A stretch of DNA of 41,439 bases from Clostridiales bacterium. GTDB lineage: Bacteria; Bacillota; Clostridia; Caldicoprobacterales; UBA3941. Within the stretch, counting starts at the first letter, position 1; each line of letters starts with the position of its first letter. Below the pieces are notes generated by a model. The model ran no database searches. It saw nothing but the letters and a program-made list of their open reading frames with translations, and was not told the DNA's origin. Below are positions 1 through 41,439 of this stretch, one piece after another. The position numbers were made by a program, and so were the translations under genes. The DNA lies in NCBI GenBank assembly GCA_012518075.1, contig JAAYTG010000148.1:1-41439 (forward strand), given 5' to 3'.

Positions 1-141
1 ACTGGTAGCGTAAATTAGAATTATGTTATAAAAGAATCATCTAAAGAGTAAGAACTATGACTACCAGTTAAAATATTCCAGGGTGTTATCTATTCTTCCT
101 TTTCCTAAAGTAAATTGACGCTATCAATCTCTGGACAGGTG

Positions 142-170
142 TTGACTTATTTCCAGGGGCATTGTAAAAT
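142..170 (+). promoter_or_regulatory. Sigma-A promoter of the GH120 gene
   Basis: A -35 box TTGACT (142-147) is followed after 17 bp by a -10 box TAAAAT (165-170). The predicted start lies about 30 nt before the coding start at 207, with the ribosome site AGAGGGGG at 191-198. No coding sequence is visible in 1-141. Confidence 0.6.
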
Positions 171-206
171 AATGTTAAACTACAGAGTATAGAGGGGGAC
201 AACATT

Positions 207-2258
207 ATGAATTATCATGTTAAAAAGACTGGCAGCGACTTAAATCCGGGAACAAAAGAACAACCTTTTTTAACAATCAACAAGGCCGCCTATGTTGCAA
301 AGCCTGGTGATGTTATTACAGTCCATGAAGGTATTTATCGCGAATGGGTAAGTCCCAAAAGTGGGGGAACTTCCTCTCAGCGAATAACCTATCAGGCAGC
401 CGAAGGGGAAAATGTCATTATTTCGGGTGCTGAGGTTATTACCAACTGGGAAAAGGACGGGGACATATGGAAAGCCGTTATTGACAATAAGTTCTTTGGC
501 GGATTCAATCCGTATAATGAGGTTTTATTTGGAGACTGGCTTTTTACAAGGGATAGGGTTTTTCATTTGGGTGAAGTCTATTTGGATGGACACGCTATGT
601 ACGAAGCAGTGTCTGTTAACGAAGTACGCAATCCAAAAAGATCTGAAACATCTAAAGAGCCAGAGTTTTCCGTATATAAATGGTATGCAGAAGTTGACGA
701 TCACAATACCACTATATATGCAAACTTCCATGGAGAAGATCCAACAAAAGGAAATGTGGAGATAAATGTGCGCCGCTTCTGCTTCTGGCCTGCAAGTCCC
801 GGTTGCAGCTACATAACAGTTCGCGGTTTTACAATGAAACAAGCTGCTACTCAGTGGGCGCCGCCAACCGCTTTGCAAGAAGGCCTAATTGGTCCTCACT
901 GGAGTAAGGGTTGGATAATTGAAAATAATACTATCAGTGATTCACGCTGCACTGGTATAAGCCTTGGAAAAGAGGAGAGCACTGGACAAAACGAATGGAC
1001 GACCTTATTTACCAAAATGGGCCATCAGCGGGAGCAAGAGGTTATTTTTAGAGCAATTAACAAGGGCTGGAGCAAGGAGAATATAGGAGGCCACATTGTC
1101 CGCAATAATCATATCTACAACTGTGGTCAGGCTGGTATTGTCGGACATCTGGGATGTGCATTCAGTGTAATCGAAAACAATCATATTCATAATATAACAC
1201 ACAAGAGGGAATTTCATGGTGCAGAGGTTGGAGGGATCAAGTTCCATGCTGCCATTGATACCATTATCAGAAATAATGTGATCCACAATTCATACAGGGG
1301 AATTTGGTTGGATTGGCAGGCCCAGGGAACCCGAACATCCAATAATCTTTTGTTTGATAATGATAGTGAAGACATGATGGTAGAAGTGAGCCATGGACCA
1401 ACTATGATAGATCATAATATTATGCTTTCCGGTCATGCATTCAAAACCCTTAGCCATAGTTGCGCCCTTGTCCATAATCTGATTGCCGGAACAATTTCCA
1501 CCGGTAATGAATTGAACAGGCCCACACCCTATCATGTTCCTCACAGTACCGCTATTGCAGGAATGACTAATTTTACAGGTGGTGACGATCGTTATTATAA
1601 TAATGTTTTCCTCCGTGAAAAAGGCGACACACGTTCAGATGAGCCCTATCATGAGAGTTTCTTTAGTGGCGAAAAATTAAATCCTGACGAGATAACGCCA
1701 TTTTCTGGTGCATTCTTATCATATCCTGTCGGTACAGCCGTTTACAATAATTGTCCTGGACCCGATGATGAGAAGCCATGGGAACGAGCGAAAAAATTGT
1801 TTGCGATAGGGGCACAACCTCCAAAACCACAAGAAGAGAAATCTGATGATAATGACGAAGACGAAGCGGCTAAACCGGCATACGCAAGCCTCGCGGCCCC
1901 ATCTCCCCTCGCCGTTTATATTGAAAACAATGTTTACTTCAATAGAGCCCTTTCTTATAAAAAGGAAAAAGGTGCGAAATTATATGAAGATTCAGGCATC
2001 GAATACACAATTGATTGGGAAGACAAAAAGGTTATTATTGAAATAACAAATCCCGAGATGCTTATCGAAAGTGCTGCTGATATTATTACCACTGAGAAAC
2101 TTGGCTTTGGATTCCATACAGAGCAGCTTTTTGAAAAGCCTGATGAGACACCATATTGTTTTGATACAGATTTCTTTGGCAATCCCCGTGGAGAGAGTGC
2201 CATACCAGGACCTTTCCATGTAACAGGCAAACAAAAATTTGAGTTTTCATTTAAATAA
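207..2258 (+). CDS. GH120 beta-xylosidase (cytoplasmic)
   Basis: A 683-residue right-handed beta-helix enzyme predicted to release xylose from the non-reducing ends of xylo-oligosaccharides. It resembles, from memory, the GH120 beta-xylosidase XylC of Thermoanaerobacterium: the opening YHVKKTGSD, the central region with ATQWAPPTA and GPHWSKGWIIE, and the active-site segment all match. In XylC the catalytic pair is an Asp in LDWEAQG and a Glu in VEVSHG. Here they are Asp369 in LDWQAQG and Glu393 in VEVSHGP. A Glu/Asp-rich insert around residues 545-560 looks lineage-specific. There is no signal peptide, so it should act inside the cell on imported oligosaccharides, complementing the secreted GH10 xylanase at 5549. 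The start is set by AGAGGGGG ending 8 nt upstream. It is a single-gene unit with its own promoter and terminator. No sugar transporter lies next to it. Confidence 0.9.
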   Translation: MNYHVKKTGSDLNPGTKEQPFLTINKAAYVAKPGDVITVHEGIYREWVSPKSGGTSSQRITYQAAEGENVIISGAEVITNWEKDGDIWKAVIDNKFFGGFNPYNEVLFGDWLFTRDRVFHLGEVYLDGHAMYEAVSVNEVRNPKRSETSKEPEFSVYKWYAEVDDHNTTIYANFHGEDPTKGNVEINVRRFCFWPASPGCSYITVRGFTMKQAATQWAPPTALQEGLIGPHWSKGWIIENNTISDSRCTGISLGKEESTGQNEWTTLFTKMGHQREQEVIFRAINKGWSKENIGGHIVRNNHIYNCGQAGIVGHLGCAFSVIENNHIHNITHKREFHGAEVGGIKFHAAIDTIIRNNVIHNSYRGIWLDWQAQGTRTSNNLLFDNDSEDMMVEVSHGPTMIDHNIMLSGHAFKTLSHSCALVHNLIAGTISTGNELNRPTPYHVPHSTAIAGMTNFTGGDDRYYNNVFLREKGDTRSDEPYHESFFSGEKLNPDEITPFSGAFLSYPVGTAVYNNCPGPDDEKPWERAKKLFAIGAQPPKPQEEKSDDNDEDEAAKPAYASLAAPSPLAVYIENNVYFNRALSYKKEKGAKLYEDSGIEYTIDWEDKKVIIEITNPEMLIESAADIITTEKLGFGFHTEQLFEKPDETPYCFDTDFFGNPRGESAIPGPFHVTGKQKFEFSFK

Positions 2259-2306
2259 GCACCTATAACGGGTAATGTACTATCCCATAAGGATAGTTAA
2301 ATCTAT

Positions 2307-2352
2307 AACCGCCATACAGATGAATGACATTTGTATGGCGGTTGTTTATTTA
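2307..2352 (+). terminator. Intrinsic terminator after the GH120 gene
   Basis: A perfect 12-bp stem (AACCGCCATACA at 2307-2318 with its complement at 2332-2343) is followed by GTTTATTT. A smaller 7-bp hairpin (2279-2297) precedes it. Confidence 0.8.
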
Positions 2353-2434
2353 GCTAGAATTTCTTTAACTCATGACCACATGCTAGAGACTATAGTCACC
2401 AACCCCTTTGCAGAGCCATATACTGTTAGTGCAA

Positions 2435-2456
2435 AAGATATATAAGAATATATCTT
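2435..2456. promoter_or_regulatory. AT-rich inverted repeat upstream of the propeller gene
   Basis: AAGATATA (2435-2442) and TATATCTT (2449-2456) form an 8-bp dyad with a 6-nt centre, about 30 bp before the gene at 2487. It may be an operator or part of an AT-rich promoter. Low-complexity DNA makes chance possible. Confidence 0.25.
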
Positions 2457-2486
2457 ACGACATATCTAGATAGGGGGTATAATTAA

Positions 2487-3989
2487 ATGTTGAGTTTTAA
2501 AAATTTAACACCGACCAATGGATTTGACTCTAGTGATCTTAACAACGCAAGGCAAAACAACTATGCATGGTCAATGAGTGACCTAGGAGATTATATATAT
2601 GTGGGTACCGGTAGGAATATACCCGCAAATATAATTAGTATGACTACCACAGGGGCTCAACTTCCTGCACTGATAAAGCCGGATCCAATAGATAATCTAG
2701 GGGAGATCTGGAGATATAGAAAGGATGGATCTCTTCCTTGGGAAAGGGTTTATAAAGCCCCGGTAGATTCCGGTATTATAGGATTTAGGTATATGATTAG
2801 CCATAAGCCATTTGGAGGTAATCCCTGTATCTATGCCGCAACAGTGGGACCAAGACCACAGATATTAAAAACTACCAATGGTGTAAATTGGTTTATCTTG
2901 CCTGATACAGTTTTGCAGGGTACTTCGTCAAGAGCTATGGTAGAACAAAAGGGTAAAATCTATATGTCTACCATAGATGAGCAGGATAGTAGCAGAGGGG
3001 CACTGTTATATAGCAGTGTGGATCCGGAGTTTTATCCGTGGGAAAGTCTTATAGATATGAATGCGCCTTGTTTTGATCCATCCAAGAATCCAACAGATCC
3101 AATATGGAATATGGAGGTATTCAACAATAGGATATATGTTGCAGTAAGCAATCCAAATGGGGCACAAGTATGGAGAACCAATGGGCCTGAGCCAAAATTA
3201 AATGATTGGACCCTTATAGTGGATAAGGGATTTGGAGATCCTGCAAATGTTGTGACCTTAGCCACAGGTGTGTTTAAAGATCATCTTTATGTAAGTGCTA
3301 CCAAACCCTTACCATTATCCTGGCTTATCCCTAGGGGCTGCGATATCATTAGAATAAACAAGTGTGATGAATGGGAGTTAGTAGTAGGGGGAAATCCATT
3401 CTGTCCTGTATCAAAGAGTGCTTCTGGCCTTGGTTCAGGCTTTAATAATCCATTCAATGTTTATGCATGGCAGATACAGGAACACAAGGGCAGGCTGGTT
3501 GTAAGTACTTTCGATGATTCCAGCAATATGCAATTGATCCTAGATACTCTTTTGACAAACAGAATGGCGTTGGAAGAAAGAATAGGAAGAGCAGTAACAA
3601 AAATATTAATAGGAATCTATAGAAGTATCGTAGAATTACTTGATGTAATTAGATATCCAATCGGATTTGATTTGTATACGTCAACAGATGGCATTCATTT
3701 TAGCTCTGTATTCCTCAATGGGCTGAACAATCGGAATAATTACGGCGGTAGAATATTGTACCAGGATAAATGCAAAAACTTGTATATGGGAACAGCAAAC
3801 CCATTTGAAGGATGTGAAGTTTGGCAGGCAAGTCACAGGGACTGGAATACAAGACCCTGTGAAGATGGACATTATAAAAGCCTATGGAAGATTCGAAAAA
3901 TGGTAGCTGATAACCTGGACATTATGACTGAAACTATGCCAGCTATTCTTGACTTTATACCAAAGAATTGTCATCAAATGTTTTGTTAA
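2487..3989 (+). CDS. Beta-propeller-like protein of unknown function
   Basis: A 500-residue protein without signal peptide or membrane segments. I do not recognise a characterised family. It contains at least six recurring strand-turn blocks of the kind seen in beta-propellers and BNR/kelch-like sheets: YIYVGTGRN, IYAATVGP then ILKTTNGVNWF, IYVAVSNPNGAQVWRTNG, LYVSATKP, LVVSTFDDSS, YTSTDGIHF, and LYMGTANPFEGCEVWQAS. The repeated xxVW-R/QA-T/S ending of the blades is distinctive. A helical insert around residues 350-385 interrupts the pattern. The start follows TAGGGGG at 2471-2477 with good spacing. It sits between terminators, so it is probably transcribed alone. The location beside xylan enzymes suggests, but does not show, a link to glycan handling. 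Confidence 0.7.
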   Translation: MLSFKNLTPTNGFDSSDLNNARQNNYAWSMSDLGDYIYVGTGRNIPANIISMTTTGAQLPALIKPDPIDNLGEIWRYRKDGSLPWERVYKAPVDSGIIGFRYMISHKPFGGNPCIYAATVGPRPQILKTTNGVNWFILPDTVLQGTSSRAMVEQKGKIYMSTIDEQDSSRGALLYSSVDPEFYPWESLIDMNAPCFDPSKNPTDPIWNMEVFNNRIYVAVSNPNGAQVWRTNGPEPKLNDWTLIVDKGFGDPANVVTLATGVFKDHLYVSATKPLPLSWLIPRGCDIIRINKCDEWELVVGGNPFCPVSKSASGLGSGFNNPFNVYAWQIQEHKGRLVVSTFDDSSNMQLILDTLLTNRMALEERIGRAVTKILIGIYRSIVELLDVIRYPIGFDLYTSTDGIHFSSVFLNGLNNRNNYGGRILYQDKCKNLYMGTANPFEGCEVWQASHRDWNTRPCEDGHYKSLWKIRKMVADNLDIMTETMPAILDFIPKNCHQMFC

Positions 3990-4029
3990 CTTAATGATAA
4001 TGATTTAGATAGAAAAACGGGTGCTCTAT

Positions 4030-4088
4030 ATGGTGCCATTCATTCCGCACCAAAGGTAAAGGAAGGGGTGAATGGCGCCATGTTTTTA
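4030..4088 (+). terminator. Intrinsic terminator after the propeller gene
   Basis: A 13-bp stem with one G-T pair (4030-4042 with 4069-4081) is followed by GTTTTTATCTT. Confidence 0.8.
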
Positions 4089-4188
4089 TCTTCCCTCCAC
4101 TGATGGCTTGTTGTATAATTAAACTAAGATATTAAACTCGGCGAAGAAAGAAGAATCATTCAAGAAAGTTATTATAAGGATGATGATA

Positions 4189-5061
4189 ATGGTTTACCTA
4201 AATGTTTTTACTTTTCCTAATGAGGAAAGGGAGTTTGACTTTTTAATGGGGATAAAAAGAACCTGCTATGATTCCTTTTATCCATTTAAGATATTATCAA
4301 GGCATGGTTTTCAAAGAATAGATTTTGAACCCATAACAATCCTATATGGAGGTAATGGTTCAGGGAAATCAACAGCATTAAATGTCATAGCAGAAAAAAT
4401 TGGAGTTCAACGTGATTCTATCTATAACAAATCTAACTTTTATGCTGATTATGTGGATATGTGTACTATGGGACTTGAAACAAGCATACCACGAAATAGC
4501 AGGATTATTACCAGCGATGATGTATTTGACTATATGTTAAATATTCGCAACCTCAATGAAGGCATTGATCAAAAAAGGGAAGAGCTTTTTGAAGAATATC
4601 TAGATGCAAAATACTCTCATTTCCAAATTAAATCTATGGCAGATTATGAGCAGCTTAAGAAAGTAAATGCTGCTAGGAGGAAAACCCAGTCGCGTTTTGT
4701 AAGAAGTGAATTGATGGACAATGTACGAGAATATTCAAATGGTGAAAGTGCTTTTTTGTATTTTACTGAAAAAATAGAGGAAAATGGACTCTATTTATTG
4801 GACGAACCTGAAAACAGTCTCTCGCCAAACCGACAGATAGAATTAATGAAATATATTGAGGACTCTGTACGTTTTTTTGACTGTCAGTTCATCATATCAA
4901 CACATTCCCCATTTCTACTTGCCATGAGTGGGGCAAAGATTTATGATCTTGATGCCAATCCAGTTGATGTAAAGAAGTGGACCGAGTTGGAGAATATCCG
5001 TATATATTATGACTTTTTCAAGAGATATGAAAATGAGTTTAGTAGAGGAGAGCCTTACTAA
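4189..5061 (+). CDS. AAA family ATPase (ABC-type fold, COG3910-like)
   Basis: A soluble ATPase of about 290 residues. Walker A GGNGSGKST lies at residues 54-62 and Walker B LYLLDEPENSLSP in the C-terminal third, followed by the H-loop region FIISTHSPFLL. The domain between them is helical and charged. No nuclease (TOPRIM) domain or partner gene is adjacent, so it is not an obvious OLD or retron-type defence ATPase. Start choice: in-frame ATGs occur at 4180, 4183 and 4189. The AAGGA at 4176-4180 overlaps the first, is too close to the second, and is 8 nt from the third, so 4189 is preferred. A TATAAT at 4114-4119 could be the -10 box. Its function in the cell is unknown. Confidence 0.75.
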   Translation: MVYLNVFTFPNEEREFDFLMGIKRTCYDSFYPFKILSRHGFQRIDFEPITILYGGNGSGKSTALNVIAEKIGVQRDSIYNKSNFYADYVDMCTMGLETSIPRNSRIITSDDVFDYMLNIRNLNEGIDQKREELFEEYLDAKYSHFQIKSMADYEQLKKVNAARRKTQSRFVRSELMDNVREYSNGESAFLYFTEKIEENGLYLLDEPENSLSPNRQIELMKYIEDSVRFFDCQFIISTHSPFLLAMSGAKIYDLDANPVDVKKWTELENIRIYYDFFKRYENEFSRGEPY

Positions 5062-5110
5062 AAATGGAAGTCAAAAAGTTTCCTTTAAATATAATACTAA
5101 AACCCGTATA

Positions 5111-5145
5111 TATAATAGGAGACTGCTACTAGCAGTCCTATTATA
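5111..5145 (+). terminator. Hairpin, probable terminator of the ATPase gene
   Basis: The arms at 5111-5127 and 5131-5145 pair over 15 bp with a 2-nt bulge and the tri-loop ACT. The 3' side is AT-rich but lacks a clean T-run. Confidence 0.5.
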
Positions 5146-5301
5146 TGCATCGCAAAGTCATTGAAGTGTCTCGGCTAAAGGGATGAAATAGAATAGGACG
5201 AATAGTAACAAAAGACGAGTAGTAAAAGAGAGAAATGCAAAATATTGTATTACGAAAAAAATTACTTGTCCCATCCTATGACATTTTTCTCATGTATCCT
5301 A

Positions 5302-5310
5302 TGCTAGAAT
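5302..5310 (+). promoter_or_regulatory. Extended -10 promoter element upstream of the xylanase
   Basis: TGCTAGAAT is an extended -10 box. The -35 region is poor: the nearest match, ATGACA at 5278-5283, is 21 bp away. Transcription from here would give a leader of about 230 nt. Confidence 0.4.
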
Positions 5311-5375
5311 GATATTGTACAAGCACAATGGGTTTCTGGAGTTTTCGAAAGACCCATCATACGAGGAGGGATAAC

Positions 5376-5411
5376 ATGAACAATATACGTGACAATTGTT
5401 ATCTGCGGTGA
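5376..5411 (+). CDS. Putative 11-residue leader peptide
   Basis: A short frame, MNNIRDNCYLR then TGA, preceded by GAGGAGGG (5363-5370) at ideal spacing. The ribosome site is stronger than many real ones in this window. It lies between the putative xylanase promoter and the xylanase gene, which would fit translational attenuation. It could equally be a decapitated gene start left by recombination. The sequence centred on ACAATTGT inside it is also palindromic. Confidence 0.35.
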   Translation: MNNIRDNCYLR

Positions 5412-5548
5412 GTCCTAACATGTGTAAGCTTAAAAAATGGATATTCCAAGATGCTATATGAATTGTGACTGAATACTAATGAGGTCTTAATCACATGCTG
5501 TTTTAATTCCTGGATTGAAAGTAATTAATTAAAAGGGAGTTAGGGATT

Positions 5549-7348
5549 ATGAAGAAGAGAAGGAAATTTTTATCTATTTGTCTGGTAGTTGCCGTCATGG
5601 TTGCCACTTTTAGCATGCCGGCTTTGGCTGTCACCGACAAGACCGCTCTGCAAACGGGCATGGATGAGTTCGAGTCACTGGATGAGGAGGTTTACACCCC
5701 CGCCACCTATCGGCTGGCCCAAATGGAATACCTTAAAGGGCAGGCTATCATTGACGATCCCGACGCTACGCAAGATGATGTCAATGATGTAGCCGTTTCA
5801 TTGAATAATGCTATTGCTACACTGAGGGTCAAAAATGGTTCCGAGTCCCTGTGGAAAACCTATGAGAACTACTTTGAGATAGGAACCATTTTTGACAATG
5901 GCTCAAATCTGAATCCAAACAATGATCGCGGTTTGCTGACTACTACACATTTTAACTCACTTACCGGACAGAACTGCATGAAGCCCGATGCCCTTTCTAC
6001 AGGTAGAGCTGGAACATCGGGTACTTTCAGAATCGGTCCCAATTTGAACCACACCTCCGACGACTTGGCGAGACTGGCTCTTGAAAAGGGCTATACGGTG
6101 CACGGTCACGTGTTAGTTTGGCACGGACAGACACCCGACTGGATTAATGGCGGCACTCGCGGTAACTACACAAGGGCCCAGGCAAGGGAGAACATGGAGC
6201 GCTATATCAAAACCGTCGTAGAACATTTTGACACTAATTATCCTGGGGCCATCACCACCTGGGACGTCGTTAATGAGGCCTTCGTAGACGAAGTATCAAC
6301 CATTCCCGACGACGCCAATTGGAAAGATTACTTAAGAAAGGAAAACCAGAGCGGCTGGTACAAATCCTATAGTAATGGTATGGCAGAGGGCGAAGAACCG
6401 AGCGACTTTCTTTATGATGCCTTCGTATTCGCTCGAAAATATACAGACGCAAAGCTATTTTACAATGACTTCAACATGTATCAGGATGGCAAGTCGAAGT
6501 TAGTTGCCAAGATGGTTCTAGAACTCAACGAGCGCTACAGAAACGAGTATCCAGATGATCCACGGCAGCTTATCGAGGGTGTGGGCATGCAGTCCCATAA
6601 CTACATCATGGATACCCCGCCTTCCAGCGTGGAAAATGGTATCCTCAACCTCTTGGCCGCTGGTGTAGACCTGATCATAAGCGAGCTTGACTTGTTCTGT
6701 TGGTTCCCCTGGAACTCAGAGCCGGCTGGTGGATATAGGGATCTGAGGGACCGCGATGCCGAGCATATCATCGGCTCAGCAGGTACAGAAGAGGAGAGGT
6801 ATTACTGGATCAATCGAGGTATAACCAATGGTTCTGAGATTGAAGTGATCCAAGCAGAGGTCTATGCCGAATACTTCAGAATCTATAAGAATTATGCTGC
6901 TCATATCGACCGTGTTACTTTCTGGGGAGTGACCGACTCCATTAACTGGAGAAGCGGGCATAACCCATTGTTGTGGAACAGGGATTTCTCTCCAAAGGAC
7001 GCTTTCTATGCCGTATCTGACCCCGAGGGCTATTTAGGAGTTGAACCCTATCATATTGAGCCAATGGCTGCACCTAACGTTGCCAATATCATTCTTGATT
7101 ACAACAATATGAAGCCAGTTTACAAGAAGGAAAGAGGGAATGGAAACTTTATTAGCGATGTTGCTAAAGCTATGGGACCTCAGGCTAAATTTAATGAAGT
7201 TCCCAAATCTATACGGGTAGGAAAAGTCGAATTCTCCAACCCTGCATATAGAAAGGCAGTGTTCGATTTTCTAAAGGCAAGTCCAGGGATGGAGGGCAAG
7301 ATTCTGATTATGCCCCCAGATTCATTCTTTATGGATAAGCTAAAATAA
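5549..7348 (+). CDS. Secreted GH10 endo-1,4-beta-xylanase with FIVAR-like domain
   Basis: A 599-residue exported enzyme predicted to cleave internal beta-1,4 xylosidic bonds. The signal peptide covers residues 1-27 (KKRRK, hydrophobic core, cleavage after ALA). Residues 30-95 form a FIVAR-like three-helix module. The GH10 barrel spans about 100-496, with the substrate motif HGHVLVWHGQTPDW, the acid/base Glu243 in WDVVNEA and the nucleophile Glu379 in ISELD. Residues from about 505 on are not typical of GH10, and I do not recognise that tail. There are no carbohydrate-binding modules, dockerin or S-layer repeats. AAGGGAG ends 9 nt before the ATG. The barrel-coding part is visibly richer in G/C-ending codons than its neighbours, while the tail returns to AT-rich usage, which suggests acquisition by transfer and possibly a chimeric 3' end. 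Confidence 0.92.
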   Translation: MKKRRKFLSICLVVAVMVATFSMPALAVTDKTALQTGMDEFESLDEEVYTPATYRLAQMEYLKGQAIIDDPDATQDDVNDVAVSLNNAIATLRVKNGSESLWKTYENYFEIGTIFDNGSNLNPNNDRGLLTTTHFNSLTGQNCMKPDALSTGRAGTSGTFRIGPNLNHTSDDLARLALEKGYTVHGHVLVWHGQTPDWINGGTRGNYTRAQARENMERYIKTVVEHFDTNYPGAITTWDVVNEAFVDEVSTIPDDANWKDYLRKENQSGWYKSYSNGMAEGEEPSDFLYDAFVFARKYTDAKLFYNDFNMYQDGKSKLVAKMVLELNERYRNEYPDDPRQLIEGVGMQSHNYIMDTPPSSVENGILNLLAAGVDLIISELDLFCWFPWNSEPAGGYRDLRDRDAEHIIGSAGTEEERYYWINRGITNGSEIEVIQAEVYAEYFRIYKNYAAHIDRVTFWGVTDSINWRSGHNPLLWNRDFSPKDAFYAVSDPEGYLGVEPYHIEPMAAPNVANIILDYNNMKPVYKKERGNGNFISDVAKAMGPQAKFNEVPKSIRVGKVEFSNPAYRKAVFDFLKASPGMEGKILIMPPDSFFMDKLK

Positions 7349-7368
7349 GAATTTGAACCCTGATAGAG

Positions 7369-7408
7369 GCAGCTCCTTGAAGAATTCTTCGAGGGGTTGC
7401 TTTTTTTT
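7369..7408 (+). terminator. Strong intrinsic terminator after the xylanase
   Basis: A 14-bp stem including G-T pairs (7369-7382 with 7387-7400) and the loop AATT is followed by eight Ts (7401-7408). The T-run overlaps the first recognisable codons of the truncated DUF1576 frame. Confidence 0.85.
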
Positions 7409-8265
7409 CAACCAGTGTAGCACCTATGGTTACAGAACTTTTGTTTGTTATCAGTATGCCCATCTGGATTGGGATTATATTGAGTGTAATAATTTGTTTG
7501 AGCATTGGAGTCCTAATTGTACCCATAGCAAAGAATGTATTGAAAGTACACCAGGGCTTTAATTTGTACAACATAGGCTTTGCCGCTGGTATTCTAGGCA
7601 CTGTTTATGTTTCCATTTTGAAATCTTTTGGCTATACTGCCTATAGTAGATTGATTTGGAGCACGGGTAACAATTGGTCTTTGGGTGTGTTTTTATACAT
7701 TCTTTTTATCCTTATGATTATCATAGGTTTTGTTCTGGAAAAACATGCAGGAAAAAAACTGCTCAAGATATTCAAACATCCAGGTATATTAAGTAGCAAT
7801 TTTGTTTCTCTGGAAGGCTTTGAACCAGTTCTCATTAATATGGGAATCAACGGACTAGTGTCAATAGGGTATGTATTGTTGGTCAGAGGGGAGTTGAATG
7901 GGCCGACAATTGGTGGCATCTTGGCAGTAGTTGGTTTTGGTGCTTTCGGTAAGCATATAAGGAATATTACACCCATTTTCATAGGTGTCTTCTTATCCAG
8001 TATTATCAAGACATGGAATATTGACGATCCTACTATATTAATAGCCGCCTTGTTCGGAACGTCACTGGCGCCTATTGCCGGTTACTATGGATGGTTTTGG
8101 GGAATAGTGGCAGGCTTTATTAATTCCTCCGTTGTTCTAAATTTAGGCACTTTACATGGGGGAATGAATTTATATAACACTGGTTTTTCCGCTGGGATTG
8201 TAGCCACCTTTTTGGTGCCTATATTAGGTACATTTTGTATAAAAAGGTCTCATGAGGATTCGTAA
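7402..8265 (+). pseudogene. 5'-truncated DUF1576 membrane protein gene
   Basis: The frame encodes the C-terminal part of a DUF1576-type polytopic membrane protein. The family, as I recall it, is over 400 residues with two homologous halves. Only the end of the first half and the second half remain. Internal repeats show this: HQGFNLYNIGFAAGILGT is matched later by HGGMNLYNTGFSAGIVAT, and LFGTSLAPI in the second half is matched by FFSTSVAPM at the very start. The latter match begins before the first ATG (7426), inside the T-run of the xylanase terminator. No ribosome site precedes 7426, and an in-frame stop lies at 7378-7380. The gene was therefore cut off, probably when the xylanase segment arrived. 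If expressed from ATG 7426 it would give 279 residues. Function of the family is unknown. Confidence 0.65.
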
Positions 8266-8268
8266 TAG

Positions 8269-8382
8269 AATGGTGGTAAGAGGAAATATCCCCTTGATGA
8301 ATGGGTTTGTCTTAAACCTGATGATAGAGTGAGTGCAGATGTGGTTATCAATGTGGTGGACCAGGCCATAGACAGCACCTAG
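8269..8382 (+). pseudogene. Small coding remnant (37 codons), unrecognised
   Basis: After two stops, the same frame stays open for 37 codons to a TAG. It contains YPLDEWVCLKPDD followed by RVSADVVINVVDQAI, and the composition looks like real protein (balanced charge, an amphipathic end). There is no start codon with a ribosome site. It looks like the C-terminus of a lost gene. I do not recognise the family. Confidence 0.3.
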
Positions 8383-8399
8383 AGGAAAGGTGGATAAAG

Positions 8400-8480
8400 T
8401 TGTTGGAGGGTCTAACTTATGATAAACTACATGTATTAGGCATAAGAAATATCACTATGAAGGATTTGAAAGACCTATGA
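8400..8480 (+). CDS. Putative 26-residue peptide coupled to the GTPase gene
   Basis: A TTG start at 8400 preceded by GAGGAAAGGTGG opens a 26-codon frame (begins MLEGLTYDKLHVLG, ends MKDLKDL) whose TGA overlaps the next start as ATGA (8477-8480). The GTPase start has only a weak, distant ribosome site of its own, so coupling is plausible. Alternatively this is the tail of a degraded gene. Confidence 0.35.
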   Translation: MLEGLTYDKLHVLGIRNITMKDLKDL

Positions 8481-11128
8481 GAAGATTAGTCATTGGAATA
8501 TTAGCACATGTAGATGCAGGTAAGACCACCTTATCAGAGAGTATGCTATATTTAAACGGTCAAATTCGGAAGTTGGGCAGGGTAGATAAAAAGGATGCCT
8601 ATTTAGATACCTATGAGTTGGAAAGAGAGAGGGGGATCACCATCTTTTCCAAACAAGCTTTGTTTGAAGTAGATGACACTCAGATCACCCTACTGGACAC
8701 CCCTGGGCACGTGGATTTTTCTGCTGAAATGGAGAGGACTCTTCAGGTACTGGACTATGCAATCTTAGTAATAAGTGGTGCGGATGGTGTACAAGGCCAT
8801 ACCCTTACATTGTGGCGGCTACTTGACATGTATGAAATACCCGTTTTTCTATTCGTTAATAAGATGGATCAAAGAGGAACGGATAAGGAAAAACTGCTAG
8901 AGGAATTAAAGACATCTTTAAGTGATAGCTGTATAGAATTTGAAGATAGCAAGACAGATACCTTCTATGAGCAATTGGCCATGTGTGATGAAAAAGTGCT
9001 AGATAAATATTTAGAAAAAGGACATATAAATAACTCACAGATTGCAAAGCTTATCAAAGAGCGAAAGGTTTTTCCCTGTTTTTTTGGTTCGGCTTTAAGA
9101 CTAGAAGGTGTTGATACCTTTTTAGATAACATTGTGAAATATAGCCAAGTACCTTCATATCCAAAAGAATTTGGGGCCAAAATTTTCAAGATAGCCAGGG
9201 ATGAACAAGGCAATCGTCTTACTTATATGAAGGTTACTGGCGGAGTGCTAAAGGTAAGGGATGCATTAAGCAATGGTATTTGGGAGGAGAAAGTCAATCA
9301 GATCCGCATTTATTCGGGGGATAAATTCCAAGTGGTCGATGAGATAGAGGCAGGTTCTGTTTGTGCAGTAACAGGCCTTAGTCAAACGCGACCGGGGGAA
9401 AGTTTAGGGATAGAGGAAATTTCAAAGGCCCCATTATTAGAACCTGTCTTGACCTATCAGATTCTGCTCCCAGAAGATTGTGACCCTAGGGTGATGATTC
9501 CAAAATTACGGGAGATTGAGGAAGAGGAGCCTGAGCTACGTATTGTATGGAATGAGGAGCTCAAGGAAATTCAGGCACAGCTTATGGGGGAAGTGCAGAT
9601 AGAGATCTTGCAAAGCATAATCAAGGATCGTTTTGATGTTGATGTAAAATTTGATTCAGGACAGGTTCTTTATAAGGAAACTATAGCCAATACCGTTGAA
9701 GGAGTGGGTCACTTTGAGCCACTAAGGCATTATGCAGAAGTTCACCTGTTAATGGAGCCTGGGGAACGGGGAAGTGGTCTCAAATTTGCCCTAGATTGCA
9801 GTGAAGATGTGCTGGAGAAAAACTGGCAGAATCTTGTCCTATCTCATCTAAAGGAAAAAGACCATAAAGGAGTGCTGACTGGTTCGTCAATTACAGATAT
9901 GAAAATTACTCTAGTAAGTGGACGGGCTCATAAACAGCACACCCAAGGCGGTGACTTTAGAGAAGCTACTCATCGCGCTGTACGTCAGGGATTAAAGCAG
10001 GCCAAATCCATATTATTAGAGCCTTATTATACATTTCGATTGGAAGTTCCTGAGAATATGGTAGGTAGGGCTATGACAGACATAGGTCAAATGCAGGGCA
10101 CATACAAAATAGTACAGGCAGATGATGACAGGGTAGTCCTTGAAGGTAGTGCTCCAGTTGTCACCATGAGGAACTATCATACAAAGGTGGCTGCCTATAC
10201 TAAAGGGCATGGCAGGCTGTTTTGCAGTCTGAAAGGATATGAGCCATGTCATAATAGTGAAGAGGTTATAGACAGTATTGGCTATGACTCTGAAAGAGAT
10301 AGAGGAAACCCGGCATCCTCTATATTTTGCAAAAATGGTGTTGGGTTTTTGGTAAATTGGGATGAGGTCAAGGACTATATGCATGTAGAAAGCTTTTTAC
10401 AGCAAAGAGTAAAAAGCTTACCTGAAGAAGTGGCGGCAGGCGAGAAAAAATCAAGTGCAAGATGGATTAGTTTAGAAGAGATCGATGAAATTATCAATAG
10501 AACTTACTATGCTAACCAAGGGAAAAAGTCGGCTTGGAGAAAGCGCAAAACAGCCCGGGAGAGTTATTACAGATCCCATACTCCTTCTATGAGTTTACAG
10601 GAAGAAGCCAAAGAAGAGTATCTTCTTGTCGACGGATATAATATTATCTATGCTTGGCCTGAGTTAAGGGGTCTTGTAGATGATGATCTAGAAAGTGCTA
10701 GAATAAAATTCTTGGAGTATTTAAGTAACTATCGAGGGATTCGAGATTGTAAAATTATAGTAGTATTTGATGCTTACCGTGTTAAAGGGCATGGAGAAGA
10801 GATAATGGATTATAATAATATCCACATTGTGTACACTAAGGAAGCACAGACAGCAGATCATTACATCGAAAAGTTTGTACATGAGCATCACAAAAAGTAC
10901 CATATAACGGTGGCAACTTCAGATGCTTTGGAACAGATTATCATAAGAGGTAAAGGAGCTGCTTTATTATCGGCTAGAGAATTCAAGGAAGAAATTGAAA
11001 GAGCTAATGATGCGGCCTTACAGGCTTACCGGGAAAAGCACAGTACAAAACCCAACTATCTAATGGATAAGCTGCCTACAGATACAAAAGATCATATTTC
11101 AGAGTATATTAAAGAGGAAGAAGAATAG
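8477..11128 (+). CDS. TetM/EF-G-type ribosomal GTPase fused to Rae1/YacP RNase domain
   Basis: An 883-residue two-part protein. Residues 1 to about 640 follow the ribosomal-protection/EF-G layout: G1 AHVDAGKTT (10-18), G2 region ERERGIT, G3 DTPGH (74-78) and G4 NKMD (128-131), then beta-barrel and domains III-V ending in a TetM-like C-terminus (LEPYYTFRLEVPENMVGRAM). A charged linker (about 650-710) leads to a NYN-type nuclease domain (about 712-883) matching Bacillus subtilis YacP/Rae1, the ribosome-associated A-site endoribonuclease: DGYNIIYAWPEL with Asp719, VVFDAYRVKG with Asp765, TADHYIEK with Asp794 and TSDALEQ with Asp816. All expected acidic residues are present. Inference: the GTPase part docks at the ribosomal A site and the RNase cuts mRNA there. 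It need not confer tetracycline resistance, and no drug-related leader is evident. The start overlaps a small upstream frame (ATGA). Confidence 0.9.
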   Translation: MRRLVIGILAHVDAGKTTLSESMLYLNGQIRKLGRVDKKDAYLDTYELERERGITIFSKQALFEVDDTQITLLDTPGHVDFSAEMERTLQVLDYAILVISGADGVQGHTLTLWRLLDMYEIPVFLFVNKMDQRGTDKEKLLEELKTSLSDSCIEFEDSKTDTFYEQLAMCDEKVLDKYLEKGHINNSQIAKLIKERKVFPCFFGSALRLEGVDTFLDNIVKYSQVPSYPKEFGAKIFKIARDEQGNRLTYMKVTGGVLKVRDALSNGIWEEKVNQIRIYSGDKFQVVDEIEAGSVCAVTGLSQTRPGESLGIEEISKAPLLEPVLTYQILLPEDCDPRVMIPKLREIEEEEPELRIVWNEELKEIQAQLMGEVQIEILQSIIKDRFDVDVKFDSGQVLYKETIANTVEGVGHFEPLRHYAEVHLLMEPGERGSGLKFALDCSEDVLEKNWQNLVLSHLKEKDHKGVLTGSSITDMKITLVSGRAHKQHTQGGDFREATHRAVRQGLKQAKSILLEPYYTFRLEVPENMVGRAMTDIGQMQGTYKIVQADDDRVVLEGSAPVVTMRNYHTKVAAYTKGHGRLFCSLKGYEPCHNSEEVIDSIGYDSERDRGNPASSIFCKNGVGFLVNWDEVKDYMHVESFLQQRVKSLPEEVAAGEKKSSARWISLEEIDEIINRTYYANQGKKSAWRKRKTARESYYRSHTPSMSLQEEAKEEYLLVDGYNIIYAWPELRGLVDDDLESARIKFLEYLSNYRGIRDCKIIVVFDAYRVKGHGEEIMDYNNIHIVYTKEAQTADHYIEKFVHEHHKKYHITVATSDALEQIIIRGKGAALLSAREFKEEIERANDAALQAYREKHSTKPNYLMDKLPTDTKDHISEYIKEEEE

Positions 11129-11254
11129 GTTGGACTGTACCCAGCAAATTAGAAATATTTGGAAGTTAAATAGATAAAGATATAGCAAGACTAGACCTGA
11201 GAAATATAGAAAAAACTGTGAATCTAGATACTGAACTTAATAGGATTGCCTGTC

Positions 11255-11282
11255 TTGTATAATATAATATTTGTGGTATACT
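11255..11282 (+). promoter_or_regulatory. Candidate promoter of the PRTase-decarboxylase operon
   Basis: A -35 box TTGTAT (11255-11260) lies 16 bp from TATACT (11277-11282), which carries the extended TGG just upstream. The resulting leader would be over 250 nt. Confidence 0.45.
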
Positions 11283-11440
11283 TATGTAGGAGATAACCAT
11301 CATACAAAAACTGTATATTAAATACAGGTGATTTTTAAGCAATTTATTAAATATTTACTTCTGCCAAAATAATCTCTGAATTATCTTAAAACTGAACAGG
11401 TTGCACATCATTTCTAAAGGGAGTGCATATATAATACAGT

Positions 11441-11463
11441 TTTGCTACTTAGTCAGTAGCAAA
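11441..11463 (+). repeat. Perfect 9-bp hairpin in the PRTase leader
   Basis: TTTGCTACT pairs with AGTAGCAAA around the loop TAGTC. No T-run follows, so it is not a terminator. Confidence 0.4.
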
Positions 11464-11621
11464 GGGTAGTCTGGTAGAAGTGACTATGTCTAATGTAATT
11501 ACTATTACTAATAACTGGTGTTTTGTGGCATAGACAAGAGGAGCTATATATGAGCTGTTACCATTTAAAGGTGAACAGTTTTAATGGTTGTTCGATTTTC
11601 ATTTATGAAAGGGAAATGATA

Positions 11622-12263
11622 ATGAAAAATAAAGCTTTTTCAGTTTCGTTAACTAAGAATCCGTCCGTAAGTATGAATGTAATTCCAGGACATTTTACTA
11701 CCAGTCACTTCCATGCTAATCATTTTCTTGATTTAGATGATTTAAAAACTAATTCAACTGTAGCAAGGGATGTGGCGATGGAGCTGGCCTTGCCTTATTT
11801 AGCAAATACGCTTGTGGATACCATTGTATGTATGGAAGGAACCGAAGTGATCGGAGCATATATGGCGGAAGAGCTTCTGAGGGAAGGCATTTCAGTAATT
11901 AATAGTGGAAGAGAGATTCATGTAGTAACACCCATTAGTAATGTAAATAGAAAATTAACATTCCAAAGCAATAAACAGGAATTGATATCCAATCGTAATA
12001 TAATTGTCTTGGTATCTTCCATATCCAGCGGAATAACCCTAAACAGTGCATTGGAATGTCTTTCCTATTATGGAGGCAAAATAGTTGGCGTATCAGCTTT
12101 ATTTAATGCTGATTCCATAGAATATGATCGAGAGATTCATTCTATGTTTACCAATAAAGATATTCCCAACTATCAGCTTTTTACTCTAAATGAGTGTCCC
12201 ATGTGTAAAGAAGGGCGCAAGTTGGATGCAATTATTGTTCACGATGGTTATATAAAAATCTAG
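11622..12263 (+). CDS. Orotate-phosphoribosyltransferase-like protein with degenerate PRPP loop
   Basis: A protein of about 213 residues with a type I phosphoribosyltransferase fold: TIVCMEGTEVIGAYMAEEL in the middle, then NIIVLVSSISSGITLNSAL where the PRPP loop belongs. Active PRTases have two acidic residues after the hydrophobic strand (VVEDVxTTG). Here they are Ser-Ser, so catalysis is doubtful and a ligand-sensing role is possible. A CPMC motif near the C-terminus may bind metal. Start choice: ATG 11622 has AAAGGGA seven nt upstream and gives the family-like beginning MKNKAFSVSLT. An in-frame ATG at 11550 has an excellent AAGAGGAG site and would add 24 residues, so both may be used. A stop-to-start gap of 24 nt links it to the decarboxylase beta subunit, indicating an operon. 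Confidence 0.7.
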   Translation: MKNKAFSVSLTKNPSVSMNVIPGHFTTSHFHANHFLDLDDLKTNSTVARDVAMELALPYLANTLVDTIVCMEGTEVIGAYMAEELLREGISVINSGREIHVVTPISNVNRKLTFQSNKQELISNRNIIVLVSSISSGITLNSALECLSYYGGKIVGVSALFNADSIEYDREIHSMFTNKDIPNYQLFTLNECPMCKEGRKLDAIIVHDGYIKI

Positions 12264-12287
12264 AAAGACATTAAGGAGTTGGTTTTA

Positions 12288-13415
12288 TTGACAATGTTTG
12301 ACAGCTTTAGTTTTATGCAGATGGGCATACCAGAGATTATTATGGTATTGCTAGCTCTCTTATTAGCTTATCTTGCCATAGTGAAAAAATTTGAGCCGCT
12401 TCTACTTCTTCCTATAGCATTTGGTATGTTGATTGCTAACATTCCATTAGCAGGCCTATCCACCTATGATGAGGGCGGTTTAATTTATTATTTATATAAA
12501 GGTGTTGAATTAGGTATCTATCCACCTATGATTTTTTTATGTATAGGAGCTATGACGGATTTTGGGCCATTGATAGCTTCCCCTAAGAGCGCACTAATCG
12601 GAATAGGCGGGCAATTAGGTATATTAATTGCCATGGGGGGAGCTCTATTAATTGGACATTTTATCCCCGGAGTGGAACCTTTTACCCTAAAAGAGGCTGC
12701 TTCCATTGGTATTATAGGTAGCTCAGACGGACCTACTTCTATTTATACTGCAGGGGTTTTGGCACCAGATCTACTCCCCATTATTACTATTGCAGCCTAT
12801 TCCTACATGGCACTGGTGCCCCTTATTCAACCACCGATTATGAAAGCTCTTACTACAGAAAAAGAAAGACTAGTGGAAATGCCACCACCAAGTAGAGTAA
12901 CACGACGCAAGAAAATTCTTTTTGCCTTTGGCATTACCTTGGCTACCTTAGTATTAGTTCCTGAGGCAGGTGCATTAATATCAATGCTTATGCTAGGGAA
13001 TCTGATTAGGGAAAGTGGTGTTACAGAGAGGTATGTTCGTACCTTGCAGAATCACTTGTTGAATGTATTGACACTACTTATTGGAATTTCTATAGGTGCA
13101 ACGGCTACTGCTGAACGGATTTTAAATTTTAAAACCCTTGTAATAATTTGCTTGGGCCTAATTGCTTTTGCTTTCGGTACTATTGGCGGTATACTTGTGG
13201 CTAAGCTATTGAATAAAATAACAGGAGGAAAGGTAAACCCTCTGATAGGCAATTCAGGTGTATCTGCCATGCCCATGGCTGCACGGGTTTCTCAAAGAAT
13301 GGGGCAGGAATATAATTCCCAGAATCATCTTTTAATGCATGCTATGGGACCCATTGTTTCCAGTACCATTGGTTCTGCTATCGTAGCAGGTATTCTTATT
13401 ACTTTGGTTGGATAA
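12288..13415 (+). CDS. Sodium-pumping decarboxylase beta subunit (OadB/GcdB family)
   Basis: A 375-residue polytopic membrane protein. Beta subunits of oxaloacetate, methylmalonyl-CoA, malonate and glutaconyl-CoA decarboxylases couple decarboxylation of carboxybiotin to Na+ export. The signature IGSSDGPTSIY holds the conserved membrane Asp (Asp147 here), and GNSGVSAMPMAARVSQ plus the C-terminal NHLLMHAMGP segment are typical. About nine to eleven hydrophobic segments are visible. The likely start is TTG 12288: AAGGAG (12273-12278) is 9 nt upstream, whereas TTG 12279 touches that site. ATG 12294 is the alternative. No alpha, gamma or biotin-carrier subunit lies in the window, so its partners must be encoded elsewhere. 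The upstream PRTase-like gene is co-transcribed. Confidence 0.88.
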   Translation: MTMFDSFSFMQMGIPEIIMVLLALLLAYLAIVKKFEPLLLLPIAFGMLIANIPLAGLSTYDEGGLIYYLYKGVELGIYPPMIFLCIGAMTDFGPLIASPKSALIGIGGQLGILIAMGGALLIGHFIPGVEPFTLKEAASIGIIGSSDGPTSIYTAGVLAPDLLPIITIAAYSYMALVPLIQPPIMKALTTEKERLVEMPPPSRVTRRKKILFAFGITLATLVLVPEAGALISMLMLGNLIRESGVTERYVRTLQNHLLNVLTLLIGISIGATATAERILNFKTLVIICLGLIAFAFGTIGGILVAKLLNKITGGKVNPLIGNSGVSAMPMAARVSQRMGQEYNSQNHLLMHAMGPIVSSTIGSAIVAGILITLVG

Positions 13416-13474
13416 TAATATTGGCTTGTGGATAGGGAAGAGAGAGTCAGTTAAATATATTAGAATATTGTAGG

Positions 13475-13527
13475 GCGCTGTTTATCCCTTCATTACTTGT
13501 AGTAATGGGATAAATAGCGCTTTTGTT
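13475..13527 (+). terminator. Strong terminator after the decarboxylase subunit
   Basis: A long stem (GCGCTGTTTATCCC at 13475 with its complement ending at 13520, one G-T pair, plus an inner CATTACT/AGTAATG helix) is followed by TTTTGTT. Confidence 0.85.
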
Positions 13528-13563
13528 ATATCAGTTTTCCCGGTGTTGAAAGCTATGAAGAGA

Positions 13564-13592
13564 TTGACAAAGCAAATACAATTAGTTATAAT
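13564..13592 (+). promoter_or_regulatory. Consensus sigma-A promoter of the DUF6530 operon
   Basis: TTGACA (13564-13569), exactly 17 bp, then TATAAT (13587-13592): both boxes are perfect. The start site falls at the first of two tandem palindromes, so this promoter is expected to be strong but repressed. Confidence 0.85.
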
Positions 13593-13596
13593 TTTA

Positions 13597-13627
13597 TTAC
13601 TAAATTAGTAATTTACTAGTTTAGTAA
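13597..13627. promoter_or_regulatory. Tandem palindromic operators TTACTA-N3-TAGTAA
   Basis: Two 15-bp palindromes (13597-13611 and 13613-13627), 16 bp apart centre to centre, share TTACTA and TAGTAA arms. A further half-site AGTAA follows at 13631-13635. They cover the predicted transcription start. TTACT-N5-AGTAA resembles sites of DUF24/HxlR (YodB-type) repressors, but the repressor is not encoded next door. Confidence 0.65.
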
Positions 13628-13660
13628 TCTAGTAATAAAAACATACATGGAGGTAGTCCA

Positions 13661-14140
13661 ATGAAAATACCAACAAATTTAAAGCATAAGCCTGTTGTCA
13701 TATCAGAAAACTATGAGAATGTCGACGGTAGGTATGCCTATGAAACGGATGCCAAGGGGTTATCACTGGGATTAGCCCAGTGGAATGATAGAGGAAAGGT
13801 AGAGATATCAGCCAAGGTGTGGAGACATACTGGAAGCAAGTGGTCCAGGCAGTCTGAGGAATTGCCTCTTCATAGGGTACTTGATCTGGCAATTTTAGTT
13901 TGTAGAACAGAGCAGTATTTTAGAGAAGCTTACCGTTATAAGAAGTTGTATGATGAAGATAATCCTGTTATTGACAGGATAGGAGTACAAGGGGATGCTA
14001 TGACTGTTGCTGTTTGCACTGAAAATGAAAGAATAGATGAGGATATAGAGTTGTTTAGGCAAGCCTTAAGCCATGATAGCGAGCTTATTGGAGAGAGACT
14101 TAAAATGCTGTCTAGCATATTAAAGGAAATGGGATATTAA
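13661..14140 (+). CDS. DUF6530 family protein
   Basis: A 159-residue soluble protein matching DUF6530 as I recall it (KHKPVVISENYENVDGR, LSLGLAQWNDRGKVEISAK, RQSEELPLHRVLDLAIL). Function is unknown. It starts after TGGAGGT (13648-13654) and is followed 33 nt later by a GIY-YIG gene, so the two form an operon under the consensus promoter and tandem operators. No signal peptide or membrane segment is present. Confidence 0.7.
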   Translation: MKIPTNLKHKPVVISENYENVDGRYAYETDAKGLSLGLAQWNDRGKVEISAKVWRHTGSKWSRQSEELPLHRVLDLAILVCRTEQYFREAYRYKKLYDEDNPVIDRIGVQGDAMTVAVCTENERIDEDIELFRQALSHDSELIGERLKMLSSILKEMGY

Positions 14141-14173
14141 TTTTTATTATATAGTCTAAGAGGGTGAGATAGG

Positions 14174-14530
14174 ATGGATAAACAGAGACGCAAGGAATTA
14201 CGGGATCAGTTTGAGCAGATAAAAACCTATATGGGTGTATACAAAATATCCAATACTAAAAATGGTAAGATTTTTTTAGGCTCAAGCCCAAACCTTAAAA
14301 ATCGATGGCTAGTTATTAGCAAGCAATTGGAGATGGGTATGCATGTAAACTCTCAGCTACAAGAGGACTGGAATGAGTTGGGTGCGGAAGCCTTTACCTA
14401 TATGGTATTAGAAAAAAAGGCAACAGATAAAGTTGCCGATGTAGCCTGGGAAGTGAAACAGATGGAAAAAGAATGGCTAGTAAAGCTACAGCCTTATGGG
14501 GATAGAGGCTACAATAGATTTAAGGGCTAG
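14174..14530 (+). CDS. Small GIY-YIG nuclease-like protein
   Basis: A 118-residue protein with the GIY-YIG fold: GVYKI at residues 21-25 stands for GIY, and KIFLGSS at 33-39 stands for YIG with Phe-Leu in place of Tyr-Ile/Val. It continues with LKNRW (the conserved Arg) and ends in WLVKLQPYGDRGYNRF. Single-domain proteins of this type are small nuclease-like proteins of unclear role. It follows the DUF6530 gene in an operon, and its end overlaps the end of the convergent RluA gene by 11 bp (14520-14530). Confidence 0.75.
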   Translation: MDKQRRKELRDQFEQIKTYMGVYKISNTKNGKIFLGSSPNLKNRWLVISKQLEMGMHVNSQLQEDWNELGAEAFTYMVLEKKATDKVADVAWEVKQMEKEWLVKLQPYGDRGYNRFKG

Positions 14531-15425
14531 TTCCTCTGTTAAGTTCCTCAATTACTTTAACCATGTCCTTGGGCATTGGTGACCATATTTCAATATCCTC
14601 ACTGGTAATTGGAAGTCTAAATCCAACACAACAGGAGTGTAGTGCCTGCCTGGCAATCAAAGAGGTCTCTATATGAGAATAAAGGCTATCCCCCATAAGA
14701 GGATGGCCTATTGCTTTACAGTGAACTCGTATCTGGTGGGTTCTTCCGGTTTCGAGCACAAACTTCACTAGGGCGGCCTTTTGTAAATATTCTATAACAG
14801 TATAGTGTGTAACAGAAGGTGCACCCCGTTCAGAGACCTCTCTTAAAATAATAGAATCAGGACATCGCGCTATGGGCAGGTTGATTGTTCCAGTTGCTTC
14901 TTTGGGGCAACCATGGACAACTCCCACATATTCCCTATAATATTGGTTTGCTATCATCTGTTTTCTTAATCTATCATGAATAAATCCATTCTTTGCAAAG
15001 ACCACCACTCCAGTTGTATCAATATCAAGTCTACTAACAGGCCGGATCTTCATCTGCTCCCCTTTACTTTGAAAATAGTACATAAGACCGTTGGCAAGGG
15101 TATTATCTTGGTGGGCGCCTATGGGATTAATGACCATACCGGCAGGTTTGTCTAAGGCTATGACAGCCTTATCTTCATATAAGATATTCAAATCCATTCT
15201 CACAGGCTTTATATTTTTGGATCTTTCCTCAAAGTTGATATTTGCCTCTACAATATCCCCCGCCTTTAAGACATGAGTTACATAGACATGGATATTATTA
15301 CAAAAGACGGTTTTACTGCGTTTAAGTCTTCTTATTAGTCTATCCGAAAACTCAAACTCTTCTCTTAGTATGCTGTATACAGTTCTTCCGCTGCTTTGGT
15401 CGTCTACAATATATTTAAATTTCAT
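14520..15425 (-). CDS. RluA family pseudouridine synthase
   Basis: A 301-residue RNA-modifying enzyme that isomerises uridine to pseudouridine in rRNA or tRNA. An S4-like RNA-binding segment (about 13-70: RTVYSILREEF to LKAGDIVEA) precedes the catalytic domain, with LDKPAGMVINP (91-101), the active-site Asp134 in SRLDIDTTG (usually HRLD; here Ser replaces His), and GRTHQIRVHCKAIGHPLMGD near the C-terminus. The RNA target cannot be told from sequence. AGGAGG lies 6 nt before the ATG. Upstream is a structured leader of about 210 nt read from an extended -10 promoter. Confidence 0.9.
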   Translation of the reverse strand: MKFKYIVDDQSSGRTVYSILREEFEFSDRLIRRLKRSKTVFCNNIHVYVTHVLKAGDIVEANINFEERSKNIKPVRMDLNILYEDKAVIALDKPAGMVINPIGAHQDNTLANGLMYYFQSKGEQMKIRPVSRLDIDTTGVVVFAKNGFIHDRLRKQMIANQYYREYVGVVHGCPKEATGTINLPIARCPDSIILREVSERGAPSVTHYTVIEYLQKAALVKFVLETGRTHQIRVHCKAIGHPLMGDSLYSHIETSLIARQALHSCCVGFRLPITSEDIEIWSPMPKDMVKVIEELNRGTSP

Positions 15426-15637
15426 GCATGCCTCCTAGTTAATCGAAAGTCATTCATGTGTCAATAGCTCATTATGTTTACATAGGTATCAAGATGGGAT
15501 ATATAGGGCAGTTTCTCAATGTATCTATGCGCATAATGGGCATTGAACGTTCCCTTCATCACCGATCTGGAGAAAACTATGGCTTATTTGATTTCAAAAG
15601 CCTACCGCTTCCAAGCGGTTGTCCTGCCGGTAGAATC
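15426..15637 (-). promoter_or_regulatory. Long structured 5' leader of the RluA gene
   Basis: Read on the minus strand from a promoter at 15644-15652, about 210 nt precede the start codon. The early part can fold two ways. ACCGCTT/AAGCGGT form a perfect 7-bp hairpin (15604-15610 with 15613-15619), while CTACCG and CGGTAG (15602-15607 with 15628-15633) pair over the same bases. A further hairpin (GGCTT/AAGCC) follows. Mutually exclusive stems suggest attenuation or an RNA switch. No known riboswitch motif was recognised. Confidence 0.45.
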
Positions 15638-15643
15638 TGATTT

Positions 15644-15652
15644 ATTATATCA
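15644..15652 (-). promoter_or_regulatory. Extended -10 promoter for the RluA leader
   Basis: On the minus strand the sequence reads TGATATAAT, a perfect extended -10. The -35 region is weak (TTATCT at 17 bp). Confidence 0.5.
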
Positions 15653-15701
15653 CATTTTATAAGAATAGATAAAAACCCCATAAATACAACTGGAAAACCA
15701 C

Positions 15702-15731
15702 TTGACCAGGCTGGTCTATTTATGATATATT
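15702..15731 (+). promoter_or_regulatory. Promoter of the TetR-ABC operon
   Basis: TTGACC (15702-15707), 18 bp, then TATATT (15726-15731) with the extended TGA upstream. It is flanked by two palindromes, consistent with autorepression. Confidence 0.55.
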
Positions 15732-15756
15732 TATTTTAGACCAGTACGGTCTAAAA
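15704..15756. promoter_or_regulatory. Paired TetR-type operators
   Basis: Site 1 (15704-15716) is GACCAG-G-CTGGTC, overlapping the -35 box. Site 2 (15734-15756) has 9-bp arms TTTTAGACC/GGTCTAAAA around AGTAC, covering the predicted start. Both share the core GACC...GGTC. The adjacent TetR protein is the obvious reader. Confidence 0.65.
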
Positions 15757-15784
15757 CCATTTAAAATCCTGGGAGGAAATTATC

Positions 15785-16417
15785 ATTACAGAAAGATTTT
15801 TAAAATTGGATTTAGAAAAACAGAGGAGAATACTAAATGCTGCATATCAGGAATTTGCAGAGCAAGGATATGAGCGTGCTTCAACTAACCGTATTGTCAA
15901 TAATGCAGGCATTGGTAAGGGAATGCTATTCTATTACTTTAACAGCAAGAGGGAACTTTTTAATTACTTAATAGATTATGGAATAGATTATATAATTAAA
16001 AAATACATAGATAAATTAGACGAAGGTGAATCTGATTTTATTGAAAAATATAGGAATGCGTCACAAGTAAAATTAAAGGCTTATAAAGAGAATCCTCATA
16101 TTTTTAATTTCTTTGCAACATTTTACATCAACCATATGTATAAAGAGGTAGAATTATCGGAAGAAATGCAATCTAGGCTTAAGAATCTTAGAAACCATGG
16201 GTTTTCCAAGATTTATAGCAATATTAACAAATCTTTATTTAGAGATGATTTGGATCCGGAGCAGGTTATCAGACTTATTACTCTAACTTTTTCAGGATAT
16301 GAGAATGAAGTAATTAATCGCCTAAAGGGTGAGAATCTTTCAACCCTTGATATGGAAACCTTTTGGGATGATTTCCATGAATTTTTGGCTGCACTTAAAA
16401 AAGTATATTATAAATAA
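15785..16417 (+). CDS. TetR/AcrR family regulator, probable AUU start
   Basis: A regulator of about 210 residues. The N-terminal HTH is clear (RILNAAYQEFAEQGYERASTNRIVNNAGIGKGMLFYYFNSKRELFNYL); the helical C-terminal part binds an unknown ligand. Start choice: TTG 15806 has no ribosome site, and ATT 15785 sits 8 nt after GGGAGG (15771-15776). Reading from there restores the N-terminus typical of the family in Clostridia, (M)TERFLKLDLEKQ. Initiation at AUU, or at ATC 15782, is therefore likely unless the base is a sequencing error. It heads an operon with an ABC ATPase (13 nt downstream) and permease, and should control them through the two operators upstream. Confidence 0.85.
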   Translation: MTERFLKLDLEKQRRILNAAYQEFAEQGYERASTNRIVNNAGIGKGMLFYYFNSKRELFNYLIDYGIDYIIKKYIDKLDEGESDFIEKYRNASQVKLKAYKENPHIFNFFATFYINHMYKEVELSEEMQSRLKNLRNHGFSKIYSNINKSLFRDDLDPEQVIRLITLTFSGYENEVINRLKGENLSTLDMETFWDDFHEFLAALKKVYYK

Positions 16418-16430
16418 AGGGGGTTGCAAC

Positions 16431-17324
16431 ATGGCAATTTTAAAGGCTAGTAATTTAGCTAAGAAATTTGGGAACTTTACTGCCTTAGATGGCGTTAATC
16501 TTGATGTAAACAAGGGGGAGGTATATGGCTTTATTGGTCCTAATGGAGCAGGTAAGACAACAACTATACGAATCCTTCTTGGGATTCTAAAAGCAACTGC
16601 AGGTCAAGCCACTATATTTGGTATGGATGCTTGGAAGGATGCTGTTGAAATTCACAAAAGAGTGGCTTATGTTCCCGGCGAAGTAAATCTATGGTCCAAC
16701 CTTACCGGTGGTGAAGTAATCGATTTATTTGTAAAACTACGAGGTAATAACAACAAAAGTCGACGTCAAGAACTCATTGAAAGATTCCAGTTAGATCCAT
16801 CAAAGAAATGTGGAACCTATTCAAAAGGCAACAGACAAAAAGTCGCATTAATTGCTGCCTTTGCTTCAGATGCAGATATATATATATTAGATGAACCCAC
16901 ATCAGGCCTTGATCCATTAATGGAAAGGGTTTTTCAGGAATATGTTATGGAGGCAAAAAAGGAAGGAAAAAGCATATTGCTTTCTAGTCATATTCTATCT
17001 GAAGTGGAAAGACTATGTGACAAGGTGAGTATTATTCGTAATGGCAAAATAATAGAATCCGGTAGTTTGGAGGAATTACGTCACTTAACCAGAACCGGTA
17101 TAGTACTTAACACCAAACAACCTATTATAGATTTGAATAATGTTGAGGGAATACACAATGTAGAAGAGAAAAACAATTCATTATACTTCCATGTAGATAG
17201 TGACCAATTGGATAGTGTGATGAAATACATAAGCCAGTTTGGTATTGTGAAATTGGAAGTTGCACCACCCACATTAGAGGAATTATTTATGAGACATTAT
17301 AAGGGAGATGGGGGTGAACTTTAA
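16431..17324 (+). CDS. ABC exporter ATP-binding protein
   Basis: A 297-residue ABC-2 type ATPase. Walker A GPNGAGKTT, a variant signature YSKGNRQK (in place of LSGGQ), Walker B IYILDEPTSGLDP and the H-loop SSHILSEVERL are all present, followed by a C-terminal extension. Start ATG 16431 follows AAAGGGGG with 7-nt spacing; reading further upstream would only run into the TetR gene. It overlaps the permease start (TAATG), so the two are translationally coupled. It probably powers export of a drug or lipid sensed by the TetR protein. Confidence 0.9.
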   Translation: MAILKASNLAKKFGNFTALDGVNLDVNKGEVYGFIGPNGAGKTTTIRILLGILKATAGQATIFGMDAWKDAVEIHKRVAYVPGEVNLWSNLTGGEVIDLFVKLRGNNNKSRRQELIERFQLDPSKKCGTYSKGNRQKVALIAAFASDADIYILDEPTSGLDPLMERVFQEYVMEAKKEGKSILLSSHILSEVERLCDKVSIIRNGKIIESGSLEELRHLTRTGIVLNTKQPIIDLNNVEGIHNVEEKNNSLYFHVDSDQLDSVMKYISQFGIVKLEVAPPTLEELFMRHYKGDGGEL

Positions 17325-18925
17325 TGTACAAAAAATATATTAATACAGGGGAATTAGCACGTTTCATATTGCGTAGGGATCGTATAAGAATACCTGTATG
17401 GATTGTTTCTATTACAGTATTTACACTGCTTATAGCCAATATGTTACCAAGTTTGTATACAACAAGTATGGATAGGACGATTATGGCCGAAACCATGAAG
17501 AACCCTGCTATTACGGTTATGATAGGTCCTGGGTACGGATTGGATAACTATACCGATGGGGCAATGATGGGCCATTTTATGTTACTGTTTTCTGTGATAG
17601 CTACAGGTATAATGGGAATATTGTTAACTACTAGACATACAAGGGAAGATGAGGAAGAAGGACGTATTGAGATGATCCGTTCTCTTCCGGTAGGTCCTTT
17701 ATCAACTCTAACTGCAACAATTCTAAACATAACTATGGCTAGTATAGTCATAGCTTTAGCAGTAGCTTTTAGCCTATATTCCTTAGGCTTTGAGAGTATG
17801 GATTTAGGAGACTGTTTACTATATGGAGCTTCACTCGGAGTTATAGGCATTTTCTTTGCAGTTTTAACTGGACTCTTTGCCCAGCTTACATCCAATACGC
17901 GAACAACAGTAGGATTTTCATTTGGATTTCTAATTTTAGCATATATAGTGAGGGGAATTGGAGATGTGGAAAATGAAGCCTTATCCCTTATATCTCCCCT
18001 TGGATTGATATTGCGTACACAGGTTTTTGTTAATAATTATTGGTGGCCGGTTTTTCTAATCCTGGGTATCTCTATAGTAATCTTTGCTATCTCTCTATAT
18101 TTAAATTCCATTAGGGATTTAGGGGCAGGCTTTATACCAACTAGGCCTGGTAAGACAAATGCCTCAAGATTTCTTCGATCACCACTTGGGCTTTCCTTAA
18201 GGCTACAACGAACAACTATTATTTCTTGGACAGTAGGAATGTTTATATTAGGTGCATCTTACGGATCTATTTTAGGGGATTTGGAAGGGTTTTTAGATAG
18301 TAGTGGAATACTAGAGCAAATGATCCCCGAAGCACAAGGCTTCAGTTTAACGGAACGATTTGTTACTATGCTGATGGCTGTTTTAAGTATATTGGGAACA
18401 ATCCCTATACTTATGTATATATTAAAGCTAAGTGGAGAGGAAAAAGGGAATAGAACTGAGCACTTACTTTCAAAAGCAGTATCCAGAAATAGGGTAATAG
18501 GAAGCTATACGATAATTGCAATATTGGCAGCTCCTATAACACAACTGATGTCGGTACTTGGCTTGTGGTCTGCTGCCATATTTGTAATGGATGATCTTAT
18601 ATCACTTACCACTTTTCTCAAAGCAGCCTTTGTTCATATACCTGCCATGTGGATTATGGTTGGTTTAGCGGTGTTATTAATCGGGTATTTGCCTAGATAT
18701 GTGAGTCTGACTTGGTTATATTTAGGGTACTCTTTTTTTGTAGTGTATTTAGGCGGCATGTTACAATTGCCTGATTGGCTAAATAGTCTATCGCCATTTG
18801 GTCATATTCCTCAAATACCAATTGAGGAAGTTAATATGGCAAAAATCTTATTACTTATTTGCATAGCAATTACATTGATTATAGCTGGATTTGTAGGATA
18901 CAATAAGCGGGATATTCAAGGATAG
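17324..18925 (+). CDS. ABC-2 exporter permease (COG3559 type, two-lobed)
   Basis: A 533-residue membrane protein with about twelve hydrophobic segments in two halves. The N-terminal half has RIPVWIVSITVFTLL, a cytoplasmic TRHTREDEEEGRIEMIRSLPVG loop and a following bundle; the C-terminal half repeats the pattern, with RTTIISWTVGMFILGASYG and GEEKGNRTEHLLSKAVSR. This EExGRxExxxxxxV/P signature is that of exporters annotated as polyketide-antibiotic efflux permeases (TnrB3-like). It partners the ATPase encoded immediately upstream. Confidence 0.85.
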   Translation: MYKKYINTGELARFILRRDRIRIPVWIVSITVFTLLIANMLPSLYTTSMDRTIMAETMKNPAITVMIGPGYGLDNYTDGAMMGHFMLLFSVIATGIMGILLTTRHTREDEEEGRIEMIRSLPVGPLSTLTATILNITMASIVIALAVAFSLYSLGFESMDLGDCLLYGASLGVIGIFFAVLTGLFAQLTSNTRTTVGFSFGFLILAYIVRGIGDVENEALSLISPLGLILRTQVFVNNYWWPVFLILGISIVIFAISLYLNSIRDLGAGFIPTRPGKTNASRFLRSPLGLSLRLQRTTIISWTVGMFILGASYGSILGDLEGFLDSSGILEQMIPEAQGFSLTERFVTMLMAVLSILGTIPILMYILKLSGEEKGNRTEHLLSKAVSRNRVIGSYTIIAILAAPITQLMSVLGLWSAAIFVMDDLISLTTFLKAAFVHIPAMWIMVGLAVLLIGYLPRYVSLTWLYLGYSFFVVYLGGMLQLPDWLNSLSPFGHIPQIPIEEVNMAKILLLICIAITLIIAGFVGYNKRDIQG

Positions 18926-18961
18926 GAAATAATTCAACTAAGTTTATAAACACCAATTATT

Positions 18962-18994
18962 TTCTCCCAGACTTATGGTTTGGGAGAATTTTTT
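18962..18994 (+). terminator. Terminator of the TetR-ABC operon
   Basis: An 8-bp stem TTCTCCCA/TGGGAGAA (18962-18969 with 18981-18988) is followed by six Ts. Outer AAACAC/GTGTTT bases could extend it. Confidence 0.85.
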
Positions 18995-19040
18995 GTGTTT
19001 ATGAAAATTATAACGGTTAAAAATATAATTGATGAAAGAG

Positions 19041-19069
19041 TTGACAACTATTAACAATAACTATACAAT
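19041..19069 (+). promoter_or_regulatory. Sigma-A promoter of the PadR operon
   Basis: TTGACA (19041-19046), 17 bp, then TACAAT (19064-19069). It lies downstream of the TTG/ATG codons at 19029-19034, which argues that those are not the PadR start. Confidence 0.75.
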
Positions 19070-19103
19070 ATATCTAACCAGATTAGGTACCGGGGGAGAT
19101 GTA

Positions 19104-19442
19104 TTGAGTTATTCAAGTGAAATACTACGGGGGAATACCGAGACAATTATTCTAGCTATTCTAATGAATAAAGACTCATATGGCTATGAAATTATGAAAA
19201 CCATCATTGAAGGCAGTGAAGGTTTATTTAGCATAAAGGACGCTACAGTTTATACCGCCTTCAAGCGCATGGAAAAGAATAAGTTAATAACAAGTTATTG
19301 GGGCAATGGAGACAGTGGAGCAAGGCGTAAATACTATAGCATCACCCAAAAAGGGAAAGATGAATACATTCGTAAAGTTAAAGAATGGAAAAGGATAAAT
19401 ATTGTTTTAAACAACCTAATCAGCGGGGGTAGGTTATTATGA
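19104..19442 (+). CDS. PadR family transcriptional regulator
   Basis: A 112-residue winged-helix regulator: LRGNTETIILAILMNKDSYGYEI, then the recognition region FSIKDATVYTAFKRMEKNKLI and the wing GARRKYYSIT. Start TTG 19104 has GGGGGAG (19092-19098) 5 nt upstream and gives the usual family start (SYSSEILRGNTE). Frames opening at 19029 lack a ribosome site and run through the promoter. It overlaps the next gene by ATGA and probably represses this operon. Confidence 0.85.
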   Translation: MSYSSEILRGNTETIILAILMNKDSYGYEIMKTIIEGSEGLFSIKDATVYTAFKRMEKNKLITSYWGNGDSGARRKYYSITQKGKDEYIRKVKEWKRINIVLNNLISGGRLL

Positions 19443-20230
19443 AAGGTAAATTGAGAAAATACATAAAGAGAAAATTCATTCTATACCCTAAGACAAGGGA
19501 CATTGTGGAAGTTCGTGAGGAGCTATATTCTATAGTTCTTGACAGGTATAATGATTGTATAAATCTAGGAATGTCCCCAGAAGAAAGCTATAAAAATGCC
19601 ATTGAGATAATGACAGGTTATAAAGAGGCCCTCAAAGAAGTGGAGAAAGGCAGTTCCTTATCAGCCTTAAAGAGGAACCTTATAGGTCTCATATTCTTCA
19701 GTTCATTCTACTTCATTACCTTAACCTTAATATACCTTTTTGTAAGCATGGTAGTGTTAAAAACCTTTAGCAAAACCTGGCTGATTGCAGTTGCTGGTTC
19801 CTTTATATATTTAGTTTATCTTTCAGCAAGTCTATACGGTTATGCCCAGCTATTTAACTTTAGTAAATTAGCAAGATGGGGTATAGGACTTATATATTTT
19901 AGTTTGATACCAATCTTTTATATCTTTCCATCTATGTATTTATCTGTAGTCAGATCCAGAAGTATATGGCACTATAGTTGGATAAATGCTGTAATTATTG
20001 TCTTTCTCTATATGATAACTGATTATATTGTAAATCGAGATGGTCTTTCAGTATTTCAAAGGGAGCTTTATATCTTGGCGGTGGGATTGCTACTTACAAC
20101 TATCCTATATATATCAATATCAATGTGGTTTAAGCTATGGGATGTTGCCTGGATGCTATATGTAGTGTATTTGGCTCTTGTTTCGTTGGCTTTCTTTATA
20201 AGGGGGAAAAAGGGAAGATTCGAAAAATAA
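19439..20230 (+). CDS. PadR-coupled membrane protein with permease-prefix-like N-terminus
   Basis: A 263-residue protein. Residues 1-75 are a charged helical segment (VREELYSIVLDRYNDCINLGMSPEESYKNAIEIM) like the DUF1700/HAAS or permease-prefix domains encoded beside PadR regulators. Residues 80-255 hold about six to seven membrane helices. Members of this group are thought to sense or modulate envelope stress. The start codon overlaps the PadR stop, so the two are translated together. Confidence 0.65.
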   Translation: MKGKLRKYIKRKFILYPKTRDIVEVREELYSIVLDRYNDCINLGMSPEESYKNAIEIMTGYKEALKEVEKGSSLSALKRNLIGLIFFSSFYFITLTLIYLFVSMVVLKTFSKTWLIAVAGSFIYLVYLSASLYGYAQLFNFSKLARWGIGLIYFSLIPIFYIFPSMYLSVVRSRSIWHYSWINAVIIVFLYMITDYIVNRDGLSVFQRELYILAVGLLLTTILYISISMWFKLWDVAWMLYVVYLALVSLAFFIRGKKGRFEK

Positions 20231-20247
20231 AGCATGGGAGGATGGAT

Positions 20248-20919
20248 ATGACTGTCAAGGATATCTGTATTTTTGGAGATTCAATTGGAAAAGGTGTAAT
20301 ATTACAGCCGGGAGCCAGTCGTTATAGTATAATAAAGACTGGTTTAGATAAAATGTTTGGTGAAAAAGGAATAAGAATCAAAAACTATTCCAGATTTGGC
20401 TGTACTGTATCAAAGGGATTATCGGTTATAAAGAGACATGCCCAGGAGCTTATGGGGTACAATAACATTTTGTTGGAGCTAGGGGGTAATGATTGCGATT
20501 TTGTTTGGAAAGAGATAGCAGAGAATCCTGAAAGGGAACATCTACCAAGAACACCTCTTGCCGAATTTCGCAGGCTTTATAAACAAGTGATAGATGAGAT
20601 TACTATCAATGGCGGAAATCCAATAATTCTTAACCTACCTCCTTTAGATCCTCAGAGGTATTTTAACTGGGTTTCTAGAGGACTAAATACTGATAATATT
20701 CTAAAATGGCTAGGGGATATAGATATGATTTATCGATGGCAGGAGATGTACAATGTGGAGGTTATGTTACTGGCCACAAGAATGAGGGTACCAATCATCG
20801 ATATACGCAGCGCTTTTTTGAAGTACAAAAACTATCAGGATCTTCTTTGTTGTGATGGGATCCATCCTAACAAAGAAGGATATAGGCTTATACATGAGAC
20901 TATTGTCCATCAAATATGA
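20248..20919 (+). CDS. SGNH/GDSL-family hydrolase
   Basis: A 223-residue predicted esterase or lipase with block I FGDSIGKG (Ser12 nucleophile), block III ELGGNDCDF and block V DGIHPNKEGY (Asp/His of the triad). There is no signal peptide, so a cytoplasmic acyl-ester substrate is likely but unknown. The start ATG 20248 follows GGGAGGA (20236-20242); ATG 20242 overlaps that site. It begins 17 nt after the membrane protein and may be in the same operon. Confidence 0.85.
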   Translation: MTVKDICIFGDSIGKGVILQPGASRYSIIKTGLDKMFGEKGIRIKNYSRFGCTVSKGLSVIKRHAQELMGYNNILLELGGNDCDFVWKEIAENPEREHLPRTPLAEFRRLYKQVIDEITINGGNPIILNLPPLDPQRYFNWVSRGLNTDNILKWLGDIDMIYRWQEMYNVEVMLLATRMRVPIIDIRSAFLKYKNYQDLLCCDGIHPNKEGYRLIHETIVHQI

Positions 20920-20940
20920 GGTAATAAAGGTTTTAGCTTG

Positions 20941-20954
20941 TTCCCTATAGGGAA
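20941..20954. promoter_or_regulatory. Perfect palindrome upstream of degV
   Basis: TTCCCTATAGGGAA is a 14-bp perfect palindrome in the 86-bp gap before the DegV gene. It could be an operator or a short RNA hairpin. Confidence 0.45.
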
Positions 20955-21005
20955 ATATCTTATAGGAAATGATAAATATTAAGTAGATAAAAGAGGAGTG
21001 TTGAT

Positions 21006-21893
21006 ATGTCCAATTATGTTATAACATGTTGTTCAACAGCGGATATGTCCTATGAATTCTTTCAGAAAAGGAAAATACCTTTTGTCAGTTTTCATTACAT
21101 TATGGACGGAAAGGAATATCCTGATGATTTAGGACGAACTATGTCCTTTAAAGAGTTTTATGATAGGATTGAAGCAGGGGCAATGCCCACAACATCCCAG
21201 GTTAATGTGGATCAGTTTATGGAATTTTTTGAGCCCTATTTGAAGGAAGGGAAGGATATTCTACATATTTCCCTCTCCTCTGGACTATCAGGGACATATA
21301 ATTCTGCCTGCATAGCCCGAGATGAGTTCTCATCAAAGTATCCACATAGAAAAATAGTAATTTTAGATTCCTTAGGAGCTTCATCAGGTTATGGACTACT
21401 TATGGATATGGTTGCTGATATGAGAGATAATGATGCAACAATGGAAGAAATCCAGGCTTGGGTAGAGGAGAACAAGCTTAATGTACACCATTGGTTTTTT
21501 TCCACAGATCTTTCACATTATAAGCGTGGGGGTCGAATATCGGCTACTTCAGCTGCTGTGGGAACTTTACTGGGCATATGTCCCTTATTAAACATGAATA
21601 ATGAAGGTAAGTTAACCCCTCGTACAAAAATTCGCAGCAAAAGGCGAGTTATTAGAGAGATTGTGAATAAGATGGAAAAACATGCCCAAGGGGGAACTAA
21701 TTATAGTGGCAAGTGTTTTATATCTAATTCGGCATGTTATGATGATGCTCGTAAGGTAGCAGATCTAATAGAGGAAAGCTTCCCTAACCTTAAAGAACCT
21801 GTTGTGATAAATAGTATAGGTACTGTAATCGGCTCTCATACAGGCCCTGGAACAGTGGCCCTTTTCTTCTTAGGGGATAAGCGAGAGGACTGA
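21006..21893 (+). CDS. DegV family fatty-acid-binding protein
   Basis: A 295-residue two-domain protein. DegV/FakB proteins carry a fatty acid to the kinase FakA for phosphorylation. Family marks are the N-terminal TCCSTADMS strand-loop, MPTTSQVNVDQF, ISLSSGLSGTYNSA, LDSLGASSGYGLL and the basic SHYKRGGRIS segment, ending with GSHTGPGTVALFF. No fakA-like kinase is next to it. It follows AGAGGAG at 20991-20997. Confidence 0.9.
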   Translation: MSNYVITCCSTADMSYEFFQKRKIPFVSFHYIMDGKEYPDDLGRTMSFKEFYDRIEAGAMPTTSQVNVDQFMEFFEPYLKEGKDILHISLSSGLSGTYNSACIARDEFSSKYPHRKIVILDSLGASSGYGLLMDMVADMRDNDATMEEIQAWVEENKLNVHHWFFSTDLSHYKRGGRISATSAAVGTLLGICPLLNMNNEGKLTPRTKIRSKRRVIREIVNKMEKHAQGGTNYSGKCFISNSACYDDARKVADLIEESFPNLKEPVVINSIGTVIGSHTGPGTVALFFLGDKRED

Positions 21894-21920
21894 TAAAATA
21901 AGCAATTGGCTAAAATACTT

Positions 21921-21967
21921 AATATAGAAATTACTACAGTAAATGTCACTGTAGTAATTTCTATATT
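21921..21967. terminator. 20-bp perfect inverted repeat, bidirectional terminator
   Basis: Arms at 21921-21940 and 21948-21967 match perfectly over 20 bp around the 7-nt loop AAATGTC. It sits between the converging degV and cupin genes and is AT-rich at its ends, so it can stop transcription from both sides. Confidence 0.7.
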
Positions 21968-22024
21968 ACTATAGTATGCCTGAGAGAAATTACATGGCCC
22001 TATGCCTGTCAAGCCCAAGAATGC

Positions 22025-22516
22025 TCAATACCCGTAATGCTCTTGAGCATCTTCTCTAGTTTTATGAACAGTGCCATGGGGATGCTCGGGCGGTGCATAA
22101 ATGGAGTATAACTTAATCGGTTTATAACCTGTATTGATTAGATTGTGCCATTTGCCGGCAGGTATAAATATCACATAATCATCATAAACCATTCTTTGAA
22201 AAGCCAAATTATCTCTTGTATCTCCCATCATAGCTAAGCCTCGTCCTTGCTCTATACGTATAAATTGATCCACGTCAGGATGCATCTCCAAACCTATATC
22301 TTCTCCAATATTTATGCTCATTAAGGTAAGTTGTAAATGGTCCCCAGTCCACAAGGTAGTACGGAAATTATTGTTTTGTTTAGTGGCCTCTTCTATATTA
22401 ATTACAAAGGGTTCTGGTCCATAATCTATTAATCTAATATACTTTTCCCAATAGCTTGGAGAGTAGATTAGTGGGTTAGGCCAATAATGATAGGGATAGC
22501 CATATTGATTATCCAT
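22025..22516 (-). CDS. Cupin domain protein
   Basis: A 163-residue single-domain cupin. Motif 1 is LEMHPDVDQFIRIEQGRG, in which the second metal His is replaced by Asp (HPDVDQ instead of HxHxxxE). Motif 2 is IPAGKWHNLINTG, with the His conserved. An unusual Tyr/Pro-rich start (YGYPYHYWPNP) precedes it. Some spore-forming anaerobes have similar cupins, but the substrate is unknown. AGAAAGGAG precedes the start by 8 nt. Confidence 0.8.
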   Translation of the reverse strand: MDNQYGYPYHYWPNPLIYSPSYWEKYIRLIDYGPEPFVINIEEATKQNNNFRTTLWTGDHLQLTLMSINIGEDIGLEMHPDVDQFIRIEQGRGLAMMGDTRDNLAFQRMVYDDYVIFIPAGKWHNLINTGYKPIKLYSIYAPPEHPHGTVHKTREDAQEHYGY

Positions 22517-22613
22517 ATGATTTCTCCTTTCTAAGTTTTACTGTAATATAATATGTTCTGGAATTAAAAGGGGTGATAAAATCGCAGAACTTAGGCTAAT
22601 TCAGCGTATAAAT

Positions 22614-22648
22614 CAGACCCTATAGACAGCATAGCGCTATAGGGTCTG
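22614..22648. repeat. 12-bp perfect inverted repeat
   Basis: CAGACCCTATAG (22614-22625) and its complement (22637-22648) enclose an 11-nt loop. No T-run follows on either strand, so it is not an ordinary terminator. Confidence 0.5.
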
Positions 22649-22808
22649 GCGTATGGTGTGGTTGATTTCCCTCCTTATTATTAGTATAATGGGAAAGGTT
22701 AGGCAATTTTAGCTCAAATAATCAAGATTCTACTAAGGTGCGTATTGGGCTGGTTTGCTGTTATTTGGGTGGATATTGAGTTTTTATTTCACCATTTTTA
22801 ATAGCCTA

Positions 22809-22837
22809 TTGTCCTATATAGTTGTAACCTATAAAAT
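22809..22837 (+). promoter_or_regulatory. Promoter of the MATE gene
   Basis: TTGTCC (22809-22814), 17 bp, then TAAAAT (22832-22837), about 70 bp before the start codon. Confidence 0.6.
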
Positions 22838-22906
22838 ACTACTGTTTGTTTTGGTACTATTATGCGACAAGATGTCGGCAACTTATTACTGCTTGGAGGA
22901 ATTTAT

Positions 22907-24358
22907 ATGGTTAAATTTAGTGAGTTATTTGCTCCAAAGGATATGACAGAGGGCAGCCCCTGGAAACGAATTGTGGTATTTGCCATTCCAATGTTGATTG
23001 GCAATGTGGCTCAGCAGTTTTATAACACTGCTGACTCTATTATTATTGGGAGATATGTTAATGATAATGCTCTGGCCGCAGTTGGCAGCGCTGGTCCTGT
23101 ATTAAACCTATTATTGGTCCTATTTATGGGTATAGCTACAGGCACCGGTATTATGGTGTCTCAGTATTATGGGGCAAAGGATAGGGAAAAACTGTCCCGT
23201 TCCATTGGTATATGCATTACCTTAACCGCTATAGCTTCATTACTTATTATGATTATAGGCCCTCTTATTACTCGGCCTTTACTCAACTTTCTCAATACAC
23301 CCGCTTCTATAATTGACTGGTGTGAAGATTATCTTGTGATTCTATTTATTGGCTCTTTAGGACCTGCCTATTATAATATCCTGTCAGGTATCTTGCGAGG
23401 GCTAGGAGATTCCGTTTCGGCCCTTGTGTTCCTGCTTATTTCTACTGTCCTTAATGTAGTACTAGATATATGGTTTGTGGTTGGATTTAATATGGGTATT
23501 GCCGGTGTTGCATTGGCAACTGTAATTGCCCAAGTTTTGTCAGCTGTTCTTTGTTTTATAAAATTAATGAAGTTGAAGGACACCTTTGATCTTAACCTGA
23601 AGATGTTGGTACCTATAAAGGAATACACTTCAAAACTTATAAAATTGGGACTTCCAGCTGGGATAACCCAGGCTATATTTTCTTTTGCAATAATAGCTGT
23701 GCAGTCACTAACCAATAGCTTTGGCGAGATGGTCATTGCCTGTAATGTCATTGTCATGCGTGTAGATGGCTTTGCCATGATGCCTAATTTTACATTCGGA
23801 AATGCCATGACAACTTTCGCAGGACAGAATATTGGTGCTAAAAAAATTGACAGGGTGGAAAAAGGAACACGGGCTGGTCTACGAATAGCTGTGGGGGTAT
23901 CAACGGTTATAACTATAATCATTTTGCTTCTGGGAAGATATCTTATGAGTGTATTTACAGATACGACAGAACTGGTGGATTTAAGTATGTATATGATGCG
24001 TATTCTTGCCGCAGGCTATATCGCTGTGGCAGTAACTCAAACCCTTTCAGGTGTAATGCGTGGTGCAGGGGATACTATGACGCCCATGTGGATTTCTTTA
24101 ATTAGCACAGTAGGATTAAGAGTACCTATAGCTTATGTTATTGCCTATTTTACAAGAAGTGAAGCTTATCCAACAGGAAGACCTGAATCTGTATTTGTTT
24201 CCCTGCTTATCTCTTGGGTGTGTGGAGCTATCCTGACCACCATCTTCTATAAAAGAGGCGGATGGAGAAAGAAGAGTCTTGCAGCTAAAGATAGTCCTAA
24301 TCAACAGGTTTCATCGCAATTTAAGAGAAATAAACGATATAGAGCCCTTGACCAGTAA
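22907..24358 (+). CDS. MATE family efflux transporter
   Basis: A 483-residue multidrug/toxin extruder with twelve membrane helices in two halves. The first has IPMLIGNVAQQFYNTADSIIIGRYVN; the second has GLPAGITQAIFSFAIIAVQSL and ends with a basic tail. Closest in style to the NorM/DinF-type MepA-like group of Firmicutes, driven by Na+ or H+. GGAGGA (22895-22900) lies 6 nt before ATG 22907; an in-frame ATG at 22862 has no such site. The terminator overlaps the last codons. Confidence 0.9.
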   Translation: MVKFSELFAPKDMTEGSPWKRIVVFAIPMLIGNVAQQFYNTADSIIIGRYVNDNALAAVGSAGPVLNLLLVLFMGIATGTGIMVSQYYGAKDREKLSRSIGICITLTAIASLLIMIIGPLITRPLLNFLNTPASIIDWCEDYLVILFIGSLGPAYYNILSGILRGLGDSVSALVFLLISTVLNVVLDIWFVVGFNMGIAGVALATVIAQVLSAVLCFIKLMKLKDTFDLNLKMLVPIKEYTSKLIKLGLPAGITQAIFSFAIIAVQSLTNSFGEMVIACNVIVMRVDGFAMMPNFTFGNAMTTFAGQNIGAKKIDRVEKGTRAGLRIAVGVSTVITIIILLLGRYLMSVFTDTTELVDLSMYMMRILAAGYIAVAVTQTLSGVMRGAGDTMTPMWISLISTVGLRVPIAYVIAYFTRSEAYPTGRPESVFVSLLISWVCGAILTTIFYKRGGWRKKSLAAKDSPNQQVSSQFKRNKRYRALDQ

Positions 24359-24385
24359 TCGGTACCAAGGGCTTATTCTATTATA
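24343..24385 (+). terminator. Terminator overlapping the MATE stop codon
   Basis: AGCCCTTG (24343-24350) pairs with CAAGGGCT (24366-24373), followed by TATTCTATT. A 14-bp AT palindrome (24377-24390) follows. Confidence 0.65.
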
Positions 24386-24512
24386 ATAGAGATAAAGCTC
24401 AAGAAACTTCTTCCATTTATGATAAAAAAGGTATAAAATATAATAAATATATATTTTTTGAAACTTATCTTACACACATCACGTCTAATATAGTGAAATA
24501 TATATTTTATAT

Positions 24513-24551
24513 ACAAAGGCTTCAGTAAAAATTCATTAGCCAAGCCTTTGT
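24513..24551. repeat. 10-bp inverted repeat upstream of the ABC-PASTA operon
   Basis: ACAAAGGCTT (24513-24522) and AAGCCTTTGT (24542-24551) pair perfectly with a 19-nt loop. It lies about 100 bp before the operon and may be an attenuator. No clear T-run follows. Confidence 0.4.
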
Positions 24552-24647
24552 TAGAATGCCTATTATGGAAGGTAATTAAATAAGGAAATCTATACTCTTC
24601 TAGGCATTGTAAATAAAGCACATATAAGTTGTGGGAAAGGAAATGCA

Positions 24648-25571
24648 ATGGAACTACTAAAAATTCAAGGTCTAACAAAGACGATAAAAAAGAAAAAGAT
24701 ATTGGATGATATATCATTGACGGTCAGATCTGGTGAAATTGTAGGGTTTTTAGGCCCTAACGGAGCCGGTAAGACCACCACCATAAAGCTAATTATGGGC
24801 TTGTTTCGGATAACAGAAGGGTCAATTAGTATTTGTGGTCATGATGTGGTTACTGATTTTGAGGCAGCTATGGCAAATGTGGGAGGGATTATAGAAAATC
24901 CCGACCTTTACAAAAGGCTGACTGGTAGACAAAACCTAGAGTACTTTGCATCCATGCATAATAACGTTAACAAGGAAAATATCGATGATATTATAGACCT
25001 GGTTAAGATGTCTAGGCGTATTGACGATAAGGTGAAAACTTATTCCCTTGGTATGTGTCAACGTGTTGGCATAGCCCAGGCGCTACTACATAATCCCCGT
25101 CTCTTGGTTTTGGATGAGCCTACAAACGGATTAGATCCGATTGGCATAAAAGAGCTAAGGGATATGTTGAAATACCTGGTAAAGGAAGCGGGTGTGGGGG
25201 TATTTATATCTAGCCATTTGCTATCCGAGATGGAGCTCATGTGTGACCGAATTTATATTATCGACGAGGGAGTTATTATCGGAGAGAAGACCATTCATGA
25301 AAGCGAAGAAACTACAGAAGAGCTTATATATGAATATACCATCCATACAGATAACAATATGAAAACTTTGGAGTATCTAAATAGCTTACAGGCCAATTGT
25401 AAGATGGAGAATGGGGGCGTGAGTCTTATTATGAGGCGAAGTGAAATGCCCAATCTAATCAAAAATCTGGTAAATCAAGGTATTGGGATTTACGCAATAA
25501 ATCAAAAACACAGAACCCTTGAACAGGATTTCATTTCCATGACCATGGGAAGTAAAGCTCAAATTAGGTAA
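24648..25571 (+). CDS. ABC transporter ATP-binding protein (BcrA-like)
   Basis: A 307-residue ABC-2 type ATPase: Walker A GPNGAGKTT, signature YSLGMCQRV, Walker B LLVLDEPTNGLDP, H-loop SSHLLSEMEL, and a C-terminal regulatory region. It is the first gene of a tight operon (gaps of 30 and 13 nt) with a large-loop permease and a PASTA protein. Family members export or expel cell-wall-active compounds; the cargo here is unknown. Confidence 0.9.
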   Translation: MELLKIQGLTKTIKKKKILDDISLTVRSGEIVGFLGPNGAGKTTTIKLIMGLFRITEGSISICGHDVVTDFEAAMANVGGIIENPDLYKRLTGRQNLEYFASMHNNVNKENIDDIIDLVKMSRRIDDKVKTYSLGMCQRVGIAQALLHNPRLLVLDEPTNGLDPIGIKELRDMLKYLVKEAGVGVFISSHLLSEMELMCDRIYIIDEGVIIGEKTIHESEETTEELIYEYTIHTDNNMKTLEYLNSLQANCKMENGGVSLIMRRSEMPNLIKNLVNQGIGIYAINQKHRTLEQDFISMTMGSKAQIR

Positions 25572-25601
25572 TTAAAAATTAAGTGGGAGGGGGATATTGT
25601 A

Positions 25602-27404
25602 ATGTCTTTTTTAAAGCAGATTAAAAATGAGATTCGAAATACATTAAAATCAAAATTTATATTGATTATAACTATACTAGTTTTAGCAACCAGTATAGCA
25701 CTTCCGGTTATTAGTTTTTTCACGACACGGAATTTAGATGACCACGGTGTTCGTCCTTTGCCTATGATGGGCGGAGTCATTTATTCAACTATGGCTATAG
25801 ATTCAATAGGATATCCTATGGGGAGTGATGGGGAGCCAATAATAGTAGATGGTGTTACGATCCAATCTGACAACCCCTTATATTGGCAGATAAAAGGGAT
25901 TATTGATGAGAAGGAATATATGGAGATGGACAAAGAACGTTTTTCCAGCTCCGAGGTTCTGGATTTGGCTCTTTTAGCCATGGACGAAGAAGTAAAGTTT
26001 TATGTACACCTAGCAAATCACATAAGCAATCACACGGACTACCGCATGGATTTATCTTGGTTAGGTGTTGACATTATCTATGATAAATTTCTTTATGAGT
26101 ACAATCATGTTCCCAAAGAGGAATTAATTGAGGCGGTGGGCTATAGAAAGGGCATTGATGTTGATACTTTCGAAGAAAAGTACATTAATATAACCCCAGA
26201 ACAAAGATTGGCCGCATTGGATGAAGTAGAGGAGAAACTAAACACCCTATATAGGGTGGTGGAAAGCAATGATTTTCCCAAGTATATCGAATTGCGCATA
26301 GACCAAGAAAAGGCACAGATAGATAACCTTAAGGAGCAAATAGCACTTCAGGAAGAACTCATTATTCAAAACCCTTCTCAGGAAGAGGGCATAAATGATT
26401 ATATAATGGAGCTTAATAGGCAAATAGAGATGATAGAGACAAGCACTATACCAACCTTGGAGTATAGGCTGGAGAAGAATATTATTCCAGGAGAGAATAT
26501 TTGGCAAAATACTGCATTAATGAGCATAGAGCATATTCATATGGAGCTGCTGCATAACAGGATCATGACTGAAGAGGAATTCAATAGGGAGACCTATCTT
26601 GTGCACGAATATAAAAATTATCAAAACTACGTAAAGGTTATTCAAGCACGTATTGATGAGTTGAACAAGGAACTGCTCATAGCACAGAAATCTCTGGATG
26701 CAGATAAGCCGGACATGAAATATGTACCTAATGGAGCAAGAAATAGGACAGTGGATTTTCTAAGCTACTCAACATTTGTTGCTTTGTTTGCTGTACTAGT
26801 TGGAGGCTGGATCATGGCTAGCGAATTTCAACAAGGCACCATACGCCTATTGCTTATTCGTCCGAAAACCCGTACTAAGATTCTAATGGGCAAGTTTTTT
26901 GCAGCATTTATAATCTCCATAAGTATTTATGTGGTAGGTAGTTTTCTAAATCTTGCGACCAACGGAGTATGCTTTGGATTTTCAGATTTTGCATATCCCA
27001 ACTATACTGTATCTGGGGAAGTAAGTTTCTTTGTATACTATTTGCCAAAATTATTAGCTTGTATTACACCAATTATATTTGCGTATTCGGTAGCATTTAT
27101 GCTGTCGGTTATAATAAAGAATGCTGCTGTATCCATTATCATACCCATAGCCTGCTTTGTTGGGTCTAGCATAGTTATGGGAATAGTTGCTTTCAGCAAT
27201 AAGGCTTTAACTTGGATAGCCTATACACCCATACCCTTTGTAGACATCTCAGCCTTCTTTTCCCCATATACGACAGTGGGGCAAGCTATCCAAAGGGGTG
27301 TGGCCCTTAGCCTACCTTATGGTATAATGTTACTGTTGGTTCTATCTATAGTATCTACTATAATTGCTATAACAGTCTTTCACAGAAAAGATATAACAAA
27401 TTAG
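25602..27404 (+). CDS. ABC-2 permease with large external coiled-coil loop
   Basis: A 600-residue membrane protein. Helix 1 spans about residues 18-38. Residues 41 to about 383 form a hydrophilic, charge-rich domain presumably outside the membrane, with long heptad-like helices (EQRLAALDEVEEKLNTLYRV; IDNLKEQIALQEELI; YVKVIQARIDELNKELL). Five or so further helices follow (FVALFAVLVGGWIMASEF to IVSTIIAITVF), with the ABC-2 hallmark EFQQGTIRLLLIRPKTR. The big outer loop between helices 1 and 2 recalls YhgE/Pip-type or EsaA-like permeases, though no homology is claimed. It works with the ATPase upstream and probably with the PASTA protein downstream. Confidence 0.85.
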   Translation: MSFLKQIKNEIRNTLKSKFILIITILVLATSIALPVISFFTTRNLDDHGVRPLPMMGGVIYSTMAIDSIGYPMGSDGEPIIVDGVTIQSDNPLYWQIKGIIDEKEYMEMDKERFSSSEVLDLALLAMDEEVKFYVHLANHISNHTDYRMDLSWLGVDIIYDKFLYEYNHVPKEELIEAVGYRKGIDVDTFEEKYINITPEQRLAALDEVEEKLNTLYRVVESNDFPKYIELRIDQEKAQIDNLKEQIALQEELIIQNPSQEEGINDYIMELNRQIEMIETSTIPTLEYRLEKNIIPGENIWQNTALMSIEHIHMELLHNRIMTEEEFNRETYLVHEYKNYQNYVKVIQARIDELNKELLIAQKSLDADKPDMKYVPNGARNRTVDFLSYSTFVALFAVLVGGWIMASEFQQGTIRLLLIRPKTRTKILMGKFFAAFIISISIYVVGSFLNLATNGVCFGFSDFAYPNYTVSGEVSFFVYYLPKLLACITPIIFAYSVAFMLSVIIKNAAVSIIIPIACFVGSSIVMGIVAFSNKALTWIAYTPIPFVDISAFFSPYTTVGQAIQRGVALSLPYGIMLLLVLSIVSTIIAITVFHRKDITN

Positions 27405-27417
27405 AAGGGGTAGTTAA

Positions 27418-29178
27418 ATGGAGGGCAATAATAAGTTCTTAGAGTCATACAAAGAGAGGATAGCTAATGAGACGGAGCAATCTCAGACAAACTCTGGGGA
27501 AGACGGTGGAAAGACCCACCTAAGGTTTGAACAAAAAAGTGGTTTTGTTAAGCCTAAAAAAAAGGAAGGGACTGGCCCTGTCAAAACCCAAAACAGAAGA
27601 AAAATCTGGACAGCTATTGCTGGTGGAGGTCTAGCTTTAGTAGCTCTTATAGTTGGGCTTATAATCTTTTTTGGCCGAGGGGTGAAAGTTATAGATTTAT
27701 CCGACTGGACTGAAAACGATGCTCAGCTTTGGGCTAAGGACAATGGTCTTGTCCTACAAGTAGAAAAGGAATACAGTGATGAAGTCGAAGAAGGAAGGAT
27801 AATATCACAAGATCTGGCCGAGGGAGAGCAGGTTAAAAAAGGGGGTTTTATAAAGGTAATTGTTTCATTAGGGCATGATTTAACCGTTAGATTGCCGCTG
27901 CCAGATATTATGTCCATGACTAAAGAGCAGGTAGAAGCTTGGGCTGCTGAAAACTTTATGGCAAAAGTTCGTATAACGGGTGAGCATAGCGATGTAATTC
28001 CCTTGGGGAATGTAATAAGGTTTGAGATTAACGATGATACCGTAGTGGATGAAGTAAGCAGAAATACTCCCATATATGTCATCGTTTCAAAGGGACCTGA
28101 AGATGAATCGGCACTAGACATAACCATCCCTAATTTTAAAGAGATGGCTATTCCCGAAATTTACGCCTTTGCTAATGAAAATGGACTTTCCCTGCTTATA
28201 GAAGAGGAATATGATGATTATGTCCCCGAAGGAATCATTATTTCCCAAAGTATTAAAGCCGAAGAGAAGGTTAAGAAAGGAACTGAAATTACTCTTGTAG
28301 TTTCCAAGGGAAAAATGATTGTTATCCCCAACTTTTCAGGCTACACAAAGGAGAGAGCAACTGCCTTAGCTAGTGAACTGGGTATTCCCGTTTCTATCAA
28401 AGAGAGATATTCCAGTGTCCCATCCCAATCCTTTATTTCTCAGAGTATCAAAGCAGGCACAGAGTATGAGAAAGGTGAGATTTTGGAGCTAACTTATTCC
28501 ATAGACAACAAAGTAGTAATTCCATCCTTTGTGGAGCAAACCAGGGAGGCTATTGAAACTTGGGCAAAGGAGCTAAATGATCAAGGAGCTAGTATAACCA
28601 TAAAGGTTACCAATACCAAAAGCAACTCGCCCACGGGCACCATTCTCTATCAGGATAAGACTAATAGAGTGATTGATATAAATACTACTATCAATATTAC
28701 AGTGTCCCAAGGCAAAGTAGTATATGTTCCCGACTTTGTTGCTCCAGAAGGTTCAGGATATGATTTTGCTATAACCAGGGATAAAGCTTTGGCCATGTGC
28801 GAGGAGTTAAACATCGTACCTGTTTTTCAAGAAGAAAGCAAGGCGAACAGGCTACCCGGAGAAATATGGTCTCAAAGTGTAGAAGCTGGTAAGGAGATAA
28901 GTGAGGGCACCACCATAGTCCTAAAATATACTCCTGCCAATACGAAGGTTACGGTACCTAACTTTATTGGAATGACAAAGGAAGATATTTTAGGAAGCAG
29001 CCATAACAAAATCTTGGATATAAGATTTGAAGAGGATATGGAATATGTAGAGGGTTACGAAGGAAAGATCTATAAACAATCCCTGCGCGCCAATACCCAA
29101 ACAGCAGCCGGTAGTGTTATAATCTTGAATATAGGACCTACGGTAATGGAACCAAATGATCTAGAATATGAAGAATAA
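27418..29178 (+). CDS. Kinase-less membrane protein with seven PASTA repeats
   Basis: A 586-residue protein: a charged cytoplasmic N-terminus (1-61), one membrane helix (about 63-86), then seven extracellular PASTA-type repeats starting near residues 89, 156, 235, 302, 367, 437 and 513. Each has the usual core (VPNF..T..EA..WA...G, then ..S.....G..V..G..I.ISKG). PASTA repeats bind peptidoglycan stem peptides or lipid II in Ser/Thr kinases such as PrkC. No kinase domain is present, so this is a stand-alone wall sensor or anchor. A 13-nt gap links it to the ABC permease. Start ATG follows AGAAGGGG. Confidence 0.88.
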   Translation: MEGNNKFLESYKERIANETEQSQTNSGEDGGKTHLRFEQKSGFVKPKKKEGTGPVKTQNRRKIWTAIAGGGLALVALIVGLIIFFGRGVKVIDLSDWTENDAQLWAKDNGLVLQVEKEYSDEVEEGRIISQDLAEGEQVKKGGFIKVIVSLGHDLTVRLPLPDIMSMTKEQVEAWAAENFMAKVRITGEHSDVIPLGNVIRFEINDDTVVDEVSRNTPIYVIVSKGPEDESALDITIPNFKEMAIPEIYAFANENGLSLLIEEEYDDYVPEGIIISQSIKAEEKVKKGTEITLVVSKGKMIVIPNFSGYTKERATALASELGIPVSIKERYSSVPSQSFISQSIKAGTEYEKGEILELTYSIDNKVVIPSFVEQTREAIETWAKELNDQGASITIKVTNTKSNSPTGTILYQDKTNRVIDINTTINITVSQGKVVYVPDFVAPEGSGYDFAITRDKALAMCEELNIVPVFQEESKANRLPGEIWSQSVEAGKEISEGTTIVLKYTPANTKVTVPNFIGMTKEDILGSSHNKILDIRFEEDMEYVEGYEGKIYKQSLRANTQTAAGSVIILNIGPTVMEPNDLEYEE

Positions 29179-29269
29179 ACTTGTAAATAAGAGAGAAAAA
29201 GTCCTCTTTAGCTATCCATCCACTGATAATAAACTGATAGTACCAATAGGCACTACGCAGGATAATTTA

Positions 29270-29309
29270 AAAAAGAAATTGACCGATGGCTCTTGGTCAA
29301 TTTCTTTTT
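29270..29309. terminator. Bidirectional terminator between PASTA and serpin genes
   Basis: A perfect 15-bp stem with an A-run on one side and a T-run on the other (29270-29284 with 29295-29309), suited to both converging units. Confidence 0.85.
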
Positions 29310-29315
29310 ATCTTT

Positions 29316-30596
29316 TTAGATATTATATACTTTACCCATAAAGAGAATAGAATCGGTTTCATCATCGGCTATGATAAAAATAAAGGGGCGGTTTGCAATA
29401 AATTCAATGGGCTCGACTGCACTTGTTTCCCTCATCTCTACTACAGTTGCGGCAGCAGCTTCGCTACCCTCTTCATTGACATCAATTACAGCTTTGTGGA
29501 AAACCTCATTGATGCATAGATTGTCTCCAATTCCAGAAAAATCGGCATCATCTGAAAAAGCGTCTTCCATACCTAGGTTTATCAAACTGCCCTTCAAGCT
29601 CTTAATTCCATATTCAAGTTGGAATCGGGGTATTTGTAGTATAAGATCATCGGTGTGGGATATGCTATCCTTGACAATCTTCCATTTTTCACTATCGAGA
29701 TCTTCTATAAATTCATTGGTGGATTTTCCTTCTTCCGGCAGGATACAGTACATTGCAGTCTTGCCATTTTCATAGGGAAGCCTCACAACTTTGAAGTCAT
29801 CTTTCTGTCCATATTCAACGGATCCATTTCGACTCATCATCATTACTTCTTCGCTACGGCCGTCTTCTCTATAAAAGAGGCTATTAAGAGTATGTTCCTT
29901 ATTAAATTCATCTGCCCAATTTCCTTTGAAGTAGACAGCATTTATTAGATACATAATGGTATCAGGTGCTATTGGAGGTTCAATCATCTGGCTTATTTTC
30001 TCATTGGTAGCGTCGGATATCCATTGGTTTATCTTATTGGCTGCATCTTCCTTGGAAAAGTCCAGTGTAGATACAAGGGCATTAAAAACTTCCTTGTTTA
30101 TAGACAAAAAAGGCTCTTGGATGGGGACGCCATCTCTAATCCAAATAGAGTTGGCTATGTTTAGTTCAATTTTATGATCAAGTTTCATCAAATGTGGCAG
30201 CAAATTTTTATAGCTTTCATTTAGAACTTGAATATCTATATCAGAATACCTTAAAGCTTTTGCCATAGCTTCCTTGGTAGTGCCTTGAGCCCCTTGATAG
30301 GTCATAGCCAGAGCAGTTGATATACTTAGGGGAGATATAAAGATATTTTTCTCTCTATCTTCTTTATTTAATTGCTTAAAAATATGGAAAGCAAAGTCGC
30401 TATTTCTTTTAACAAGCTCTGGTCCGATTTTACTCTTGTCATAAAGAGTACTAATTAGTTGTGAACTAGGTAGCACCTGGTCTTTAGAATTGCCCTGCTT
30501 ATCGGGCTTATCATAGGGCAAGGAACTAGAGGAACAACCTAGGAATAATCCTATGATTATGGATAAAGATAGGAAAAAGCTTAACCATGTCTTCAT
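29316..30596 (-). CDS. Serpin-family protease inhibitor, lipoprotein
   Basis: A 426-residue serpin with a lipoprotein signal (residues 1-22, lipobox LFLGC), so it is tethered outside the cell. Serpin landmarks are NIFISPLSISTALAMTYQGAQGTT, INAVYFKGNWADEF, and the C-terminal RPFIFIIADDETDSILFMGKV. The hinge of the reactive loop is intact and inhibitory in type (small residues GSEAAAAT, Gly377 as P15), placing P1 near Thr391 followed by Ser392. The loop is about two residues longer than alpha-1-antitrypsin, so the exact P1 is uncertain. Start ATG 30596 has AGGAGG at 7-nt spacing; an upstream in-frame ATG (30638) has none. It may shield surface enzymes such as the xylanase from proteases. Confidence 0.9.
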   Translation of the reverse strand: MKTWLSFFLSLSIIIGLFLGCSSSSLPYDKPDKQGNSKDQVLPSSQLISTLYDKSKIGPELVKRNSDFAFHIFKQLNKEDREKNIFISPLSISTALAMTYQGAQGTTKEAMAKALRYSDIDIQVLNESYKNLLPHLMKLDHKIELNIANSIWIRDGVPIQEPFLSINKEVFNALVSTLDFSKEDAANKINQWISDATNEKISQMIEPPIAPDTIMYLINAVYFKGNWADEFNKEHTLNSLFYREDGRSEEVMMMSRNGSVEYGQKDDFKVVRLPYENGKTAMYCILPEEGKSTNEFIEDLDSEKWKIVKDSISHTDDLILQIPRFQLEYGIKSLKGSLINLGMEDAFSDDADFSGIGDNLCINEVFHKAVIDVNEEGSEAAAATVVEMRETSAVEPIEFIANRPFIFIIADDETDSILFMGKVYNI

Positions 30597-30720
30597 TATA
30601 ATACCTCCTAAAAGATTTCTATACTTATGCAGACGCATCTATTCGAATTTTGTTTCAAAATAAATACTGATAAAGCTAGTACCAAATTGCCATCGGACAA
30701 TCTAAAGCAAAGTTTTCCTA

Positions 30721-30748
30721 TTGACCTTAGAGTTTAAAATGGTATAAT
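30721..30748 (+). promoter_or_regulatory. Strong promoter of the orphan ncRNA
   Basis: TTGACC (30721-30726), 16 bp, then TATAAT (30743-30748), also carrying the extended TGG just upstream. One of the best promoters in the window, with no coding gene immediately behind it. Confidence 0.75.
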
Positions 30749-30754
30749 GATTTT

Positions 30755-31010
30755 AGGAAATCAATTGAATAATTTCTGGGATATTCGTGAAGCTTTTGTT
30801 TTGAACCTACATTGTGCATAAGGGAGTTCAATATTAAATGATGGATATCAAGCCTATTGTGAGACCCGTAGGGCAGGGGAAGATAGAAGCATTTATGAGA
30901 ACACCCACCTATCGAGAGATAGGTGTCAAAATAGAAGCAACGGTATCTTGGATTTTGCATTGATTGATACAAGTCCATATGTGCATGGAAAATGCATATA
31001 TGGACTTTTT
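30755..31010 (+). ncRNA. Orphan structured RNA of about 250 nt
   Basis: A complete transcription unit without a plausible frame: strong promoter, then folded sequence, then an intrinsic terminator (30972-31010). Ends pair with each other: AATCAAT (30759-30765) with ATTGATT (30959-30965), then an 11-bp wobble-rich helix (30775-30785 with 30942-30952), then a 13-bp helix (30792-30804 with 30926-30938). At the apex side an 8-bp hairpin CACCTATC-GAGA-GATAGGTG (30906-30925) carries a GNRA tetraloop. TTGAAC/GTTCAA (30801-30806 with 30826-30831) offers an alternative fold. The end-to-end rod recalls 6S RNA, but size and details are not decisive. raiA-type RNA is another possibility. SRP, tmRNA and RNase P motifs are absent. 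Confidence 0.65.
30972..31010 (+). terminator. Terminator of the orphan ncRNA
   Basis: A 15-bp stem with one G-T pair (30972-30986 with 30992-31006), loop GGAAA, then a T-run to 31010. Confidence 0.9.
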
Positions 31011-31101
31011 GTTCAGTTACTTATATGAAATTTTAGTCAATGTTTTAGAATAGCTGATAATGTGGTACTAATAAGTCAATATGAAACAAATTAATAAAAG
31101 T

Positions 31102-31130
31102 TTAATCATATCTGTTTTACAGGATATAAT
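31102..31130 (+). promoter_or_regulatory. Promoter of the S4 paralogue gene
   Basis: TTAATC (31102-31107), 17 bp, then TATAAT (31125-31130). The leader of about 125 nt contains GTCCAA/TTGGAC arms (about 31189-31219) that could act as a protein-binding control element, as in other S4 genes. Confidence 0.55.
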
Positions 31131-31262
31131 ATGGGTAGCTAATAGTTAAGACCAATATTTAATGAAGATATCCATAAAATTAACAGGTCCAATAAAACAT
31201 GAAGTGGTGGTTTTGGACTTGATTGTAAAGAACCGCAAAAAGATATAGAAGGAGGAATGGTT

Positions 31263-31844
31263 TTGGCAAAGCCAAAGAAGCCTAGATTTAAGGTAGCTAG
31301 GCATCTAGGGGAGAATGTCTATAATCACCCTAAGGCACTTAAGAGAGGAGTCAAACCTTACAGAAAGCAATCGGAATATGGTAAGCAGTTATTGGAAAAG
31401 CAAAAACTTAAAGCATATTACGGGGTTATGGAACGTCAATTCCGGCGTTATGTGAGTGAGGCTTTAAAGGCAAGGGAGAATCCGGGAATAGTGCTGATTC
31501 AGAAGCTTGAGACAAGGTTAGACAACATTGTATATCGACTGGGATATGGCTCTACACTGCGACAAGCTAGGCAAATTGTAGGACATGGCCATATTCGAGT
31601 AAATGGCCAAAAAGTTGATATACCTTCCTATCAACTAAAGGTAGGAGATGAAATTAGCTTAAGTGAAAGAGCCAAAAACAAAGATCTTTTTCGTGAGAAT
31701 TTTCAATCCATATCCCTAACCCTTAGCTACCTGGTAAAGGATCTAGATACGTTGACAGGCCGTCTGGTAAGTATACCGGATGCTGATGAAATACCAATAA
31801 ACGTAGATATGTCCCTTATTGTGGAATTCTACTCTAGAAGTTAA
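31263..31844 (+). CDS. rpsD: 30S ribosomal protein S4, zinc-free paralogue
   Basis: A 193-residue S4 protein. The N-terminal segment (MAKPKKPRFKVARHLGENV) lacks the four-cysteine zinc ribbon of the standard Firmicute S4 (CxxC...C...C). The core is intact: SEYGKQLLEKQKLKAYYGVMERQFRRYV, then the S4 RNA-binding domain LETRLDNIVYRLGYGSTLRQARQIVGHGHIRVNGQKVDIPS. It lies alone, away from the usual alpha operon (no S13, S11, RpoA here), as expected of the alternative copy. Start TTG 31263 is 6 nt after AGGAGGA (31250-31256); ATG 31257 abuts that site and is unlikely. Such copies often take over under zinc shortage. Confidence 0.88.
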   Translation: MAKPKKPRFKVARHLGENVYNHPKALKRGVKPYRKQSEYGKQLLEKQKLKAYYGVMERQFRRYVSEALKARENPGIVLIQKLETRLDNIVYRLGYGSTLRQARQIVGHGHIRVNGQKVDIPSYQLKVGDEISLSERAKNKDLFRENFQSISLTLSYLVKDLDTLTGRLVSIPDADEIPINVDMSLIVEFYSRS

Positions 31845-31877
31845 TAGCAAGATGTGGCTATTATCAAAGTTTTATAA

Positions 31878-31911
31878 AAGAGTCGGAGTTTTCTTATACC
31901 GATTCTTTTTT
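31878..31911 (+). terminator. Terminator after the S4 gene
   Basis: AAGAGTCGG (31878-31886) pairs with CCGATTCTT (31899-31907, one G-T), followed by a T-run. Confidence 0.8.
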
Positions 31912-31931
31912 CTTGTCATATTTTTTGAAAA

Positions 31932-31974
31932 TGTGACCTGCATCACAGCTTTATTAGTAAGAACTTTGTAGTAT
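31932..31974 (+). promoter_or_regulatory. CRP/FNR-type dyad and promoter of the DUF1858-hemerythrin unit
   Basis: TGTGA-CCTGCA-TCACA (31932-31947) is a perfect CRP/FNR-family dyad. Its centre (31939.5) is 29.5 bp before a candidate -10 (TAGTAT, 31969-31974), which puts it near -41.5, the classical activator position. A TATATT at 31974-31979 is an alternative -10. The rest of the leader to 32180 holds no evident gene. Confidence 0.6.
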
Positions 31975-32180
31975 ATATTTGGATAGCGCACTGATGATAA
32001 AATTAATCAGTTAGAGAATGATAATTAATATAGAAAGAAACCATCAATAGATGCTATCAGGTTGGGGAGATATAAAGAAGAGGTGATAAATCTTAGAGCA
32101 AAAGTGTAATTACTGATTCAATGAAGTCAAATATGGGTAATATAAAACGAAAGTATATTAATAATTGGAGGTATACCATT

Positions 32181-32372
32181 ATGAAAATAAATGCTAATAT
32201 GACCATAGGAGAACTAATAAGGACCTATCCTCAAACCGTCGAGGCTCTTTTTGAATTCAATATGGGATGTGTTGGATGCCCTTCAGCCCAGGGTGAGACC
32301 CTGGCAGAGGCTGCTATGGTTCATGGTATCAAGTTAGATGATCTTCTAGAAAAACTAAACCAGGCGGTATAG
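32181..32372 (+). CDS. DUF1858 (ScdA-N-like) domain protein
   Basis: A 63-residue protein with the pattern of DUF1858/ScdA N-terminal domains: MTIGELIRTYPQTVEALFEFNMGCVGCPSAQGETLAEAA, with Cys30 and Cys33. In ScdA/YtfE (RIC) proteins, which repair iron-sulfur centres after nitric oxide or peroxide damage, a domain like this precedes the di-iron hemerythrin domain. Here the next gene, 4 nt on, supplies the hemerythrin part. Start ATG 32181 has TGGAGGT at 8-nt spacing. Confidence 0.85.
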   Translation: MKINANMTIGELIRTYPQTVEALFEFNMGCVGCPSAQGETLAEAAMVHGIKLDDLLEKLNQAV

Positions 32373-32376
32373 ATTT

Positions 32377-32934
32377 ATGGATAGTATAAATCTTATGGTG
32401 GAGGAGCATAGAAACATAAAGCGGATGCTTAAGATTATACGAGAGTACTGCTATAAAATATTGAAAGACGAAGATGTTCAATATGAAGACTTTTATAAAA
32501 TGATTGATTTTATAAGAAGCTATGCCGATGACCACCACCATGGTAAGGAAGAAGAGCTGCTATTTAATAGAATGGTAGACGAACTGGGACCAGCAGCCCA
32601 AAAGCTTGTAACCCATGGAATGTTGGTAGAACATGATTTAGGGAGACTTTATACCAAGCAGTTGGAAGATGCGCTAACAAAGGTTTTAGATGGAGATGAA
32701 GAGGCAAAACTAGACCTTATTGGAAATGCTATGGCATATGCAGATCTACTCCATAGACATATTGATAAAGAAGATAGGGTGGTCTACGAGTTTGCTAGAA
32801 AGAATCTAGAAAAAGATACCTTGGATAAGATAAACTACGAATGTACTATCTTTGAAAACAGGGCCAGAGAAGAAAATGTTCAAAATAACTATCTAAATCT
32901 ATTAGATGAATTGGAAACCAACCTTTCTATATGA
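32377..32934 (+). CDS. Hemerythrin-like di-iron protein
   Basis: A 185-residue four-helix protein with metal ligands in the expected order: EEH (9-11) in helix A, DDHHHGKEEELLF in helix B, LVTHGMLVEHDLGR in helix C and HRHIDKEDRVVYEF in helix D. It is likely the catalytic half of a split RIC-type repair protein or a nitric oxide/oxygen sensor-scavenger. It is co-transcribed with the DUF1858 gene (4-nt gap), and the hybrid cluster protein gene lies just downstream. Confidence 0.88.
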   Translation: MDSINLMVEEHRNIKRMLKIIREYCYKILKDEDVQYEDFYKMIDFIRSYADDHHHGKEEELLFNRMVDELGPAAQKLVTHGMLVEHDLGRLYTKQLEDALTKVLDGDEEAKLDLIGNAMAYADLLHRHIDKEDRVVYEFARKNLEKDTLDKINYECTIFENRAREENVQNNYLNLLDELETNLSI

Positions 32935-32960
32935 CAAATAATGCAAATATAGAATTGTAA

Positions 32961-33000
32961 AACATATAGGGGATTAGTAATATCCTCTATATGTTATTAT
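32961..33000 (+). terminator. Terminator after the hemerythrin gene
   Basis: AACATATAG (32961-32969) and CTATATGTT (32987-32995) pair, extended by GGAT/ATCC inside, followed by ATTATTG. The T-run is weak. Confidence 0.55.
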
Positions 33001-33051
33001 TGAAAGCAATAGAATTTTATAGGGAATTACAAAAAAATTATACATTTCTCG

Positions 33052-33100
33052 AAGGTATGTAACATACGTTACATACCTTATAGTCCATTTTCTTTATAAT
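33052..33100 (+). promoter_or_regulatory. Near-perfect 28-bp operator and promoter of hcp
   Basis: Twelve-base arms AAGGTATGTAAC/GTTACATACCTT (33052-33063 and 33068-33079) flank ATAC. The core TGTAA-N6-TTACA matches the dyad in front of the DUF1858 gene. TATAAT follows at 33095-33100, 29.5 bp from the dyad centre, so the dyad centre lies near -41.5. A CRP/FNR-family activator such as HcpR is the natural candidate. Confidence 0.75.
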
Positions 33101-33152
33101 ACACAATGTAAAGCTCGCATGTTATACTATTATTGAAAGAGCAGGAAAAGAA

Positions 33153-33194
33153 ATGAAAAGAATGAAGAAGGTAGAAATCTTCCAGTCTTCTTAA
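33153..33194 (+). CDS. Possible 13-residue peptide in the hcp leader
   Basis: A short frame ([13 protein letters not shown]) with GCAGGAAAAG upstream. The support is only the ribosome site and the position; it may not be translated. Confidence 0.2.
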
Positions 33195-33240
33195 AGAAGC
33201 AAATCTAAAGAAAATCATTAGAAAAACAGGAGGTACACAC

Positions 33241-34872
33241 ATGAACATGTTTTGTTATCAATGTCAGGAAACAGCAAGAGGTACTGGTTGTACGGTTAGG
33301 GGAGTCTGTGGTAAAACATCTGAGGTATCAAACCTACAAGATTTACTAATCTATACTGTAAAAGGAATTTCGGAAATAGTAGTAAAGGGAAAGTTGGATG
33401 TCAAGGAATTAGGCGATATTAACCATCAAGTGTTAAATAGTCTTTTTATCACAATCACCAATGCTAACTTTGATGATGATGCAATTGAAGAAGAAATTAA
33501 TCTAATGCTAAGCCTGAGAGATAGCCTAAGAGAAAAAATAGATGTTGATAACCTACATGATAGTGCTACATTTGAGGTCAACTCTAGGGAAGATATGTTG
33601 GAGAAGGCCAAAACTTCAGGTATACTGTCTACAGAAAATGAGGACATTAGATCCTTAAGGGAAATGATTACCTACGGTATAAAAGGATTAGCCGCCTATA
33701 CCGACCATGCCCTCAATATTGGTAAGGAAAACTATGACCTATATGTTTTTATTTACGAAGCTATGGCAGCTACCGTAAATGACAGCTTGACGGTAGATGA
33801 TTTAGTCGCCCTAACATTAAAGACCGGTGAACAAGGTGTGGCAGCTATGGCCCTGCTTGATGAAGCTAACACCTCGAAATATGGGAATCCGGAGATTACC
33901 GAGGTTGATATTGGTGTAAGAAATAATCCCGCTATCTTGATATCGGGACACGACCTGACAGATTTGGAACAGCTACTTGAGCAGACTCAAGGTACTGGCG
34001 TTGATGTATATACTCATGGCGAGATGTTGCCTGCTCATTATTATCCAGCCTTCAAGAAATATGATAATTTTGTAGGTAACTATGGAAATGCTTGGTGGAA
34101 ACAAGTAGGAGAGTTTGAGTCCTTCAATGGTCCAATTTTATTCACCACCAACTGCATAGTTCCTCCTAGAAGTGAAGAGGTAAGGAAGAGAATCTTTACC
34201 ACAGGGGCAACCGGATATCCAGGATGTGTCCATATAGAAGCCGATGAGGATGGCAAGAAGGATTTCTCTCAGATTATAGAACTGGCTAAGAAGCTAAATG
34301 CACCTATTGAGATAGAACAGGGTACAATTGTAGGTGGATTTGCCCATAATCAAGTCTTTGCATTGGCTGATAAGGTGGTAGAGGCAGTAAAGACAGGAGC
34401 CATCAAAAAGTTCTTTGTAATGGCAGGATGTGATGGAAGGATGAAATCCAGAGACTATTATACAGAATTTGCTAAGAATCTGCCTCAGGATACCGTAATC
34501 CTTACTGCTGGATGTGCCAAGTATAGATACAATAAGTTGAATCTTGGAGATATCGGGGGTATACCAAGGGTATTGGATGCAGGTCAATGTAATGATTCCT
34601 ACTCCCTTGCACTAATAGCTCTCAAACTAAAGGAGATTTTCCAACTAGATGATATCAATGAACTACCTATAGCATATAACATTGCTTGGTATGAGCAAAA
34701 AGCCGTTATTGTGTTGCTTGCTCTACTATATCTGGGTGTAAAGAATATTCATCTAGGGCCAACCCTTCCCGGCTTCTTATCTCCAAACGTAGCTAATGTT
34801 TTAGTGGAACAATTTGGGATCGGGGGAATTGGTGAAGTAGACGAAGATATCGAGATGTTCATGGGTGCCTAA
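33241..34872 (+). CDS. hcp: Hydroxylamine reductase / hybrid cluster protein
   Basis: A 543-residue hybrid cluster protein. The N-terminal cysteines C5, C8, C17 and C23 (CxxC-x8-C-x5-C) bind a cubane cluster. The hybrid-cluster ligands lie in [67 protein letters not shown] and DAGQCNDSY, all present. Hcp proteins reduce nitric oxide to nitrous oxide, and hydroxylamine to ammonia in vitro, protecting anaerobes from nitrosative stress. AGGAGG precedes the ATG. It has its own promoter with a large operator. No hcr-type reductase is adjacent. Confidence 0.95.
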
Positions 34873-34894
34873 GGAAATAAAAAGATAAGAATAT

Positions 34895-34928
34895 CCCCTA
34901 GCTTTAAGTGTTGAAGCTAGGGGTTTTT
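34895..34928 (+). terminator. Terminator after hcp
   Basis: CCCCTAGCTT/AAGCTAGGGG (34895-34904 with 34914-34923), a perfect 10-bp stem, then five Ts. Confidence 0.9.
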
Positions 34929-34954
34929 ATGCTAAAAAATTCGTAAAAACCACC

Positions 34955-34983
34955 TTGTTTATGAGTGGATTTTATGATATTAT
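34955..34983 (+). promoter_or_regulatory. Promoter upstream of the malate operon
   Basis: TTGTTT (34955-34960), 17 bp, TATTAT (34978-34983) with the extended TGA upstream. Confidence 0.5.
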
Positions 34984-34989
34984 TTAATT

Positions 34990-35072
34990 AATAGAATATA
35001 AGTTATGCGGAGATTAAGAGTCGTGCTAAAAAAGAGCAGAAGAATGCTCTGTTTTTAGTGCGGCTTTTTTAT
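34990..35072 (+). ncRNA. Short RNA or attenuator before the malate operon
   Basis: From the promoter at 34955-34983 about 30 nt lead into a long hairpin (35019-35065, many G-T pairs) ending in a T-run. The unit is either a separate small RNA of about 80 nt or a leader with a conditional terminator controlling the dehydrogenase-malic enzyme genes. No other promoter for those genes is evident. Confidence 0.4.
35019..35072 (+). terminator. Terminator or attenuator hairpin
   Basis: The outer stem (35019-35032 region with 35052-35065) and an inner GAGCA/TGCTC helix are followed by TTTTTTATTTTTT. Confidence 0.7.
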
Positions 35073-35165
35073 TTTTTAGGCTAGCAAAGGTTGCTTAATC
35101 TTTTAGCTTCTATAACTTTTGTAAAACCTAAGAGCATAATACAAAAAATATAAAGGGTGATAATT

Positions 35166-36266
35166 GTGGAAAAGGATGTAAAATGGATTGATTTTAATAC
35201 TATGGAAAGATTTATGATCGATGTTTTCAAAGGGGTAGGAGTTCCCGAGGAAGAGGCAAAGATTTGCGCCGATGTGCTTATAGAGGCTGACAAGCAGGGT
35301 ATTGATTCTCATGGCACTAATAGGCTAAAACCTATATACTATGATAGGATCAATGATGGCATTCAGTTTGCCAAAACAAATTTCGAGATAGTCAAGGAAG
35401 GGCCTACTACTGCTGTTGTAGATGGACACAATGGCATGGGTATGGTAATCTCCAAAAGATCAATGGAGATGGCCATAGAAAAAGCCAAGAAGTATGGCAT
35501 GGGTATGGTAGCTGTAAGAAATTCTACCCATTATGGTATTGCCGGATATTACGCCAAGATGGCTGTAGATGCTGGTATGATCGGTATTACTGGCACCAAT
35601 GCCAGGCCTTCCATAGCCCCCACCTTTGGTGTTGAAAATATGCTGGGCACTAATCCTCTTACTTTTGGGATGCCAACTGACGAAGACTTTCCCTTTATGT
35701 TGGATTGTGCTACATCCATTACCCAGCGGGGAAAGATTGAGGTATATGACAAGATAGGTAAAGAAATGCCTGAGGGATGGGTGATAGATGAAGAGGGGAA
35801 CTACCAGACCGATCCACATAAAGTATTGCAAGATCTAGTAAAGGGAACTGCTGCATTAACGCCCTTAGGAGGGGCCGGTGAAGAGTTGGGCGGCTATAAG
35901 GGATATGGATACGCAACAGTAGTGGAAATACTCTCGGCAGCCCTTCAGGGCGGAAGCTTCCTAAAGATGCTACTAGGCTTTGAAAATGGTAAGAAGGTGC
36001 CTTACCGACTTGGACACTTTTTTATAGCTATTGATATTTCGGCTTTTACCGAGCTGGATGACTTTAAAAATACTACAGGCGATATCTTAAGAACCTTGCG
36101 AAATTCTAAAAAGGCAAAAGGACAGGATAGGATTTATACACCAGGCGAAAAAGAATATGATACTTGGCTTTATAGAAAAGACAAAGGAGTTCCAGTAAAT
36201 CAAGAACTATTAAAGGATCTTATTGCTATGAGGGATGAGCTAGGGCTAGAAGGTTATGAATTTTAA
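35166..36266 (+). CDS. Ldh2/YlbC-type malate/L-lactate dehydrogenase
   Basis: A 366-residue NAD(P)-dependent 2-hydroxyacid dehydrogenase of the Ldh2 (malate/ureidoglycolate/L-sulfolactate) family, unrelated to Rossmann-type enzymes. Marks are ADKQGIDSHGTNRL with the catalytic His, VDGHNGMGMVISKRSM, RNSTHYGIAGYYA, MLGTNPLTFGMPT, LDCATSITQRGKIE and GYKGYGYATVVEILSA. Start GTG 35166 follows AAAGGGTGA; GTG 35157 lies inside that site. The malic enzyme gene follows after 27 nt, so malate is the likely substrate, interconverted with oxaloacetate. Confidence 0.85.
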   Translation: MEKDVKWIDFNTMERFMIDVFKGVGVPEEEAKICADVLIEADKQGIDSHGTNRLKPIYYDRINDGIQFAKTNFEIVKEGPTTAVVDGHNGMGMVISKRSMEMAIEKAKKYGMGMVAVRNSTHYGIAGYYAKMAVDAGMIGITGTNARPSIAPTFGVENMLGTNPLTFGMPTDEDFPFMLDCATSITQRGKIEVYDKIGKEMPEGWVIDEEGNYQTDPHKVLQDLVKGTAALTPLGGAGEELGGYKGYGYATVVEILSAALQGGSFLKMLLGFENGKKVPYRLGHFFIAIDISAFTELDDFKNTTGDILRTLRNSKKAKGQDRIYTPGEKEYDTWLYRKDKGVPVNQELLKDLIAMRDELGLEGYEF

Positions 36267-36293
36267 TTAAATGGTATGGGAGTGGAGACTAAG

Positions 36294-37463
36294 ATGAGCA
36301 TAAAAAAAGAGGCCTTGGACTTACACCGTAAGTGGAGAGGAAAAATTGAAGTTAAGAGTAGAGTAGAGATAAGAGACAGCAAGGATCTCTCTCTAGCCTA
36401 TACTCCGGGCGTAGCAGAGCCTTGCATAGCAATTAAAGAGGATATAAGTCTATCCTATGAATATACTAGAAGATGGAATACAGTAGCTGTTGTAACCGAT
36501 GGAAGTGCAGTACTAGGTCTGGGAGATATTGGGCCTGAAGCCGGAATGCCGGTAATGGAAGGTAAATGTGTCTTGTTTAAGGCATTTGCCGATGTTGATG
36601 CCATTCCTCTATGTATAAGGTCAAAGGATGTTGATGAAATAGTCAACACCATAAAACTCTTATCAGGAAGCTTTGGTGGTATAAACCTTGAAGATATATC
36701 AGCACCTAGATGCTTTGAGATAGAGAGAAGGCTGAAAGAGGAATGCGATATACCCATATTTCATGATGATCAACACGGGACAGCCATTGTGGTTTTAGCA
36801 GCTGTGATAAATGCCCTTAAAATAGTGGGCAAGGATATAAAGGATATAAAAGTTGTAGTAAATGGTTTGGGTGCAGCAGGGACAGCTATCACCAGGCTGC
36901 TTATGAGTACGGGCTTAAAGAATGTTATAGCCTGCGATATTGAAGGTGCCATCTATGAGGGCATGGAAGGCTTGGATCCAGAGAAAGAAGCTATGGCAAA
37001 GATTACTAATCCAGAAAAGAAAAAGGGTATGCTAAAGGATGTAATAGTTGGTGCAGACTTATTCATAGGTGTATCTGCGCCAAATGTATTAACTCAGGAT
37101 ATGATTAGAACCATGGCTAAGGATCCCATTATATTTGCTATGGCCAACCCAGTTCCTGAAATAATGCCTGACCTGGCCAAAGAGGCAGGAGCCAGGGTAG
37201 TAGGGACAGGAAGATCGGATTTTGCAAATCAAATAAACAATGTCCTGGCTTTCCCCGGGGTATTTAGAGGTGCCCTTGATATTAGATCTAGCGATATAAA
37301 TGATGAAATGAAAATAGCGGCAGCTCAGGCTATTGCTGATCTTATAGGGCCTGAGGAATTAAGGGAAGAGTATATAATTCCAGCGGCTTTTGATGAGAGA
37401 GTGACTCAGGCTGTTGCTAAAGCTGTAGCAAGGGCAGCCAGGGAGTCGGGTGTAGCCAAGTAA
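36294..37463 (+). CDS. NAD-dependent malic enzyme
   Basis: A 389-residue short-type malic enzyme (malate to pyruvate, CO2 and NADH). Family features: LAYTPGVAEPCIAI, WNTVAVVTDGSAVLGLGDIGPEAGMPVMEGKCVLFK with the metal/substrate loop, EDISAPRCFEIERRL, IFHDDQHGTAIV, the nucleotide loop NGLGAAGTAI and FAMANPVPEI. The start at ATG 36294 has TGGAG 6 nt upstream; ATG 36276 lacks a spaced site. Paired with the Ldh2 enzyme it forms a malate module that can move electrons between oxaloacetate, malate and pyruvate. Confidence 0.92.
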   Translation: MSIKKEALDLHRKWRGKIEVKSRVEIRDSKDLSLAYTPGVAEPCIAIKEDISLSYEYTRRWNTVAVVTDGSAVLGLGDIGPEAGMPVMEGKCVLFKAFADVDAIPLCIRSKDVDEIVNTIKLLSGSFGGINLEDISAPRCFEIERRLKEECDIPIFHDDQHGTAIVVLAAVINALKIVGKDIKDIKVVVNGLGAAGTAITRLLMSTGLKNVIACDIEGAIYEGMEGLDPEKEAMAKITNPEKKKGMLKDVIVGADLFIGVSAPNVLTQDMIRTMAKDPIIFAMANPVPEIMPDLAKEAGARVVGTGRSDFANQINNVLAFPGVFRGALDIRSSDINDEMKIAAAQAIADLIGPEELREEYIIPAAFDERVTQAVAKAVARAARESGVAK

Positions 37464-37492
37464 CTTAAATAGCAGTCAATCTAAAATCTAGT

Positions 37493-37525
37493 AAAGGGAA
37501 TGGAAAATATCCATTCCCTTTTATT
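37493..37525 (+). terminator. Terminator of the malate operon
   Basis: A perfect 12-bp stem (37493-37504 with 37510-37521), loop AAATA, then TTTTATT. Confidence 0.9.
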
Positions 37526-37531
37526 ATCCTG

Positions 37532-37559
37532 TTGACAAACTTATACAAGGATATATAAT
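37532..37559 (+). promoter_or_regulatory. Promoter of the MarR-ABC operon
   Basis: TTGACA (37532-37537), 16 bp, TATAAT (37554-37559), both perfect boxes. TTATACA occurs twice (about 37541 and 37560), a possible regulator site. Confidence 0.75.
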
Positions 37560-37612
37560 TTATACATGAACTATTCATACTTAAACAATTAATATATAAA
37601 GGAGGGATATAG

Positions 37613-38041
37613 GTGGAAGAATCTCTGTCTTGGATTGTCTATAGGAAATTAAGACATGTCCATTATAAAACCAAGAAGGAAGTACGCAATAAGTTAGCCC
37701 AGGAAGGGATTACCTGGCCCCAATTCCATGCCCTCTACCATATAGGAGAGGAAGATGGAATTACTACTAAGAAGCTGGCTAAAAAGCTCAACTGCAATGC
37801 AAGCAATATGACAGGCATCATAGATAGGATGGAAGAAAACAATTGGGTCTATAGACAACAGTCCGAGGACGACCGTAGGATATGGATAATAAAACTAACC
37901 CAAGAGGGTGAAGATTTTAGAAATAAACTTATTCCCATGCATCACAAAAATATAAAGGAATACATGGGCATCTTAAGTGAGCAGGAACTGCTTACACTAG
38001 CAGAAATCCTAGACAAATTACTAGAGAGGGAAGCGAGGTAG
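37613..38041 (+). CDS. MarR family transcriptional regulator
   Basis: A 142-residue winged-helix regulator (ITWPQFHALYHIGEEDGITTKKLAKKLNCNASNMTGIIDRMEENNWVYRQQSEDDRRIWIIKLTQEG). It starts at GTG 37613 behind GGAGGG (37601-37606). The ABC exporter gene begins 6 nt after it, so it very likely represses this operon. Confidence 0.9.
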   Translation: MEESLSWIVYRKLRHVHYKTKKEVRNKLAQEGITWPQFHALYHIGEEDGITTKKLAKKLNCNASNMTGIIDRMEENNWVYRQQSEDDRRIWIIKLTQEGEDFRNKLIPMHHKNIKEYMGILSEQELLTLAEILDKLLEREAR

Positions 38042-38047
38042 AACAAA

Positions 38048-39796
38048 ATGAAGGAATTAAAGGCATTATCCCCTTTTGCCAAGCCCTACAAATGGCTAAT
38101 AGTACTTGCTACTTTAAGCATGATAGGAGTTACAGCTATGAACATGCTTGCACCTTGGCTAATAAGGTATTTTATCAGGATAGTAACTGAGGCATCACAA
38201 CACCAAATAAGCATTGACCAGATAACTGGTTTAGCTTTGGCTGCACTACTTGTATACATAATAAGAGCTGTGTCTCAGTTTGGGGCGGATTATATATCTC
38301 ATCATGCAGCATGGAGCATGCTGGACGACATTAGGTCCCATCTCTATGGACATATGCAAAGGCTATCCTTAAAATATTACCAGGACAGACAAACAGGCGA
38401 GCTTATGTCCAGGGTTATAAACGATACTAACAATTTTGAACAGTTATTAGCCCATGCTATACCAACCATTGTAGTTAATGGTCTTATGCTAATTAGTGTT
38501 ACAGCAATTCTCTTTACCATGAATGCCACCCTGGCCCTTTACACCCTGATTCCCATTCCATTATTGGCCTGGATGGTATTAAAATTCAGCAAGATATCCC
38601 GTCCAATGTTTAGGCAGGCCCAGGATAGAATAGCAGAAGTAAACTCCATACTTCAAGACAACTTTACCGGTATCAAGGAGATCAAAGCCTTTACCAAAGA
38701 AAAGTATGAAAAGGGGAGAACAGGCCAGCGTTTATCCGCATATACCAAGGCAATACTGCAAGCTCTCAGACTATCTAATGCCTTTCACCCAAGTGTGGAG
38801 CTGGTGTCTAGTATAGGTACGGTTATATTGATCTTCTTCGGTGGTAGAATGGCCCTGGCCAATGATCTACCGATAGAGGATCTAGTAGCTTTTTTGCTCT
38901 ATCTAGGATCCTTCTATCAGCCCATCACTGCTTTGGGACGAATAAATGAGGGACTGCAGCAGGCCCTGGCTAGCGCAGAGAGGGTGGTAGAGATTTTAGA
39001 TGAGGAGCCCGAAATTCAAGATTCCCCCAATGCAATAGAAGTAGATCGTGCTAAAGGAGATATCGAGTTCAGAAATGTAAACTTTCATTATGAAAAGGAT
39101 ATTCCTGTTCTTAAGGATGTTTCCTTTAAGGTTAGGCCAGGAGAAAGTCTTGCCCTAGTAGGGCCTACAGGTGTAGGAAAAACCACCTTGGCTAATCTGG
39201 TACCCAGGTTCTATGATCCAATATCTGGGGAAATACTAATGGATGGCATGGGTATACAAAATATCAAACTCTCCTGCCTTCGTCAGCAGATCAGTTTCGT
39301 ATCCCAAGATATATTCCTATTTAATGGCACCATAAGAGATAATATATTATATGGAAGAATGGACGCAAGTGATGATGAGGTCATTGCCGCTGCCAAAGCT
39401 GCCAATGCCCATGAATTTATACTAGAACTTATTGACGGATATGACACCAGGGTAGGGGAGAGAGGAGTAAAGCTTTCTGGTGGGCAAAAACAAAGAATAT
39501 CCATAGCCCGTGCTATACTAAAAGATGCACCTATTTTAATACTTGATGAGGCAACATCGGCAGTGGATACTCAGACTGAAAGGCTTATTCAAGAATCCCT
39601 GGATAGATTGATGGAGACCAAAACCACTATAGTAATTGCCCATCGCCTGTCTACCATACAGAAGGCCGATCAGATTATTGTCCTAGAAGAAGGAGAGATA
39701 GTAGAACAAGGTAAGCATGATCAGCTATTGGAGGCCGGCGGACTTTATAGTCAGCTATGCAAGGCTCAAAGTACCAACCAGCTCCTTGCAGTATAA
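38048..39796 (+). CDS. ABC exporter, fused permease and ATPase (MsbA/LmrA-like)
   Basis: A 582-residue half-transporter. Residues 1-320 form the six-helix exporter domain with the coupling motif TGELMSRVINDTNNFEQLL. Residues 335-575 form the nucleotide-binding domain: Walker A GPTGVGKTT, Q-loop FVSQDIFLFNGTIRDNI, signature LSGGQKQR, Walker B ILILDEATSAVD and the H-loop IAHRLSTI. It should dimerise and pump drugs or lipids outward, under the control of the adjacent MarR protein. All key residues are canonical. Confidence 0.93.
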   Translation: MKELKALSPFAKPYKWLIVLATLSMIGVTAMNMLAPWLIRYFIRIVTEASQHQISIDQITGLALAALLVYIIRAVSQFGADYISHHAAWSMLDDIRSHLYGHMQRLSLKYYQDRQTGELMSRVINDTNNFEQLLAHAIPTIVVNGLMLISVTAILFTMNATLALYTLIPIPLLAWMVLKFSKISRPMFRQAQDRIAEVNSILQDNFTGIKEIKAFTKEKYEKGRTGQRLSAYTKAILQALRLSNAFHPSVELVSSIGTVILIFFGGRMALANDLPIEDLVAFLLYLGSFYQPITALGRINEGLQQALASAERVVEILDEEPEIQDSPNAIEVDRAKGDIEFRNVNFHYEKDIPVLKDVSFKVRPGESLALVGPTGVGKTTLANLVPRFYDPISGEILMDGMGIQNIKLSCLRQQISFVSQDIFLFNGTIRDNILYGRMDASDDEVIAAAKAANAHEFILELIDGYDTRVGERGVKLSGGQKQRISIARAILKDAPILILDEATSAVDTQTERLIQESLDRLMETKTTIVIAHRLSTIQKADQIIVLEEGEIVEQGKHDQLLEAGGLYSQLCKAQSTNQLLAV

Positions 39797-39819
39797 CAGA
39801 GAATGTCTTAACATAACAC

Positions 39820-39851
39820 GACTGCCAGATAATATATTTTGGCAGTCTTTT
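39820..39851 (+). terminator. Terminator of the MarR-ABC operon
   Basis: GACTGCCA (39820-39827) and TGGCAGTC (39840-39847), then four Ts. Confidence 0.8.
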
Positions 39852-39910
39852 GCATATCTTCAAACATATTATAGAATTCTGCCTTATTGAATTGCTTATT
39901 CCCTACTTCA

Positions 39911-39939
39911 TTGAATTGTTTGAACGAGCAGTGTATAAT
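39911..39939 (+). promoter_or_regulatory. Promoter upstream of the nucleoside hydrolase
   Basis: TTGAAT (39911-39916), 17 bp, TATAAT (39934-39939). It would give a leader of about 220 nt, which includes the remnant frame 39993-40106. Confidence 0.6.
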
Positions 39940-39992
39940 TATTAGCGATAGATATACATAGAAAGATTGTACGATTTATATTTAAACATTAG

Positions 39993-40106
39993 CTGATTTT
40001 TATATTAAGTGGATTTTATCTAAGCAATTCATATATAGACCTAATTGTCCTATTTTTTGGTATTGGTATTCCGGTTGGCATCCTTTTTTCATTAGGCCAG
40101 GAATAA
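39993..40106 (+). pseudogene. Hydrophobic coding remnant (37 codons)
   Basis: An open frame without start or ribosome site encodes a membrane-helix-like stretch (YIDLIVLFFGIGIPVGILFS) ending LGQE. It looks like the tail of a lost transporter gene. Chance is possible in AT-rich DNA. Confidence 0.25.
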
Positions 40107-40166
40107 AGACTTTGGAAGATTTTATGAAATAGGGTTAATAAATACAATTATCTTTGGAGGTATATT

Positions 40167-41066
40167 ATGTATAAATTTAATGTTCCAAAAGAAAAACAAG
40201 TACGTGTAATCGTTGATACAGATGCCAAAAATGAAGCAGATGATCAATATGCCATCGTACATGCACTACTTACACCCAAATTCAATATCAAAGGAATAGT
40301 CGCATCCCATTTTGGTACGAGACGAACCAGGACATCTATGGAAGAGAGCTATGAAGAGTGTGTTAAACTTCTTGATTTGATGGAACCGACGGGGAAGGTT
40401 GATGTACTTAGAGGTGCTAAAGAAGCAATTGTTAGCGAAAGAGAATATGAGTTTTCCGAAGGTGCAAGAAGGATAGTGGATGAAGCATTATCTGATGATC
40501 CTTCTAAGCTATTTGTAGTTTTTCTAGGACCTATTACCAATCTGGCCTGCGCCTACCTACACAACCCAGAAATTGCAGGCAAGCTTACTGCAATCTGGAT
40601 CGGAGGGGCTCCATATCCTGAAGGAGGGTCTGAATTCAATTTAAGCAATGATATTGAAGCTGCTAGAATTATCATGAAATCTGACATTGAATTGTGGCAG
40701 GTGCCTACAAACGCATTTAGCCGGATAGTTACAAGCCTTGCAGAACTACAAGACAAGGTATATCCCTGCGGTAAAGTTGGGAAATACTTGTTCGAACAGA
40801 TGGTAGAGTTCAATACGGCCATAGTTGGCCATTATGAGGGGTGGCCTCATGGTGAAAGTTGGACACTAGGGGATTCTGCAGTAATTGGTTTGATGTTAGA
40901 TCCTCACGATTATGCATGGACTATGAGAGAAGCTCCTTTAATAGATGAAGATATGAAGTATCATTTTGATGGCAATGGTCGTCAAATAAGGGTTTATCAT
41001 GATATAGACAGTCGCTTTATATTAGAGGACATGTTTGCTAAGCTGAAGATAAATTATGGAAGCTAA
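40167..41066 (+). CDS. Nucleoside hydrolase (IU-nuc_hydro family)
   Basis: A 299-residue enzyme predicted to hydrolyse the N-glycosidic bond of a ribonucleoside. The N-terminal calcium site is DTDAKNEADDQ (17-27), matching the DTDxxxDD motif with two extra residues. FLGPITNLACAYLHNPEIAGKLTAIWIGGAPYPEGGSEFNLSNDIEAA carries the usual N-L and GG..N..D metal/ribose elements. The C-terminal active-site His region is less typical (HGESWTLGDSAVIG, with Asp). This variant subgroup is often found with sugar genes, here beside a sugar-isomerase remnant. TGGAGGT precedes the ATG. Confidence 0.85.
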   Translation: MYKFNVPKEKQVRVIVDTDAKNEADDQYAIVHALLTPKFNIKGIVASHFGTRRTRTSMEESYEECVKLLDLMEPTGKVDVLRGAKEAIVSEREYEFSEGARRIVDEALSDDPSKLFVVFLGPITNLACAYLHNPEIAGKLTAIWIGGAPYPEGGSEFNLSNDIEAARIIMKSDIELWQVPTNAFSRIVTSLAELQDKVYPCGKVGKYLFEQMVEFNTAIVGHYEGWPHGESWTLGDSAVIGLMLDPHDYAWTMREAPLIDEDMKYHFDGNGRQIRVYHDIDSRFILEDMFAKLKINYGS

Positions 41067-41069
41067 TAA

Positions 41070-41105
41070 AGCAAAATCTCTTTAAATATATGTTAGATAT
41101 TTGCT
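41070..41105 (+). terminator. Weak terminator-like hairpin
   Basis: AGCAAAATCT and AGATATTTGCT pair imperfectly, with no clear T-run. Confidence 0.3.
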
Positions 41106-41230
41106 TGTTATTGTGAATACCATAAGTACCCTAGCAAAGCTACTGTTGATTATTAAAAAAATCCTTAACATTATCAATCAATTAATCTGTTGAGCCTTAA
41201 AGAGCATGTAAATATAATGGAGGTAAGGAT

Positions 41231-41439
41231 ATGGGAAAAATCAAGATAGGATTTGCTCCAACTAGAAGAAATCTTTTTAGTGCACCGGATGCAATAAAGT
41301 ATAGAAATCTAAATTGAAAATGGCGAGCTATTACAGCATTGCGGGCCTTGGCCAATATCTGTTGCTAAGGAAAAACCAATTTTAGGATATCCTTTGGCCT
41401 TTGATCATCCAGGCAGCATCACTGCAGAGGCCAAGCATG
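41231..41439 (+). pseudogene. Internally deleted fucose/arabinose-isomerase-like gene, runs off window
   Basis: The ATG at 41231 (behind TGGAGGTAAGG) opens MGKIKIGFAPTRRNLFSAPD then AIKYRNLN and stops at 41315-41317. This matches the first 27 or so residues of an L-fucose/L-arabinose isomerase family protein. From about 41313 a different frame (+1) is open to the window end with ENGELLQHCGPWPIS and then PLAFDHPGSITAEAKH, which looks like a later part of a sugar-isomerase protein. A middle segment has therefore been deleted, shifting the frame. The gene continues beyond the window, so its full state is unknown. Confidence 0.55.

Follow-up and report, generated by a model that had tools for sequence, protein, structure and literature searches.

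6S RNA is widespread in bacteria, where it imitates an open promoter and keeps RNA polymerase blocked until nutrients return. 6S RNAs bind the housekeeping holoenzyme by means of this mimicry and are released once the polymerase transcribes a short pRNA from the 5' central bubble, thereby unwinding helix P2 (PMC8876501). A template in the 5' central bubble for a pRNA with a conserved GG is a hallmark of these RNAs, while the 3' central bubble has been reported to form a hairpin in Bacillus subtilis 6S-1 and in lactic acid bacteria (PMC8414754). Two 6S paralogues are present in B. subtilis (PMC8876501) and in the B. cereus group (PMC7726162). In Clostridium acetobutylicum, a strongly expressed 6S RNA has been detected by Northern blot (PMC3879012).

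Here we analyzed a locus at positions 30721-31010 of a contig from a Clostridiales bacterium (the whole stretch of 41,439 nucleotides analyzed is referred to as the window). Like B. subtilis, with its 6S-1 (BsrA) and 6S-2 (BsrB) RNAs, this genome carries a pair of 6S paralogues, and the RNA studied here has a hairpin in its 3' central bubble. The neighbors of the locus are rpsD and a serpin gene, and its likeness to the B. subtilis RNAs does not by itself imply orthology to BsrA or BsrB.

Identity and transcription unit of the locus

Searching the whole window against Rfam 15 returned a single match above threshold, to RF00013 (6S/SsrS). The match covers positions 30770-30958 on the forward strand and the full length of the model (positions 1-187 of 187), with a score of 80.3 bits (gathering score, 46.4) and an E-value of 2e-14. 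Three other candidate families, tsr26, Ocean-V and mir-1277, were rejected as weak matches far under their respective thresholds. A preliminary description of this locus had proposed an orphan structured RNA, either a divergent 6S-like RNA or an undescribed class, and had named an Rfam search among its checks, with a high-scoring hit to a known family taken to settle identity. By that rule the identity is settled, and our computational analysis places the RNA in the 6S family: the locus is, with near certainty, a 6S RNA gene of the ssrS/bsrA type and one of two 6S paralogues in its genome. A 6S-like non-coding RNA with its own promoter and terminator had thus been correctly recognized, while the terms orphan, divergent and undescribed do not hold given the score of this match and the presence of matches above the curated threshold in 50 of 61 genomes.

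The motif scan identified a sigma-70/sigma-A type promoter at 30721-30748 (forward strand), consisting of TTGACC, a 16-nt spacer and TATAAT with an extended TG ahead of the -10 element. With 11 of 12 matches, it is the top promoter-like site in a 3-kb scan around the locus, and the orthologues of this RNA are preceded by similar sites. An intrinsic terminator at 30971-31013, with a 16-pair stem (30971-31007) followed by a T run, is the sole terminator-like site in the 3-kb scan. The extended near-consensus promoter and the terminator closing a unit of about 250 nt, as initially described, are therefore both present. From the promoter spacing and the terminator, the start is predicted at about 30755-30756 and the approximate body of the RNA at 30756-30970, such that the sigma-A promoter would give rise to an RNA of about 215-250 nt expected to fold into a rod with an open center. 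The only listed open frame across the RNA is an antisense ORF of 83 aa (30727-30978).

Consensus fold and covariation

At -84.5 kcal/mol, the fold of the RNA between 30756 and 31013 is considerably more stable than those of its shuffled counterparts (-55.8 +/- 4.2 kcal/mol; z = -6.8), none of 200 of which folded as well. Several elements that had been recognized in the preliminary description recur in our analysis: the ends pair in the minimum free energy (MFE) structure (30760-30768 with 30960-30968), a 13-bp helix forms between 30792-30804 and 30926-30938 with pairing probabilities of 0.85-1.0, and a GNRA-capped hairpin with a GAGA loop lies at 30906-30925.

To these the consensus fold, obtained from the aligned sequences of nine orthologues (type A, defined below), adds the complete 6S rod. 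Its closing stem joins 30775-30787 to 30941-30952, with 100% of cells paired across the nine sequences, and is followed by helix P2, which is the 13-bp helix noted above (99% of cells paired, with two-sided changes in 2 pairs). Beyond P2 lie an open 5' central bubble (30805-30821), unpaired in the consensus, the GAGA-capped hairpin in the 3' central bubble, and an apical arm whose base is built from covarying pairs between GGGAGTTC (30822-30829) and GAACACCC (30899-30906), all on the forward strand. This canonical apical arm is present in the consensus fold but absent from the single-sequence MFE structure.

Covariation supports this fold, as the preliminary description had suggested examining in collected homologues. 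Among the nine type A orthologues both partners had changed in 12 pairs, and the score for covariation, 0.243, exceeded that of all 500 shuffles (0.152 +/- 0.014) as well as all slid versions. Overall, 96.2% of cells were paired compared to 36-50% for slid partners, a control that is partly biased in that this alignment also yielded the structure; the Rfam match is evidence independent of this nine-sequence alignment. The stem of the 3' bubble hairpin is invariant across orthologues, and covariation therefore neither backs nor opposes it. The computed fold and its covariation thus comprise the closing stem, large central bubble and apical arm of a 6S RNA.

The same data speak against a two-state switch, which had been proposed on the grounds that TTGAAC and GTTCAA could compete with the 13-bp helix. 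Pairing between TTGAAC (30801-30806) and GTTCAA (30826-30831) has a probability of zero in the ensemble of the single sequence, and a fold forced to contain it is about 8 kcal/mol less stable (-52.6 vs -61.0 kcal/mol). The switch is also contradicted by covariation: TTGAAC is fixed across orthologues, whereas GTTC is replaced by GTCC or GCCC in step with its apical partner (GAAC, GGAC or GGGC), that is, it tracks the apical arm rather than TTGAAC. Four apical pairs are held in 9 of 9 sequences, whereas the alternative is not conserved, one of its pairs being held in only 4 of 9. TTGAAC is fixed because it belongs to the pRNA template and, in part, to a strand of P2.

The pRNA template and polymerase release

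The Rfam alignment places the predicted pRNA template at 30797-30812 (forward strand), within P2 and the 5' central bubble, and computation finds it conserved in the orthologues. The template region TTTTGAACCTAC is invariant across type A, as is the template CC (AACCTAC) that corresponds to the conserved GG of the predicted pRNA. The latter would read approximately 5'-[AU]GUAGGUUCAAAAC, with candidate starts at 30810 or 30812. The pRNA of B. subtilis 6S-1, GUUCGGUCAAAACUA (PMC12005410), resembles the complement of this template in that both contain GG and then U(U)CAAAAC, while the 5' parts differ (GUAGGUUCAAAAC here vs GUUCGGUCAAAAC in B. subtilis). When the template was blocked in silico, the central end of P2 opened and the closing stem and 3' bubble hairpin were kept, a response also reported for B. 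subtilis 6S-1 (PMC8876501).

By analogy with the 6S family, from which we infer all functional steps, the rod would mimic an open promoter and, during stationary phase, hold the housekeeping RNA polymerase holoenzyme. Copying of a pRNA, starting near 30812 and running to 30797, would then open P2 and lead to release. The whole-model match, the rod with its central bubble and the position of the pRNA template are common to the family and to this RNA, which has no feature outside the family. The original observation was correct, and what it describes is a standard, ordinary 6S RNA of an already known family.

Paralogues and genomic neighborhood

Across 61 genomes from the family, order and class of the window, its own genome included, 6S matches were found in 53 at E <= 0.001. 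A second 6S RNA of the same genome, on contig C123, scores 73.7 bits. Within the order there are two types of 6S RNA: type A, to which the present locus belongs and which is 63-86% identical to its orthologues, and type B, whose identity to type A is about 50-62%. In a FastTree tree, all nine type A sequences group as a single clade (support 1.000) apart from type B. Weak deeper nodes in the tree make it uncertain how old the duplication is. At least two families of the order, f1 and f4, contain both types, so the duplication probably predates at least these families. Type B loci, among them the second copy (L112, 6775-6954), have their own fixed pRNA template, TTTTAACCCACA. The promoter region of type B is unlike that of type A, and a GGACACAGGATTATATTA-like motif is common to some f4 genomes.

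Conserved neighbors were compared by ORF clustering only. Four genomes of the family carry type A upstream of rpsD (S4) and close to PASTA-domain or ABC transporter genes; no clustered rpsD gene was found by this approach beside type A in f4 (L119, L121, L123, L127). At all 11 compared type B loci, the RNA is found downstream of CoA-dehydratase-activase-like genes (DUF2229, BcrAD_BadFG). In the window, rpsD (195 aa, 31257-31841, forward strand) is a solitary gene downstream of the 6S RNA, and contig C20 carries a second S4-like gene that is 45% identical to it over residues 33-194; S4 gene duplication is itself a familiar theme. Upstream is a full-length serpin gene (29316-30593, reverse strand; Pfam PF00079, 401 bits) with a lipoprotein-like signal start. 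Further downstream, genes for DUF1858, hemerythrin-like and hybrid-cluster (prismane) proteins stand in a row (32181-34869, forward strand) that, judging by predicted function, resembles a nitrosative or oxidative stress cluster.

The position of the RNA, on the same strand and about 250 bp upstream of rpsD, could indicate a 5' leader of that gene (a riboswitch or an S4 autoregulatory leader), as could their adjacency in four genomes of the family. This reading is very improbable given that the unit is closed by the terminator at 30971-31007, that ORF clustering found no clustered rpsD gene beside type A in the other family (f4) and that the RNA matches the 6S family. Independence from neighboring genes, with a promoter and terminator of its own, would suit an undescribed structured class that merely resembles 6S. 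We give that reading almost no weight, since the full-length match lies 34 bits over the curated threshold, 6S homologues occur across the class, the pRNA template is conserved, and the preliminary description itself took such a match as refutation.

Finally, the second intact 6S copy raises the question of whether the present locus is a degenerate pseudogene, with the copy on C123 doing the work. This is hardly credible, as the present copy scores higher than its paralogue (80.3 vs 73.7 bits), keeps its promoter and terminator, and belongs to a lineage conserved with compensatory changes. The locus is best read as a 6S RNA gene that adds one further well-formed member to the family and leaves the picture of 6S RNA unchanged. 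A tentative proposal, which we consider somewhat less probable than its opposite, is that the two paralogues are an old duplicated pair with fixed distinct pRNAs (...GUAGGUUCAAAA vs ...GUGGGUUAAAA), different promoters and divided labor. If true, such a division might involve, say, a difference in growth phase or in NTP sensing. The conserved paralogue pair offers a comparison for the 6S-1/6S-2 case in Bacillus.
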